NCBI GenBank assembly: GCA_018712785.1
Contig: DVGK01000125.1
Coordinates: forward strand, 1-54,823
Length of the DNA: 54,823 bases
Direction of reading: 5' to 3'
Source: Candidatus Choladousia intestinavium
GTDB lineage: Bacteria > Bacillota > Clostridia > Lachnospirales > Lachnospiraceae
Shown here: one piece after another, positions 1-54,823 of the stretch
How the letters are laid out: each line of letters begins with the position of its first letter
Position numbering within the stretch: position 1 is the stretch's first letter
Program-made: the position numbers and the translations under genes
The notes under the pieces: generated by a model
What the model was told of the DNA's origin: nothing
The model's input: the letters and a program-made list of their open reading frames with translations, nothing else
Database searches by the model: none

Positions 1-176
1 ATAAGACACAGCATCCGGCCTCTTGCGGATTTAGCCGAATCCTGTGCCTGACCGTACAGACCAGCTTGCGGAACGTTATCTGTACGCATGCCATGACTTT
101 CCGGTGTTGCGGAACCGTCAGCCATGTACAAGGAGGTATATTTGTGTAGATCTGTTGCCTCGAGATAACATTCCAT
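1..176 (-). CDS. possible partial coding region downstream of the cobalamin riboswitch
   Basis: An open frame runs from an ATG at 176 to the left edge (58 codons, no stop). It lies directly downstream of the cobalamin riboswitch and reads the same way, so it is the obvious candidate for the controlled gene. The visible start is MECYLEATDLHKY. I do not recognise the protein, and it shows no signal peptide or cofactor motif. A GGAG lies 15 nt upstream of the ATG, which is far for a ribosome binding site. The stretch may therefore be leader RNA, with the real gene beyond the edge. Confidence 0.3.
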   Translation of the reverse strand, partial: MECYLEATDLHKYTSLYMADGSATPESHGMRTDNVPQAGLYGQAQDSAKSARGRMLCL

Positions 177-289
177 TTTGAAATAGTGTTTCTCCGCCTA
201 CCCTGGCAGAAAAACCGCAGCCCGAATCCTCTCTATGCTTTGTCTCAGATTCAGACGCTTTGGAGTGTCCTGCTTTACACGGAAGCATC

Positions 290-440
290 TTCTCTCATAC
301 CAAGCAGGTTTCCTGGCTCACAGATCTTCGCTTGACTTCCCCTTCTCACAAACGGGTATGCAATGGTTCACCGAAGTCTCGCTCCCTGTTTACAGTGACC
401 GGATCGCTCAGGTTTCTCACCTGATTCCCTTTTCAGAACT
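290..440 (-). promoter_or_regulatory. cobalamin riboswitch
   Basis: Read on the minus strand, this contains the B12 box AGCCAGGAAACCTGC (318 to 304). It also has the upstream core elements of the cobalamin aptamer: GGGAATCAGGTG, a GAAACCTGAGCG segment, a CCGGTCACTGTA segment and TTCGGTGAACCATTGCAT. Order and spacing fit the AdoCbl class. It is transcribed towards the left edge, so the controlled gene lies at or beyond position 1. Such switches normally reduce expression of B12 uptake, B12 synthesis or B12-replaceable genes when cobalamin is plentiful. This fits an organism whose CO2 fixation needs a corrinoid protein. No clear terminator was seen between the aptamer and the edge. Confidence 0.88.
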
Positions 441-515
441 CTTTTGAAAAATTCTGCACTTGATACGGCAATGTCTTTTACACATTTACAACTATACCAT
501 ACCGCTTATCAAGCG

Positions 516-2267
516 TCAACCGTTTTCTGTGAAGGCTTCCTCACCCGGCATTTTCCAGGCCGAATGGTCTGTATGAAGAAGCTTGTGGGACAGATGAGAC
601 AGCGGTTCTCCCAAATAGTCCTCATAGCATTTTTTAATAGAAGGATTCTCATGGGAGAAGCGGAGATGGTTCTGCTTATCCAAACCGTAAAGCACCTCAC
701 ATCTCTCTCCGGCCAGCTCCTGTCCATCCTGAATCGGCTGTCCGCCTCCGCCGGCACATCCGCCGGGACATGCCATGATCTCCACGAAATGATAGCTGAC
801 TTCTCCCTTTCGGATGGCTTTCATAAGCTTCCTGGTATTTCCAAGTCCGCTGGCCACAGCTACCTTCAGGTTCTGTCCCGCCAGATTGAATTCAGCCTCC
901 TTCCATCCATCCATTCCCCTGACCTTCTTAAAGGAATCCGGATCCGGGTTCCTTCCGGTTACAAAATAGTAGGCGGATCGCAGAGCTGCCTCCATTACTC
1001 CTCCTGTGGCTCCAAAAATCACTCCTGCTCCGGTGCCGACTCCCAAAGGCATATCGAATTCTTCTTCTTCCAAATCCTTCAGATTGATGTTCTCTGCCCG
1101 GATCAGACGATCTACCTCTCTTGTGGTCAGGACAAAATCCACATCCTGTCCTGCTCCAGCATCATTCATCACAGGTATCTCACACTCATGCTTTTTTGCT
1201 ACACAAGGCATGATGGATACAGAACAGATTCTGGAAGCATCCACATTCAGAAGCTTGGCGTAGTAGGACTTGGCAATAGCCCCGAACATCTGCTGAGGAG
1301 ACTTGGCAGAAGAAAGCTGCCCTGCCATATCCGGATACTGAGACTTCATAAAGCGCACCCAGCCGGGGCAGCAGGAAGTAAACATGGGGAACACCGCCTT
1401 CTCCGGGTTTTTTACTTTTTCCAGGAACTCGCTGGCTTCCTCCATAATTGTCAGATCCGCGCTGAAGGTAGTATCAAAGATATAGTCAAATCCAATCCTT
1501 CTTAAGGCTGCTACCAGACGTTTTACCGTGGCATACTCTCTGGAAAGTCCCAGACTCTCTCCCCAGGCTGCCCGGACTGCAGGAGCCACCTGCACCACTG
1601 TAATCTTATCCGGATCCGCCAGAGCGTCAAAGGCTTTCTGGAGATCGTCCCTCTCTCTGAGAGCTCCTACCGGGCAGTGGGTGATACACTGGCCGCAGAG
1701 GGCACAGTCCGCCTCAGTAATCTTCCGGTTGCCCGATACATCTACAGTGGCTCTGGACCCTGTTCCTGCCACATCCCAGATGTTCAGGCTCTGTACTTTA
1801 TCACAGACCTGGATGCAGCGCATACATTTAATACATTTCTTTGCGTCCCGGATCAGAGGAAAATCCATAGGCCATTTGGATTTTGGAAGGTCTCTCTCAA
1901 AGGAAATCTCCAGAATCCCCAGGTCATTGGCGATCTTCTGAAGCTTACAGTTCCCGCTGCGCACGCAGGTAGCGCACTGACAGTCATGCTGGGACAGAAT
2001 CAGTTCCACATTGTTCCGACGGCTCTCTCTGACCTTGGGACTGTTAGTATAAATCACCATTCCGTCCACAACGATATTATTGCAGGCCGTAACCAGCTTC
2101 GCGTAGCCTTCCACCTCTACCACACAGACACGGCAGGCTCCGATTTCATTTAAGTCTTTAAGATAGCAGAGGGTGAAAATAGGAAAACCGGCCTGGGCAG
2201 CCGCATCCAGAATCCTGGTCCCTTCTTTTACCTGAATCGTCTTTCCGTTAATTGTCACATTTACCAT
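516..2267 (-). CDS. hydA: [FeFe] hydrogenase, catalytic subunit (HydA-type)
   Basis: This 583-residue group A [FeFe] hydrogenase interconverts H2 with protons and electrons. The N-terminus has a [2Fe-2S] domain (Cys34, 45, 48, 62), a His-ligated [4Fe-4S] site (His94, Cys98, 101, 107) and a two-cluster ferredoxin domain (Cys145-155 and Cys188-198). The H-cluster motifs are complete: TSCCPGW near 298, MPCVAKKHE near 353 and MACPGGCAGGGGQP near 498. The start is ATG 2267, just overlapping the end of the upstream oxidoreductase, with AGGAGG 12 nt before it. A longer frame to 2324 lies inside the upstream gene and was not used. Size and clusters match HydA of multimeric NAD(P)-linked or bifurcating hydrogenases. 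No NuoE-like or complete NuoF-like partner is encoded nearby, and the maturases HydEFG are not in the window. Confidence 0.93.
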   Translation of the reverse strand: MVNVTINGKTIQVKEGTRILDAAAQAGFPIFTLCYLKDLNEIGACRVCVVEVEGYAKLVTACNNIVVDGMVIYTNSPKVRESRRNNVELILSQHDCQCATCVRSGNCKLQKIANDLGILEISFERDLPKSKWPMDFPLIRDAKKCIKCMRCIQVCDKVQSLNIWDVAGTGSRATVDVSGNRKITEADCALCGQCITHCPVGALRERDDLQKAFDALADPDKITVVQVAPAVRAAWGESLGLSREYATVKRLVAALRRIGFDYIFDTTFSADLTIMEEASEFLEKVKNPEKAVFPMFTSCCPGWVRFMKSQYPDMAGQLSSAKSPQQMFGAIAKSYYAKLLNVDASRICSVSIMPCVAKKHECEIPVMNDAGAGQDVDFVLTTREVDRLIRAENINLKDLEEEEFDMPLGVGTGAGVIFGATGGVMEAALRSAYYFVTGRNPDPDSFKKVRGMDGWKEAEFNLAGQNLKVAVASGLGNTRKLMKAIRKGEVSYHFVEIMACPGGCAGGGGQPIQDGQELAGERCEVLYGLDKQNHLRFSHENPSIKKCYEDYLGEPLSHLSHKLLHTDHSAWKMPGEEAFTENG

Positions 2268-4099
2268 TTCTCTACTCTGCCTCCTTTCAGGACACCAAAC
2301 CCAAAATGATCGCAGCGCAGGCATCTTCCGGCCTCCTGTTTTGCTTCCTCACAGGTAAGTCCGCATTCGATCATTTCGAAATCCTTCGCTCTTTCTGAAG
2401 GCTGTCTCTCCTTCATATTCACTCTGGCGCAGCTCTTTCTGTCATTCAGGCGCACCTCCGGTATTTCCACATCCGTGGAGATCACATGATGGTAGCCAAG
2501 ATATTCATCTATGTTCGCTGCCGCCACTTTACCGGCCGCAATGGCGCGGATCACGGTAGCAGGACCTGTTACACAGTCTCCACCCGCAAAAACTCCGGTG
2601 AGATCCTTTGTATTAATTCCGCTCCAGCTTAGAGCGTCAATTACGCCTCTCTTCACAGGAATTCCCTGTTTTTCAAATGCTTTGGACTCAATTCCCTGTC
2701 CCACGGCTACGATAACCATATCGCAGGGAAGCCGCACCGGCTCCTGAGAAGAATCCATAGGAACAGGACGCCCGTTTTTCACCGGCCCGATAATCTGAGG
2801 TTTTACCCACAGGGCGGCTACCTTCCCTTCCGAATCCTTTTCAATTCTCAGAGGAGCGTGGAGATCCAGAAGCTCACATCCCTCCTGTACGGCACCTTCT
2901 ACCTCTTCCGGCATAGCCGTCATGTCCACCGCCCGGCGGCGGTAAGCAATGGAAAGCCGCTTCGCTCCCAGACGGATGGCTGAACGCGCCACATCCATGG
3001 CGACATTTCCTCCGCCAATCACTACGATCTCTTTTCCTGTGTAATCCGGCATCTCGCCGTCTCCGATTCCCCGAAGCATCTCCACGGCGGAGATCACGCC
3101 CTGGGCGTCTTCCCCTTCAATGCCGATTTTCCTGTCTGTATGGGCGCCGATGGCAATATACACCGCGTCATACTCTTCTCTCAGATCCCGGATATTTGGA
3201 TTTTCTCCTACGGTAACCTCTGTTTTCACCTGGATGCCCAGATCTATAATCTGTCGGATCTCCTGATCCAGCTCCTTTCTTGGCAGGCGATAGTTTGGAA
3301 TGCCGTACCGCAGCATACCGCCCAGGTGCTTTCTCTGCTCAAAAATCGTCACCTGGTGTCCCATCAGCGTGAGATAGTAAGCGGCGCTGATTCCGCCGGG
3401 GCCTCCGCCGATTACAGCCACTTTCTTTCCTGTGGAAGCAGCGGGCAGAGGATGAGGCACCTCACCTGCATGATCCACGGCAAATCTTTTCAGTCCGCGG
3501 ATATTCACCGGGTCGTCCATCATAGTTCTGCGGCACCGCACTTCACAGGGATGCTCACAGATCAGCCCACAGACTGCCGGAAGAGGATTATCCTTGCGGA
3601 TCAGGCGCACCGCGTCCTGATACCGGCCCTCCGCAACCAGAGCAATATATCCCGGTATATCTACCCCTGCCGGGCACTGGGAAACGCAGGGCACCGGCTG
3701 ATTCAGCTCCAGTTTGCACCTTCCCCTTAAAATATGTTCTTCAAAATCATCCCGGAAGCCTTTGATCCCCTTCAGCACCATCTTGGCAGCCTCATAGCCG
3801 ATGGCACAGTCGGCAGAATAAAAAATATTTTTTGCTGTCTTTTCAATTAAATCAATGGTCTCAAGAGAGGCCTCCCCATCCAGCACATCCTCCATTAGTT
3901 TCCCAAGCTGGCCAAGCCCCACCCGGCAGGGAACACATTTCCCACAGGACTGCGCATGGCACATCTTTAAAAAAGAAGCTGCGAGATCCACCGGACAGAG
4001 TCCCGGGGGACTTGCGCTGATGCGCCGCTCCAGATCCTTGTAGAGTTCTTCAACCGTTGTCTGAGCTTTGTTCTGCGTAATAATACTCAATCTGCTCAT
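2261..4099 (-). CDS. NAD(P)H oxidoreductase: NuoF C-terminal FeS domain fused to a GltD-like flavoprotein
   Basis: This 612-residue fusion likely passes electrons between NAD(P)H and the hydrogenase encoded next to it. Residues about 40-125 resemble the C-terminal iron-sulfur domain of NuoF/HydB (SCGKCVPCRVG at 51-61, further Cys98). The rest resembles GltD/NfnB-type NADPH oxidoreductases: an FeS-binding region (CVSQCPAGVDIPGY near 138; CGLICEHPCEVRC near 177), an FAD fold (VIGGGPGG at 229) and a second nucleotide site (VIGGGNVAMD). The C-terminus has CLRCD. The start is ATG 4099 with AGGAGG 7 nt upstream; the longer frame to 4228 runs through the riboswitch and is rejected. The gene overlaps hydA by 7 bp, which argues for one complex. 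The FMN domain of a true HydB is missing. Whether the partner is NADH or NADPH cannot be read from sequence. Confidence 0.83.
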   Translation of the reverse strand: MSRLSIITQNKAQTTVEELYKDLERRISASPPGLCPVDLAASFLKMCHAQSCGKCVPCRVGLGQLGKLMEDVLDGEASLETIDLIEKTAKNIFYSADCAIGYEAAKMVLKGIKGFRDDFEEHILRGRCKLELNQPVPCVSQCPAGVDIPGYIALVAEGRYQDAVRLIRKDNPLPAVCGLICEHPCEVRCRRTMMDDPVNIRGLKRFAVDHAGEVPHPLPAASTGKKVAVIGGGPGGISAAYYLTLMGHQVTIFEQRKHLGGMLRYGIPNYRLPRKELDQEIRQIIDLGIQVKTEVTVGENPNIRDLREEYDAVYIAIGAHTDRKIGIEGEDAQGVISAVEMLRGIGDGEMPDYTGKEIVVIGGGNVAMDVARSAIRLGAKRLSIAYRRRAVDMTAMPEEVEGAVQEGCELLDLHAPLRIEKDSEGKVAALWVKPQIIGPVKNGRPVPMDSSQEPVRLPCDMVIVAVGQGIESKAFEKQGIPVKRGVIDALSWSGINTKDLTGVFAGGDCVTGPATVIRAIAAGKVAAANIDEYLGYHHVISTDVEIPEVRLNDRKSCARVNMKERQPSERAKDFEMIECGLTCEEAKQEAGRCLRCDHFGFGVLKGGRVEKW

Positions 4100-4142
4100 C
4101 CATGTTCCTCCTCGTTCTGACTGAAAATCTTTTGCGTAACTC

Positions 4143-4175
4143 AAAAAGGCAGTATCTGCTCTCACAAATACTGCC
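4143..4175 (-). terminator. intrinsic terminator of the ZTP riboswitch (expression platform)
   Basis: On the minus strand an 8-bp stem GGCAGTAT/ATACTGCC (arms at 4175-4168 and 4155-4148) is followed directly by TTTTTG. The 5' arm starts inside the CTGGGC end of the aptamer. Folding the ligand-bound aptamer would therefore compete with terminator formation, the usual design of a ZTP on-switch. It lies 44 nt before the start of the oxidoreductase gene. Confidence 0.85.
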
Positions 4176-4255
4176 CAGACGGTCGGCATACTCCCGTTCT
4201 CCCACTGCACGGTGTTAATCCACCTCAATAATCCGTCAGCAATGAAAGACCGTTA
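4173..4255 (-). promoter_or_regulatory. ZTP/ZMP riboswitch (pfl motif)
   Basis: The minus-strand leader carries the two conserved halves of the pfl/ZTP aptamer. The 5' half has CTGACGG and a GGTG/CACC hairpin (loop GATTAA). The 3' half has a GGGAG segment and GCCGACCGTCTGGGC. The GACGG of the first half (4237-4233) can pair with CCGTC of the second (4182-4178), the pseudoknot expected for this class. In published examples the pairing is GGCG with CGCC, so the change here keeps pairing. The switch senses ZMP/ZTP, which builds up when 10-formyl-THF is short, and turns expression on. It follows a sigma-A promoter and overlaps a terminator. Position fits its known link to one-carbon genes, but the genes controlled here are a hydrogenase pair. 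Confidence 0.8.
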
Positions 4256-4268
4256 ATATCACACAATC

Positions 4269-4297
4269 ATCATAACACACATCAAATTCAGGGTCAA
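4269..4297 (-). promoter_or_regulatory. sigma-A promoter for the oxidoreductase-hydrogenase operon, with inverted repeat on the -35
   Basis: The -35 TTGACC (4297-4292), a 17-bp spacer and the -10 TATGAT (4274-4269) form a near-consensus promoter. Transcription should start near 4262, just before the ZTP aptamer. The -35 is one arm of the inverted repeat GGTCAA-N6-TTGACC (4309-4292), which could be an operator or a weak folD-end hairpin. The promoter means the hydrogenase pair can be expressed separately from the upstream Wood-Ljungdahl genes. Confidence 0.82.
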
Positions 4298-4330
4298 GTT
4301 TTTTTGACCGCTTATTCTTTTTGAAGATTC

Positions 4331-5185
4331 TTACAGTCCGGCTTTCTTAGCCGCTGCCTCTACCACGTGGCTTACCAGAACGGAAGTGGTCACGCTGCCT
4401 ACTCCTCCCGGAACCGGTGTGATGGCCTCTACAATCGGTTCCACCGCTGCATAGTCTACATCACCGCAGAGTTTTCCTTCCGCGTTCACATTGATTCCCA
4501 CATCAATCACAATCTGACCCGGTTTCACATACTCGGCGCCTACCACGCCTGCCCGGCCTGCCGCTACCAGAAGAATATCTGCTTCTCTGGTAACTGAGGG
4601 CATATCCACAGTTCTGGTGTGGCACACGGTGACAGTTGCGTTCTTCTTAATCAGCATCATGGCCGCAGGCTTCCCTACCACCAGGCTTCTTCCGATGACT
4701 ACGGCTTTCTTGCCGGTGCAGTCGATTCCATAGTGATCCAGAATCTCCATACATGCCTGAGGCGTACAGGGCGGGAATCCGATTGCTTTTCCTGTAAAAA
4801 CTCCGGACATGGAGCCGTCTGTCATACAGTCCACATCTTTGGCAGGATCCAGAGCATTTTCAATTAGATTCTGATCCAAATGCTTGGGAAGAGGACGGAA
4901 TAAAAGCACTCCGTGAATGGCATCGTCTTTATTCACCTGATCGATCACTTTCAGCAGCTCTTCCTGAGAAACGTCCGCCGGAAGCAGAAATTTCTTGTAG
5001 GCAACTCCCAGAGTCTCACATCTCTTGGTTGCTCCTCTCTCATAGGAAAGATCGCTCTCATTCTCTCCTACCCGGATAATTCCAAGAGTAGGCTTTACGC
5101 CTTTCTCTTCCAGTGCGGCTGCCTTAGCCTTGATTCTCTCATTTAAAGCGGCATTTACTTCTTTGCCCAGTAACTGTTTTGCCAT
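4331..5185 (-). CDS. folD: methylene-tetrahydrofolate dehydrogenase / methenyl-THF cyclohydrolase
   Basis: FolD (284 residues) catalyses NAD(P)-dependent reduction of methenyl-THF to methylene-THF in the methyl branch. It can also have cyclohydrolase activity. Family motifs seen are the catalytic region SYERGATKRCETLG with the general-base Lys within KRC, GVLLFRPLPKHLD, the nucleotide site VIGRSLVVGKPAAMML and the C-terminal TPVPGGVGSVTTSVL. The classical YVxxKxK and QLPLP signatures are altered (YERGATK, RPLPK). With a separate FchA next door, this copy may act mainly as the dehydrogenase; that is inference. The start is ATG 5185, 6 nt after AAAGGAG; a GTG at 5203 sits on the wrong side of that site. 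It is the last gene before the ZTP-riboswitch promoter. Confidence 0.93.
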   Translation of the reverse strand: MAKQLLGKEVNAALNERIKAKAAALEEKGVKPTLGIIRVGENESDLSYERGATKRCETLGVAYKKFLLPADVSQEELLKVIDQVNKDDAIHGVLLFRPLPKHLDQNLIENALDPAKDVDCMTDGSMSGVFTGKAIGFPPCTPQACMEILDHYGIDCTGKKAVVIGRSLVVGKPAAMMLIKKNATVTVCHTRTVDMPSVTREADILLVAAGRAGVVGAEYVKPGQIVIDVGINVNAEGKLCGDVDYAAVEPIVEAITPVPGGVGSVTTSVLVSHVVEAAAKKAGL

Positions 5186-5206
5186 TTCTTTCTCCTTTCG
5201 CACCTG

Positions 5207-5836
5207 TTATTTCAGACGTGCCAGTACACTTTCAAAAATTTCATCTGCCATAGGCGGATACTTTTCCAGCATGGCATCTGCTTTCGCGTTCAGCTGAGCC
5301 GCATATTCTTTATTGGCCATAGATTTTGTATTAATGTATACATTTAAGCTGGCTCCCATAAGAGCGGCCTTACAGAAAACAGCGCCCACCCCTGCGTCGC
5401 TGATAGCAAGTGCAGAACCTTTTGCCGCAAACTCCTTGATCAGTTCAAGGGCTTCACAGCATTTTTCCATAATCTCCATAGGAACGGTGCAGGCATCCTT
5501 CAGGACAATCTCCATGACTCTTGCCTTCTCTGCCTTCTCTTCTTCTGTAGCACGGGGCATACCGTAAGCCTTTGACAGAGGCTCAAATACCTCAGCGTCC
5601 CGCTCAACCAAAGCCAGCAGCTCTGCCTGAAGGCGGTCGCATTTTGCCTTCAGCTCATACATTTCCGCTTCCACATCCGCATATTTTTTCTTGCCTACGG
5701 TCAGGCTTCCCACCATATTTCCCAGGGCTGTACCCACAGCTCCGACCAGAGCTGAGGCGCCGCCGCCGCCGGGTACAGGCGCCTTTGATGCAAGTACTTC
5801 TACAAATTCGTTACAAGGAACTGTTGAAAATCCCAT
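5207..5836 (-). CDS. fchA: methenyl-THF cyclohydrolase (FchA, formimidoyl-THF cyclodeaminase family)
   Basis: This 209-residue protein of the FTCD cyclodeaminase family acts in acetogens as the cyclohydrolase linking 10-formyl-THF and methenyl-THF. The family signature is near the N-terminus: APVPGGGGASALVGAVGTAL. Most of the rest is helical, as expected. It lies between fhs (17 nt upstream) and folD (21 nt downstream), the three genes for consecutive steps. AGGAGG lies 9 nt before ATG 5836. Confidence 0.93.
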   Translation of the reverse strand: MGFSTVPCNEFVEVLASKAPVPGGGGASALVGAVGTALGNMVGSLTVGKKKYADVEAEMYELKAKCDRLQAELLALVERDAEVFEPLSKAYGMPRATEEEKAEKARVMEIVLKDACTVPMEIMEKCCEALELIKEFAAKGSALAISDAGVGAVFCKAALMGASLNVYINTKSMANKEYAAQLNAKADAMLEKYPPMADEIFESVLARLK

Positions 5837-5852
5837 TTCTGTTTACCTCCTG

Positions 5853-7538
5853 TTAGAACAGACCGGAAATCTTTCCTGTCTCATCCACGTCAATCCGCTC
5901 TGCAGCCGGTACCTTCGGCAGTCCCGGCATGGTCATGATCTCTCCTGTAAGCGCTACGATAAAACCGGCTCCCGCGGAGATCTTCAGGTTCCGCACCGTT
6001 ACCTCAAAGTCTGTGGGCGCTCCCAGCTTCGTCTGGTCGTCTGTCAGGGAGTACTGGGTCTTCGCTACGCAGATCGGGCAGTTCCCGTATCCGAGAGCCT
6101 CCAGCTCCTTCGCCTGCTTCTGGGCGTTGGCTGTCAGTACCACTCTCTTGCCTCCGTAGATCTTCTGTACGATCTGGTTCAGCTTATCCTCTATGCTTCC
6201 CTCCAGCTCATAGCTGTATGTAAAGTCATTGGGCTCCTCTACCAGACGGATCACTTCTTCTGCCAGCTTGATGCCGCCTTCGCCTCCCTTTGCCCATACC
6301 TGGGAAAGGGCTACGTTTACTCCCAGCTCCTTGCACTTCTTCTCTACCAGCTCCACCTCTGCCTTTGTATCCGTGGGGAACTCGTTGATGGCTACCACGC
6401 AGGGAAGCTTATATACATTCTTAATGTTGCTTACATGCTTCAGCAGGTTCGGAAGTCCCTTCTCCAGCGCTTCCAGGTTCTCCTGGTTCAGTTCTGCCTT
6501 GGGTACTCCTCCGTTGTACTTCAGCGCGCGCACCGTCGCCACGATCACTACGGCGTTGGGCTTCAGGCCCGCCATACGGCACTTGATATCCAGGAACTTC
6601 TCCGCTCCCAGATCCGCTCCGAAGCCTGCCTCTGTGATGGCATAGTCACCCAGCTTCAGCGCCATCTTCGTAGCGATGACAGAGTTGCAGCCGTGGGCGA
6701 TGTTGGCGAAAGGCCCGCCGTGTACAATCGCCGGAACGTGCTCCAGAGTCTGTACCAGGTTCGGCTTCAGCGCATCCTTCAGAAGCGCGCACATCGCTCC
6801 CTGGGCGTGAAGATCCCCTGCCGTTACCGGCTTCTGCTCAGATGCTTTCCCGTATGTATATCCTACAATAATTCTTGCCAGACGGTTCTTCAGGTCTGTG
6901 ATGTCGCTGGCCAGGCAAAGCACCGCCATGATCTCGGAGGCAACTGTGATGTCATATCCGTCTTCCCTGGGCATTCCGTTTGCCTTCCCGCCAAGGCCGT
7001 CCACTACGAAACGAAGCTGGCGGTCATTCATATCCACGCATCTTCTCCAGGTGATCTTTCTGGGGTCAATGTTCAGCTCATTCCCCTGGTAAATATGGTT
7101 ATCCACCATAGCTGCCAGCAGGTTGTTGGCTGCCCCAATGGCATGGAAGTCACCGGTGAAGTGCAGGTTTATATCCTCCATGGGTACAACCTGCGCGTAG
7201 CCGCCGCCGGCTGCTCCGCCCTTTACGCCGAAGACCGGTCCCAGGGACGGCTCACGAAGGGCTACCATAACCTTCTTTCCCAGCTTCTGGAGTCCGTCCG
7301 CAAGGCCTACTGTGGTAGTGGTCTTTCCCTCGCCGGCCGGGGTGGGGTTAATAGCCGTTACAAGTACCAGCTTCCCATCCGGCTGATCGCTTTCTTTTAA
7401 AAGATTATAATCAATTTTAGCTTTATAGTTTCCGTACTGTTCCAGATATTTCGGATCAATTCCGGCCTTTGCCGCAATCTCGGTAATCGGCTGCATAACG
7501 GTTTCCTGTGCAATTTCAATATCTGATTTAAAACCCAT
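5853..7538 (-). CDS. fhs: formate-tetrahydrofolate ligase
   Basis: Fhs (561 residues, normal length) activates formate with ATP to 10-formyl-THF, the entry step of the methyl branch. The ATP-binding P-loop region [14 protein letters not shown] and the downstream GLGGKANG and [13 protein letters not shown] motifs are typical. The start is ATG 7538 ([10 protein letters not shown]) after GGGGGA with 8 nt spacing. A longer frame to 7607 would translate a 40-bp palindromic repeat and is not conserved family sequence. No formate dehydrogenase occurs in the window, so formate must come from another locus, pyruvate formate-lyase or outside the cell. Confidence 0.96.
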
Positions 7539-7570
7539 AGTTAAAATCCCCCTTGTATCATTTTTATATC

Positions 7571-7610
7571 CAATAGAAAGCACGCTCTGCGAACTTTCTA
7601 TTGTCATGAA
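7571..7610 (-). repeat. 40-bp palindromic repeat, single copy
   Basis: This is one copy of a 40-bp element also found as a tandem triplet at 30043-30162 and, diverged, at 31472-31511. It has arms CAATAGAAAG and CTTTCTATTG (perfect 10 bp) with an inner CGC/GCG pair, and a flanking TCATGAA. On the minus strand it begins right after the TGA stop of the DUF3786 gene and ends before the fhs ribosome binding site. Confidence 0.85.
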
Positions 7611-8240
7611 TCAGATTGCTTTTAATGTTGTGATCCCTATGTCACAGACCACCACCAGATCTTCTGCGTGGAAAGCCGCAGGGAAATTATCACTGAATAA
7701 AATCTGTGAAGAAGGAGGGAATTCCTCATCTCCTTCCCACAAAAGGAACTGAACATAAAACCCAGGAAATACTTCAAACTGATATCCTTTGTCCGAGGCA
7801 TGAACGGGACAGGCTCCCATTTTCCCCATTCTTTCTGAAAATTCCTCCAGCCGGTTTCCGTATCCATATGCAAGGCGCATCATACATCGCCCCTGAAACT
7901 GCCGGAAATATACCTCTCCCCAGGGAATTTCTCTGTATGTGAGAAATTTACCTGTGGAGGCTGCCTGACATCCCTCAATGAGAAAACGGATCACCAGAAT
8001 TCTCGCAGACGGCAGGGAAAGCAGCGGCGAATATCCCTCCCCCAGGAACCGGATCTCATAATCCGGAAAGGAAATCCGGTACTCCTTTCCAAAAAAGAAT
8101 ACCTGAAAAGACTTCTCCTCCTGAAAATAGGAAAATCCAGTCCGGGCGCTGATTTCCAGCGGATCCTTTGTTTTGTATTCTTCCAGATAATGTTCAAAAG
8201 GAACTCTTTCCTTATTGTCTTTGTCGTATACTAAATTCAT
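7611..8240 (-). CDS. DUF3786 domain protein of the Wood-Ljungdahl operon
   Basis: This 209-residue protein resembles the DUF3786 family, which has no settled function. It has no signal peptide or membrane segment, few cysteines and many aromatic residues (for example FSYFQEEKSFQVFFFGKEY). Its ATG overlaps the TGA of the RACo gene (ATGA), so the two are translationally coupled. It lies between the corrinoid activator and fhs, which suggests a role linked to the corrinoid/iron-sulfur protein or folate steps. That is context only. A 40-bp palindromic repeat starts directly after its stop. Confidence 0.75.
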   Translation of the reverse strand: MNLVYDKDNKERVPFEHYLEEYKTKDPLEISARTGFSYFQEEKSFQVFFFGKEYRISFPDYEIRFLGEGYSPLLSLPSARILVIRFLIEGCQAASTGKFLTYREIPWGEVYFRQFQGRCMMRLAYGYGNRLEEFSERMGKMGACPVHASDKGYQFEVFPGFYVQFLLWEGDEEFPPSSQILFSDNFPAAFHAEDLVVVCDIGITTLKAI

Positions 8241-10168
8241 CGGGCCTCCTGATTTGACGGAAAGAGAGATGCATCTGTGTGAGGAATGAAGCAGCTGGCC
8301 ACAAACTCATCCATATAGGTGGGCTCATTGCTTAATTCCAGATAGGTCATATTGTGAGCTACCTCCGCCACCTTCCTCTGAGCCTCTGTAGAAAGAAGAA
8401 TCGCGTACGCGCCGGAGAGGGAAGAATTGCCGATATAGGAAAATTTCTCCATATCCACATCCGGGAACATGCCGATATACACTGCGTTCTTCATATTGAT
8501 GCCGCTGCCGATGCCTCCTGCCACATAAATATGGTCAATCATGGAAACATCAAAATCCAGCGATCTAAGCATCACGCAGATGGCAGAAAAGATCGCTCCC
8601 TTTGCCCGGATAAAGTTGTCAATATCCACCTCTGTAATCTCAATGTCCTTCACAGAAGCCGCGTCCTCTTTAAATGCCAGAACGTAGCTGCCCATACCGT
8701 ACTTATCGCGGTGCACCCGCTCCCCTTCCCGGATAAACTTCCCTTTGGGATTGATAATTCCGCAGCGGAACAGTTCACTGATCACATCTATGATTCCGGA
8801 ACCGCACAGACCGACAGGCTTCTGTCCTTCCCCGCCAATGATTTTAAAGGTAGGGATCATGGTCTCTTTATCTATGGTACAGGCCTCAATGGCCCCGTCC
8901 GTGGCACGCATGCCGCAGCTAATATCGCCGCCCTCAAAGGCCGGACCTGCGGAACACGCGCAGCTCATCATAAACTCAGAATTGCCGAATACCAGCTCGC
9001 CGTTGGTGCCCAGGTCAATGAAAAGAGACATCTCTTCTTTGTTCCAGATCATGCTGGCGAAGGTACCCGCCGTAATATCGCCTCCCACATAGCTTCCGAT
9101 GTTGGGGGCAATCAGGACCTTTGCATGGGAATTCGTATGAAGTCCCAGATCTCCGGCAAAAACAGAGTTTGTCTCAAAGAAAGTAGGGATATACGGCTCC
9201 ATACGCACCGGATCCGCATCTACCCCTAAAAGCAGATGATTCATAGTAGTATTGGAAGCCACACAGACTCTGAAGATCTGCTCCTCCTGCACAGAGGCCT
9301 CCCTGCACATGGTATCAATCAAAGGATTCAGCGTTTCTCCGATAATAGCGTCCTGCAGACGCTTCCGGCCTCCCACCTTCTGCTGTTCAATAATCCGGTT
9401 AATTACGTCTGCGCCATAACGGATCTGACCGTTTCCGGCTGACCCTTTGGCCAGAATCTTTCCGGTAAGCATATCTACCAGCACCGCCGATACGGTGGTT
9501 GTACCGATATCCACCGCAAGACCTGCCACCACCGGCGTTTCCTTGGCGCCTATCAGGTCACAGATCTCCACTTTGTTGCCTTTTCTGCGGATGACGCACT
9601 GTACGTCAAAAGAATATTTTCTGAGATTTTCCGCCAGCTTCTGGAGAACCTGGAAGGAAATTCTGACGTCCTCCGCCTCGCATAGATCCTCAACAGCCCA
9701 GGACAGCCGCTCATTATCCGGCATGGTGTCATCCAGGGAAGGAGGATTCATGGTTACTCTGATAACTTCTAAGTCATTCTTAAATTTAATTCCGGCTTCT
9801 GAAATATCCTGTTCCGTCTTCTCAAAGATCTGAATCTCCTCTGCTGAACCAAGATCCGCAACTTTCATCCTGCTTCGGTACGCAGAGGCAATATCCGGAA
9901 CCAATACTTCCACATCACCGGCAATTTTACTGATGCAGGAAAGCCTCCACCCCTGGTCATACTCTTCCTGGCTGATGTGCCGGGTACGTTCTGACTCCAG
10001 TTCGCCCTTTACCAGCTTCACTTTACATTTTCCGCAAGCTGCATTTCCATTGCATGGCGCATCGATAGCTACGTTCGTTTTTCTCGCTACCTCAAGAAGG
10101 TTTTCACCGAAAGCAGCGAAGACGGTTATATCTTCGCTGTTTTCAAACTTAAAAGTCACTTTATACAT
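8237..10168 (-). CDS. corrinoid activation protein RACo (ferredoxin-ASKHA ATPase)
   Basis: This 643-residue protein matches the reductive activators of corrinoid proteins. A plant-type [2Fe-2S] domain lies at the N-terminus (Cys39, 45, 48, 78: CNGNAACGKC and SCIS). A linker follows, then a large ASKHA ATPase domain (VDIGTTTVSAVLVDM near 215; DLGTNGELVFGN). It returns the inactive Co(II) form of the corrinoid iron-sulfur protein to Co(I) using ATP and a low-potential electron. Position after acsE and the CFeSP genes supports this. The start is ATG 10168 with AGAGGA 6 nt upstream, and the gene overlaps the DUF3786 gene by 4 bp. Confidence 0.9.
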   Translation of the reverse strand: MYKVTFKFENSEDITVFAAFGENLLEVARKTNVAIDAPCNGNAACGKCKVKLVKGELESERTRHISQEEYDQGWRLSCISKIAGDVEVLVPDIASAYRSRMKVADLGSAEEIQIFEKTEQDISEAGIKFKNDLEVIRVTMNPPSLDDTMPDNERLSWAVEDLCEAEDVRISFQVLQKLAENLRKYSFDVQCVIRRKGNKVEICDLIGAKETPVVAGLAVDIGTTTVSAVLVDMLTGKILAKGSAGNGQIRYGADVINRIIEQQKVGGRKRLQDAIIGETLNPLIDTMCREASVQEEQIFRVCVASNTTMNHLLLGVDADPVRMEPYIPTFFETNSVFAGDLGLHTNSHAKVLIAPNIGSYVGGDITAGTFASMIWNKEEMSLFIDLGTNGELVFGNSEFMMSCACSAGPAFEGGDISCGMRATDGAIEACTIDKETMIPTFKIIGGEGQKPVGLCGSGIIDVISELFRCGIINPKGKFIREGERVHRDKYGMGSYVLAFKEDAASVKDIEITEVDIDNFIRAKGAIFSAICVMLRSLDFDVSMIDHIYVAGGIGSGINMKNAVYIGMFPDVDMEKFSYIGNSSLSGAYAILLSTEAQRKVAEVAHNMTYLELSNEPTYMDEFVASCFIPHTDASLFPSNQEAR

Positions 10169-10197
10169 TCTATATCCTCTTAAGCTGCATCAAAATA

Positions 10198-10983
10198 TTA
10201 GATCTCAAGATAAGAATCTGCATACAGTGTATTATTCTTAAATACATCACAGGACTTAATGGTCTCCATAAGACGCAGATCACAAGGATTCACAATTGCG
10301 GAGGTAAGACCCTGCATCATTGCCATAGCCACCAGGGCAGAATCCATAATCGGACGAATATGCTTCGGCATACCATTGGAATTGTTGGAAAGTCCGCCTG
10401 TGGAGTTCAAGCCCATATCGGAGAACATTTTAATTGCCTCAAGGACTTCCATCTGCTTGTCCTGCATTCCCTTTACAACCAGGAACAGCGGGTCAAACCA
10501 CAGATCAGTAGGCTCCATGCCATGCTCAAGACCTCTCTCCAGCATGTTCTGGCAGTGCATCATACGCTCATCATTGTCAGCAGCGATTCCTTCCGCTGAG
10601 CAGAGAGCAATTACGATGGCGTCGTTTGCCGCCGCCAGGTCAATGTTTTCGATTCTTCCGCCTGCGTCCGCAGAATTCACGATGGGTTTTCCTTTGGAAC
10701 GGTTGTAAACGGAAATACCAGCCTCAATAGCTTTCTTATTTGCTGTGTCCAGAGCAAGGGGCACATTATCAAATTCGCTCTGAAGAAGCTGAACAGCCCA
10801 CTTCATCAGGTCCTCACCGTCTGACTCAGCCGGGCCGATATTTACGTCCAGATAGGTAGCTCCTGCATCCAGCTGCTCCTTGGCGCGCTTCAGAATCGGT
10901 TCCGGATCTCTTTCCGCCATTGCCTTGCGGATTACAGGTGAAATACAGTGAATTCTTTCACCAATGGTAATAAATTTTGCCAT
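10198..10983 (-). CDS. acsE: methyl-THF:corrinoid iron-sulfur protein methyltransferase
   Basis: AcsE (261 residues) moves the methyl group from methyl-THF to the cobalt of the CFeSP, joining the folate branch to the CODH/ACS. It is a pterin-binding TIM barrel. Visible motifs include GERIHCISP at the start, YLDVNIGPAESDGED, PLALDTANKKA and GGLSNNSNGMP, the last holding the conserved Asn of the family. It follows acsC after a 128-bp gap with a strong hairpin and precedes the RACo gene by 29 nt. Confidence 0.95.
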   Translation of the reverse strand: MAKFITIGERIHCISPVIRKAMAERDPEPILKRAKEQLDAGATYLDVNIGPAESDGEDLMKWAVQLLQSEFDNVPLALDTANKKAIEAGISVYNRSKGKPIVNSADAGGRIENIDLAAANDAIVIALCSAEGIAADNDERMMHCQNMLERGLEHGMEPTDLWFDPLFLVVKGMQDKQMEVLEAIKMFSDMGLNSTGGLSNNSNGMPKHIRPIMDSALVAMAMMQGLTSAIVNPCDLRLMETIKSCDVFKNNTLYADSYLEI

Positions 10984-11013
10984 AGTTGTTCTCCTTTTCT
11001 TTCTTGATTTTAT

Positions 11014-11049
11014 AGAGTACAGAACGCCGAAGTACTTTCTGTTTACTCT
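11014..11049 (-). other. intercistronic hairpin between acsC and acsE
   Basis: The minus strand can fold AGAGTA-a-CAGAA against TTCTG-TACTCT (about 11 bp with one bulge) around a 12-nt loop containing CTTCGG. No T-run follows, so it is not a standard terminator. It more likely stabilises or sets a processing point in the mRNA. A second small inverted repeat, CTTAAG-N8-CTTAAG, lies at the acsC stop. Confidence 0.6.
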
Positions 11050-11111
11050 GCTTTTGTAAAACCAGACTGAGCTCCCGCGTTCTGAAACTTATATAACTTA
11101 AGTTCTGTTCC

Positions 11112-12461
11112 TTAAGCCTGAAGATCCTTCATAAATTTAACAAGCTGCACTGCCTCGTTGGGGGCGATGATAATCTCCCATCCAGGAAGCTTTGCTTCCA
11201 GCTCACCCTTCAGAACAGCTACTTTTCCGGGGATAACAAGCTTTCTGGAGTTTACTTTGCCTGCAATATCCTGCTCCTCAAAGAACTTGGCAATAGTATT
11301 TGCCGAGAACTTGCCTGCAGCCCAGGATGTCAGTACGGAAAGTCCGCCTGCATCGTTGATGATCAGGTTGCAGGGAACGCCGGAACGCTCAAGCTCACCG
11401 GAAACTACGAAGTATGTAAGAGCAAAGTCTACGGTGGTTACACAGATAGAATCCTTGTCCGCGCCGTTCAGAGGATAGATGCCCGGCTCAACCTTCATGG
11501 GCTTCTGAGGATCGGTAAACAGATTCTGACGCAGGCCGTAGAGCGGAAGGGCCTCTGCGTAAGTCATCTCATCTACAACAACAATTGAACCATACTTCAT
11601 GGTGAACAGAGAAAGCAGGGCTGCCTGAAGATGGGCATTGCCGTGTGCCAGGCGGTCTGCCCGTACAATAGAGGGATAACCGCAGGTACGGTTTCCGTCC
11701 TTGATGGCTGCTCTTCTGAACTGTACTGTAGTGGCAAAAGCATCCTTAATGGAATTCGTTCCCGCGTCAATCAAAAGGTTCTTATTGCCAAGCTTCTCCA
11801 GAGCCGCTACTGTATCATAAAGTTCGTTGATGTCCGCGCCCTGTACGCCAAGAGCAACGCCGGCATCCTTTGCAACTGTGTTCATTGCCTCGTAATTGGA
11901 AGCGTTCGCGCCGTTTAAAACCGGCTTGCTGTCTTTTACAAGCTCTAATGCCTGCTTGGCAACTTCAGGATCTGTACATCCAAGAATCAGTACCCGGTCA
12001 AGAGCTGCCGCTTTCTTTACAAGATCCAGGTATTTCTCAACGCTTCCCTCCGGAGAGTAGTTTACATAGATCATTTCTACGTACATTCTCTCTCCGATAC
12101 GCTCATAATCAACCTTGGGAATTCCTGCCAGCTTAGCTTCCACTGCCGCGTCATCCATGCAGTTGCACAGAGACACTGCGTAGCGTGTCCGGCTGACAAA
12201 GGTTTTCTCGTGACGGAACAGAACGGTTTCGCCGCCCAGAGCCATCTCCTTGTCCCCGGTTCCCACCTTGATTGTCTTCATAGGCGGAGCTGTAGCCTCA
12301 TTCAGAGTTGCCTTGGCATCCTCTGAAAAATAAGGACAAGCGTCAATGGAAACGCTTCCCTGGGCCACCTTCATGGAGAAAGCCATACAGGTAGGGCTTC
12401 CGCATTCTTTACAGTTTTTCTTAGGTGATAATTTAAAAATATCGAGACCTTTCAGTGCCAT
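11112..12461 (-). CDS. acsC: corrinoid iron-sulfur protein, large subunit
   Basis: AcsC (449 residues) carries the [4Fe-4S] cluster and binds the corrinoid that accepts the methyl group. The N-terminal cluster motif CKECGSPTC followed by ACPY (Cys17, 20, 25, 42) is present. A TIM-barrel domain and a C-terminal corrinoid-binding domain (INDAGGLSVLTSWAAGKFSA) follow. It is paired with acsD 33 nt upstream, as expected for the heterodimer. The corrinoid requirement fits the cobalamin riboswitch at the left edge. Confidence 0.95.
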   Translation of the reverse strand: MALKGLDIFKLSPKKNCKECGSPTCMAFSMKVAQGSVSIDACPYFSEDAKATLNEATAPPMKTIKVGTGDKEMALGGETVLFRHEKTFVSRTRYAVSLCNCMDDAAVEAKLAGIPKVDYERIGERMYVEMIYVNYSPEGSVEKYLDLVKKAAALDRVLILGCTDPEVAKQALELVKDSKPVLNGANASNYEAMNTVAKDAGVALGVQGADINELYDTVAALEKLGNKNLLIDAGTNSIKDAFATTVQFRRAAIKDGNRTCGYPSIVRADRLAHGNAHLQAALLSLFTMKYGSIVVVDEMTYAEALPLYGLRQNLFTDPQKPMKVEPGIYPLNGADKDSICVTTVDFALTYFVVSGELERSGVPCNLIINDAGGLSVLTSWAAGKFSANTIAKFFEEQDIAGKVNSRKLVIPGKVAVLKGELEAKLPGWEIIIAPNEAVQLVKFMKDLQA

Positions 12462-12494
12462 TTTCTATTCCTCCTTGTACTTCAAACCTATCGC

Positions 12495-13436
12495 TTATAC
12501 TAATTCCTTGATCAGCTGGGAAATTGTCTTCACTGACTCCGGATGTCTCAAAATCACTGCATTAGAGCCGGAAGCCAGCACTGCCGCGGCTGTTTCCACT
12601 TCCATATCAATTGCGCGCTCTTCCAGTGATCCCCATTCAGGCATGTCCGCCTCAGAAGCCATAGCCTCTTTCACGCCCCATACCTCTGAAGCAACGGGAG
12701 TAATAATCGGCATCTGAAGAGTTGTATCAGACTGTGAGAGAGCTGCCGCCTTCACACGGTCCATGGTAGATACTACATACTCAAATCCATAGCCGGCTGC
12801 TGCTGTTCCTACATTCATAACGATTCTCTGCCCGTTTACGCCGAGCTGTGTCAGAAGTACGTTCAGCTGCTTAGCCAGGTTAATATCTACTGCAGACTCC
12901 GCGCCAACGATCTGCTTATAAGCAAGACCTGCTGATGCGCCGATAGTCTTGTAGTCTTCCTCTCTTGCGGAAAGGATCACAACATTCTTTCCTTCCAGAG
13001 CAGAGGAAGCCTTGTCAAGAAGCTCGCCATCCTTCTCCACGTTCTTGCATCCGCAAACTACAAGAGGAAGGTCTACTGCATCCGCAATGTCCTTCAGAAT
13101 CTGAACCAGTTCTTCTGTAGATTTGTTTTCTCCGTTAGGATCTCCGCCCTCCAAACGGATACTGAGAAAATCAACGCCCTCAAAGGTCGCTGCCTTCTTC
13201 GCCATATCTACTACAGTCGCACAGCCTTCATAACATTTCTTTACGCATTCCGGCTCATTGTCCATACCGCCGTCCGTAATCTCAATACCGACCTTGGGAG
13301 CATTTTCAATGGCTTCGTCAAAGGTATAGAAGGGAAGTACATTTTCTCCTCCTACAGTAATGGCTTTGTCGCCTGTACCGATTGTAACGGCATTAATCTT
13401 CGCGCTGAATTTTCCTGATTTTCCAGTAAACGGCAT
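12495..13436 (-). CDS. acsD: corrinoid iron-sulfur protein, small subunit
   Basis: AcsD (313 residues) is the TIM-barrel partner of AcsC in the heterodimer that carries the methyl group to acetyl-CoA synthase. Family segments such as ITVGGENVLPFYTFDE, LSIRLEGGDPNGEN and VMNVGTAAAGYGFEY are clear. AAGGAGG lies 10 nt before ATG 13436. A long hairpin with a GAAA loop separates it from acsB. Confidence 0.95.
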   Translation of the reverse strand: MPFTGKSGKFSAKINAVTIGTGDKAITVGGENVLPFYTFDEAIENAPKVGIEITDGGMDNEPECVKKCYEGCATVVDMAKKAATFEGVDFLSIRLEGGDPNGENKSTEELVQILKDIADAVDLPLVVCGCKNVEKDGELLDKASSALEGKNVVILSAREEDYKTIGASAGLAYKQIVGAESAVDINLAKQLNVLLTQLGVNGQRIVMNVGTAAAGYGFEYVVSTMDRVKAAALSQSDTTLQMPIITPVASEVWGVKEAMASEADMPEWGSLEERAIDMEVETAAAVLASGSNAVILRHPESVKTISQLIKELV

Positions 13437-13462
13437 CTTTCTATTACCTCCTTGTATAACAT

Positions 13463-13496
13463 GCCAATGCAGAGTACTTTCGTACTCCGCAGTGGC
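13463..13496 (-). other. intercistronic hairpin between acsB and acsD
   Basis: On the minus strand GCCA-TGC-GAGTAC pairs with GTACTC-GCA-TGGC, with two single mismatches, around a GAAA tetraloop. The stem of about 14 pairs lies in the 80-bp gap between acsB and acsD. No T-run follows. It resembles stabilising or processing hairpins of operons whose products are needed in different amounts. Confidence 0.65.
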
Positions 13497-13516
13497 TTAT
13501 AATTTGTTGTTCTTTC

Positions 13517-15640
13517 TTACATCATGGGTTCCATGCCAAGAGCCGGATGTCCTTTTTCCTCCAGGAATGCCAGCAGGGTTTCGGGATCTTCCGCAACTGT
13601 CTCATCACCGATCATATCTGTGAAATTATCGATTCCGTAAAGCTCTTTTGCTGTAGCATTCAGTCTCTCGGCAACCTGTTCCTTCAGTTCCTTGGGCATC
13701 CAGACGATACGCTTTACCCCGCCCTCTGCCTTCATGAACTTCTTGGAAGAAATAAAATGCTTTCCATGCCCCATGAATCCGGGTGTCTGCACACCGCCGC
13801 CTGTCATAGAAGCCAATTCCGGGAATGTCATGCCGATCGGAGTCATGCCCGCGTACTCACGGTTGGCGATGCATACGCCGTTTGACAGAGGCTCGATACC
13901 GCAGATACACTCAAAGCATCCGCATGAAGTCATGGGCTTCTCAATAATAGAGTAGAGAGACACATCCTCCAGAGCTCCCTGGGAGAATTTCTTCACAGCC
14001 TCGTTTACATCCTCATATTCACCGATTCTCTCGTCAATCACTCTCTCTTTTGTGATCACCTGGCAGGGTCCCTGGGGATCCAGCTCGTTGGTAGCCTTCG
14101 CGTCCAGCCATGAAACAGCGCCGCAAAGTCCCAGCCGCTCCGGGGTAACCACACATACATGGGAAGGTGAAAATGCCTGGCACATAATACAGCTGTAGTA
14201 TACGTCTACGCCTTCGTCTGTAAGAGTATCCAGACGCTCATCTCTCTTATCGAATACGGGAGTAGCCAGTTCATGGCGAAGCTTCGTACACATCTCCGCG
14301 TCTGTATAGATCTTCACCTGACATTTATCTACTACCGCCGCGAACTCGCTCTTAACCTTGGCGTAGAGAACTTCGCCCAAATGTTTCAGACGGAAGCCTG
14401 CGTTGTAAGTCTCCTTGCTTACACGGATACGGATCATATCACGCTGTCCCGTATGCATCATACCTTCCACACAGTTCAGATAAGAGTGGAATTTACGCTC
14501 AATAACAGGCTCGAAATCAGACTGCATCTTCTTTCCTGCCACTTCCACAACATAAGCGATGGACTGCTTGCTTCCCATATCGAAGCCGTCCAGATCCGGT
14601 CCGATCACTTCAATCTTGTGATCTTCCACTTCGCTCATATCCTTTGTGGTTACCAGCTCAAAGCAGTCCACTCTGGAACCATCGAATTCAACCTGCATAT
14701 CGCCCCGGCGGATAATCTCGCCCTCAAAAGCAGAAGCGAACGCAACGGGAATATCAATATTCGTGATCTTGATTTTGATATCTCTTGCTTCAAGAGAAGT
14801 AGCGTTAAATTTGGAAACATCTTTCTGTACGATAAGGCTCTTCGGAACCTTGAAGGTTTCCTCATTGGTAATAACCGGGAATCCAAGCGCAATAGCGCCA
14901 GCACCGCAGGCAACGATCACTGCGTCAAGAGGCGCGAAAGCATTTACAAATGCCGGAACACGCTTCATGGTATATTCCATCAGTCCTGCAGCGTCACCAG
15001 GCTGAATATTACCAAAGATCAAAGCCGCGCGGATCGCAACGGATACTGCGTGTACAACGGATGTAACATCCTTTCCAAGAGGAATTACACGCACATTGGC
15101 ACCGGTCTTATATCCCTGGGCCTCACACTGATCAATGATGCCGCCCACTAAAGTAACGAGAATACCCTGGGCCTGGTAGCTCTTTACCAGAGCAACGCCC
15201 TCTTCTGCTGTGGGAGCTGCTCCAAGGATAACTGCTACGCCAGGGATGTCCCCTGTTACAAGAGGCACACCCAGCTCACGGATCACCGGATCGCCCAGAT
15301 GTCCGTAGCAGGGCGCTTCGTAGGGAACCGCACCGTCAATATACTTCAGCACCTCAATAAACTCTGCACAAAGAGCCGTAGCCACACCTGACATGAACGC
15401 GTCGTTCAGCTTCTGCTCTCTTGTCATAAGAGTCTTAACTACGCCCAGAGCTTCCTTCAGCTCTCCAAGATTTCCCACCTTGGTACCTGTCACCGCATAG
15501 TAGCAGGGAAGGCTGTAGGCGGTATCCGGAAAAGCTACAGCTTTATCTGCGCCATACTTTGCAATCGCATCGCTAATCGCAGATTCTGTCAGACCGTATA
15601 CCGTATCATTTCCACTGAAAACAACATCAAATAAAGTCAC
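13517..15640 (-). CDS. acsB: acetyl-CoA synthase (CO dehydrogenase/acetyl-CoA synthase subunit)
   Basis: AcsB (707 residues, normal bacterial length) joins methyl from CFeSP, CO from CooS and CoA to acetyl-CoA at the nickel A-cluster. A-cluster ligand regions are visible: CIMCQAFSPSHVC (about residue 485) and SCGCFECICG (about 570), which contains the Cys-Gly-Cys that binds the distal nickel. The start is a GTG at 15640 overlapping the cooC stop (GTGA), with GGAGG 7 nt upstream, so the two are coupled. The adjacent CooC is consistent with nickel insertion into this enzyme or into CooS. Confidence 0.96.
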   Translation of the reverse strand: MTLFDVVFSGNDTVYGLTESAISDAIAKYGADKAVAFPDTAYSLPCYYAVTGTKVGNLGELKEALGVVKTLMTREQKLNDAFMSGVATALCAEFIEVLKYIDGAVPYEAPCYGHLGDPVIRELGVPLVTGDIPGVAVILGAAPTAEEGVALVKSYQAQGILVTLVGGIIDQCEAQGYKTGANVRVIPLGKDVTSVVHAVSVAIRAALIFGNIQPGDAAGLMEYTMKRVPAFVNAFAPLDAVIVACGAGAIALGFPVITNEETFKVPKSLIVQKDVSKFNATSLEARDIKIKITNIDIPVAFASAFEGEIIRRGDMQVEFDGSRVDCFELVTTKDMSEVEDHKIEVIGPDLDGFDMGSKQSIAYVVEVAGKKMQSDFEPVIERKFHSYLNCVEGMMHTGQRDMIRIRVSKETYNAGFRLKHLGEVLYAKVKSEFAAVVDKCQVKIYTDAEMCTKLRHELATPVFDKRDERLDTLTDEGVDVYYSCIMCQAFSPSHVCVVTPERLGLCGAVSWLDAKATNELDPQGPCQVITKERVIDERIGEYEDVNEAVKKFSQGALEDVSLYSIIEKPMTSCGCFECICGIEPLSNGVCIANREYAGMTPIGMTFPELASMTGGGVQTPGFMGHGKHFISSKKFMKAEGGVKRIVWMPKELKEQVAERLNATAKELYGIDNFTDMIGDETVAEDPETLLAFLEEKGHPALGMEPMM

Positions 15641-16422
15641 TGTTCTGCCTCCATTTCTTTTGATAGATCCATTTTTTGTTTGATTTTCCGAATCTCCTCT
15701 TTCAGCTCTTTGCTGAAGTCATAGGGGGATTTCCCCTGACGGTCCGCATCCATCACCTCCGGGTTATAGTGAATGCATCCCAGAAGATCTTCTTTTGGAA
15801 TTCTGGATCTGATGAATTCCTCATCTTCTTCGCTTCTTACTTTATTGGCCACCACCCGTACCTGGGAAACTCCCAGATCCGCTGCCAGACGCTTGACATT
15901 TTTATAAGTCTGGACGCTTCTGGCTCCGGGTTCAATGACTACAATAAACTGATCCATACCGCTGGTGGTTCCTCTTCCCAGATGCTCCAGCCCGGCTTCC
16001 ATGTCAAGAACCACCACATCCGTGCTTCGCAGCATCAGATGGCTGATAATTCTTTTGAGCATCACATGCTCCGGACATACGCATCCTCCTCCCCCGGTTT
16101 CCACCGTGCCCAGGACGAGAAGCTTTACGCCGTTTCGGCTTTTTGCATATTTATCCGGAATGTCGTCTACCTTCGGGTTCAGACGGAACAGCTTATTGAA
16201 CTCATCCGCGCCGGTCCGTTCCTCCACCAGCTTCCGCATCTTGGAAATCGGTACGATCTCCTCCAGCTCCTCTTCAGAAAAGCCAAGGGCCAGTCCAAGA
16301 TTCGCATCGGGATCCGCATCCGCCGCCAGTACGCTTCTCCCCTCATCCGCGTACATCCTGGCAAGGGTAGCCGCAAATGTGGTTTTGCCCACACCTCCCT
16401 TTCCGGTAATAGCTATCTTCAT
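15637..16422 (-). CDS. cooC: nickel-inserting ATPase for CODH/ACS (CooC/AcsF type)
   Basis: This 261-residue MinD-type ATPase helps load nickel into CO dehydrogenase or acetyl-CoA synthase. The deviant Walker A GKGGVGKTT is at residues 7-15 and DADPDANLG follows near 37. A CVCPEH segment gives the Cys-x-Cys seen in this family, which holds a metal at the dimer interface. The start is ATG 16422 (MKIAITGKGG) with AGGAGG 5 nt upstream. The frame to 16464 lacks a site. It overlaps acsB by 4 bp and follows cooS. Confidence 0.93.
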   Translation of the reverse strand: MKIAITGKGGVGKTTFAATLARMYADEGRSVLAADADPDANLGLALGFSEEELEEIVPISKMRKLVEERTGADEFNKLFRLNPKVDDIPDKYAKSRNGVKLLVLGTVETGGGGCVCPEHVMLKRIISHLMLRSTDVVVLDMEAGLEHLGRGTTSGMDQFIVVIEPGARSVQTYKNVKRLAADLGVSQVRVVANKVRSEEDEEFIRSRIPKEDLLGCIHYNPEVMDADRQGKSPYDFSKELKEEIRKIKQKMDLSKEMEAEQ

Positions 16423-16432
16423 AGTTTCCTCC

Positions 16433-16504
16433 TGCGCGCAGCCCGAAAGCCGCGCTGAAATCATTTCTGACAGCAGGAAGGCCTCACAGGGTGCCTCCTG
16501 CTGT
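16433..16504 (-). other. two intercistronic hairpins between cooS and cooC
   Basis: The first hairpin (16504-16470) pairs ACAGCAGGA with TCCTGCTGT plus inner GGC/GCC pairs. The second (about 16456-16433) is a GC-rich stem ending just before the cooC ribosome binding site. Neither is followed by a T-run. They may lower read-through or protect the cooS message, giving more CODH than maturation factor. Confidence 0.6.
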
Positions 16505-16518
16505 TCTTATGCCAAATA

Positions 16519-18411
16519 TCAGATTCCCAGAGCCGCTCTCTTCTCTTCGATTCTCTGGATCATCAGATCACCAAGCTTGTCAATATCTTTCTCTACGGTA
16601 TAGGCCGCCTCTACCCAGTCGCGGATACCGTCTGTCAGGAGGCCAACCACCTCACTGGAACCCGTCACCTGAGGCTCAACGCCCAGGAAGGTATCAATGC
16701 CGGTAGCTACAACATAATTTCCAATGGAAACTGCCTTCTCGGACATCCACTCAGGTGCGCAGCCCACCAGAGGAAGCTGAGAAATATTCAGCCCTGAATC
16801 TTTCGCAAGCTCAGAAGCAAGAATCATCATTCTGGAAATATCCACGCAGGAGCCCATGTGAAGCACGGGAGGAATGTCAGCAAGCTCGCACACTCTCTTC
16901 AAGCCGGCGCCGCAAAGTTCCCTTGCTTCCTTATCCATCAGGCCCGCTCTGGCGGCAGCCTGAGCGGAACATCCGGAGAGCACTACGATGATATCGTTTG
17001 CAATCAGCTTCTTCATCAGATCAATATGAGCGGAATCCGGACGGACTCTCGGGTTATTGCAGCCTACCATAGCCACAGCGCCGCGAAGAACGCCGGAAGT
17101 AATGCACTCGATCAGCGGCTTTGTGGTCCCGGTTACATCCACCTGAGAGTTAGTCACTTTGTCAAGTGTTTTAACAATTGCCTCTACGGAGTATCCTACT
17201 GTAGCTTTCTGCTTTAACTGAGGAATATGTACAAGCTCCGGTTTTCTGTTTTTGAAGTTCTCAACGGCCGTGCGCACAATCAGCTTCGCGTTTTCTCCCG
17301 CCGTCTCCGCATTGAAGCGTATGAACTCGGAATCCGGCATCTGCGCAATGGGAGAGGTGGTGATAAACTTGGTATGGAAGCATTTGCTTAAAGGCCCTAA
17401 TGCCGGGAAAATACACTGCACGTCCACAACAATAGCCTCACAGGCCCCAGTAAGAACTACATTCTCCTGCTGCAGGAAATTTCCTGCCATCGGAATCCCC
17501 CGACGCATAGCCACCTCGTTGGAGGTACAGCAAACGCCGGCCACATTGATGCCCTTTGCGCCCACAGATTTCGCAAGAGCGATCATTTCTGGATCCTCCG
17601 CATAGTCGCAAATCATCTCAGAAAGTGAGGGATCATGTCCGTGTACAATAATATTTACGTAATCCTCTTTCATAACTCCCAAATTCGCTTCTGTATCCAA
17701 AGGCTTGGGAGTTCCGAACATAACATCTGAGAACTCTGTTCCGCACATGGAACCGCCCCATCCATCAGAAAGTCCGCAGCGCAGGGACTGACGGATCAAA
17801 GCCTCCGGCTTGGAAGAGCAACCCATATGAGTCATGTGAAGAGCTGTAGCAACCTCGCGGTCGATTGCTCTCGGCTCAATCTCAGCTTTTGCCCAAAGCT
17901 CCTGGGTATGCTCAGGAGCCCTCTTCAGGAATCTCTGAGTTCCGAAAGGCTTTCCATACTCTAAGAGCGCCATCTCTGCGATCTCATGAGCCAGATCGTA
18001 GATATTCTTACCTTCCGTCTCAACGCCCCATTCCTTGGCAATGCGGATCAGTTTGTCCGGATCTTTTACTTTGTAATTGCCGTCCGGAGCAACTGTATGC
18101 AAAGTATGGCAGATCTCACGCCCATGATCTGAATGGGTTGCAGAACCGCCAGCTGTAAATCTCAGGAAGTTTCTTCCTACAATTCCATGTACGTCACATC
18201 CGCAGATTCCTCTGGGAGCCTTAGGTGTAATACGGCAGGGTCCCATAGAGCAGATCCGGCAGCAAACTCCCTGCTCACCGAATTTACAGTGGGGCGTCTG
18301 ATTTTTCACACGAAACTGCCATGCGTCCGCGCCTACCTTGGCTCCAGTCTCCAAGAGCCGGTTCGTAGCCGCCTCAAATTCCTCTACTGATGTAAGTTTA
18401 AAGTTTCCCAT
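16519..18411 (-). CDS. cooS: nickel-iron carbon monoxide dehydrogenase, catalytic subunit
   Basis: CooS (630 residues) reduces CO2 to CO for acetyl-CoA synthase at the Ni-Fe-S C-cluster. The D/B-cluster cysteines are in the N-terminus (Cys42, 50, 51, 54, 59 and C70/C72 in the stretch HCKFGEQGVCCRICSMGPC). The proton-path histidine motif THSDHGRE and C-cluster regions GVCCTSNEVA, LSGCSAQAA and MGSCVDISR are present. The start is the second of two ATGs (18411), 5 nt from AAGGAGG. Upstream lies an untranslated leader of about 188 nt from a candidate promoter at 18606-18634. It is the first gene of the CODH/ACS operon. Confidence 0.96.
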   Translation of the reverse strand: MGNFKLTSVEEFEAATNRLLETGAKVGADAWQFRVKNQTPHCKFGEQGVCCRICSMGPCRITPKAPRGICGCDVHGIVGRNFLRFTAGGSATHSDHGREICHTLHTVAPDGNYKVKDPDKLIRIAKEWGVETEGKNIYDLAHEIAEMALLEYGKPFGTQRFLKRAPEHTQELWAKAEIEPRAIDREVATALHMTHMGCSSKPEALIRQSLRCGLSDGWGGSMCGTEFSDVMFGTPKPLDTEANLGVMKEDYVNIIVHGHDPSLSEMICDYAEDPEMIALAKSVGAKGINVAGVCCTSNEVAMRRGIPMAGNFLQQENVVLTGACEAIVVDVQCIFPALGPLSKCFHTKFITTSPIAQMPDSEFIRFNAETAGENAKLIVRTAVENFKNRKPELVHIPQLKQKATVGYSVEAIVKTLDKVTNSQVDVTGTTKPLIECITSGVLRGAVAMVGCNNPRVRPDSAHIDLMKKLIANDIIVVLSGCSAQAAARAGLMDKEARELCGAGLKRVCELADIPPVLHMGSCVDISRMMILASELAKDSGLNISQLPLVGCAPEWMSEKAVSIGNYVVATGIDTFLGVEPQVTGSSEVVGLLTDGIRDWVEAAYTVEKDIDKLGDLMIQRIEEKRAALGI

Positions 18412-18599
18412 CATTACCTCCTTGTATCCTGTATCTGAAGAAAATTTTATCATCATACTGTATTGTCCGCAAAATACTGCAGCTGCCCCGTACTTTCCGG
18501 GCAGTAATACTTCAAAAGAGAATCCTCGCTTCCCGCATCTGTGTCAGCCGTTAAGTACCTCTGTTCTTACATACCTCCATATCCGCATCCCTCCATTTC
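18412..18599 (-). promoter_or_regulatory. long 5' leader of the CODH/ACS operon
   Basis: The predicted transcript has about 188 nt before cooS. It contains a hairpin CTGCCC-N9-GGGGCAG (around 18486-18507) and a nine-codon frame starting at 18596 (MEGCGYGGM, then TAA). It matches no riboswitch class I can name. Its function is unknown; regulation by an RNA structure or a trans-acting factor is possible. Confidence 0.4.
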
Positions 18600-18605
18600 T
18601 ATTGT

Positions 18606-18634
18606 GTTATAATATAATTATATTTAACTGGAAA
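18606..18634 (-). promoter_or_regulatory. candidate sigma-A promoter for cooS
   Basis: The -35 TTTCCA (18634-18629, 4 of 6 bases), a 17-bp spacer and the -10 TATAAC (18611-18606) lie in a very AT-rich stretch. The -35 is inside a 29-bp near-perfect palindrome (18624-18652: TTAACTG / CAGTTAA outer arms, GAAAAT / ATTTTC inner arms) that also covers the end of the cooT-like gene. The palindrome could be an operator or a terminator for that gene. Confidence 0.55.
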
Positions 18635-18635
18635 A

Positions 18636-18824
18636 TTAATTTTCACAGTTAATTTTCACCACGCCTCCGGTAAGATCCGCCATGGCAAGAGTCCCTGTAA
18701 CAGCCTTCGTATCTCCCAGTACATCCGTCAGGATTACTTTATCCCCATCAACCTCGATCCGGCTGACGTATTCAAGAATCACACTGTCATGGTCTTTCAC
18801 ATTATAAGCTGTAGCCAGACACAT
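18636..18824 (-). CDS. CooT-like nickel-binding protein
   Basis: This 62-residue protein begins MCLATAY and shows the pattern of the CooT family: Cys2 directly after the start Met, a small beta-rich body (RIEVDGDKVILTDVLGD) and a C-terminal DLTGGVVKINC. In Rhodospirillum rubrum, CooT binds one Ni(II) per dimer through Cys2 and supports CODH activation. Here it sits directly before cooS and 12 nt after a His/Cys-rich gene, so a nickel-supply role is likely. AGGAGG lies 8 nt before ATG 18824. Confidence 0.8.
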   Translation of the reverse strand: MCLATAYNVKDHDSVILEYVSRIEVDGDKVILTDVLGDTKAVTGTLAMADLTGGVVKINCEN

Positions 18825-18836
18825 ATTCTCTACCTC

Positions 18837-19193
18837 CTATTTCTCTCTGGCAAGATCAAGGGCCAGTTTCAGATAAAGGTTCCCTTTCTGATATTCATCA
18901 ACAGCCCGGCGCACCTGCTTTGCGGCGTCTCCTTTTCCGGAGCCCTCAAGCTTTCCTGCAAGCTGGTCCAGCTCCGCGGCATGATGCTCATTATGCTTCA
19001 GCATATAGTCCAGCAAAGCCGTCATCTTGTCTCCACCTTCCGTTCCATGGCCGCAGTCCTGTCCGCAGCCTTGGCCGCAGTCTTTTCCCTGACAGCCTTC
19101 CGGCCCGTGATGGTGATGACGCTCCCCGTGGGGATGCTCATGGCCGTGAGAATGGGGCATAAGATTACCGTTTTCGTCCTGTATTAAATGCAT
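18837..19193 (-). CDS. His/Cys-rich putative metal-binding protein (CooJ-like in role)
   Basis: This is a 118-residue protein with two parts. Residues 14-29 hold nine histidines (HSHGHEHPHGERHHHH). Residues 34-47 hold four cysteines in a Gly-rich stretch (C-x4-C-x3-C-x3-C). Residues about 56-118 look helical and uncharged-to-acidic (TALLDYMLKHNEHHAAEL). The composition suggests storage or delivery of Ni or a similar metal. The next gene is CooT-like and then comes CODH, so nickel is the best guess. It resembles the role of R. rubrum CooJ, but the His-rich part is N-terminal and I claim no homology. The start is ATG 19193 (MHLIQDENGN) after AGGGG; a frame to 19268 has no site. Confidence 0.75.
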   Translation of the reverse strand: MHLIQDENGNLMPHSHGHEHPHGERHHHHGPEGCQGKDCGQGCGQDCGHGTEGGDKMTALLDYMLKHNEHHAAELDQLAGKLEGSGKGDAAKQVRRAVDEYQKGNLYLKLALDLAREK

Positions 19194-19276
19194 TTCCGTG
19201 TCCCCTTTCTTATGCAGAAGGAAGTTTAGTTTGTTAATTTTTTGACACTCCCAACTCTTGTTCTGCATATGGATGT

Positions 19277-19309
19277 ATTATAGCATATCTTGTTTTTATT
19301 CACAACAAG
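19277..19309 (-). promoter_or_regulatory. promoter of the nickel-handling genes with an overlapping inverted repeat
   Basis: The -35 TTGTGA (19305-19300), 17-bp spacer and -10 TATAAT (19282-19277) make a good sigma-A promoter 84 nt before the His/Cys-rich gene. An inverted repeat CTTGTT-N9-AACAAG (19309-19289) covers the -35 and part of the spacer and could bind a repressor. It resembles the redox repressor Rex site (TTGTT-N8-AACAA) but the spacing is one base longer, so no regulator is assigned. Confidence 0.7.
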
Positions 19310-19353
19310 CGGTGTGTATTTTTTTAAGAACTTGTGGGTATTAACGATAAAGG

Positions 19354-19391
19354 AAAAGCATAACAGAAGGATCTTTTTCTATTATGCTTTT
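19354..19391 (-). terminator. terminator after gpsA
   Basis: A 10-bp stem AAAAGCATAA / TTATGCTTTT closes the gpsA operon, followed on the minus strand by CCTTT. On the plus strand the same stem ends in TTTTTC, so it could also stop transcription from the left. Confidence 0.65.
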
Positions 19392-19436
19392 TCATGAAAA
19401 CCAAAATCAATATTATTTTGTTGGAATATAGATAAA

Positions 19437-20444
19437 CTACCAGGGCAGAATGGCGCTCTCCACCTTATTGTCCCTGAGCATCAGCTCAGCCACAGCCGCC
19501 TTGGGATCCTTTCCCTCAAACAGAATTCTGTATACCTGCTCAATAATAGGAAGCTCTGTATTGTACTTTCCCGCAAGCCTCATGGCCGCCTTTACGGAGT
19601 AAACCCCTTCTACAACCATATTCACTTCCCGCATGGCTTCCCCCATGGAATATCCCTTTCCCAGAAGAATGCCTGCCCGGCGGTTGCGGCTGTGCATACT
19701 GGCACAGGTGACAATCAGATCCCCGATTCCGGTAAGTCCCGAAAAGGTTTCAATGTGGCCGCCCATCTTTATGCCCAGGCGTCCGATCTCCACGATGCCT
19801 CTTGTAATCAGCGCGGCCTTGGCATTGTCACCATAGCCCATTCCGTCAGCGATGCCTGCCGCCAGGGCAATGACGTTTTTCAGAGCACCGCCCAGTTCAA
19901 TTCCCAGCATATCCGGGCTGATGTAGATCCGGAAGCAGGGACTCATAAAAACAGACTGTAGCTCCTTGGCCGTCTCCTCCCTGTGGGCACCCACCACACA
20001 GGCGGTAGGAAGGCTCCTGGCCACCTCTTCCGCATGACTCGGACCTGAAAGCACTGCGCTTTCAATGCCCGGAAGGACCTCTTCCAGAACCTCCGACATA
20101 GTAAGAAGTGTATCCTCTTCTATTCCTTTAGACGCGCTGACCACTTTAACGCCTCTATGTATAAAAGGCTTCATCTTCTCTGCCGTCTCTCTGACACAGG
20201 CAGAGGGAACCACCACCACCAGAATCTCTTTTCCGGACACTGCTTCCTCCATGGAGGCTGTAATCCGGATTTTCTCCGATATTTGAATCCCCGGAAGCTT
20301 TTCCGGAAGGCTTCGGGTTTTCTGAAGATTCTGTGCGGATTTTTCTGAATGGCACCACAAAGTAACCTGATATCCATTTTCATTCAGAAGGATAGCCAGA
20401 GCCGTTCCCCAGCTTCCGCCTCCTATTACGCCTATTTCTTTCAT
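19437..20444 (-). CDS. gpsA: NAD(P)H-dependent glycerol-3-phosphate dehydrogenase
   Basis: GpsA (335 residues) makes sn-glycerol-3-phosphate from dihydroxyacetone phosphate for phospholipids. The nucleotide-binding GGGSWGTALA is at residues 8-17. The substrate-binding GGALKNVIALAAGIADGMGYGDNAKAALITRG region is plain, with the catalytic Lys in GALKN. It follows plsY by 24 nt; PlsY uses the G3P made here. Confidence 0.95.
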   Translation of the reverse strand: MKEIGVIGGGSWGTALAILLNENGYQVTLWCHSEKSAQNLQKTRSLPEKLPGIQISEKIRITASMEEAVSGKEILVVVVPSACVRETAEKMKPFIHRGVKVVSASKGIEEDTLLTMSEVLEEVLPGIESAVLSGPSHAEEVARSLPTACVVGAHREETAKELQSVFMSPCFRIYISPDMLGIELGGALKNVIALAAGIADGMGYGDNAKAALITRGIVEIGRLGIKMGGHIETFSGLTGIGDLIVTCASMHSRNRRAGILLGKGYSMGEAMREVNMVVEGVYSVKAAMRLAGKYNTELPIIEQVYRILFEGKDPKAAVAELMLRDNKVESAILPW

Positions 20445-20468
20445 TTGTTTTCCTTTCTGTCTGGTGCG

Positions 20469-21119
20469 TCAGGAACGGTTTTTCTTGAAAAGATATGTTT
20501 TTCTTTCTTCTCCCCTGACCAGCCTTGCCAAATTTGTCCGGTGCTTCCAGAAAGCCAATACAGTCAGAGCCGCCACTACCGTATACATCTCATACAGATG
20601 CCCCTGGGTCATCCCGAATATTCCCAGCTGTCCGAAAATAATCACTTCAATCATAAATCCCGCATAGAGAAGCAGCGAACCAAGGGAAACCAGATGGGTC
20701 AGCAATGTTGTCCCAAAAAAGGTCACAATAGCTAACAGTGTCATCTGCCAGCCCAGGGACACAATCAGCCCTGCGGTGGCCGCGATTCCCTTTCCTCCCT
20801 TAAACTTCAGGTAAAAGGGATAATTATGCCCCAGAATCACTCCGGCGCCGGTATACACGCTCAGAAGAGGAATGATATCACTGTAGGAATTTCCGAAAAG
20901 CAGGCGGACTGCCATAACCGCCAGAAAGCATTTTAAGAAGTCAAAAAAAAATGTAATGATTCCCGCTTTGGTTCCCATAGTCCGAAGCATATTGGTGGTT
21001 CCCGCGTTGCCGCTCCCATACTGTCGTATATCAATACCATGCAGCTTTCCGTAAATATAGCTGGTCTGCAGCAGCCCGAATAAGTATCCGATACAAAGAC
21101 ACAAAACCCTTACTGTCAT
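20469..21119 (-). CDS. plsY: acyl-phosphate:glycerol-3-phosphate acyltransferase
   Basis: PlsY (216 residues) is the membrane enzyme that acylates G3P with acyl-phosphate, the product of PlsX (encoded at 41295-42299). Several hydrophobic helices are evident, and the family motifs [30 protein letters not shown] and [13 protein letters not shown] match. Its ATG overlaps the der stop (ATGA). The C-terminus is Lys/Arg rich, as expected for a cytoplasmic tail. Confidence 0.94.
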
Positions 21120-22447
21120 GATCTGTCCTGATCCTTTCTCTCTCTGATAATGAATTTCAAAGACGTTCCTTTGAATCCGAAGGTATCCCGGATCTTATTT
21201 TCCAGATACCTGGTATAGGAAAAATGCATCAGCTGGCGGTCATTTACAAAGATCACAAAGGTAGGCGGCTTTACAGAAACCTGGGTAATATAATACAGCT
21301 TCAGCCGTTTTCCCTTGTCCGTCGGAGGCTGCTGGAGGGCCACCGCTTCTGCCATAATCTCATTCAGCACGCCTGTGGCCACCCGCATGGTCTGGTTCGC
21401 CATTACCATATCGATGGTTTCAAAAAGCCTCGGAAGTCTCTGGCCTGTCTCCGCTGAGATAAAAAGGATTTCCGCATAAGGCATATAAGAAAGTACCTGG
21501 CGGATCTTGTCCGTATATTTATAAATCGTTTTATCATCCTTCTCTATGGCGTCCCACTTATTGACGGCGATTACAATTCCCTTGCCCCTGTCGTGGGCGA
21601 TTCCGGCAATCTTAGCGTCCTGTTCCGTCACCCCTTCCAGGGCGTCGATCAGGATCACCACCACATCTGCCCGTTCAACCGCGGACACAGTGCGGATAAT
21701 GCTGTACCGCTCCAGCTCTTCCTTAATCCGGCTCTTCCTGCGAAGTCCCGCGGTATCAATGAAAATATACTCCTTTTCTTCCCATTTCACCACAGTGTCC
21801 ACCGCGTCCCTGGTGGTTCCGGCAATTTCTGATACAATCAGCCTTTTCTCTCCCAGAATCTTATTGATCAGAGATGATTTCCCCACATTGGGCTTTCCCA
21901 CAACAGCCACTCTCGGTCTTTCATCCTCTTCATCTGTAAACGCATCGCTTTCAAAATGAGAGATCACCTCATCCAGCATATCTCCGATCCCCAGCTTATT
22001 GCTGGCGGATATAGCAAAAGGCTCCCCGATGCCCAGATTGTAAAACTCATATACGTCTGCCATGGATTTCTGGAAATTATCTGCCTTGTTCACTACCAGC
22101 ACCACCGGCTTTCTGGAACGCCGCAGCATATCCGCCACTTTCGCGTCCGCATCCACCAGCCCCTGGCGGCAGTCTACCATAAAGAGAATCACATCTGCCG
22201 TCTCAATGGCAACCTGCGCCTGTTCCCGCATCTGCGAAAGGATAATGTCTCTGCTCTCCGGTTCGATTCCCCCTGTGTCAATAATAGTAAAAGGCGTATT
22301 CAGCCATTCCACATCCGCGTAAATCCGATCCCTGGTCACTCCCGGCGTATCTTTGACGATGGAGATATTCTGGCCTGCCAGCACATTAAACAGAGTGGAT
22401 TTTCCCACATTGGGCCTTCCTACAATGGCAACAATCGGTCTGCTCAT
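21116..22447 (-). CDS. der: ribosome assembly GTPase Der (EngA)
   Basis: Der (443 residues) is an essential GTPase of 50S subunit assembly. It has two G domains in tandem: [13 protein letters not shown] and NKAD in the first, [13 protein letters not shown] and NKWD in the second. A C-terminal KH-like domain follows. It overlaps the stop of the DUF512 gene by 4 bp and plsY by 4 bp, so the three are coupled. Confidence 0.97.
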
Positions 22448-23784
22448 GCCTTTCCTCCTCTCATAATATTCTGAATTACCGCCGACACAAAATCATATCC
22501 GCTTGATTTTACAATATGAATCTTTGTTTGTAAAGCCTTTTCCAGCTCACCCACAGAAACATCGTCCAGAAATACATTCTCTCCCTCCCGGAGCATGTTG
22601 CACGGAAGCAGAAGGCGGCTTCCCAGTTCCTTTCCTTTAAGCTGCTCCTTCAGATCCTGTCCTGTAATTAAACCGGAAACTGTGATTCGTTCGCCAAAGA
22701 AATGGTTCTTCACCTGGAAGACATGAATTTTTCTGCCGGGAAACTTCTTCTGAATCTTCCGGCACAGCTCCTCTATGCAGGGGCCGGCCAGCAAGCCGGT
22801 AGCAATGGACAGCTCTTCCTGCGCGCCGTCATCTTTAAGGTTCCTGAGGGCCTCCTGCGTTTCTTCTCTCAAAAGCCGGAGCATACCTACCCCGTTTTCA
22901 AGCTGGGGGTAGCCGTCGTACCGCTCCGCTTCCGGCAGTTCCCTTTCCGCCAAAAGATACCACTCGTCCGAAGCATGGATAAAATGCGTGCCATGCTCCT
23001 GAAAAATCCTGCGCTGCCATCTTTCAATGCAGTCAATGACCGCTTTGGCATCCTCCCTTGAAAAAGGTTCCAAAGGATAAAGGTCCTGTCGGTATCTGGT
23101 AAGTCCTACCGGAACTATGGAAACACTTTTTAAAAACGGAAGGAAACCGCTCAGCTCCCGAATGGAGCGTTCCAGTTCTTCTCCATCATTGATTCCTCTG
23201 CACAGAACGATCTGGCCATTCATCTCTATGCCCGCGTCCCAAAGAAGCTTCGCCTTCTGACATACATCCCCGGCAAACCGGTTCTTTAACATCCAGCAGC
23301 GGAGTTCAGGATTGGTGGTGTGAAATGAAATATTAATCGGTTCGAGGCGGTACCGGATCACCCGTTCCAGATCCTCCTGTGACATATTGGTTAAAGTCAC
23401 ATAATTCCCCTGCAGAAAAGAAAGCCTGGAATCATCATCTTTAAAATAGAGAGTTTCTCTCATGCCGGGGGGCATTTGGTCTATGAAGCAGAAGATACAT
23501 TTATTCCTGCAGGACCGGTACTCATCCATAAGGCCGCTTTCAAAGACAAGCCCCAGATCCTCCTCATACTCTTTCTCAATCTCCAGCTCCCACTCTTCCC
23601 CGTTCTCTTTCCGGATCAGGACTGTAAGATATTCTTCGTTCGTCAGATACCGATAGTCAAAAACATCCTTTACCGTCTGGCCGTTAACCAAAAGCAGCGC
23701 ATCCCCTGCTTCCAGCTCCAGCTCCTCCGCAATGCTTCCAGGTTCCACCCCTGTGATTCTATGCTCCAGCTCATTTTTTTTCAT
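22444..23784 (-). CDS. DUF512 radical SAM protein with N-terminal PDZ domain
   Basis: This 446-residue protein has a PDZ-like start ([24 protein letters not shown]), a radical SAM-type cluster motif [12 protein letters not shown] (C-x3-C-x2-C) near residue 92, and the DUF512 C-terminal domain. The family is widespread in Clostridia, and its reaction is not known. It is the first gene of the der-plsY-gpsA operon, with its own promoter 50 nt upstream. Confidence 0.88.
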
Positions 23785-23829
23785 TTTTACCTCTTTAACT
23801 GTTCCGAATTTTCTGCAATTTACCTGTTT

Positions 23830-23858
23830 ATCATACTATTTCCCCATCTAAAATGCAA
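23830..23858 (-). promoter_or_regulatory. promoter of the DUF512-der-plsY-gpsA operon
   Basis: The -35 TTGCAT (23858-23853), 17-bp spacer and -10 TATGAT (23835-23830) are a good sigma-A match. It points left, away from the prs promoter about 100 nt to the right. Confidence 0.75.
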
Positions 23859-23960
23859 CCCGCCAATACTTTTTGGCCTCTGTATGACCGCACTGTCCGT
23901 TGCATCCGAGCCGGGCGTGTGCCGCGTCTCTTCCGACAGGCACTATTTTTCCTGCTGTCC

Positions 23961-23989
23961 TTGACGGGTTCCCTTCAAAATGATATAAA
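23961..23989 (+). promoter_or_regulatory. promoter of prs
   Basis: The -35 TTGACG (23961-23966), 17-bp spacer and -10 TATAAA (23984-23989) give a predicted start near 23996, about 40 nt before prs. Confidence 0.78.
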
Positions 23990-24035
23990 TAGAACTGTAG
24001 AAATGCTGAAACAATTAAGAGTACGGAGGAAGAAC

Positions 24036-25238
24036 ATGTCTGACTACGATAAATTAGAACACATTTTGCCTGTGGGACCATTAAAAATCGCCGCTTTGGA
24101 GGGCTGCCGCGAATTTGCCGCGACAGTGGACGCGCATCTGGCAAAGTCCAGAAAAGAAGCGGTCAAAGAGCAGGAATACGTTACTCCTTCCCCCGGATAC
24201 GTGAGAGACTCCTACCTTCTGGACTGCCGCTGTTCCCGTTTCGGTTCCGGGGAAGGCAAAGGGGAGCTTCACGATTCTGTTCGGGGAGCAGATCTTTATA
24301 TCCTGGTAGATGTCTGCAATTACAGCCTGACTTACACCGTATGCGGGCAGGTAAACCATATGTCTCCGGATAATCATTTTCAGGATCTGAAGCGTATTAT
24401 TTCTGCCGCTACCGGAAAGGCAAAACGGATCAACGTGGTGATGCCCTTCCTCTATGAGGGCCGTCAGCACAAGCGCACGAAGCGGGAGTCACTGGACTGC
24501 TCTCTGGCGCTCCAGGAGCTGGCCGACATGGGTGTTTCCAATATTATCACCTTTGACGCTCACGATCCAAGAGTGCAGAATGCCGTTCCCTTAAGCGGCT
24601 TTGACTCATTTATGCCTACATATCAGTTTTTAAAAGCCATTATTGACACAGTTCCGGACTTTCGCATTGACAACGACCATCTCATGATTATCAGCCCCGA
24701 TGAGGGCGCCATGAGCCGCGCTGTGTACTTCGCCAATATTCTCGGTGTCGATATGGGGATGTTTTATAAAAGAAGGGACTATTCCGTCATCGTAAACGGC
24801 AAGAATCCGATTGTAGCCCACGAATTCCTTGGAGACGATGTGGAGGGAAAAGACGTCATTATTGTGGACGATATGATTTCATCCGGCGAAAGTATGCTGG
24901 ATGTAGCCAAAAAGCTGAAAGAAAGGAAGGCCAACCGGGTGCTGGCCTGCACCACCTTTGGCCTCTTCACAGACGGATTTGACAAATTTGATGAATATTA
25001 TGAAAAGGGCTACATTGACAAAGTCGTGACCACGAACCTCACATACCGTTCCCCTGAGCTTTTTACAAAGCCCTATTACGCAGAGGCGGATATGTCAAGA
25101 TTCCTGGCCATGATTATAGACTGTCTGAATCACGATGTAACCTTAAGCTCCATTGAGACGCCTACCGAGAAGATCAACGAACTGCTCTCCTCCTTCCGTA
25201 CTCAGAAGGCCAGAACGCAGGAATCTTCTGCACTATAA
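24036..25238 (+). CDS. prs: ribose-phosphate pyrophosphokinase
   Basis: Prs (400 residues) makes PRPP, the shared precursor of purines, pyrimidines, histidine and NAD. It is a longer clostridial form than the common 310-residue enzyme. The PRPP loop VIIVDDMISSGESM and RESLDCSLALQELADMG with ITFDAHDPRVQNA are visible. The start is ATG 24036 (MSDYDKLEH) with GGAGG 6 nt upstream; the open frame from 23853 lacks a site and contains the promoter. It stands alone in a minus-strand region. PRPP feeds the pathway that makes ZMP, the ligand precursor of the riboswitch at 4173-4255. Confidence 0.9.
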   Translation: MSDYDKLEHILPVGPLKIAALEGCREFAATVDAHLAKSRKEAVKEQEYVTPSPGYVRDSYLLDCRCSRFGSGEGKGELHDSVRGADLYILVDVCNYSLTYTVCGQVNHMSPDNHFQDLKRIISAATGKAKRINVVMPFLYEGRQHKRTKRESLDCSLALQELADMGVSNIITFDAHDPRVQNAVPLSGFDSFMPTYQFLKAIIDTVPDFRIDNDHLMIISPDEGAMSRAVYFANILGVDMGMFYKRRDYSVIVNGKNPIVAHEFLGDDVEGKDVIIVDDMISSGESMLDVAKKLKERKANRVLACTTFGLFTDGFDKFDEYYEKGYIDKVVTTNLTYRSPELFTKPYYAEADMSRFLAMIIDCLNHDVTLSSIETPTEKINELLSSFRTQKARTQESSAL

Positions 25239-25270
25239 AGAGCAGCAGAAAACAGGCTCTGCGGGCCTTT
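25239..25270. terminator. possible weak bidirectional terminator between prs and pgeF
   Basis: The convergent genes are 44 bp apart. AGAGC/GCTCT and a short GGC/GCC pairing precede CCTTTTAT on the plus strand, and the minus strand reads GCTCTTTATAG. The stems are short, so this is tentative. Confidence 0.3.
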
Positions 25271-25282
25271 TATCATCACAAA

Positions 25283-26164
25283 TCAAAATACCTGCCGCCG
25301 TATTCCAAGAAAGGCGGCCAGATTTCCTCTCTTTCCTCCGGAAGCCCGGTGTGAAAACAGAAGATCGGGATTGCAGCAGGTACATAGATCCGTTACAGCG
25401 ATCCGCTCCGGAAGCATTCCGGCGCGGATCATATTTTGTCTGCAGGCCTCCCACAGATTCAATCTGTATTTTTTCTCTCCTGCTTTCTGCAGAGGATCTT
25501 CTTTAAAAATTTCCGGCCACAGATCTGCGGGATACGCTTCCTTTACCTGGTCGATTACATCCTGACTGACCTGATAGCAGTCCTGACAGATCGAGGGACC
25601 TATGGCGCCTATGAGATCTTCCGGCCGGGTCCCATACTCCCGCTCCATCCTTCTGACTGTCTCTCCCGCAATATCTCCCACGGTTCCCCGCCATCCGGAA
25701 TGAGAAAGCCCTACAGCCCGGTGAACCGGATCAGCGAAATACAAAGGAACACAATCCGCATAGTAGGTCACCAGCATAAGTCCCGGAGTATCTGTCACAA
25801 GACCGTCTACATCCTGGTAATCCTTTTGGCAGAAAATCCCTTTCCCCGCATCCTCTATCGATACAGCCCGGACATGATTCGTATGAGTCTGGTCTGAAGC
25901 CACAAGGTTTTCCATCTGAAACCCGATAGCCTGACTGATTCTTCTGTAGTTTTCCATGACTCTTTCTCTTTCATCCCCTCGGCCGAAGCTAAGATTCATA
26001 GAAGACAAATCTCCCTGGCTTGTACCGCCCAGCCTGGTGGAAAAACCGTGCAGCAGCCACTCCTCTCTGTCAAGAACCGGAAAGGTAAGGTAGACTACGG
26101 AACCCTTTTCCCACAGCCTCATTTCCTCTCCGTAACCTTTTCTCTTTATATTCCACTGACTCAT
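25283..26164 (-). CDS. pgeF: peptidoglycan editing factor PgeF (YfiH/YlmD, laccase-fold family)
   Basis: This 293-residue protein of the former polyphenol oxidase family has the zinc-site residues of the group: HTNHV, YADCVPLYF and SHSGWRGTV. In E. coli the protein corrects wrong amino acids in peptidoglycan precursors; purine nucleoside activity is also reported for the family. GAAGGAG lies about 8 nt before ATG 26164. A second ATG 14 codons in also has a fair site. It ends the yraN-rnhB run. Confidence 0.88.
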   Translation of the reverse strand: MSQWNIKRKGYGEEMRLWEKGSVVYLTFPVLDREEWLLHGFSTRLGGTSQGDLSSMNLSFGRGDERERVMENYRRISQAIGFQMENLVASDQTHTNHVRAVSIEDAGKGIFCQKDYQDVDGLVTDTPGLMLVTYYADCVPLYFADPVHRAVGLSHSGWRGTVGDIAGETVRRMEREYGTRPEDLIGAIGPSICQDCYQVSQDVIDQVKEAYPADLWPEIFKEDPLQKAGEKKYRLNLWEACRQNMIRAGMLPERIAVTDLCTCCNPDLLFSHRASGGKRGNLAAFLGIRRQVF

Positions 26165-26187
26165 TCTATTTTCTCCTTCGCCCCTCT

Positions 26188-26538
26188 CTAACTGACTTCA
26201 AAAGCATTCTTTATCAGCTCCGCCTTTTCTCCGCAAAAGGACACTACGTCAAAACGGCAGGGAATATCCTCATAGGTGTAATGACCTGCCAGATAAGCTC
26301 TTGCTGCCCGGATAATCCTCCGCTGTTTTCCAGCTCCCACGGCCTCCGCTCCTCTGCCTTTTTCCGTATCTTTCCGATACTTTACCTCCACAAATACAAG
26401 ATATTCGCCTTCCCGGGCAATCAGATCGATCTCTCCTCCACCGCCCCTGAAATTCTTCTCCAGAATCCTGTATCCCTGCCCCTCCAGCCACAGAGCGGCT
26501 TTCTGCTCATATTCTGTCCCCAGCCTGCGCCTGTTCAT
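26188..26538 (-). CDS. yraN: YraN family (UPF0102) endonuclease-like protein
   Basis: This is a 116-residue UPF0102 protein. It has the restriction-endonuclease-like core seen in the family: GEIDLIAREGEYLVFVEVKYRK, with the D..E-x-K arrangement of a nuclease site. The start is ATG 26538 (MNRRRLGTEYE), 6 nt from AAGGGG, overlapping the end of rnhB by 32 bp. The longer frame to 26751 is rnhB shadow. The rnhB-yraN pairing is common in Firmicutes. Confidence 0.9.
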   Translation of the reverse strand: MNRRRLGTEYEQKAALWLEGQGYRILEKNFRGGGGEIDLIAREGEYLVFVEVKYRKDTEKGRGAEAVGAGKQRRIIRAARAYLAGHYTYEDIPCRFDVVSFCGEKAELIKNAFEVS

Positions 26539-27304
26539 CTGCATCCCCTTCCAGAATATGTGTGAGAAAACTTCTCCTGTGTATGGGAGAGGGACCGTAT
26601 TTCCGGATTGCCTCAAGGTGCGCGGCAGAGCCGTAGCCCTTGTGAGAGGCAAAGCCGTACTCCGGCATGATCCTATCATACTCCCGCATAAGCCGGTCCC
26701 TGGTGACCTTTGCCAGAATGCTGGCCGCAGCAATGGAGACGCTTTTGGCATCCCCCTTGATGATAGGCACCTGTGGAAGAGAAATTCCCGGAATTGTCAC
26801 GGCATCGTTCAGAAGGAGATCCGGTCCCGGATCCAGCTTTTTCAGCGCCAGGCGCATCGCCTCATAGGTCGCCTGAAGAATATTAATCTCATCTATCCTG
26901 GCCGGCGATACAAGACCCACGCCCCAGGCAACGGCTTTTTCCGTAATCTCTTGGTAAAGTTCCTCTCTCTTTTTCTCACTGAGCTTCTTTGAATCATTTA
27001 AATATAAGATCTGGCAGTCCGATGGAAGGATCACTGCTGCCGCGGCCACCGGCCCGGCCAGAGGCCCCCGTCCGGCCTCGTCAATCCCGCAGATCCTCCC
27101 AGCGTATGCGTACTGTTTTTCGTAAGCCCTCATCTGCTCAAGGCGCTGCTGCTCTTCTTCAAATTTCTGCAGTTTCTTTCTGTAACGCAAAATCAGGCCG
27201 GCAACGCCGACCCTCTCATCCTCTTCATAGGCATCAAGGAGGCTGAGCAGTTCCGCCCCCTGTGCCTGATCCAGTTCGTCTCTGATCTCTTTTATTTTTT
27301 TCAT
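26507..27304 (-). CDS. rnhB: ribonuclease HII
   Basis: RNase HII (265 residues) removes ribonucleotides from DNA and RNA primers. The motif GIDEAGRGPLAGPV holds the first catalytic Asp and Glu; further acidic residues are in LLNDAV and RDRLMREYD. About 70 N-terminal residues before the catalytic core (MKKIKEIRDELDQAQ...) form a helical extension, typical of the longer Firmicute form. Confidence 0.94.
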   Translation of the reverse strand: MKKIKEIRDELDQAQGAELLSLLDAYEEDERVGVAGLILRYRKKLQKFEEEQQRLEQMRAYEKQYAYAGRICGIDEAGRGPLAGPVAAAAVILPSDCQILYLNDSKKLSEKKREELYQEITEKAVAWGVGLVSPARIDEINILQATYEAMRLALKKLDPGPDLLLNDAVTIPGISLPQVPIIKGDAKSVSIAAASILAKVTRDRLMREYDRIMPEYGFASHKGYGSAAHLEAIRKYGPSPIHRRSFLTHILEGDADEQAQAGDRI

Positions 27305-27338
27305 CTTCTTTATTCTCCCGGCAGTGCTTCCCCTCTTC

Positions 27339-27875
27339 TCAGATCAGCCCCAGGCGGTTCAGGGGCCAGATTCTGAAAACAGCTCTGCCGATAATCTGAT
27401 CCCTGGTCACATTTCCCACGCTGGGTTCCCTGCTGTCTGAACTGTTGTTCCGGTTGTCTCCCAGCACAAAATATTCATCCTCTCCCAAGGTAACCGGCTC
27501 GGAGGCAAGTCCGGCATTGCGGATCTTTTCGTAGCCATAGTCTTCATCCAGCCTGGAACCATTGATATAAATGTTCCCATCATAAATCTGGACGGTCTCC
27601 CCTGGAAGGCCGATAATTCGTTTTATATAATACGTATCCTCCTGGTACTGAAAAGGAAATACAATAATATCATATCTTTTCGGCGAAGTAAACCGGTAAG
27701 AAATCTTATCTACAATCAGATTGTCTCCGTCTCTTAATGTGTCATACATAGAATCGCCCTGGACTCTGGTTCGTTCTCCTACGTAATGAATCATAAGATA
27801 TGCTGCAAAAAAGATTGCTGCGAGATAAAAAATCCAACTGACCACTTCTCTGACAATACTGCGTTTTTTCCGCAC
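27339..27875 (-). CDS. lepB: signal peptidase I (paralogue 1)
   Basis: This type I signal peptidase (178 residues) has an N-terminal membrane anchor (VVSWIFYLAAIFFAAYLMI). The catalytic Ser is in GDSMYDTL and the Lys in YYIKRIIGLPGE; GDNRNNSSDSR is near the C-terminus. It cleaves signal peptides of secreted proteins outside the membrane. It is one of three related copies within 2.7 kb, most like the copy just upstream. Confidence 0.93.
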   Translation of the reverse strand: MRKKRSIVREVVSWIFYLAAIFFAAYLMIHYVGERTRVQGDSMYDTLRDGDNLIVDKISYRFTSPKRYDIIVFPFQYQEDTYYIKRIIGLPGETVQIYDGNIYINGSRLDEDYGYEKIRNAGLASEPVTLGEDEYFVLGDNRNNSSDSREPSVGNVTRDQIIGRAVFRIWPLNRLGLI

Positions 27876-27921
27876 TGTGCAATCACCACTTTCCGGTCCG
27901 CCGTACAGGTAGAAACCCCTT

Positions 27922-28491
27922 TTACTGATGTTTCAGGAAGCCGATTTTATCCAGAGGCCAGATTCTCACCCATGCGCGTCCCACAATATCGTCTCTGTGG
28001 ATATTGCCTACCTCTTCCGTCCGGCTGTCCTTGCTGTTGTTCCGATTGTCTCCCATGACAAAATATTCATCCTCCCCAAGCTGCACCGGTTCAGCCGCCC
28101 GCCCGGGATTGCTGATAACCTCCGCGCCGTAATCCTCTTCCAGGATCTCTCCGTCGATGTAGATATTTCCTTCTTCGTCAATCTGCACCGTCTCTCCGGG
28201 AAGTCCGATAATCCGCTTAATATAATATGTATGGTCATCATAAGGAAAAACGATAATATCAAACCGCTGAGGCTCTCCGAACCGGTAGGAAAGCTTCTCT
28301 ACGATCAGATTATCCCCGTCCTCCAGTGTAGGATACATGGAGTTTCCGTCCACCATTGTTCTCTGTCCTACGAAGTGAAGGATAAAGTATGTCAGCGCCA
28401 CTACGATCAGCAGATAAATAATCCAGCTGAGAATCTCTCTCCCTACACTCATTTTTTTCTTTTCCTGTTCTGCCGTATTCTGTTCATCCAT
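27922..28491 (-). CDS. lepB: signal peptidase I (paralogue 2)
   Basis: This type I signal peptidase (189 residues) shows the anchor ILSWIIYLLIVVALTYFIL, Ser in GNSMYPTL, Lys in YYIKRIIGLPGE and GDNRNNSKDSR. ATG 28491 follows the rbgA stop by 1 nt; a double GTG at 28503 is a possible alternative. The site upstream (AGTGGTG) is weak, so it may depend on coupling to rbgA. Confidence 0.93.
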   Translation of the reverse strand: MDEQNTAEQEKKKMSVGREILSWIIYLLIVVALTYFILHFVGQRTMVDGNSMYPTLEDGDNLIVEKLSYRFGEPQRFDIIVFPYDDHTYYIKRIIGLPGETVQIDEEGNIYIDGEILEEDYGAEVISNPGRAAEPVQLGEDEYFVMGDNRNNSKDSRTEEVGNIHRDDIVGRAWVRIWPLDKIGFLKHQ

Positions 28492-28492
28492 T

Positions 28493-29353
28493 CTATTCAC
28501 CACTTTCTTCTGCTACGGGAATTTCCAAAGTAATCCTTCCAAGTCTCCCGCTTCTGAAATCATCTGTCACCATCGAAGCCGCTCTTTCAAAGTCCGGCCC
28601 GCCGCCTTTCTGAACGCACCCCCGCACCTGGGCAATACGCTCCAGAACCTCAGAAGGTTTCCCATCCTCCCTTGTCTGATATCTCTTCTCCACAGCCCCC
28701 GGATAGGATTTCTGAAGATACTCCAAAAGCCACAGGCACAGCTCTTCTTCCACCAGAAGCTCCTCCCGTATGGAGCCAATCACCGCCAGCTTAAGCCCTA
28801 CCTGCTGATCCTCAAACTTAGGCCAGAGAATCCCCGGGGTATCCAGCAGCTCCACCTGCTTATTCAGACGGATCCACTGTTTTCCCTTGGTTACGCCAGG
28901 CTTATTGCCGGTTTTGGCACAGGTGCGCCCCGCGAAGGAATTAATAAAGGTAGATTTTCCCACATTAGGGATCCCCGCCACCATAGCGCGGACCGGACGG
29001 TTCAGAATCCCTCTTTTCCGGTCCCGCTCGGTCTTTTCCCTGCAGGCCTCCTGTATAATCTGGAAAATCTGCTTTATATCATTTCTCTTTCTGGCATCCA
29101 GACAGGCTGTAAAAGCGCCCCGGCCTCGGAAGTATTCCTCCCATACCCGGTTCTGCCTGTCATCAGCCAAATCCGATTTATTTAAAAGAATCAGTCTTGA
29201 CTTATTTTTTCCAAGCTCATCAATATCCGGATTCCGGCTGGAAAGAGGCGCTCTGGCGTCCACCAGCTCTATAATCAGGTCGATCAGCTTTATATTCTCC
29301 TGCATCATACGCTTTGCCTTCGTCATATGACCAGGATACCATTGATAATTCAT
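28493..29353 (-). CDS. rbgA: ribosome biogenesis GTPase RbgA (YlqF)
   Basis: RbgA (286 residues) is a circularly permuted GTPase needed for late 50S assembly. The G4 motif NKSD comes first, then the P-loop GIPNVGKST and DTPG. The N-terminal signature WYPGHMTKAKR is clear. It lies between two signal peptidase genes in the extended rplS-rnhB region, an arrangement known in Firmicutes. Confidence 0.95.
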   Translation of the reverse strand: MNYQWYPGHMTKAKRMMQENIKLIDLIIELVDARAPLSSRNPDIDELGKNKSRLILLNKSDLADDRQNRVWEEYFRGRGAFTACLDARKRNDIKQIFQIIQEACREKTERDRKRGILNRPVRAMVAGIPNVGKSTFINSFAGRTCAKTGNKPGVTKGKQWIRLNKQVELLDTPGILWPKFEDQQVGLKLAVIGSIREELLVEEELCLWLLEYLQKSYPGAVEKRYQTREDGKPSEVLERIAQVRGCVQKGGGPDFERAASMVTDDFRSGRLGRITLEIPVAEESGE

Positions 29354-29365
29354 ATTTCAGTCCTC

Positions 29366-30028
29366 TCAGGAAAGGATCCTCCGGTGTTCCGCCGGAGAAA
29401 GGACAAGCCAGACCTTCCCTTCAATATAATTTTCATGTACCAGTCCCACATCGGCAAACCGGCTGTCTTCACTGTTGTTCCGGTTGTCTCCCAGCACAAA
29501 ATATTCATCGTTTCCCAGTGTAATCTCTTCCGCCGCCATTCCCGGATTTGTAATAGCCGGATAATTTGTCTGCTCCAGATAGACGGAACCGTCAATATAA
29601 ATCATGCCGTCCTTTATCTGTATCGTCTCTCCGGGCAGGCCGATCACCCGCTTAATACTGGAATGGCTTGTCTCACTTCCGTTTGGCTTAAAAGCAATGA
29701 TATCTCCCCTCTGGGGCGAACCGAACTGACAGGCCAAGACATTGAGAAGCACTGTATCTCCCCCGGAAAGCGTCACATCCATGGACTGTCCGATATTGGT
29801 ACGGGCCTGTCCGAAAAAGTACACGGCAACATAGGCAAACAGAATCACAACCAGTATCTGAAAGCTCCACAAAAGAATATTCCGTATAATGGAAGGTTTT
29901 TTTCTTCCCTGCCTATAGTAAGTCCTCCGGACATTTTTCCTTTCCGGCCGCAGCGGTACGCTGCTTTCCCTTGTATCTTCCGGATACAATCCCCTCACCT
30001 GCCTTATCTTTACCTGGCATACTGTCAC
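29366..30028 (-). CDS. lepB: signal peptidase I (paralogue 3, divergent)
   Basis: This third type I signal peptidase (about 220 residues) has a longer, Arg/Lys-rich cytoplasmic start before the anchor (ILLWSFQILVVILFAYVAVYF). Ser in GQSMDVTL and Lys in SSIKRVIGLPGE are kept, as is GDNRNNSEDSR. It is more distant from the other two. The start is uncertain: GTG 30028 with GAGG 7 nt upstream is the best candidate. The region upstream is taken up by three tandem palindromic repeats. Confidence 0.85.
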   Translation of the reverse strand: MTVCQVKIRQVRGLYPEDTRESSVPLRPERKNVRRTYYRQGRKKPSIIRNILLWSFQILVVILFAYVAVYFFGQARTNIGQSMDVTLSGGDTVLLNVLACQFGSPQRGDIIAFKPNGSETSHSSIKRVIGLPGETIQIKDGMIYIDGSVYLEQTNYPAITNPGMAAEEITLGNDEYFVLGDNRNNSEDSRFADVGLVHENYIEGKVWLVLSPAEHRRILS

Positions 30029-30042
30029 CAAAATGCCTCAAA

Positions 30043-30162
30043 CAACAGAAAACACGCTCCGCGAGTTTTCTGTTGTCATGAACAATAGAAAACACATTCC
30101 GCGAGTTTTCTGTTGTCATGAACAATAGAAAGCACATTCCGCATATTTTCTATTGTCATGAA
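30043..30162 (-). repeat. tandem triplet of a 40-bp palindromic repeat
   Basis: Three copies lie head to tail with an exact 40-bp period: 30043-30082, 30083-30122 and 30123-30162. Each has an outer stem of 9-11 bp (CAACAGAAAAC/GTTTTCTGTTG, CAATAGAAAAC/GTTTTCTGTTG, CAATAGAAA/TTTCTATTG) and a trailing TCATGAA. Base changes in one arm are mostly matched in the other. The triplet fills the gap between rplS and the third lepB. A single copy is at 7571-7610 and a diverged one at 31472-31511. Confidence 0.92.
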
Positions 30163-30170
30163 TGCAAACA

Positions 30171-30198
30171 GGGGCAATATACATAAAGTATTTGCCCC
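30171..30198 (-). terminator. terminator-like hairpin after rplS
   Basis: GGGGCAA-N-TAC pairs with GTA-N-TTGCCCC in the 46 bp after the rplS stop. The following minus-strand bases TGTTTG are a weak T-tract, so some read-through into the repeat region and lepB is likely. Confidence 0.55.
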
Positions 30199-30208
30199 CG
30201 ATTCATTC

Positions 30209-30556
30209 CTATTTCACCAGTTCTTTAACCTTGGCTCTCTTTCCAACACGTCCTCTCAGGTAGTTCAGTTTTGCTCTTCTTACCTTACCGCGTCTGATCA
30301 CTTCTACCTTCTCTACATTGGGTGAATGCAGCGGCCATGTTTTCTCAACACCAATTCCATTTGAATTCTTCCGAACTGTAAAAGTCGCTCTTACGCTTCC
30401 GCCCTGCTTCTTCAGCACGATTCCTTCAAAAACCTGAATTCTTTCACGGTTTCCCTCTTTGATCTTACCATAAACTCTTACAGTATCTCCCACATTGAAC
30501 TGCGGCACATTCTCTTTGAGCTGAGCCGATTCAATATTTTTGATAATTTCGTTCAT
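30209..30556 (-). CDS. rplS: 50S ribosomal protein L19
   Basis: L19 (115 residues) sits at the 30S-50S interface. The sequence [25 protein letters not shown] and the basic C-terminus [25 protein letters not shown] are typical. It follows trmD, completing the conserved rpsP-rimM-trmD-rplS order. Confidence 0.98.
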
Positions 30557-30640
30557 TGTGCTCCTCCTTCATAATTCGGATGTTCATAATACACTACTGT
30601 AACAGAGGACCATCTCTTTCTCACAACGCATTTTATTTTA

Positions 30641-31444
30641 TCATGTTTTCTTCTTCATTGCAAGGAGTTTTGTCAAAAATTCCTTTGTATTCTCGTCAGG
30701 CGATTCTTCTCCCTCTTCCAGAAGCAGCGCCTCCAGATATTTGAGATCTTTTTTATCCAATTCTGCTCTGGTCAAAAGCTCCGGTCGGATCTTCAGAGTC
30801 CGCAGAAGGGATTGATTTCTGCGCCACCGGTCCACATTTCCATGATGGCCGGATAAGAGAACCGGCGGAACTTTCTTTCCTCTCCATTCCTCCGGACGGC
30901 TGTACTGGGGATATTCCAGCAGACCGTCCTGAAAGCTTTCAGACTGTCCCGACTCCTGGTTGCTCAATACTCCCGGAATCATTCTGGAAACCGCATCCAT
31001 CACTACCATAGCCGGCAATTCTCCACCTGTCAGCACATAATCCCCGATGGAGATAAAATCTGTGGCGATCTCTTCCAGCACTCTCTCGTCAATCCCCTCA
31101 TAATGTCCGCAAAGAAAGATAAGATCTTCTTCCCCGGCCAGCTCCTGAGCCATCTTCTGATTAAAAACCCTGCCCTGGGGGGTCAGGCAGATCACTCTGG
31201 GAGAATATCCGATTCTTTCTGTCACATCACGGCAGGCCCGGTAGACAGGCTCCGCCTGCATAACCATGCCGGCCCCGCCGCCATAAGGATAATCATCGAT
31301 CCTCCCGTTGCCTGTAACCGAATAATCCCGTATATTGACAGCTTCCAAAGTAAGCAGGCCTTTTGCCATGGCCCGCCCGATAATGCTCGTATTCATCCCA
31401 TCCAGAATCATTTCCGGAAATAGAGTCAGTACATGGTAATTCAT
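30641..31444 (-). CDS. trmD: tRNA (guanine-N1-)-methyltransferase
   Basis: TrmD (267 residues) makes m1G37 in tRNAs, which prevents frameshifting. The SPOUT trefoil-knot region is seen in LCGHYEGIDERV and SIGDYVLTGGELPAMVVMDAVSRMIPGVL, and YPYGGGAGMVMQAEPV is typical. The start is ATG 31444 (MNYHVLTLFPEM) with GGAG 7 nt upstream; the frame to 31474 would read into a diverged palindromic repeat. The C-terminus is slightly longer than in most TrmD. Confidence 0.96.
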   Translation of the reverse strand: MNYHVLTLFPEMILDGMNTSIIGRAMAKGLLTLEAVNIRDYSVTGNGRIDDYPYGGGAGMVMQAEPVYRACRDVTERIGYSPRVICLTPQGRVFNQKMAQELAGEEDLIFLCGHYEGIDERVLEEIATDFISIGDYVLTGGELPAMVVMDAVSRMIPGVLSNQESGQSESFQDGLLEYPQYSRPEEWRGKKVPPVLLSGHHGNVDRWRRNQSLLRTLKIRPELLTRAELDKKDLKYLEALLLEEGEESPDENTKEFLTKLLAMKKKT

Positions 31445-31471
31445 CCTTTTTCTCCTCTTTGTCTCTGAAAA

Positions 31472-31511
31472 CAATCGAAAGCCCGATCCTGGAACCTTCT
31501 GCAGTCATGAA
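31472..31511 (-). repeat. diverged copy of the 40-bp repeat
   Basis: This 40-bp segment aligns without gaps to the copy at 7571-7610 (about 30 of 40 positions the same by eye), with the TCATGAA end intact and the palindrome partly decayed. Like that copy it starts, on the minus strand, directly after a TGA stop (here of rimM). Confidence 0.6.
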
Positions 31512-32012
31512 TCAAAGTCCTTCCAGAAGATGCACGACCATCCGGTTTTCCTCTGTACTCACCTGCAGGATGCAGGAACGGATTGCCGGAATCAGAATCT
31601 CTTTGCCGTCTTCTTTTTTCACCACATAGACATCGTTGGCACCGGTCTGAAGCACCTCTGTGAGAGTTCCAAGAAAGCCGCCTTCTTCCCCGACCACTTC
31701 CATTCCCACAAGATCCGGAATGTAATACTGATTCTCCTCCAGCGGCAGAGCTTCTTCCCTGGACACAAAAAGAGCCTTGCCTCTGTAACCCATGACAGAT
31801 TCAATTTTGGGATGGTCTTTAAAGCGTAGTATCACCATATTCTTAAAAAACCGGACCTGAGAAATCTCCAGCACCTTTTTCTCTTCTCCCAGCAGCACTT
31901 TCTTCAGTTTTTTAAACCGCGCCGGATCGTCTGTACTGGGAAATACCTTTACCTCCCCTGCCAGACCGTGGGGGGAGGTAATCACTCCCACCTGCAAAAA
32001 TTCATTTTTCAT
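31512..32012 (-). CDS. rimM: 16S rRNA processing protein RimM
   Basis: RimM (166 residues) helps mature the 30S head and binds S19. The N-terminal barrel VGVITSPHGLAGEVKVFPSTDDPARF and the PRC-barrel segment YYIPDLVGMEVVGEEGGFLGTL are recognisable. ATG 32012 follows AGGTGAG closely, and the upstream ATG 32033 has no site. Confidence 0.94.
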   Translation of the reverse strand: MKNEFLQVGVITSPHGLAGEVKVFPSTDDPARFKKLKKVLLGEEKKVLEISQVRFFKNMVILRFKDHPKIESVMGYRGKALFVSREEALPLEENQYYIPDLVGMEVVGEEGGFLGTLTEVLQTGANDVYVVKKEDGKEILIPAIRSCILQVSTEENRMVVHLLEGL

Positions 32013-32126
32013 CTTCTCACCTTTCAGCTCCATGGTTCCGCAGACACAAAATCATAGAAATATAAAAGAAAGCTGCCGCAAAATCCTGGGAAAAGTTTCC
32101 CTGATTTCACAGCAGTCCCCTTTTGT

Positions 32127-32357
32127 TCACTGTAGAATATCTACAATCACCTTTTGATCTTCCTTGGAAGCCGCAGCTTTCACAACGGATCGGATCGCCT
32201 TCGCGATCCTGCCCTGTTTTCCGATGACTTTTCCCATATCAGAGGGAGCGACCTTCAGTTCCAAAATCAGAGCTTTGCCGCTGTTTCTCTCTGTAACTGT
32301 TACCTCATCCGGATTTTCGACTAGAGACTTTGCAATCACTTCAACTAATTCTTTCAC
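32127..32357 (-). CDS. khpA: KH-domain RNA-binding protein KhpA (YlqC)
   Basis: KhpA (76 residues) is a single KH domain with the GxxG loop VIGKQGRIAKAIRSVVKAA. It binds RNA, and in related Firmicutes it pairs with KhpB. The start is taken as GTG 32357 (VKELVEVIAKSL) with GAGGTG about 6 nt upstream; the frame to 32393 overlaps rpsP. Position between rpsP and rimM is conserved. Confidence 0.92.
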   Translation of the reverse strand: MKELVEVIAKSLVENPDEVTVTERNSGKALILELKVAPSDMGKVIGKQGRIAKAIRSVVKAAASKEDQKVIVDILQ

Positions 32358-32373
32358 AATGCACACCTCTATT

Positions 32374-32619
32374 CTACTTTTCGATTCCAGCAATCTTAAA
32401 GAGCTTGCTCACTACTTCTGTAGGCTGCGCGCCGTTTGCCAGCCACTTCTTAGCCAACTCCTCGTTGATCTTGAATTCACTGGGATCTGTATTGGGATTG
32501 TAGGTACCAATCTCTTCGATGCATCTTCCGTCTCTGGGAGATCTGGAGTCTGCAACGACGATTCTATAGAAAGGAGCTTTCTTCTGTCCCATTCTTCTTA
32601 ATCTGATCTTTACTGCCAT
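32374..32619 (-). CDS. rpsP: 30S ribosomal protein S16
   Basis: S16 (81 residues) is seen from [30 protein letters not shown] and LFKIAGI at the end. ATG 32619 lies 8 nt after AGGAGG; a GTG at 32628 overlaps that site. It follows ffh by 42 nt in the standard order. Confidence 0.97.
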
Positions 32620-32661
32620 CTCTTTCACCTCCTTGGGTATTACCTGTATGGTATTTATATG

Positions 32662-34011
32662 TTAAAAGGGAAGTTTAAACTTTCCTCTTTTACCAGCTTT
32701 GCCGCCCATCATGCCGGAATACTGTTTCATCATCTTCCGGCTCTGCTCAAACTGTTTTACCAGCTTGTTTACCTCGCTGATGTCCACGCCGGAACCGGCG
32801 GCGATCCGCATCTTTCTGGACGGGTTAAGAATATCAGGATTGGCCCTCTCAGACGGCGTCATTGATAAAATAATCGCCTCAATTCTGGCCATCTTTTTTT
32901 CATCCACCGCATCCTCGATCTGCTTCATCTGAGAGCCGCCCATACCCGGCATCATGCTGAGAATGCTGGTGATTCCTCCCATCTTTTTGATTTGTTTCAT
33001 GCTTTCCAGGTAATCATCAAAGCCAAACTTCGCTTTCCGAAGCTTCTGCTCCATCTCCCTGGCTTTCTCTTCGTCTATATTCTCCTGGGCTTTTTCAATC
33101 AGTGAGAGCACATCTCCCATTCCCAGGATTCTGGATGCCATCCTCTCCGGATAAAACTGTTCCAGATCCGACAGCTTCTCACCCATACCCGCATACAGAA
33201 TCGGCTTTCCGCAGACCGCTTTGATGGAAAGGGCCGCGCCGCCCCTGGTATCACCGTCCAGCTTCGTAAGAATGACGCCGTCGATGCCGATCTTCTCCTG
33301 AAAAGAAGAAGCCACATTTACGGCATCCTGGCCGGTCATGGCATCAACCACAAGAACCGTTTGATCCACGTGAACGTGCTCCTTGATTCTCTGCAGCTCT
33401 TCCATCATATTTTCATCTACATGAAGACGTCCGGCCGTATCTAAAAGCACCGGATTAAATCCGTTTTTCCTGGCGTAAGCAAGAGCCTCTTCCGCGATCC
33501 GGACAGGATCTTCCTTATCCCCGAGACTGAAGCACTCCACTCCCTGCTTCTTTGCGTTTACCTCAAGCTGGGTAATGGCCGCCGGACGATACACATCGCA
33601 GGCCACAAGCAGAGGCTTCCTTCCCTTTGATTTAAACTTTCCGGCCAGCTTCGCCGCCGTAGTGGTCTTTCCTGCGCCCTGAAGACCGGCCATCATAATC
33701 ACTGTGGTCTCATTTCCGGGTTTTATGGAAATCTCCGTGGTCTCTGATCCCATCAGGGAAACCAGCTCATCGTGCACAATCTTAATGACCATCTGTCCGG
33801 GATTCAGGCCGTTCATCACATCCTGCCCCACAGCCTTCTCCTGTACAGATTTCATAAACTGTTTTACCACTTTAAAGCTGACATCCGCTTCTAAAAGAGC
33901 CATCTTCACTTCTCTCAGAGCGGTCTTGACGTCAGCTTCTGTCAGCCGACCTTTGCTTCTCAGATTCTTGAATACATTCTGAAGCTTCTCTGAAAGGCTT
34001 TCAAATGCCAT
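32662..34011 (-). CDS. ffh: signal recognition particle protein
   Basis: Ffh (449 residues) is the GTPase that binds signal sequences and the SRP RNA. An N domain, a G domain (GLQGAGKTTTAAKLAG near 106, DTAGRLHVDENMM, TKLDGDTRGG) and a Met-rich M domain (MMPGMGGSQM, SGMMGGKAG) follow in order. It begins 1 nt after the ylxM stop, so the two are coupled. Its receptor FtsY is encoded at 35736-36668. Confidence 0.97.
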   Translation of the reverse strand: MAFESLSEKLQNVFKNLRSKGRLTEADVKTALREVKMALLEADVSFKVVKQFMKSVQEKAVGQDVMNGLNPGQMVIKIVHDELVSLMGSETTEISIKPGNETTVIMMAGLQGAGKTTTAAKLAGKFKSKGRKPLLVACDVYRPAAITQLEVNAKKQGVECFSLGDKEDPVRIAEEALAYARKNGFNPVLLDTAGRLHVDENMMEELQRIKEHVHVDQTVLVVDAMTGQDAVNVASSFQEKIGIDGVILTKLDGDTRGGAALSIKAVCGKPILYAGMGEKLSDLEQFYPERMASRILGMGDVLSLIEKAQENIDEEKAREMEQKLRKAKFGFDDYLESMKQIKKMGGITSILSMMPGMGGSQMKQIEDAVDEKKMARIEAIILSMTPSERANPDILNPSRKMRIAAGSGVDISEVNKLVKQFEQSRKMMKQYSGMMGGKAGKRGKFKLPF

Positions 34012-34012
34012 G

Positions 34013-34357
34013 CTATAACTCCTCTAATATTCTCTCCGCAATCAAATAAATCTGTCCCGCCGGCTCTTCGCCGCTTTTTTCTTTCCACCGGACAGAAAGT
34101 TCCTGTATCTTTCTTACATTCTCTCGAATGCCAAGAAAACGCTCCACCAGGTGAAGTCTCGCTTCGTAGGACTCCAGAATTTTATTGCACCGTTTAATGA
34201 GCTCATGCACTCCCTGCCTGCTGATTCCCAGCTCCGAAGCCGCCTCAGAGTAAGACAGATCGTTGAGAACCACCTGCTCATATACATTCTGCTGATGCTC
34301 TGTCAGTAACTCACCGTAAAAATCATAAAGGAGCGTCTGCTGCAAAATCTGTTCCAT
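34013..34357 (-). CDS. ylxM: YlxM, helix-turn-helix protein linked to SRP
   Basis: YlxM (114 residues) is a small helical protein with a sigma-70 region 4-like helix-turn-helix (LSYSEAASELGISRQGVHELIKRCNKIL). It is always next to ffh and modulates SRP in streptococci. ATG 34357 follows GGAGG by 7 nt. Confidence 0.93.
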   Translation of the reverse strand: MEQILQQTLLYDFYGELLTEHQQNVYEQVVLNDLSYSEAASELGISRQGVHELIKRCNKILESYEARLHLVERFLGIRENVRKIQELSVRWKEKSGEEPAGQIYLIAERILEEL

Positions 34358-34440
34358 GCTGCATCCTCCCTGCAAGTTCCCGGCGGGAAGTCAAAATCAC
34401 TCGCTGTTCGCGGAAATGAAATCTCCCGCATACCTACGCT

Positions 34441-34469
34441 ATCATATACGAAAAAAACCGGGGTGTCAA
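34441..34469 (-). promoter_or_regulatory. promoter of the ylxM-ffh-rpsP-rplS operon
   Basis: The -35 TTGACA (34469-34464), 17-bp spacer and -10 TATGAT (34446-34441) are near perfect. The leader is about 75 nt and includes GCGGGA and TTCCCGC arms that could pair upstream of the ylxM site. Confidence 0.88.
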
Positions 34470-34480
34470 GTATTTTTTAT

Positions 34481-35692
34481 TTACAGGTTCGCAGTTTTTT
34501 GGATGGGAGTATATCCATGCTCCTCCAGAGATTTGATAATCCTTGTCTTGTGTTCTGTGCCGAAAGCCTCCATGGTAATAGTCAGCTCTACGGCCGCGTT
34601 CCGGTTGGTGCTTACGAACTGGTTGTGATCCAGCTTTATGACGTTCCCCTGCTCTTCCGCAATAATGGAAGCCACCCGCACCAGCTCGCCTGGCCGGTCC
34701 GGAAGGAGCACTGAGACGGTAAAGATCCGGTCTCTCTGAATCAGGCCATGCTGTACCACAGAGGACATGGTAATCACATCCATATTTCCGCCGCTTAAAA
34801 CAGACACTACTTTTTTCCCTTTTACGTTCAGATGCTTTAGGGCTCCTACTGTAAGGAGACCGGAATTCTCCACAATCATCTTGTGATTCTCCACCATATC
34901 CAAGAAGGCTACGATCAGTTCATCATCGCTGACGGTGAGAATTTCATCCACATTCTTCTGAATGTAGGGAAAAATATTGGTTCCCGGAGTCTTTACCGCC
35001 GTACCGTCCGCAATGGTATTTACAGTGGGAAGAGTAACCACCTGGCCTTTTTCCAGAGAGACTTTCATACAGGCTGCCCCCTCCGGCTCCACCCCGATCA
35101 CTTTGATCTTTGGATTTAACAGCTTCGCCAGAGTGGAAACTCCCGTTGCCAGCCCGCCTCCGCCGATGGGAACCAGAATATAATCCACCAGGGGAAGCTC
35201 TTTTATAATCTCCATGGCAATGGTTCCCTGTCCTGTAGCCACTGCCAAGTCATCGAAAGGATGAATGAAGGTATAGCCATGCTCCTGAGCAAGGGAAAGG
35301 GCGTATTCACACGCTTCGTCGTACACATCCCCGTACAGCACGACCTCAGCCCCATAGCCCTTGGTCCGGTTCACCTTCATGAGGGGAGTAGTGGCCGGCA
35401 TGACGATCACTGCCTTGCAGCCGTAAGCCTTTGCAGCGTAGGCTACTCCCTGGGCATGATTGCCCGCAGAGGCAGTAATCAGTCCTTTTTCTCTTTCTTC
35501 CGGGGACATGGTGCTGATCTTATAGTACGCCCCCCGGATTTTATACGCCCCGGTTACCTGCATATTTTCCGGCTTCAGATACACCCGGTTGCCTGTCTGG
35601 CTGCTGAAATAATTACTGTATATGAGTTTCGTCTCCTGAACCACATTTTTTACGATTTCAGAAGCTTCTTCAAAGGATTCTAATGTCAGCAT
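34481..35692 (-). CDS. ilvA: threonine ammonia-lyase with C-terminal ACT domain
   Basis: This PLP enzyme (403 residues) converts threonine to 2-oxobutanoate and ammonia. The PLP Lys is in GAYKIRGAYYK, the SAGNHAQGVAYAA loop and the glycine-rich phosphate site GGGGLATG follow. A C-terminal ACT domain (VSVLLPDRPGELVRVASIIAEEQGN) suggests control by an amino acid. Length fits the single-ACT type that can be biosynthetic or catabolic, so the name ilvA or tdcB is open. ATG 35692 gives the family N-terminus but its site is weak; ATG 35743 overlapping ftsY has none. Confidence 0.9.
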   Translation of the reverse strand: MLTLESFEEASEIVKNVVQETKLIYSNYFSSQTGNRVYLKPENMQVTGAYKIRGAYYKISTMSPEEREKGLITASAGNHAQGVAYAAKAYGCKAVIVMPATTPLMKVNRTKGYGAEVVLYGDVYDEACEYALSLAQEHGYTFIHPFDDLAVATGQGTIAMEIIKELPLVDYILVPIGGGGLATGVSTLAKLLNPKIKVIGVEPEGAACMKVSLEKGQVVTLPTVNTIADGTAVKTPGTNIFPYIQKNVDEILTVSDDELIVAFLDMVENHKMIVENSGLLTVGALKHLNVKGKKVVSVLSGGNMDVITMSSVVQHGLIQRDRIFTVSVLLPDRPGELVRVASIIAEEQGNVIKLDHNQFVSTNRNAAVELTITMEAFGTEHKTRIIKSLEEHGYTPIQKTANL

Positions 35693-35735
35693 TTTTTCAT
35701 CTCTTTTCTTGTTCGTTTCTATTTGGCTGCTGCTG

Positions 35736-36668
35736 TTATTCATTGCTTATATCAAATAATGCATTTACAAATTCATCGGCGTCAAATTTCTGCAGATCCT
35801 CTATGGATTCTCCCACTCCGATATATTTTACGGGAATTCCCAGCTCTGAATGGATCGCCACGGCAATTCCTCCTTTGGCGGTGCCGTCCAGCTTCGTCAG
35901 GATAATTCCGGTGATATCCGTCACTTCCTTGAATTCTCTGGCCTGCGCCAGAGCGTTCTGTCCTGTTGTTCCGTCCAGGACTACCAGTGTCTCTCTGTAT
36001 GCTTCCGGATATTCCCTCTCCAGAATCCTGTTGATCTTCCCAAGCTCATTCATCAGGTTTTTCTTATTATGAAGTCGGCCCGCCGTATCAATCAGCAGGA
36101 CATCCGCCTTTCTGGCCTTGGCCGCCGCTATGGCATCATAGACCACAGAACCCGGATCCGAACCCTCCTGACCGCCAATGATATCCACCCCGGCGCGCCT
36201 GGCCCACTCCGTCAGCTGCTCTCCCGCCGCTGCCCGGAAGGTATCCGCCGCCGCCAGAATCACCTTCTTCCCCTGATCCGTAAGCTTTCCGGCCAGTTTC
36301 CCAACGCTGGTGGTCTTGCCCACTCCGTTGACGCCGATCACCAGTACCACGGATCTGCGGTTTTCAAACTCATACGCTGTCTCTCCCACATTCATCTGCT
36401 GCTTAATGCTGTCGATGAGAAGCTGTTTGCACTCGGAAGGCTCTTTAATATTTTTCTCCTTCACCTGGGCTTTCAGGTCTTCTATAATAGAGGTGGTAGC
36501 ATTAATTCCAATGTCTCCCATTACCAGAATTTCTTCTATCTCATCGTAAAAATCATCGTCTATGCTGGAAAACCCGCGAAAGATCGCATCTATACCGGAT
36601 ACGATATTATTCCTGGTCTTTGTCAGCCCGGCTACCAGACGTTTAAAAAAGCCTTTCTTTTCTTCCAT
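35736..36668 (-). CDS. ftsY: signal recognition particle receptor FtsY
   Basis: FtsY (310 residues) is the membrane-docking GTPase for SRP. GVNGVGKTTSVGKLAG, DTAGRLHNKKNLMNEL and TKLDGTAKGG are the G motifs. The acidic A domain is almost absent, as in many Firmicutes. ATG 36668 is preferred; GTG 36677 lies closer to the AGGAGG and is possible. It follows smc by 24 nt. Confidence 0.96.
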   Translation of the reverse strand: MEEKKGFFKRLVAGLTKTRNNIVSGIDAIFRGFSSIDDDFYDEIEEILVMGDIGINATTSIIEDLKAQVKEKNIKEPSECKQLLIDSIKQQMNVGETAYEFENRRSVVLVIGVNGVGKTTSVGKLAGKLTDQGKKVILAAADTFRAAAGEQLTEWARRAGVDIIGGQEGSDPGSVVYDAIAAAKARKADVLLIDTAGRLHNKKNLMNELGKINRILEREYPEAYRETLVVLDGTTGQNALAQAREFKEVTDITGIILTKLDGTAKGGIAVAIHSELGIPVKYIGVGESIEDLQKFDADEFVNALFDISNE

Positions 36669-36692
36669 AATAACCACACTCCTCCTCTTTGC

Positions 36693-39600
36693 CTACTGAT
36701 CCAGCTCCTCTTCAATCAGATTCACAGAAACAAGAGCAGACACTCCTTTTTCCTGCATGGTAATCCCGTAAAGGCGATCCGCAGCAGTCATCGTCCCTCT
36801 CCTATGTGTAATAATAATAAATTGCGTATTTTTTGTCAACTTGTGCAGGTAGTTTGCGTAGCGCTCCACGTTGCTCTCATCCAGGGCCGCCTCGATCTCA
36901 TCCAGAAGGCAGAAGGGGGAAGGCTTCAGATTCTGAATAGCGAAAAGAAGAGCAATAGCGGTAAGGGACTTTTCGCCTCCGGAAAGCTGCATCATATTCT
37001 GAAGCTTTTTCCCGGGGGGCTGCGCCACAATACGGATTCCTGCCTCCAGGATATCTTCCTCTTCCACCAGCTCAAGCGTTCCCCGTCCTCCGCCGAACAG
37101 CTGCTTGAAGGCTTTGTCAAATTCTGTGCGGATTCTCTCAAACTGCTCCTTAAACTGGGTTCTCATTCCCTCGTCCAGCTCCTGTATAATTTTCATCAAG
37201 GCTGCTTCCGCTTTCTGCAGATCCTCATACTGGGCTGTAAGGAAATCATTTCTCTCTGAAAGCTCCTTAAAATCCTCAATGGCATTTACATTGACATTCC
37301 CAAGAGACTTTATCATTCCCTTCAATTCGCTGATTCTCTTCTTCAGAACGGCCGGCGTCTCCTCAGAACCGCCCGAAGCCTCCAGCGCCGCCCCGTAAGT
37401 AAGTCCGTACTCCTCCCACATGTGGTTGGCCTGGGCCTCCTGCTGCTCCGCAAGCTTTTCCTTCTGGGCGTTCAGCCTGAAGCATTCCCGGTCCAGCAGA
37501 TTCATCTGGGAAGAGATCTCCTCTCTTTTCTCAAAAAAAGTTTTCTGCTCTTTCGTTTTCTTTTCCTTATTCTCCTGCAGGTTCAAAATCTCTTTTTCCA
37601 GCTTTTCGGCTGCCTCCGAAGCCTCCTGCACCGCTTCCTTTACCGCCTCTATCTCTTCCAACTTTTTCTGGATCTGGGCCGCGGCCTGGAGAATCCCCTC
37701 TTCAATCTCTTTTTCTTCTTTCTGGAACCGTTGGCTGTCCTCAGCGATTCTGGAAATGTTCTGCCTGGAAAATTCCTTTTCCTGGCGAATTTTGGCCAGT
37801 CTCAGATGAATCTCCTCAAAGGAAGCCTGAAACTCCTTCTCTTCCTTCTGTTTTTCCTCCAGCTCTTTCTGAAAAGCTGCGATTTTCTCCTGAAGCCTTT
37901 CCTCCTGCTCCTGCGACTGGGCTAGAGAGCCTTTTTCTTTCTCCTGGCTCTCTTTCAGATCCGCCAGCTGCCTCTCCAGCTCCTCGTTCTCTTTCCGTAC
38001 CTTTTCATAGGATTCAAAAGCATTTTTCTTTTTCTCTTCCAGTTCCTCCCGTTTCATGCGGATGGTATTCTGCTCCAGGAACTCTTCCTGCAGCTGATCC
38101 TTCAGCGCCACGATCCGGTCTCTGAGACGGTTTCGCTCACTGCGGCAGCCATCTATACGCTCCTTCAGCTGTTCCAGGGTTACGCCGCGCTTTTTCACCT
38201 GATCTTCCAGCTCCTCAATCTCCCTGCGTCTTCCCAGAAGATTTCCGGAATTTTTAAAGGCTCCGCCGCTCATGGAACCTCCGGGACTTAAAAGCTCTCC
38301 CTCCAGGGTTACGATCCGCAGGGAATGCCGGTACTTCCCGGCCAGCGCCACCGCGTCATCAATGCTCTCCGCCACCACGGTTTTCCCTAAAAGAAATTCC
38401 TTAAGAGACTCAAACTGCGCCTGGGTTTTTACCAGGGAGCTTGCCGTTCCGATGACTCCGGGCTCCTTTAAAACCCCTTCCTGTATCTTGCCTCCACGGA
38501 GCGTAATGCCGTTCAGCGGAAGGAAGGTGGCCCTTCCATAGCGGTTCTGCTTCAAAAAGCCGATCATCCTTTTTGCTGTGTTCTCTGTATCTGTAACAAT
38601 GTTCTGTATGCTTCCTCCCAGGGCTGTCTCAATGGCCGTCTCATATTTCTGACCCACTTTAATCAGGTCCGCCACCACGCCTAAAATTCCGGGAACGTTT
38701 TTCCTCTGCTCCATCACTCTTCGAATGCTGTTTCCATAGCCGTCGTACCGTTCCGTAATATTTTTCAGAGATTCCAGCCTGGAAGCCTCCTGATGGTACT
38801 GCTTCTGAAGCTGCTCCATCTGCTGGTTGTATCCGGAAAGCTCCCCTTGAATTTTCTCCAGGCTGCCGCTGGCATCTTCACTCTGGCTGTTAAGTTCTGA
38901 AATCCGCCGGTTTGTCTCTTCTTCTTCTCCTTTCAGGGAATCCAGAAGCTCCTCCTGCCTGGACTCTTCTGTCTTCAGGTTCAGGGCCTCCCGCATCAGC
39001 TCAGCCCTTCTCACTTTGGCCTGCTCCGCCATGGTATCATACCTGAGAATCCCCGCTTTCAGACTTCCCCTCTGATTCAGCAGCCCTATGATCTCATTTT
39101 TCCCCTCATCAATTCCATTTCCCAGTCGTGAAAGCTCCCGGCGGAGACTTGAGGCTCCCAGGCTGGCAGCTCTCTCCTCATCGGATACCTGATCCAGCTC
39201 TTCCTGCAGCTTTTTCTGCCGATCTTCCTCCGCCTCCTTTTCCCTAAGGCACCTGGAAATTTCCTTGGCCGCCGATTCCTTCCGGCTCTTTAAATGTTCT
39301 TCGTTGGTTCTGGCTGTATTGATCTGCTCTCTGGACAGCTGGATCTGGTTTTCCAGCTGCTGCTTTTTCAGCTTTCCTCCGGACGCTTCCTCCTGTTTTT
39401 CCTGAAGCTCTTTTTCCAGACCTGCGATCTCTTCCTCCAGGCCCTCATAATCCGTCCTGGCTCTCTCATAATCCGCTTTCGTATTTTCCAGCTGATTTTC
39501 CGACACAGAAAGATTTTCCTCCGTCAAAGCCAGCTCCCTGCGGATTCTCTCCGTTTCTCCCAGAAACAGTGAGATTTCCTGTCCCTTCAGTTCTTCCCGC

Positions 39601-40253
39601 AGCTTCAGATACTCTCTGGCTTTTTCCGCCTGCTTTTCCATAGGGCCGATCTGCCTTTTCAGCTCCGACAGGATATCGGTTACCCGAACCAGATTCTGGC
39701 GCTCCGCCTCCAGCTTCTTAACAGCTGTGTTTTTACGCCGCTTGAACTTAACGATTCCCGCCGCCTCATCAAAAAGCTCTCTCCGCTCTTCCGGCTTTCC
39801 GCTGAGAATCTTCTCGATCTGCCCCTGGCCGATTATGGAATACCCTTCTTTTCCGATTCCCGTGTCATAGAACAGCTCGTTAATGTCTTTCAGACGCACC
39901 TGCGTTCCGTTAAGCAGATACTCGCTTTCCCCGGAGCGGTATACCCGCCTGGTCACTGTTACTTCATCATAGGAGACCGGAAGCCGATGATCCCCGTTGT
40001 CCAAGGTTATAGAAACCGTCGCATATCCCAGGGGCTTTCTGCTCTCTGTCCCGGCAAAAATAACGTCCTGCATACTGGCGCCCCTAAGCTGCTTGGCACT
40101 TTGTTCACCCAGAACCCATCGCACCGCGTCAGCTACGTTGCTTTTGCCGCTTCCGTTTGGTCCCACAATGGCTGTGATCCCATTATGAAACTGGAATATA
40201 ATTTTATTCGCAAAAGACTTGAACCCCTGTACTTCAATGCTTTTCAGATACAT
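36693..40253 (-). CDS. smc: chromosome segregation protein SMC
   Basis: SMC (1186 residues) is the ATPase of the condensin-like complex with ScpAB. Walker A GPNGSGKS is at residues 31-38. Two long coiled-coil arms flank a hinge at the middle ([30 protein letters not shown] onwards). The signature [14 protein letters not shown] and Walker [12 protein letters not shown] are near the C-terminus. Its start overlaps the rnc end by 20 bp, the conserved rnc-smc-ftsY order. Confidence 0.97.
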
Positions 40254-40953
40254 ACTGTGTGTTTTTCCCTTTCAATGCAAGAATGGCACGGTAGGCCGCC
40301 GCCTGTTCCGCCGCTTTTTTGGTGCTTCCTTCTCCTTCTCCTGCCTTGCGGTTTCCGATCCGAACCTCCACGATAAACTTCTTCGCATGATCCGGCCCCT
40401 CTTCCCCCACTACTTCATAACAGATTTCCTCATCCTTGAAATCTCTCTGTACCAGCTCCTGCAAAATAGTCTTGCTATCATAAAAGAGCTTTTTGTGTTC
40501 GATATCCGTAAGAATAAACTTCAAGACAAACTCTTTTGCACTAGCAAAACCACCGTCCAAATAAATTGCTCCGATCAATGCCTCCATCGCGTCAGAAAGA
40601 ATGGAATTTCTCTCCCTTCCTCCTGTATGCTCTTCTCCTTTTCCCAGCAGAAGATACTTTCCCAGCTCAAATTCTCTGGCGCACAGAGCCAGCGTGGGCT
40701 CACATACAATGCTGGCCCGAAGCTTCGTCAGATCCCCCTCCGGCATTTTAGGATACTGATGGTACAGAAAATCACTGCTTATAATCTCCAGAACCGCGTC
40801 TCCCAGAAATTCCAGCCGCTCATTATCTGCCGCTGGGCGCGGTTTATGCTCATTGGCATAGGAGCTGTGGCACATGGCCTGCCTAAGCATCCCCTTCTCT
40901 CTGAATGTATATCCGATTTTTTTCTCAAGCTCCCTGAAACGATAGTCCTCCAT
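40234..40953 (-). CDS. rnc: ribonuclease III
   Basis: RNase III (239 residues) cleaves double-stranded RNA. The signature NERLEFLGDAVLEI with catalytic Glu and Asp, and the second site DAMEALIGAIYLDGG, are present. A C-terminal dsRNA-binding domain (TILQELVQRDFKDE..., GEGSTKKAAEQAAAYRAI) follows. ATG 40953 is 5 nt from GGAGG. The frame to 41013 reads through the terminator hairpin after acpP. Confidence 0.96.
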   Translation of the reverse strand: MEDYRFRELEKKIGYTFREKGMLRQAMCHSSYANEHKPRPAADNERLEFLGDAVLEIISSDFLYHQYPKMPEGDLTKLRASIVCEPTLALCAREFELGKYLLLGKGEEHTGGRERNSILSDAMEALIGAIYLDGGFASAKEFVLKFILTDIEHKKLFYDSKTILQELVQRDFKDEEICYEVVGEEGPDHAKKFIVEVRIGNRKAGEGEGSTKKAAEQAAAYRAILALKGKNTQYVSEKH

Positions 40954-40980
40954 AATTTCCTCCCTTTTCCATGCCACAGG

Positions 40981-41004
40981 AAAAGGGGCTCTTGTAAAGC
41001 CCCC
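40981..41004 (-). terminator. terminator or attenuator between acpP and rnc
   Basis: GGGGCT / AGCCCC with a 7-nt loop is followed on the minus strand by TTTTCC. It lies just after the acpP stop and before the rnc site. It probably gives much more acpP than rnc-smc mRNA. Confidence 0.7.
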
Positions 41005-41009
41005 TTCGT

Positions 41010-41240
41010 TCATCCTACTGCATTCTTGATAGCCTCTGCGGCATCACCTACGGAAACGATTTTCTCCGCTTTTTCATTGGGAATCTCTATGTCAAATTCC
41101 TCTTCTATTCCCATAATAATCTGAAAAACATCCAGGGAATCCGCTCCCAAATCATCCACAAACGTAGTCTCCGGCGTAATCTCATCCGAATCCACATTCA
41201 ATACCTCTGCAATAATATTCTGCAATTTTTCAAATTCCAT
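41010..41240 (-). CDS. acpP: acyl carrier protein
   Basis: ACP (76 residues) carries fatty acyl chains on a phosphopantetheine attached to the Ser in GADSLDVFQ. It is acidic, as usual. plsX is 55 nt upstream and rnc follows; PlsX uses acyl-ACP. Confidence 0.97.
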
Positions 41241-41294
41241 AATCCTTCCTTCTCTCCTTACTTTTTCTAAATTTGCCCGACGCCGCAGGGTGTT

Positions 41295-42299
41295 TTACAC
41301 CTGAATGTGCTCCATTATTTTTTCATTGATCTTCTGTTTTTTAAACTGCGCACATTGATAAATGGAATTTTCCACCTCTTTGGCGGTTGAACTGCCGTGA
41401 GTTTTTACTACAAGCCCCTTCAGTCCCAGAAGAGGCGCTCCTCCATACTCACTGACATCAAATTTTTTCAGAGTCCGCTTGAGAGCCGGCTTCACTAACA
41501 GCGCTCCTATTTTCGATCTGAAACTTTCCAGCATGCTTTCCTTAATCTTGGAAATCAAAGTGCCCGCCACTCCCTCATAAAGCTTGAGAATCACATTTCC
41601 CACAAAGGCTTCGCAGACAACCACGTCACAGACCCCCTGTGGAATATCTCTGGCTTCCACACTTCCGATAAAATTAAGATCCGCACACTCCTTCAGAAGA
41701 GGAAATGTCTCCTTAACAAGAGCGTTTCCTTTCTCCTCTTCAGCTCCTATGTTCACAATCCCCACCCTGGGCCGCTTCACCCCGATTACATTCTCCATAT
41801 ACACGGATCCCATTCTGGCGAACTGAACCAGATGTGAGGAACGGGCATCCACATTCGCGCCGCAGTCGATCAGAAGAGTAGCTCCTTCCTTGGTAGGAAT
41901 CAGCGGCGCAAGAGCAGGACGCTCAATCCCTTTGATTCTTCCCACAATGGCCTGGGCGCCTACCAGAACCGCGCCTGTACTGCCGGCCGAGACAAAAGCA
42001 TCCGCCTCACCCCGGCGAACCATCATCAGCCCCGCCACAATGGAAGAGTCCTTCTTGGTGCGGATCGCCGCGACAGGAGGTTCCGCTGTCTCAATCACTT
42101 GAGAGGTATGAATCACCTGGATCCTCTCTCCCGGATAGGCATACTGTTTCAGTTCTCTTTCCAGTACATCCTGATATCCGGTCAGAAGGATACGAATTTC
42201 ATCGTGATCTTTTACAGCGGCTACAGCCCCTTTTACAATCTCCGAAGGCGCATTGTCTCCTCCCATTCCGTCTACAACTACGCGTACCACATCGCTCAT
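41295..42299 (-). CDS. plsX: phosphate acyltransferase PlsX
   Basis: PlsX (334 residues) makes acyl-phosphate from acyl-ACP for PlsY (20469-21119). VVVDGMGGDNAPSEIVKGAV at the start and FVGNVILKLYEGVAGTL near the C-terminal part are typical. ATG 42299 is 7 nt after AGGAGG. The frame to 42458 covers the rpmF terminator and promoter and is rejected. Confidence 0.96.
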   Translation of the reverse strand: MSDVVRVVVDGMGGDNAPSEIVKGAVAAVKDHDEIRILLTGYQDVLERELKQYAYPGERIQVIHTSQVIETAEPPVAAIRTKKDSSIVAGLMMVRRGEADAFVSAGSTGAVLVGAQAIVGRIKGIERPALAPLIPTKEGATLLIDCGANVDARSSHLVQFARMGSVYMENVIGVKRPRVGIVNIGAEEEKGNALVKETFPLLKECADLNFIGSVEARDIPQGVCDVVVCEAFVGNVILKLYEGVAGTLISKIKESMLESFRSKIGALLVKPALKRTLKKFDVSEYGGAPLLGLKGLVVKTHGSSTAKEVENSIYQCAQFKKQKINEKIMEHIQV

Positions 42300-42324
42300 T
42301 TCTTCTCCTCCTGCATTTCTATTA

Positions 42325-42353
42325 CATAATATACTAGACATTATTGTAAAAAG
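42325..42353 (-). promoter_or_regulatory. candidate promoter of plsX-acpP
   Basis: TTGCTT, a 17-bp spacer and TATATT lie between the rpmF terminator and plsX. The -35 is weak but the position is right for restarting transcription after the terminator. Confidence 0.55.
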
Positions 42354-42365
42354 CAATAAGAAATT

Positions 42366-42399
42366 CAAAAGGAGCCGCTGCTTTAGCGCGCGGCTCCTT
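42366..42399 (-). terminator. terminator after rpmF
   Basis: An 8-bp GC-rich stem GGAGCCGC / GCGGCTCC (extended by flanking A-T pairs) is followed on the minus strand by TTTTGAATTTC, 19 bp after the rpmF stop. Confidence 0.85.
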
Positions 42400-42417
42400 C
42401 TAATAACCCTGCAAGAA

Positions 42418-42597
42418 TTAATCCATTGCAATGATCTCTTTTTTGTTGTAGGTCCCACAAGCCTTGCAGACCTTATGCGGGAGCATCAGAGCGCCGCATT
42501 TGCTGCATTTTACAAGATTCGGAGCAGTCATTTTCCAGTTTGCTCTTCTCTTGTCTCTTCTGGCTTTGGAAGTTTTATTCTTCGGGCAGATAGACAT
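42418..42597 (-). CDS. rpmF: 50S ribosomal protein L32
   Basis: L32 (59 residues) is read from ATG 42597 to TAA 42418. It begins MSICPKNKTSKARRDKRRAN and carries CSKCG and CKACG, so it is the zinc-binding (C+) form with Cys31, 34, 44 and 47. It follows yceD by 3 nt, the conserved pair. AAGGAGG lies at the yceD end, giving a normal ribosome binding site. Confidence 0.96.
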   Translation of the reverse strand: MSICPKNKTSKARRDKRRANWKMTAPNLVKCSKCGALMLPHKVCKACGTYNKKEIIAMD

Positions 42598-42600
42598 AGG

Positions 42601-43092
42601 TTACACCTCCTTAAAATTGCTGAAAATATCAAGGACTTTTGCCATTCTAGGATCCAAATCTGTCTGTTCACAAGCACAGGAACCATGATTCAGATTCTGT
42701 CCACAGGTACTGCACAGCCCTCTGCATGTCTCTTTGCACAAAACACGCTCCGGCCAGAACAACAGCGCCTCATCGTGAACAAGCTGATCCACATCCAGGT
42801 TATATCCATCAATATAATCTTTGTCTTTCAAATCCAGCTCATTTTCCAGCCGGATCTCCAGTCTGCAGGTCACAGGCTCAAGACAACGAGCGCATGGAAT
42901 CAAAACCGCGAGTGACGTACTGCCTTCTATTGATAGCCGCTTTCCCTCCTGATTCTCAATCGTAAGAATCGCCGGTTCCCGGCTCACAACAGGATAAGTC
43001 CCTGATTTGTAGGATAATTCTGCAAGTGTAATCTCTGTTTCCCGATGAATCACTTTTCCCTTTTCCAGAATTACTTCCGTCAAATCCAACAA
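42601..43092 (-). CDS. yceD: YceD (DUF177) family protein
   Basis: This 163-residue DUF177 protein carries the family core IPCARCLEPVTC and a Cys-rich C-terminus (CKETCRGLCSTCGQNLNHGSCAC). The family accompanies rpmF and is linked to 23S rRNA maturation. The start is placed at TTG 43092 because GGAGGAG lies 6-7 nt upstream and the strong promoter predicts transcription from about 43115. The ATG at 43107 would be almost leaderless, without a site, and its first codons form the ribosome binding site itself. Confidence 0.88.
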   Translation of the reverse strand: MLDLTEVILEKGKVIHRETEITLAELSYKSGTYPVVSREPAILTIENQEGKRLSIEGSTSLAVLIPCARCLEPVTCRLEIRLENELDLKDKDYIDGYNLDVDQLVHDEALLFWPERVLCKETCRGLCSTCGQNLNHGSCACEQTDLDPRMAKVLDIFSNFKEV

Positions 43093-43121
43093 GACGCACT
43101 CCTCCATGACACACTTTTTAA

Positions 43122-43150
43122 ATTATATCCGCAGGCATTCTGTTTGTCAA
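43122..43150 (-). promoter_or_regulatory. consensus promoter of yceD-rpmF
   Basis: The -35 TTGACA (43150-43145), 17-bp spacer and -10 TATAAT (43127-43122) match the sigma-A consensus at all 12 positions. It lies between the ackA stop and yceD. Confidence 0.92.
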
Positions 43151-43168
43151 CAGTTTTTTTACTTTCTG

Positions 43169-44365
43169 CTATTTTACCAGCGCCACTGTTTCCCGGCAGA
43201 TCGCCAACTCCTCGTTGGTGGGGAGCAGCATAACCTTTACCTTGGAATTCTCGGAGGAAATCAGAGTCTCCTTTCCTCTTACATCATTGGCCTGGTCGTC
43301 AATCTCAACGCCCAGATATCCCAGGTAAGAGCAGATCGTCTTTCTGGCTACCTTGTCATTCTCGCCTACCCCTGCGGTAAAGGCAATAGCGTCTACGCCG
43401 TTCATCGCCGCCGTGTAAGCTCCGATGTATTTTGCCACTCTGTAGTAGAAGGCGTCCAGAGCAACAGCCGCAAGATGATTTCCCTCTTCCTTCGCTTTCT
43501 CAATATCGCGGAAATCGCTGGAAATTCCGCCGGACATTCCCAGAACACCGGACTTCTTATTCAGAACGTTCAGCATCTCGTCTACTGTAAGGTTCTCTTT
43601 ATTGCATACGAACTGTACGACTGCCGGATCCACATCGCCGCTTCTTGTACCCATAATCAGACCTTCCAGCGGAGTCAGACCCATAGAGGTATCCACGCAT
43701 TTCCCGCCGATGGAGGCTGAGACGCTGGCTCCGTTGCCCAGATGGCAGACGATTACCTTCGCCTTCTCAGGATCCAGTCCTCCGAACTTAATAGCCTCGC
43801 CGGAAACGAATTTATGGCTGGTTCCGTGGAAGCCGTAGCGGCGGATGCTGTACTTCTCATAGTACTCATGGGGAATCGCGTACATATATGCCTTCTCCGG
43901 CATGGACATACCGAATGCCGTATCGAATACCGCCACGTTGGGAACCCCCGGCATAGCTGCCTCGCAGGCCTCGATTCCCATTAAGTTTGCCGGATTGTGA
44001 AGTGGCCCCAGGTCAAAGCACTCCCGGATTACTTTCTTTACATCTTCGTTCACCACGATAGAATCACTGTACTTCATACCGCCATGGAGTACTCTGTGCC
44101 CTACGGCTGAGATCTCGCTGGTGTCAGCGATCACTCCGTATGTACCGTCCACCAGGGCGTCCATTACCATCTGAATGGCAGTGGTGTGATCCGGCATAGC
44201 CTTCTCAACCACGTATTTTTCCTTGCCGGCCGCCTCATGTGTCAGCTTGGACCCTTCGATCCCAATTCTCTCACAAAGCCCCTTAGCCAGAACGCTCTCG
44301 TTCTCGCTGTCAATGAGCTGATACTTCAAAGAAGAACTTCCGCAGTTTATCACTAATACTTTCAT
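43169..44365 (-). CDS. ackA: acetate kinase
   Basis: AckA (398 residues) makes ATP and acetate from acetyl-phosphate and ADP, the substrate-level ATP step of acetogenesis. NCGSSSLKYQL at the start, FDTAFG, CHLGNGASVSA, GTRSGDVDP and FTAGVGEND are family motifs, with the catalytic Asp and Arg in place. It follows pta by 33 nt. Confidence 0.97.
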   Translation of the reverse strand: MKVLVINCGSSSLKYQLIDSENESVLAKGLCERIGIEGSKLTHEAAGKEKYVVEKAMPDHTTAIQMVMDALVDGTYGVIADTSEISAVGHRVLHGGMKYSDSIVVNEDVKKVIRECFDLGPLHNPANLMGIEACEAAMPGVPNVAVFDTAFGMSMPEKAYMYAIPHEYYEKYSIRRYGFHGTSHKFVSGEAIKFGGLDPEKAKVIVCHLGNGASVSASIGGKCVDTSMGLTPLEGLIMGTRSGDVDPAVVQFVCNKENLTVDEMLNVLNKKSGVLGMSGGISSDFRDIEKAKEEGNHLAAVALDAFYYRVAKYIGAYTAAMNGVDAIAFTAGVGENDKVARKTICSYLGYLGVEIDDQANDVRGKETLISSENSKVKVMLLPTNEELAICRETVALVK

Positions 44366-44398
44366 AGTTCCGTTCCTATCCTCCGTTTATTTCTACCA

Positions 44399-45397
44399 TT
44401 AATCATTCATGCCGCACTGTACCGCAGTAATCGCCACAACGCCCACGATGTCATCTGCGGAACATCCTCTGGACAGATCATTTACAGGCGCCGCGATTCC
44501 CTGGGTCATAGGACCGAAGGCCTCGGCCTTTGCCAGTCTCTGCACCAGCTTGTAGCCAATATTTCCGGCATCCAGATCCGGGAATACAAGAACGTTTGCC
44601 TTTCCTGCCACAGGACTTCCTGGAGCCTTGGAAGCGCCTACGCTGGGAACAATAGCCGCGTCAAGCTGGAACTCTCCGTCCAGAATCAGATCCGGTCTCT
44701 GCTCCTTGGCAATCCTTACAGCCTCTACCACCTTGTCCACATCCGCATGCTTTGCGCTGCCCTTGGTGGAATGAGAAAGCATCGCCACAATCGGCTCTTT
44801 TCCGGTAAGGGCTTTGAAGGACTCCGCAGAAGAAATGGCAATAGCTGCCAGCTCTTCCGGATTTGGATTCTGGTTCAGGCCGCAGTCGGCAAACACAAAG
44901 GTTCCGTTTTCGCCGAACTCACAGTTCGGCACCTCCATCAGGAAGAAAGCGGATACCAGCTTCGTGCCGGGCTTTGTTTTCAGAATCTGAAGGCAGGGAC
45001 GCAGGGTGTCCGCTGTAGAATGGCAGGCGCCGGAAACCATACCGTCCGCGTCTCCCATCTTTACCATCATAACTCCGTAGTATGGATACTGGTTCAGAAG
45101 GATCTCTTTCGCCTGCTCCGGCGTCATGCCCTTTTTCTGTCTTAACTCCACCAGCTTGTCAATATATGACTGTGTCTTCTCGCAGGTAGCCGGGTCCACT
45201 ACAACAGCTCCTGTAAGATCCAGGCCCTCTCCGCCCTTCTTTACAGCTTCTTCCGTACCAATCAGAATAATGTTCGCGATTCCTTCTTTCAGAACCTGAG
45301 CAGCCGCTTCGTATGTACGTCTGTCTTCTGTTTCCGGTAATACGATTGTTTTCTTGTTCGCTCTTGCTTTGTCTTTCAGAACATCAATAAATGCCAT
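44399..45397 (-). CDS. pta: phosphate acetyltransferase
   Basis: Pta (332 residues, the short form without DRTGG domain) converts acetyl-CoA and phosphate to acetyl-phosphate. The sequences MLSHSTKGSA, GEFQLDAAIVPSV and NVLVFPDLDAGNIGYKL are typical. It is the first gene of pta-ackA and drains the acetyl-CoA from the AcsB reaction. AAAGGAG lies 10 nt before ATG 45397. Confidence 0.97.
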   Translation of the reverse strand: MAFIDVLKDKARANKKTIVLPETEDRRTYEAAAQVLKEGIANIILIGTEEAVKKGGEGLDLTGAVVVDPATCEKTQSYIDKLVELRQKKGMTPEQAKEILLNQYPYYGVMMVKMGDADGMVSGACHSTADTLRPCLQILKTKPGTKLVSAFFLMEVPNCEFGENGTFVFADCGLNQNPNPEELAAIAISSAESFKALTGKEPIVAMLSHSTKGSAKHADVDKVVEAVRIAKEQRPDLILDGEFQLDAAIVPSVGASKAPGSPVAGKANVLVFPDLDAGNIGYKLVQRLAKAEAFGPMTQGIAAPVNDLSRGCSADDIVGVVAITAVQCGMND

Positions 45398-45434
45398 GGT
45401 TCATGGACTCCTTTCCATTTTTTACGTTATTTCG

Positions 45435-45463
45435 ATTATAACCCAATTTCTGGCGTCATACAA
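45435..45463 (-). promoter_or_regulatory. promoter of pta-ackA
   Basis: The -35 TTGTAT (45463-45458), 17-bp spacer and -10 TATAAT (45440-45435) lie 38 nt upstream of pta. It is back to back with the tmcAL promoter (45477-45505). Confidence 0.8.
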
Positions 45464-45476
45464 GGAAAAAATTGCG

Positions 45477-45505
45477 TTGCGGCCTTCATTTCCATGTGCT
45501 AAAAT
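45477..45505 (+). promoter_or_regulatory. candidate promoter of tmcAL
   Basis: TTGCGG (45477-45482), 17-bp spacer and TAAAAT (45500-45505) point right. The -35 boxes of this and the pta promoter are only 13 bp apart, so their use may be linked. Confidence 0.65.
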
Positions 45506-45577
45506 CAGTACACGCCGCGGCAGATCTCCTGCCCGGATCCAGACTTTTCCAAATCCCATTCCCGAAAGGAGACTTCC

Positions 45578-46831
45578 ATGAAGACAGTCGGAATTATTGC
45601 AGAGTATAACCCGTTTCATACCGGCCATTTTTACCATCTGAAAAAAGCCAGGGAAATGTCCGGCTGCCCTTTCTGCACAGTGGTGCTGAGTCCTGATTTT
45701 GTGCAGAGAGGAGAACCGGCCATTTTCGGAAAATACGACCGGGCGAAAATGGCGCTTCTTGCGGGAGCGGATCTGGTTCTCGAGCTTCCTGTATGCTACG
45801 CCGCCGGAAGCGCGGAATATTTTTCAGCGGGGGCCTGCGCGCTGCTGGAGGGCATAAAGGTCACTGACGGCCTGTGCTTCGGAGCGGAAAACGAAACGGC
45901 GGAAAATTTTCAAAAGGCTGCCGCTTTTTTCATCCATGAGCCGGTCTCCTATTCCAGGCTTCTCTCCTCCTTAGTCCGCTCCGGCCTCACCTTTCCAAAG
46001 GCCAGAGATAAGGCTGCAGGCTCCATCCTGGAACAAACGGAAAAAGGCTCTCTCCCTGACTCCTTTTTAGCCTCCCCCAATAACATCCTGGGAGTCGAAT
46101 ACGCCAAGGCTCTTAAGCGTCTTGGCTCTTCCATCCGCCTCCTCCCGATCAGAAGAGAAGGAAGCTCTTACCACGACCCTTTCCTTTCTGGTTTCTTCTG
46201 TTCTGCCACAGCCCTCAGAAAGGAGATCGAAAAAGAACCGGACGCCGGACTTTCCGCCTCCCTTCTTCCCTATATTCCGGAATTCTGCAGAGATGTCTGG
46301 GAAACCGCCCTTTTAACCCCTGCATTTTCGGAAGATCTCTGCTGGTACCTTTATCAGAAGCTCCTCTCTTCCGAAGACTTTTCTGCCTATCTGGATGTCT
46401 CTTCCGATCTGAACCGCAGAATCCTGCGGATGCGCTTTTCGTGCATCGGGAAATCCTGGCGGGAAATTCTGGCTCTGCTTAAAACAAAGCATCTTACGGA
46501 AGCCAGAATACGCCGGGCTCTTCTGCACATTCTCCTGGAGATCCGCCGGGAGGATATGGAGAATTTTCTTTCCCATGGGACTGTTTTTTACGCGAAAGTT
46601 CTTGGATTTAAAAAAAGTGCTGCCCCACTCCTTCATGCAATCAAGGAAAAGAGCCGGATTCCTCTGATCACAAAAGTGGCTGCAGCTGAAAAACTTCTGT
46701 CCCCCCTGGGACAGAAAATGCTTTCCCAGGACCTTTACGCTTCGCACCTCTATCGAAGCATTCTGTCGGGAAAGCATCATCTTCCTTTTCGCACGGAACA
46801 GGAAATCAGCCCCGTGATTCTTGATTCATAA
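45578..46831 (+). CDS. tmcAL: tRNA(Met) cytidine acetate ligase
   Basis: TmcAL (417 residues, formerly YlbM) forms N4-acetylcytidine at C34 of elongator tRNA-Met from acetate and ATP. The nucleotidyltransferase site GIIAEYNPFHTGHFYHL is at the N-terminus, with SPDFVQRGEPAIFGKYDRAKMAL and SPNNILGVEYAKAL after it. The C-terminal part (FLSHGTVFYAKVLGFKKSAAPLL) also fits. GAAAGGAG precedes ATG 45578. It is divergent from pta-ackA, whose product acetate is its substrate. Confidence 0.93.
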   Translation: MKTVGIIAEYNPFHTGHFYHLKKAREMSGCPFCTVVLSPDFVQRGEPAIFGKYDRAKMALLAGADLVLELPVCYAAGSAEYFSAGACALLEGIKVTDGLCFGAENETAENFQKAAAFFIHEPVSYSRLLSSLVRSGLTFPKARDKAAGSILEQTEKGSLPDSFLASPNNILGVEYAKALKRLGSSIRLLPIRREGSSYHDPFLSGFFCSATALRKEIEKEPDAGLSASLLPYIPEFCRDVWETALLTPAFSEDLCWYLYQKLLSSEDFSAYLDVSSDLNRRILRMRFSCIGKSWREILALLKTKHLTEARIRRALLHILLEIRREDMENFLSHGTVFYAKVLGFKKSAAPLLHAIKEKSRIPLITKVAAAEKLLSPLGQKMLSQDLYASHLYRSILSGKHHLPFRTEQEISPVILDS

Positions 46832-46852
46832 TTTCTGAATTGACGCAGATTC

Positions 46853-48217
46853 TTAATTCTTAAAACTGTGAATGGGCGCCGGTATCCTTCCCTTCCGGCT
46901 GATAAAAGCCTCACAGGAATACGGGTTTACCGGCATGATGGGAGCATAGCCCAGGAGACCGCCGAATTCCACGGTCTCGCCCACTCCCTTTCCGATTACC
47001 GGAATGATGCGCACGGCTGTGGTCTTCTGATTCACCATGCCGATGGCCATCTCATCCGCGATAATTCCAGAAATCGTAGACGCCTTGGTGTCTCCCGGAA
47101 TAGCGATCATATCCAGGCCCACAGAGCAAACACAGGTCATGGCTTCCAGCTTTTCCAGCGTCAGGGCGTTTGCCAGAACCGCATTGATCATCCCCTGGTC
47201 CTCGCTGACCGGAATAAAGGCGCCGCTTAATCCTCCTACGTAGGAGGACGCCATCACTCCGCCCTTTTTCACCTGATCGTTGAGAAGGGCAAGGGCTGCC
47301 GTGGTTCCGGGTGCTCCCGCGTACTCCAATCCGATTTCACAGAGAATATCCGCCACACTGTCCCCAATCGCCGGCGTGGGAGCCAGTGAAAGATCCACGA
47401 TCCCAAAGGGCACCCCCAGTCTTCTGGATGCCTCCTGAGCCACAAGCTGGCCTACCCTGGTCACTTTAAAGGCCGTTTTCTTAATAGTCTCACAGAGCGT
47501 CTCAAAATCAGCGCCTCTTACCTGGGAAAGAGCGTGCTTTACCACCCCGGGGCCGCTGACCCCTACATTGATAACCGTATCTGCCTCTGTCACTCCATGA
47601 AAAGCCCCCGCCATAAAGGGATTGTCATCCGGAGCATTGCAGAACACCACCAGTTTAGCGCAGCCCAGGGAATCCTGCTCCTTCGTCCGCCCGGCCGTAT
47701 CCAGGATAATCTCCCCGAGAAGCCGTACCGCGTCCATATCAATGCCGCATTTCGTGGATCCCACGTTTACTGAGCTGCAGACAAAGGAGGTCTCCGAAAG
47801 AGCCTGGGGAATGGAACGGATCAGGTTTTCGTCCGCCCTGGTCATCCCTTTGGAAACCAGAGCCGAATAACCTCCAAGAAAATTTACCCCCACCTCACCG
47901 GCCGCCCGGTCCAGGGTATGAGCCACCGTCACGAAATCCTCCGGACTTTTGCAGGCCGCTCCTCCCACAAGGGCTGCAGGAGTTATGGAAATTCTTTTAT
48001 TCACGATGGGAATCCCGTACTCTCTCTCAATCTCTTCTCCCGTGGACACAAGATGCTCCGCTGTCCTGGTGATCTTATCATAGACTTTCCGGTTCAGATC
48101 GTCCAGACGGTCATCCACGCAGTCAAGGAGACTGAGGCCAAGAGTAATCGTCCTCACATCCAGATTCTCCTGGGTAATCATTTTATTCGTCTCGTACACT
48201 TCAAAAATATTTATCAT
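46853..48217 (-). CDS. UPF0210 (PFL family / DUF711) protein
   Basis: This 454-residue protein belongs to the UPF0210 family, which resembles pyruvate formate-lyase-like folds but has no proven reaction. Motifs include [46 protein letters not shown] and [10 protein letters not shown]. There is no glycyl-radical motif, so it should not be taken for active formate-lyase. It follows an ACT-domain gene by 34 nt, the usual pair in Firmicutes. It ends 21 bp from the convergent tmcAL, without a clear terminator. Confidence 0.9.
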
Positions 48218-48251
48218 ATCTTCTCCATAATCCCTTTCTGAAGACTATCGG

Positions 48252-48524
48252 TCAGATCCGATGCATCATATTGAAAATATCTTCGTGCTGGCACCGAATC
48301 ACCACGCCGATCTCCCGGCCCAGAGCTTCCAGCTCCTCCGCGATCTGAACGTTGCTCTTCTCTGATTTTCCTGCGTCAGCAATCATCATCATGTTGAAAT
48401 ATCCCTGGACTATGGTTTGGGAAATATCCAGGATATTCACCTGGCTGTCAGCCAGATACGTACACACCTTCGCAATAATTCCCACGGCATCCTTGCCTAC
48501 TACGGTAATAATCGTTTTTTTCAT
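48252..48524 (-). CDS. ACT-domain protein (UPF0237)
   Basis: This 90-residue protein is a single ACT domain (TVVGKDAVGIIAKVCTYLADSQVNILDISQTIVQG). Its glycine-rich turn suggests binding of a small ligand such as an amino acid. It belongs to UPF0237 and pairs with the UPF0210 protein; the ligand and partner action are not known. Confidence 0.92.
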   Translation of the reverse strand: MKKTIITVVGKDAVGIIAKVCTYLADSQVNILDISQTIVQGYFNMMMIADAGKSEKSNVQIAEELEALGREIGVVIRCQHEDIFNMMHRI

Positions 48525-48556
48525 TTTCTCCTCCTGTCCGCCCTCATTCGCGGCTG

Positions 48557-48591
48557 TTCAGCGCTGCTTTTATACCGCGATCAGCGCTGAA
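48557..48591 (-). other. hairpin across the end of the WalJ-type gene
   Basis: TTCAGCGCTG and CAGCGCTGAA form a 10-bp stem around a 15-nt loop that contains the TAA stop. No T-run follows. It may mark the mRNA end by processing or limit read-through into the ACT gene. Confidence 0.45.
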
Positions 48592-49367
48592 GGCTCCTCC
48601 CGCTTCGCGATCGTTATTGGGAAATCTTCCGCTTTAAAGGGATTGTCTCCCAGAGTAATCTCCGCGCAGACCGTGGCAAAGGCCAGGGCCTCATAGTTGT
48701 TTTCCCTGCTTAAATGTCCCAGCAGAACAGACTTCAGATTGTCGTGAAGAATCTCTCCCAGAAGCTTTCCCGCGTTGTCGTTGGAAAGATGGCCTTTCTT
48801 CCCAAGGATCCTCTGCTTCAGATAATAAGGATATGTCCCTACCTGCAGCATATTCACATCGTGATTGGATTCGATCAGTACCGCGTCCAGTCCCTTAAGG
48901 TTTTCCACAATATAGTCGTCATAATACCCAAGATCCGTAGCGACTGCCACAGTCTTATCCTGATGCTGCATCCTGTACGCAAAGGGCTCCGCTGCGTCGT
49001 GGGATACCCGGAAGGGATGAATCTCCATATCGTTAATGCAGAAGCTTTTGTCCGCCTCCACCTGTTGAAAAAGAGAGGCATCCACTTTTCCCAGCATCTC
49101 CCCCTCCAGCATGGTACGGATCGTGCCTGCGGAAGAATATACTGGAATCCCGTATTTTCTCGCCAGCACGCCCAGACCTTTAATATGATCGATATGCTCA
49201 TGGGTAATCAGTATCCCGTCCAGCTCCTCCGGCTTCCGGTCAATGGCGTGAAGGCCCGCCGCAATCCGCTTTCCACTGATACCCGCGTCAATTAAAATCC
49301 CCGTATGGTCTGTCCCGGCAAAAATGCAGTTTCCGCTGCTTCCGCTGGCTATACTACAAAAATCCAT
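48570..49367 (-). CDS. metallo-beta-lactamase fold hydrolase (YycJ/WalJ type)
   Basis: This 265-residue protein begins MDFCSIASGSSGNCI and has the metal motif THEHIDHIKGLG, then VSHDAAEPF and SNHDVNML. It belongs to the WalJ group of predicted metal-dependent nucleases, which act in replication or cell-wall control in Firmicutes. It starts inside the end of coaE (14-bp overlap), so they are coupled. A hairpin spans its stop codon. Confidence 0.88.
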   Translation of the reverse strand: MDFCSIASGSSGNCIFAGTDHTGILIDAGISGKRIAAGLHAIDRKPEELDGILITHEHIDHIKGLGVLARKYGIPVYSSAGTIRTMLEGEMLGKVDASLFQQVEADKSFCINDMEIHPFRVSHDAAEPFAYRMQHQDKTVAVATDLGYYDDYIVENLKGLDAVLIESNHDVNMLQVGTYPYYLKQRILGKKGHLSNDNAGKLLGEILHDNLKSVLLGHLSRENNYEALAFATVCAEITLGDNPFKAEDFPITIAKREEPSALIAV

Positions 49368-49959
49368 GTTCTACCAGTCCTTTATCGATTTGTTCATACG
49401 TATTTTCTACGAATTTACTGCTGTTGTCAATGACAAAATCACATTTTTTCCGGTACTCAGTTTCTTCAAGCTGATTTTCCATTACCCGTCGGATCTTTTC
49501 TTCCGTATACCCTCTGCTCTCCTTCAGACGCTCTTCCCTGGTTCTTACGTCCGCGTAAATATACCAGATTTCGTCGCAGACCGTCTCATAATGGTCTTCC
49601 AGAAGCAGCGCTGCCTCCACGGCGATAAAAGGAACCTCTCCTCTTTCTTTCTCCTTCCGGATCTGTCTTTTGATCTCTTCTTTCACATAAGGATGTACCA
49701 GCTCATTCAGCCGCTTCAGCTTTCCGAGATCTGAAAAAACTGTCTTGGAAAGCTTTTCCCGGTCCAGATTTCCCTCCCGGTTCAGAATTTCTCTGCCGAA
49801 TTCTTCTACGATATTACGAAAGCAGACTCCTCCCGGCTGCTGAAGCTGTCTGGCCGTCAGATCCGCCTGAATCACTCTGGCATGGTACTTCTCTTCCAAA
49901 TAGGACAGCACCGTGCTTTTGCCGGCGCCGATTCCTCCTGTAATCCCCAGAACCTTCAT
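49354..49959 (-). CDS. coaE: dephospho-CoA kinase
   Basis: CoaE (201 residues) performs the last step of CoA synthesis. The P-loop GGIGAGKST is at residues 7-15, followed by VIQADLTARQL with the catalytic Asp and VHPYVKEEIKRQI. It lies 17 nt after polA, the common polA-coaE order. The CoA made is used by AcsB and Pta. Confidence 0.95.
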   Translation of the reverse strand: MKVLGITGGIGAGKSTVLSYLEEKYHARVIQADLTARQLQQPGGVCFRNIVEEFGREILNREGNLDREKLSKTVFSDLGKLKRLNELVHPYVKEEIKRQIRKEKERGEVPFIAVEAALLLEDHYETVCDEIWYIYADVRTREERLKESRGYTEEKIRRVMENQLEETEYRKKCDFVIDNSSKFVENTYEQIDKGLVEHGFL

Positions 49960-49976
49960 CTCTCTCCCTCAATCCT

Positions 49977-52622
49977 TTATTTCGCCTCATACCAGTTCAT
50001 TCCTGTATGAAGATCCACCTCCAGCTTCACCTTCAGGCTGGCAGCATTCTGCATCTCTTCCCGGAGAATCTGCTTTACTTCTTCCTCCTCCTCCAGAGCT
50101 GTTTCCACCAGAAGTTCATCATGTACCTGAAGAATCAGCTTTGATTTTAAATTTCTTTCCTTTAACGCCTTGCTGACTCTGAGCATGGCGATCTTGATAA
50201 TATCTGCCGCAGTTCCCTGAATGGGAGAATTCATAGCCACCCGCTCTCCGAAAGACCGCTGCATAAAATTCGAGGATTTTAATTCAGGAACCGGCCTGCG
50301 GCGGCCGTAAAGAGTCGTTACATAGCCATCCCTTTTTGCATCCTCCACGGTCTGATCCAGAAACCTCTTAACTCCTGGATACGTTTTAAAATACTGCTCA
50401 ATGTACTCCTGGGCTTCCTTTCTGGTAATGCTCAGATCCTGACTCAGCCCGAAGGAGCTGATGCCGTATACAATACCGAAGTTTACCGCCTTGGCATTTC
50501 TCCGAAGCAGCGGCGTCACCTGATCCTGAGGAACATGAAATACCTGAGACGCCGTTATGCGGTGTATGTCCTGGGCATCCTGGTAGGCCTGGAGCAGATT
50601 CTCATCATCGGAGAAATGGGCCAGCACCCGCAGCTCGATCTGTGAATAATCCGCATCCGCAAAAATATACCCCGGCCTTGGCACAAATACCTTCCGGATC
50701 AGTCTGCCCAGTTCCATCCGGATGGGAATGTTCTGCAGGTTCGGCTCCGTGCTGCTGAGCCGCCCTGTGGCCGTAACCGTCTGATTAAAGGTTCCGTGAA
50801 TCCTTCCGTCCGGAGAAATATAAGCTGCAAGTCCCTCCGCGTAAGTAGACTTTAACTTGGCCAGCTGCCTGTACTCCAGAATCTGAGAGACAATGGGATA
50901 ATCCGGGGCCAGCCGTTCCAGTACGTCGGCTGCCGTAGAATACCCGGTCTTCGTCTTCTTCCCGTGGGGAAGCTGCAGCTTTTCAAAAAGGATAACCCCA
51001 AGCTGTTTGGGGGAATTGATGTTAAACTGCTCTCCGGCCGCCTCCCATATGGCGTTCTCCAGCTCCTCAATTCTTCCGGAAAGCTGCTCCCCGTAAGCCT
51101 TCAGCTGTTCTGCCTCCACAGCAATCCCTTCTTTTTCCATTTCGTACAGTGTAAACAGAAGGGGCATTTCAATCTCTTCAAAAAGCCTGGTCATTCCGAA
51201 ATCTTCCAGCCGCTCTTTCATCACTTCACAGGCTTCCAGCATGACCCATCCATGGCGGCAGACGTATTCCAGATAAGAGGCCTCCTTGTTTCGTTCCGCC
51301 TCCTTAAGGCTCTCCTTACCTAAAAGTTCGCTCCTTGCCGGAAGAATCCGGTCCAGATACTCTCTTGCAATGTCATCGCATCCATAGTAATCTTTCAGAG
51401 GATTCAGAAGATACGCTGCCACGGCTCCGTCAAAAAAATGTTCCCTGGAGCTTTCATTCACCTCCAGAAATCCAAGCTGTTCCTTTAAATGCAGAGTGGC
51501 GAAAAGAGGCGAACCGGCTGCCAGGGCCGAGAATCGTTCCTTCATATATTCCCCGCTCATATCTTCTCCCCTCCGAAAGTACCAGACCTCCCCGGGTGAA
51601 AAGCACAGAGCGGCTCCCAGCATTTCCCCGCCTTCCCGGGCAATCCAAAAAGCCGCCTTTTTCCCTGAGGCAGCGTCAAATATTTTGTCTGCTTCTTCGC
51701 ATTCGGAAATAATCTGGTATCGGACATTTTCTGTATTTTCCTTTTCCTCTGTCTCAAATCTTCCCAGAAGATTCTTAAATTCCAGCTTTCTGCAGAGGTC
51801 TCTGGCTTCTTTCGTATATAAATTCTCGATTCTGGCCTTGTCCTTATCCAGAACATATGGAGCATGAATGTCGATCTTTGCCAGCTTCCAGCTCATCTGC
51901 GCCAGATCATAGTGGTTTTTTAATGCTTCCCTTGGCTTCGCCGGCGTAATCTCCTCCACATGCTCATAGGCATCTTTAAGAGAACCATATTTCACAATCA
52001 GCTTTGTGGCCGTCTTCTCTCCGATCCCAGGCACGCCGGGAATATTGTCTGAGGCGTCTCCCATCAACGCTTTCACATCTATAAACTGTTTCGGAGTCAC
52101 CTGATATCTTTCCTGTACATCCCTGGCAAAATAATTCTCGATCTCCGTGCCCCCGGCCTTGGTTTTCGGAATGCGGATCTGAATCTGATCCGTAGCCAGC
52201 TGCAGAAGATCCCGGTCCCCGGAAATAATGGAAACCTGCATTCCTTCCTGCTGCATCTGATTCGCCACAGTACCCAGAATATCATCTGCCTCAAATCCCT
52301 CCAGCTCCATCACCGGAACGCCCATAGACTGCAGCATTTCCTTCATAACCGGAACCTGCTCATGGAGTTCCTGGGGCATAGGCTTCCTGGTTCCCTTATA
52401 TTCCTTATACATCTTGTGGCGGAAGGTGGGGGCCTTTAAATCAAAAGCCACTGCCAGATATTCCGCCTTTTCCTCATCCAGCACTTTAAACATAATATTT
52501 AAAAAACCGTATACGGCATTGGTATGCAGTCCCTGACTGTTGGTCAGCGCAGGAATTCCGTAAAAGGCCCTGTTTAATATACTGTGGCCGTCAATGAGTA
52601 CAATCTTATTTTTTTCCGACAT
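49977..52622 (-). CDS. polA: DNA polymerase I
   Basis: PolA (881 residues) fills gaps and removes RNA primers. The 5' nuclease domain (LIDGHSILNRAFYG; GFEADDILGT; GDASDNIPGVPGIG) is complete. The middle 3'-5' exonuclease-like domain lacks the D-x-E metal motif (sequence FWIAREGGEMLG), so proofreading is probably lost. The polymerase domain has motif A DYSQIELRVLAH, the O-helix RRNAKAVNFGIVYG and motif C QVHDELLVE. AAAGGAG is 6 nt before ATG 52622. Confidence 0.96.
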   Translation of the reverse strand: MSEKNKIVLIDGHSILNRAFYGIPALTNSQGLHTNAVYGFLNIMFKVLDEEKAEYLAVAFDLKAPTFRHKMYKEYKGTRKPMPQELHEQVPVMKEMLQSMGVPVMELEGFEADDILGTVANQMQQEGMQVSIISGDRDLLQLATDQIQIRIPKTKAGGTEIENYFARDVQERYQVTPKQFIDVKALMGDASDNIPGVPGIGEKTATKLIVKYGSLKDAYEHVEEITPAKPREALKNHYDLAQMSWKLAKIDIHAPYVLDKDKARIENLYTKEARDLCRKLEFKNLLGRFETEEKENTENVRYQIISECEEADKIFDAASGKKAAFWIAREGGEMLGAALCFSPGEVWYFRRGEDMSGEYMKERFSALAAGSPLFATLHLKEQLGFLEVNESSREHFFDGAVAAYLLNPLKDYYGCDDIAREYLDRILPARSELLGKESLKEAERNKEASYLEYVCRHGWVMLEACEVMKERLEDFGMTRLFEEIEMPLLFTLYEMEKEGIAVEAEQLKAYGEQLSGRIEELENAIWEAAGEQFNINSPKQLGVILFEKLQLPHGKKTKTGYSTAADVLERLAPDYPIVSQILEYRQLAKLKSTYAEGLAAYISPDGRIHGTFNQTVTATGRLSSTEPNLQNIPIRMELGRLIRKVFVPRPGYIFADADYSQIELRVLAHFSDDENLLQAYQDAQDIHRITASQVFHVPQDQVTPLLRRNAKAVNFGIVYGISSFGLSQDLSITRKEAQEYIEQYFKTYPGVKRFLDQTVEDAKRDGYVTTLYGRRRPVPELKSSNFMQRSFGERVAMNSPIQGTAADIIKIAMLRVSKALKERNLKSKLILQVHDELLVETALEEEEEVKQILREEMQNAASLKVKLEVDLHTGMNWYEAK

Positions 52623-52655
52623 GGTCTGCTCCTTTTTCTGAATTTCAGCTTTCCG

Positions 52656-53135
52656 CTAAATCCTCCGGATATTATCCGTCTCCGCCTCCGGCGGCTCCTC
52701 GGGGGTTTCTTCTTCCGTCTCTGCCGCGTCTTCCTGCTGCAGTCCCGCCGGACGGCGGAACATCAGAATAGCCCGTTCAAAAATCGTGTGCTCAATCTCT
52801 CCCCGCCGCATTTCGAAACCGGTAATCACAGTAAAAACCAGGAGAATCTCGGCCAGAAAGAGGAGGACAACGTGCAGCGCCCGGAATACCTTCCTTCCGA
52901 AAATCCTCCTTCTGGTATCCCGGATATTTTCCTTCAGCATCTTTGAAAAATTATATTCCTGATGTTTCCCGCTCTCCAAAAGCTCCAAAGCCTGATACAT
53001 GGTAAAATAAATGTCCAGCTCTTCCATGCAGTCTTTACAGTGTTCCACATGATCGAGAAACTGTTCCGTCTCCCTGTCACCCAGCTCATGCTTTACGTAC
53101 GGGGTAACCATTCTTCTTGCTTCTGTACAGTTCAT
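52656..53135 (-). CDS. membrane protein with N-terminal zinc-finger (anti-sigma-like) domain
   Basis: This 159-residue protein starts MNCTEARRMVTPYVKHELG and carries H-x3-C-x2-C (HVEHCKDC), the zinc-binding anti-sigma pattern. One membrane segment (LHVVLLFLAEILLVFTVITG) lies near residue 93. The outer tail is acidic and Pro/Glu rich. The topology matches anti-sigma factors of ECF sigma proteins, but no sigma gene is next to it in the window. ATG 53135 is 5 nt from AGGAGGGG. It precedes polA by 33 nt. Confidence 0.82.
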   Translation of the reverse strand: MNCTEARRMVTPYVKHELGDRETEQFLDHVEHCKDCMEELDIYFTMYQALELLESGKHQEYNFSKMLKENIRDTRRRIFGRKVFRALHVVLLFLAEILLVFTVITGFEMRRGEIEHTIFERAILMFRRPAGLQQEDAAETEEETPEEPPEAETDNIRRI

Positions 53136-53156
53136 AATCCCCTCCTGATGCATTTT

Positions 53157-53185
53157 ATTTTATAGCTTATTTCACAAACTGGCAA
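53157..53185 (-). promoter_or_regulatory. candidate promoter of the zinc-finger gene and polA
   Basis: TTGCCA (53185-53180), 17-bp spacer and TAAAAT (53162-53157) lie 22 nt upstream of the gene. A 9-bp inverted repeat TAAGGAAGC / GCTTCCTTA (53197-53229) sits just upstream of the -35. Confidence 0.55.
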
Positions 53186-53288
53186 CTGCTTTCTGTTAAG
53201 GAAGCGCCGATTAAATCAGAGCTTCCTTAGCTGCTCCGCAGGATTCGCATGGATTTGCAGCAGAAAATGCCGCAGGATTCCATTTTTT

Positions 53289-53317
53289 TTCAAAATCTGA
53301 TACAATATCAGTAAAAT
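53289..53317 (+). promoter_or_regulatory. candidate promoter of the DUF6062 gene
   Basis: TTCAAA, 17-bp spacer and TAAAAT lie 41 nt before the gene. A small palindrome CTGATA-CAA-TATCAG (53297-53311) covers the spacer. The -35 is poor; TACAAT at 53301 is an alternative -10. Confidence 0.4.
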
Positions 53318-53357
53318 TTATCTCTTCTGCCCTAAGGAGCAGGGAAAGGACCGTACC

Positions 53358-54122
53358 ATGAAAGAAAAGCTGTACACTATCCCTTTAAACGACGCAGTCA
53401 ATGCGGAGGATGAATGTCCCTTCTGTTTTATCGAAAGAAAACTGGAACAGGATCTTCTTGATTTTGTCCTGGGAAGCAGCTCCTCCTATATGGAAAGCGA
53501 TATCCGCGAAAAAACAGATGAGGCCGGCTTCTGCCGGATCCATATGAAAAAAATGTTTGACTACGGAAACACTCTGGGGAATTCCCTGATTTTAAAAACC
53601 CACTACGAAAAAATTCGAAAAGAAATGAAAGATCAGATGGGCGCTCACGCTGGCGGGGGCCGATCCAGAAAGGGGCTTTTTGAAAAAATCAGGCCTTCCT
53701 CTCAAAAAGATCCCCTCAGCGTCTGGTGTGAAAAAAGAGATCATTCCTGTTATATCTGCCAGAATCTTGACGAGACTTTTCAGCGGTACATAGATACCTT
53801 TTTCTACGTCTATGAGAAAGATGAAGAATTCCGCCGGAAAATCTTCCAAGGAAAAGGATTCTGCCTTCATCACTTCGGCATTCTGACAGACGCCGCTTCC
53901 CGTCATCTGAACCAGAAGCAGTATGAAGAATTCTGCCGTGAAACCTTTCGGCTCATGGATGAAAATCTGGCCCGGGTTCAGGAGGATATCACCTGGCTGA
54001 TCGACAAATTTGATTACCGAAACAAGGACGCGGACTGGAAAACTTCCAAGGATGCCCTGCAAAGAGGCATGCAGAAGCTAAGAGGCGGTTATCCCGCCGA
54101 TCCTGTCTACAAGCAGAAATAA
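53358..54122 (+). CDS. DUF6062 family protein
   Basis: This 254-residue protein matches the DUF6062 family, which is common in Clostridia and has no known function. Two CxxC-type motifs are visible: ECPFCFIERK near the N-terminus and CYICQNLDETF near residue 133. Each is followed by a Cys/His pair (FCRIHMKK near 56, FCLHHFG near 170). This looks like two copies of a C-x2-C ... C-x2-H metal-binding unit. No membrane segment is seen. The spacing to AAGGAGCAGGGAAAGG upstream of ATG 53358 gives a fair site. Confidence 0.82.
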   Translation: MKEKLYTIPLNDAVNAEDECPFCFIERKLEQDLLDFVLGSSSSYMESDIREKTDEAGFCRIHMKKMFDYGNTLGNSLILKTHYEKIRKEMKDQMGAHAGGGRSRKGLFEKIRPSSQKDPLSVWCEKRDHSCYICQNLDETFQRYIDTFFYVYEKDEEFRRKIFQGKGFCLHHFGILTDAASRHLNQKQYEEFCRETFRLMDENLARVQEDITWLIDKFDYRNKDADWKTSKDALQRGMQKLRGGYPADPVYKQK

Positions 54123-54136
54123 GTGCCCGCTGTCTG

Positions 54137-54823
54137 TCACGCTTCTCCGCCTACGCCGAATTCTGTATTCTCCAGCAGAATATCCGCTCTTGGATTGTCT
54201 TTATATCTGGGATAAATTTCTTTCAGAAACAGCCGGATCACATCCGGGTCCGGCTGAAGGGGGGCCGTGTTTGGGTTCATAAGATTGATACAGATCCTTT
54301 CAAAAAAAGCAAGTCCTGTCTCTATATCCCGCTCCATGCTTTCCTCTGTCTGTCCTTTGAATCCGAAAAGCAGACAGACCTCATCGGCATACCTGGCTAT
54401 CTCCCGGGGAAGCGCCTCTCCCATTCCTTTTGCCATAATCGTTTCTCTGAATTCTGTATCAAAGGTCTCCACCCCCATTTTTATTTTCACTTCTGTTCCC
54501 GCGGCCGCAAAGCGTTCTCTGAGAGGCTGTATTTCTTTCCGATAGATCCAGTGAGCTTCAAAGCGGAGTTGAAGAATCTTTTTTTCCCTGCAGATTCTTT
54601 CAATCCCATCCAGGGTCATTGGATCCAGTTCAGCAAAGCTGCCGGAATTAATTACCTCAAGGCTTTTGTACTTTCCTGTTATCTTTTCCAGAATCTCCCG
54701 GTTGATTCTATAATTTTCCTCTGTATCTTTGGAAAAATCCAGGATCGGCAAAGTTTGGATGCGCCGGGATGGCCAGGAAATGCTCGTATCGTCTAACCGC
54801 ATTCTCCCCGGTGATGAAGTGAT
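54137..54823 (-). CDS. radical SAM protein, 3' part (cut by the right edge)
   Basis: The frame is open to the window edge and covers at least 228 residues. The interior has radical SAM-like barrel features: LEVINSGSFAELD, LRFEAHWIYRKEI and KIKMGVETFDTEFRE. The tail INLMNPNTAPLQPDPDVIRLF is also typical of this group. The CxxxCxxC cluster motif should lie upstream, beyond the edge. ATG 54802 is an internal Met, not shown to be the start. The substrate is unknown. It converges with the DUF6062 gene, 14 bp apart. Confidence 0.75.
   Translation of the reverse strand: MTSSPGRMRLDDTSISWPSRRIQTLPILDFSKDTEENYRINREILEKITGKYKSLEVINSGSFAELDPMTLDGIERICREKKILQLRFEAHWIYRKEIQPLRERFAAAGTEVKIKMGVETFDTEFRETIMAKGMGEALPREIARYADEVCLLFGFKGQTEESMERDIETGLAFFERICINLMNPNTAPLQPDPDVIRLFLKEIYPRYKDNPRADILLENTEFGVGGEA

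Follow-up and report, generated by a model that had tools for sequence, protein, structure and literature searches.

Riboswitches of the ZTP class normally report a shortage of one-carbon units for purine synthesis. Excerpts of the survey PMC2864571 give purH, fhs, pfl, glyA and folD as their commonest known targets. In the C. beijerinckii switch, U94 and G95 form the pair that contacts the ligand (PMC10687018, in part), and a tandem ZTP/THF-I riboswitch, acting as an A AND NOT B gate, stands before formyl-THF genes (PMC9481103, in part). Among hydrogenases, the sections of HydDB consulted (PMC5037454) define group A2 [FeFe] enzymes as glutamate-synthase-linked with a role listed as undetermined; the rule for this group looks downstream for a GltD-type gene and excludes NuoF. 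The GltD-type part of the Stn transhydrogenase is described, in the extract available, as NADPH-binding. A published case of a ZTP riboswitch controlling a hydrogenase was not found in searches of an open-licence library. As far as those searches show, the RNA class of the locus described here is known and its hydrogenase target is new.

The ZTP aptamer in the window

The window is the whole stretch of DNA analysed, 54,823 nt from Candidatus Choladousia intestinavium. The features of the locus, in order of transcription, are as follows.

4269..4297, minus strand: sigma-70-like promoter TTGACC-17-TATGAT with TG before the -10 (motif scan; predicted start ~4262)
4166..4253, minus strand: full-length ZMP/ZTP riboswitch aptamer, RF01750 (45.9 bits, gathering score 39)
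4233..4237, minus strand: pseudoknot 5' strand GACGG (Rfam alignment, covariation)
4178..4182, minus strand: pseudoknot 3' strand CCGTC in the P3 loop (Rfam alignment, covariation)
4176..4177, minus strand: U and G directly after the pseudoknot strand (invariant in 14/14 aptamers)
4147..4176, minus strand: intrinsic terminator hairpin with a 13-pair stem, 4-nt loop and T-run (scan; 5' arm includes the P3 3' strand, 4175-4171)
4107..4113, minus strand: ribosome-binding site GAGGAGG (sequence)
2261..4099, minus strand: GltD-like FAD/NAD(P)H oxidoreductase with an N-terminal NuoF-type 4Fe-4S tail, 612 aa (domains, PDB matches)
516..2267, minus strand: [FeFe] hydrogenase large subunit hydA with NuoG-like N-terminal Fe-S domains (domain/profile searches, motifs)

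A preliminary description of this DNA had proposed an aptamer with a paired GACGG/CCGTC pseudoknot and had named a covariance score below the family threshold as one of the results that would overturn it. The Rfam scan of the window gave a complete RF01750 match at 4253-4166 (minus strand), at 45.9 bits against a gathering score of 39, and the coordinates, strand and spacing given for the aptamer proved correct. The match spans the whole model (1-86) with an E-value of 2.3e-4 for the 54.8-kb window, and repeat RF01750 scans returned the same 45.9 bits. All pairs of the pseudoknot are formed (4237-4233 with 4182-4178). The U and G at 4176..4177 would correspond, by position, to U94/G95 of the C. 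beijerinckii switch. The Rfam scan reported no THF aptamer in the window. Judged by its sequence, the element at 4253-4166 is a ZMP/ZTP riboswitch, which would respond to these ligands.

Comparison of 14 aptamers showed that 97.1% of the pseudoknot cells were paired and that three of the five pairs had changed on both sides. The structure scored 0.373, against at most 0.139 when slid, a comparison that favours the tested structure because it was derived from the window's own Rfam alignment; none of 500 shuffles scored as high. Double changes occurred in 14 of 26 pairs (2/500 shuffles as high), including 9 of the 10 pairs of P1, and the number of further pair types was matched by 15/500 shuffles. 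Pairing was weaker in P2 (80% of cells), in the two pairs between P1 and P2 (75%) and in P3 (68.6%), where the two outer pairs are poorly conserved. The CTGGGC core, which includes the U and G of the ligand contact, did not vary among the 14.

Promoter, terminator and direction of switching

The strong promoter claimed before the aptamer was found at 4297-4269, and the terminator stem said to overlap the aptamer end lies at 4176-4147 and shares the P3 3' strand. Two promoter-like sites (shuffled mean 0.5) and two terminator-like sites (shuffled mean 0.2) were present in 4050-4450, the second of each kind being on the opposite strand. Of 15 loci examined, 14 had a promoter scoring at least 9/12 just 5' of the aptamer, a count whose shuffles preserved base composition only. 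All 15 units folded had a hairpin overlapping P3; the T-run after it is broken in L106. The window element thus contains an expression platform competing with P3.

Transcription would start about 9 nt before the aptamer, to judge from the promoter. Without ligand, the terminator would capture the P3 3' strand and transcription would end short of the hydrogenase genes. Once 10-formyl-THF runs low, the AICAR phosphates ZMP and ZTP would accumulate and stabilise the pseudoknot and P3, and the polymerase would read through. This ON direction is what the terminator/P3 anatomy and the way the class is known to work lead one to expect. An OFF role is predicted for a tandem ZTP system before moeA (PMC9481103, in part), but OFF control is extremely improbable here, where in both carrier lineages the T-run hairpin borrows the P3 strand of the aptamer itself and no competing antiterminator was seen. 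A ZMP/ZTP-sensing transcriptional ON riboswitch probably governs the gltD-like/hydA operon. The original proposal that a ZTP switch controls the hydrogenase pair is well supported: the unit recurs across several genera and gene neighbourhoods, its aptamers covary, it has a promoter of its own, and its terminator and aptamer folds exclude each other.

The GltD-like gene and hydA

The GltD-like ORF starts at 4099 with the terminator about 45 nt upstream, so the spacing originally given between the riboswitch and the gene pair stands. The hydA ATG at 2267 lies in a 7-nt overlap with the end of the GltD-like gene, and the two form one operon. HydA scored 487.3 bits against TIGR02512 (cut-off 405.95), which places it in the group A [FeFe] hydrogenases. 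Its translation contains the H-cluster motifs TSCCPGW, MPCVAKK and MACPGGCAGGGG. HydA also scored 776.4 bits against NCBIfam FeFe_hydrog_A6, an NADH-dependent family, just above its cut-off of 765, so NADH may be used instead of NADPH.

The GltD-type parts of Nfn and Stn are among the PDB structures matched by the GltD-like protein, and the two best PDB matches of HydA are HydA1 of electron-bifurcating complexes. In the GltD-like protein, Pfam showed only the Fe-S tail of NuoF and not the full FMN-binding NuoF that marks group A3. From these domains, the enzyme is most likely a hydrogenase of two subunits in which the GltD flavin and a chain of Fe-S clusters would carry electrons between H2 and NADPH, and which lacks the FMN site of the bifurcating enzymes.

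Distribution among relatives

Eighty named GltD-like loci were kept from at least 542 relatives; L096 and L064 were treated as one record, and L104 and L067 likewise. A site above the Rfam cut-off lay upstream in 12 of the 80 (11 by locus scan, L105 through genome G212; L117 is included), and weaker sites were present in three. L117 is probably contamination, since its MAG is shared with L092 yet its leader is that of L103 in the stretch compared. Carriers under the cut-off were L092 (35.8 bits) and L066/G105 (35.3 bits). In a sample of 200 family genomes, the unit was present in 5 of the 67 with a GltD-like gene. Three loci (L094, L095, L072) were unmatched by RF01750 even at E <= 5, and the site was absent from the L097-L102/L116/L128 group, close relatives of carriers, in an upstream-site search that covered 78 named loci, all of the 80 but L096 and L117. 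The control is therefore dispensable. R1 matches its own 14 source sequences by construction, L094 among them; L095 is not a source.

Most carriers are metagenome-assembled genomes. Blautia sp. An81 (L104), which has no MAG label, carries the promoter-aptamer-terminator-gltD-hydA unit and may offer a direct way to test the idea. Upstream genes differ between carriers where readable (L106, L108 and L159 have no readable one), and the Blautia loci L103, L104/L067 and L107 have one upstream gene in common.

A general ZTP-hydrogenase link across Clostridia was not found in class or family samples. The class sample comprised 291 genomes, 80 with ZTP; in the 78 searched (76 with a TIGR02512 match), no ZTP site was followed within 10 kb by such a hydrogenase in the same orientation. 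The closest two, in G525, lay on opposite strands with 5.3 kb between them. Of the 100 other ZTP-bearing genomes in the family sample, 80 were searched (77 with a hydrogenase match), and no hydrogenase was adjacent to ZTP among the matches listed; the remainder were covered by a separate hydrogenase search (6 genomes) or compared through the GltD search only (14). Contigs and positions were compared by eye, and scans of more than 40 genomes used stricter filters, by which weak sites were lost.

Two carrier lineages

In a GltD tree of 68 of the 80 named loci and 8 others (the 12 omitted include one carrier, L117), the carriers fell in two lineages, and a single carrier clade was rejected (p-AU 1.8e-33). 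The terminators of the two lineages are different. From these two observations we infer two separate recruitments of the ZTP switch by gltD-hydA.

The nucleotide before CTG is G in 11/11 clade A hydrogenase aptamers and A in 41/50 other ZTP switches, a comparison set that leans to the consensus because 30 of its loci were taken from near the top of the scan ranking. L174 (A) and L180 (G), which have no readable downstream gene, were omitted from the 50. This G might mark a variant with an altered ligand, as might the fact that most of clade A scores lower against Rfam (35 to 59 bits). We regard such a variant as improbable: the core with its ligand-contact nucleotides is unchanged in 14/14 aptamers, and the same G occurs before fhs and a FocA-type transporter, which are normal formate-side targets. 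The purine-purine step may also be swapped for ordinary pairs, as the two bases before CTG often face pairable bases (by eye).

Folate context

The window element directly follows folD, at the end of a CODH/ACS-fhs-fchA-folD run. The host genome has another ZTP switch before an IMP cyclohydrolase/AICAR-formyltransferase pair, and a further one, arranged as a tandem with a THF switch, precedes a second fhs. Its place after folD, and the wrecks of the element in the relatives L072 and L095, which indicate that it can decay, could suggest a relic of the adjoining folate operon with no regulatory role. A folD neighbour was seen in the window only, however; FolD was unmatched upstream in other carriers within the available flank (too short in L106), and the readable upstream genes differ. 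Promoter, aptamer, terminator and gltD-hydA stay together across these changes, the 14 aptamers covary, and the second lineage has the same ZTP-hydrogenase pairing with another platform. A relic of the folD operon is thus disfavoured and very improbable.

Host metabolism and possible purpose

The host genome is 90% complete and contains CODH/ACS and pyruvate formate-lyase, and hydA is its sole group A [FeFe] hydrogenase over cut-off. Formate dehydrogenase alpha was detected in none of 19 genomes, the host included (TIGR01591, E <= 1e-50). From CODH/ACS and pyruvate formate-lyase without a detected formate dehydrogenase, we may fairly infer a coupling between the folate branch and the hydrogen metabolism of this acetogen. 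Limitation of formate is one of several ways to lower 10-formyl-THF. A CODH/ACS hit (E <= 0.001) was obtained in 10/12 carrier genomes versus 24/38 others, with L117 sharing the genome of L092 and with L094 and L095 counted among the 38. On these counts the switch shows no tie to acetogenesis, and a link to CODH/ACS is not convincing, as the 24 non-carriers indicate many CODH/ACS genomes with the same hydrogenase and no switch.

On the best reading, high ZMP/ZTP (low 10-formyl-THF) would switch on a probably NADPH-linked hydrogenase. The likeliest purpose of the hydrogenase, proposed tentatively, is that of a redox valve. With the formyl-THF branch stalled, the cell would dispose of NADPH that the methyl branch cannot use; alternatively, the valve would keep NADP+ available, so that FolD could run oxidatively and turn serine-derived methylene-THF into 10-formyl-THF. 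The hydrogenase might instead draw NADPH from H2 for folate or biosynthetic steps when 10-formyl-THF is low. The domain make-up permits either direction, and the HydDB sections consulted state that GltD-linked A2 enzymes possibly couple H2 oxidation to NAD reduction (PMC5037454). We consider uptake unlikely, since the reductive branch has less substrate when 10-formyl-THF is low, and extra reductant is no obvious remedy; a route from H2 to formate would also lack its formate dehydrogenase in the 19 genomes.

Returning to the valve, a wider proposal can be offered with similar reserve. A purine/folate alarmone may command hydrogen metabolism in gut bacteria that run the Wood-Ljungdahl pathway without formate dehydrogenase, and the GltD-linked [FeFe] hydrogenase may act as a one-carbon enzyme that balances NADPH to restore 10-formyl-THF. 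Its mark would be the two separate ZTP captures, one like the formate-side switches (fhs, focA) and one like those of purine genes. If true, hydrogen metabolism would be directly tied to folate chemistry in some gut bacteria, and there would be a physiological clue to a hydrogenase type to which HydDB assigns no determined role. Antifolates, formate supply and purine state would be predicted to alter H2 production in some gut Lachnospiraceae.

Comparison with known systems

The GltD-type NADPH/FAD domain is common to the window protein and the Stn/Nfn transhydrogenases, whereas the window protein is paired in its operon with a hydrogenase that carries the H-cluster motifs, and not with a transhydrogenase module. 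The window hydA belongs to the same HydA superfamily as the bifurcating HydABC (A3) enzymes, but its operon lacks both NuoE and the FMN/NADH portion of NuoF and has a GltD-type flavoprotein instead. HydDB group A2 likewise has a GltD-type subunit next to HydA; here the gene is upstream of hydA, its product has a NuoF-type 4Fe-4S tail, and the NCBIfam name is A6. A tandem of the ZTP/THF-I kind is found in the host genome at the second fhs, whereas the hydrogenase leader has a single ZTP aptamer. The window element shares with the RF01750 class the whole consensus, the pseudoknot, the ligand-contact nucleotides and the P3-sharing terminator. It differs from the class in its target, an [FeFe] hydrogenase operon, and the clade A aptamers differ in the G that replaces the usual A before CTG.

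The ZTP riboswitch before the hydrogenase genes

By every sequence test run, the window element is a genuine ZTP riboswitch. The preliminary description had placed a ZTP aptamer before the hydrogenase genes, with a promoter and a terminator overlapping the aptamer end, and the searches bore this out:

4297-4269, minus strand: promoter TTGACC-17-TATGAT, from the sequence scan
4253-4166, minus strand: ZMP/ZTP riboswitch aptamer, matched end to end by the Rfam model at 45.9 bits (gathering score 39)
4176-4147, minus strand: terminator with a 13-pair stem, from the sequence scan

Predicted folding placed the 3′ strand of P3 inside the 5′ arm of the terminator, so aptamer and terminator are mutually exclusive. 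The first downstream gene, which is GltD-like, starts at 4099, and its end is overlapped by hydA over 7 nt; the two genes therefore most likely form one operon.

With the structure and its pseudoknot applied to 14 distinct aptamers, 83.9% of cells paired, and slid controls reached 44.8% at most. The covariation score was 0.373, compared with no more than 0.139 for the slid controls. Both sides had changed in 14 of the 26 pairs. In 500 shuffles, the observed values were reached 0 times for the score, 2 times for double-changed pairs and 15 times for further pair types. The pseudoknot was paired in 97.1% of cells, with the variants GACGG/CCGTC, GATGG/CCATC, GACGT/ACGTC and GGCGA/TCGCC. The CTGGGC core was invariant, and the two outer pairs of P3 were poorly kept.

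Recurrence of the unit

A ZTP site was present in 101 of 200 family genomes and a GltD-like gene in 67 (E <= 1e-100). The two adjoined in five: the window genome, G090, G095, G105 (site at 35.3 bits, under the Rfam cut-off) and G028. The same five genomes encode the five closest GltD-like proteins, and all five gave CODH/ACS matches, fragmented in G090. Among 80 named GltD-like loci, kept from at least 542 relatives, 12 had an above-cut-off ZTP site upstream; 11 of these were found at the locus directly (L093, L096, L103, L104, L106, L107, L108, L117, L159, L161 and L163) and L105 was counted through its genome. CODH/ACS was found in 10 of the 12 carrier genomes vs 24 of 38 others, so carriers are not clearly enriched for it. 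In the samples checked, no ZTP switch preceded other hydrogenases, and only two lineages showed the pairing.

The closest relative, L092 of 'Candidatus Choladousia intestinigallinarum' (GltD 95% identical), has a ZTP site of 35.8 bits. Weaker sites at L094 (53.6 bits, itself among the model sources) and L095 (33.0 bits) were detected by our own model only, and at L072 the 3′ half and the terminator alone remain by eye. RF01750 gave no match at E <= 5 for these three loci, and our own model found no further sites at E below 0.1 in the 98 sources searched. The genomes of L094 and L095 had neither an RF01750 match nor a CODH/ACS match. Loss or weakening of the switch in close relatives counts against a strong reading, as do the confinement of the pairing to two lineages, its absence before other hydrogenases in the samples checked, and the lack of a clear CODH/ACS enrichment among carriers. 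L094, L095 and L072 present a graded decay of the switch before gltD-hydA.

Two lineages of the switch

In the GltD tree, clade A (window, Choladousia, Pullilachnospira, Blautia and others) and clade B (L159, L161 and L163; GltD 66-67% identical) stand apart. A single clade of A (with L095) and B was rejected in a quick tree (p-AU 1.8e-33), as was one of A, B and the switchless L097 group, defined after the tree was seen (p-AU 3.7e-7). The clade A terminator starts within the GGGC of P3, and that of clade B takes in the aptamer 3′ half. Two separate recruitments of a ZTP switch before gltD-hydA are the simplest account and a probable one; repeated loss of the switch may explain the pattern instead.

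The base before CTG was G in 11/11 clade A switches and A in 3/3 clade B switches. Among 50 other switches, 41 have A at this position, 5 have G, 2 have C and 2 have T. G-type switches precede fhs in three cases, a FocA-type formate/nitrite transporter in one and a DUF1576 membrane protein in one. Purine-gene switches have A, and fhs switches have A (4), G (3), T (2) or C (1). This base hints that clade A resembles a formate-side switch and clade B a purine-side one.

G-subtype switches were seen at L178, before the DUF1576 membrane protein, and at L187, before a formate/nitrite transporter family protein; the DUF1576 protein may belong, so far unrecognised, to the one-carbon regulon. Clade A and some fhs-type switches carry other bases in place of the usual GA before CTG; judged by eye, these can often pair with the opposite strand. 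Such aptamers seem to form a structural subtype within the ZTP class.

Surroundings of the unit

The unit stays intact though neighbouring genes change. In the window folD lies directly upstream, and a tblastn search for FolD gave no upstream match in the other carriers within the flanking sequence covered, which at L106 is too short to tell. Genes upstream elsewhere are presumably aspartate-kinase-like, heavy-metal-ATPase-like, TatD-like and histidine-ammonia-lyase-like genes and a MATE-like transporter, and tRNAs occur at some loci. Fourteen of 15 loci have a promoter of at least 9/12 immediately ahead of the aptamer (exception L094); some of these loci are near-copies (L103 and L105). The fraction of composition-preserving shuffles matching the observed promoter was 0 to 0.125 (14 loci).

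In window 1-478 (minus), a cobalamin riboswitch lies directly after hydA and is followed by a stretch with ACCTCCTT and three CCGCAA motifs, hairpin-loop-like by eye; the contig ends inside this stretch. The same layout occurs at L092:4426-5010, before what we take to be a sporulation-like gene, and at L068:12569-11700 (minus), before a NuoE-like gene of a hydrogenase run. The stretch may be a B12-controlled small RNA.

One-carbon genes in the genome

Three ZTP sites occur in the window genome, which is 90% complete. One precedes an IMP-cyclohydrolase-like/AICAR-formyltransferase pair, another forms a ZTP and THF tandem before the second fhs (L002, G000:C50, 1587-1501 and 1377-1281, minus), and the third precedes gltD-like/hydA. 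The tandem before formyl-THF genes is described as a known arrangement (PMC9481103). The hydrogenase switch follows CODH/ACS, fhs, fchA and folD genes encoded on the same strand. Formate dehydrogenase was detected in 0/19 genomes, the window's included (one model, TIGR01591, E <= 1e-50), and pyruvate formate-lyase in 12/19, again including the window's. A published study of gut CODH/ACS genomes reports that 79% of those it covered lack a putative Fdh gene. The operon holds the sole group A hydrogenase above cut-off in the window genome; a second match (156.9 bits) fell under it.

The two enzymes and a proposed mechanism

The GltD-like protein (612 aa) comprises an N-terminal NuoF-type 4Fe-4S tail, a GltD-type Fe-S domain and a Pyr_redox_2 domain. 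The domain search found no FMN-binding NuoF part in it, and the operon has no NuoE gene. Among solved structures it is closest to NfnA, a molybdopterin oxidoreductase (9bov), the StnC-type chain 8oh5_C and a dihydropyrimidine dehydrogenase subunit. It shares with the aligned structures a YRR stretch, which we take to be part of the NADPH site. It also has a GxGxxA motif, which has been proposed for NADP(H) (PMC7483475), and in StnC the matching region has been described as a GltD domain that binds NADPH. NADPH is taken here as a likelier cofactor of GltD-HydA than NADH. HydA belongs to the group A [FeFe] hydrogenases; it carries H-cluster motifs as well as NuoG-like Fe-S domains.

As in the C. 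beijerinckii ZTP switch described in the literature, ZMP would steady P3 and the pseudoknot, so that the terminator could not nucleate and transcription would go on. Judging by the domains, electrons would move among NADPH, FAD, Fe-S clusters and the H-cluster. In the least sure step, the hydrogenase would evolve H2, either to ease NADPH pressure or so that FolD could work in the direction of 10-formyl-THF. Where a Wood-Ljungdahl pathway lacks formate dehydrogenase, its 10-formyl-THF has to come from pyruvate-derived or external formate, or from serine. Because 10-formyl-THF depends on these sources, ZTP would be a sensible gauge of the redox state of the formyl branch.

By gene neighbourhood, the window hydA is similar to HydDB group A2, whose role is listed there as undetermined, and by profile HydA is placed in NCBIfam A6. 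As an RNA it is unremarkable within its class; what is new, as far as the open-licence literature searched goes, is its predicted regulatory link to a new kind of target gene.
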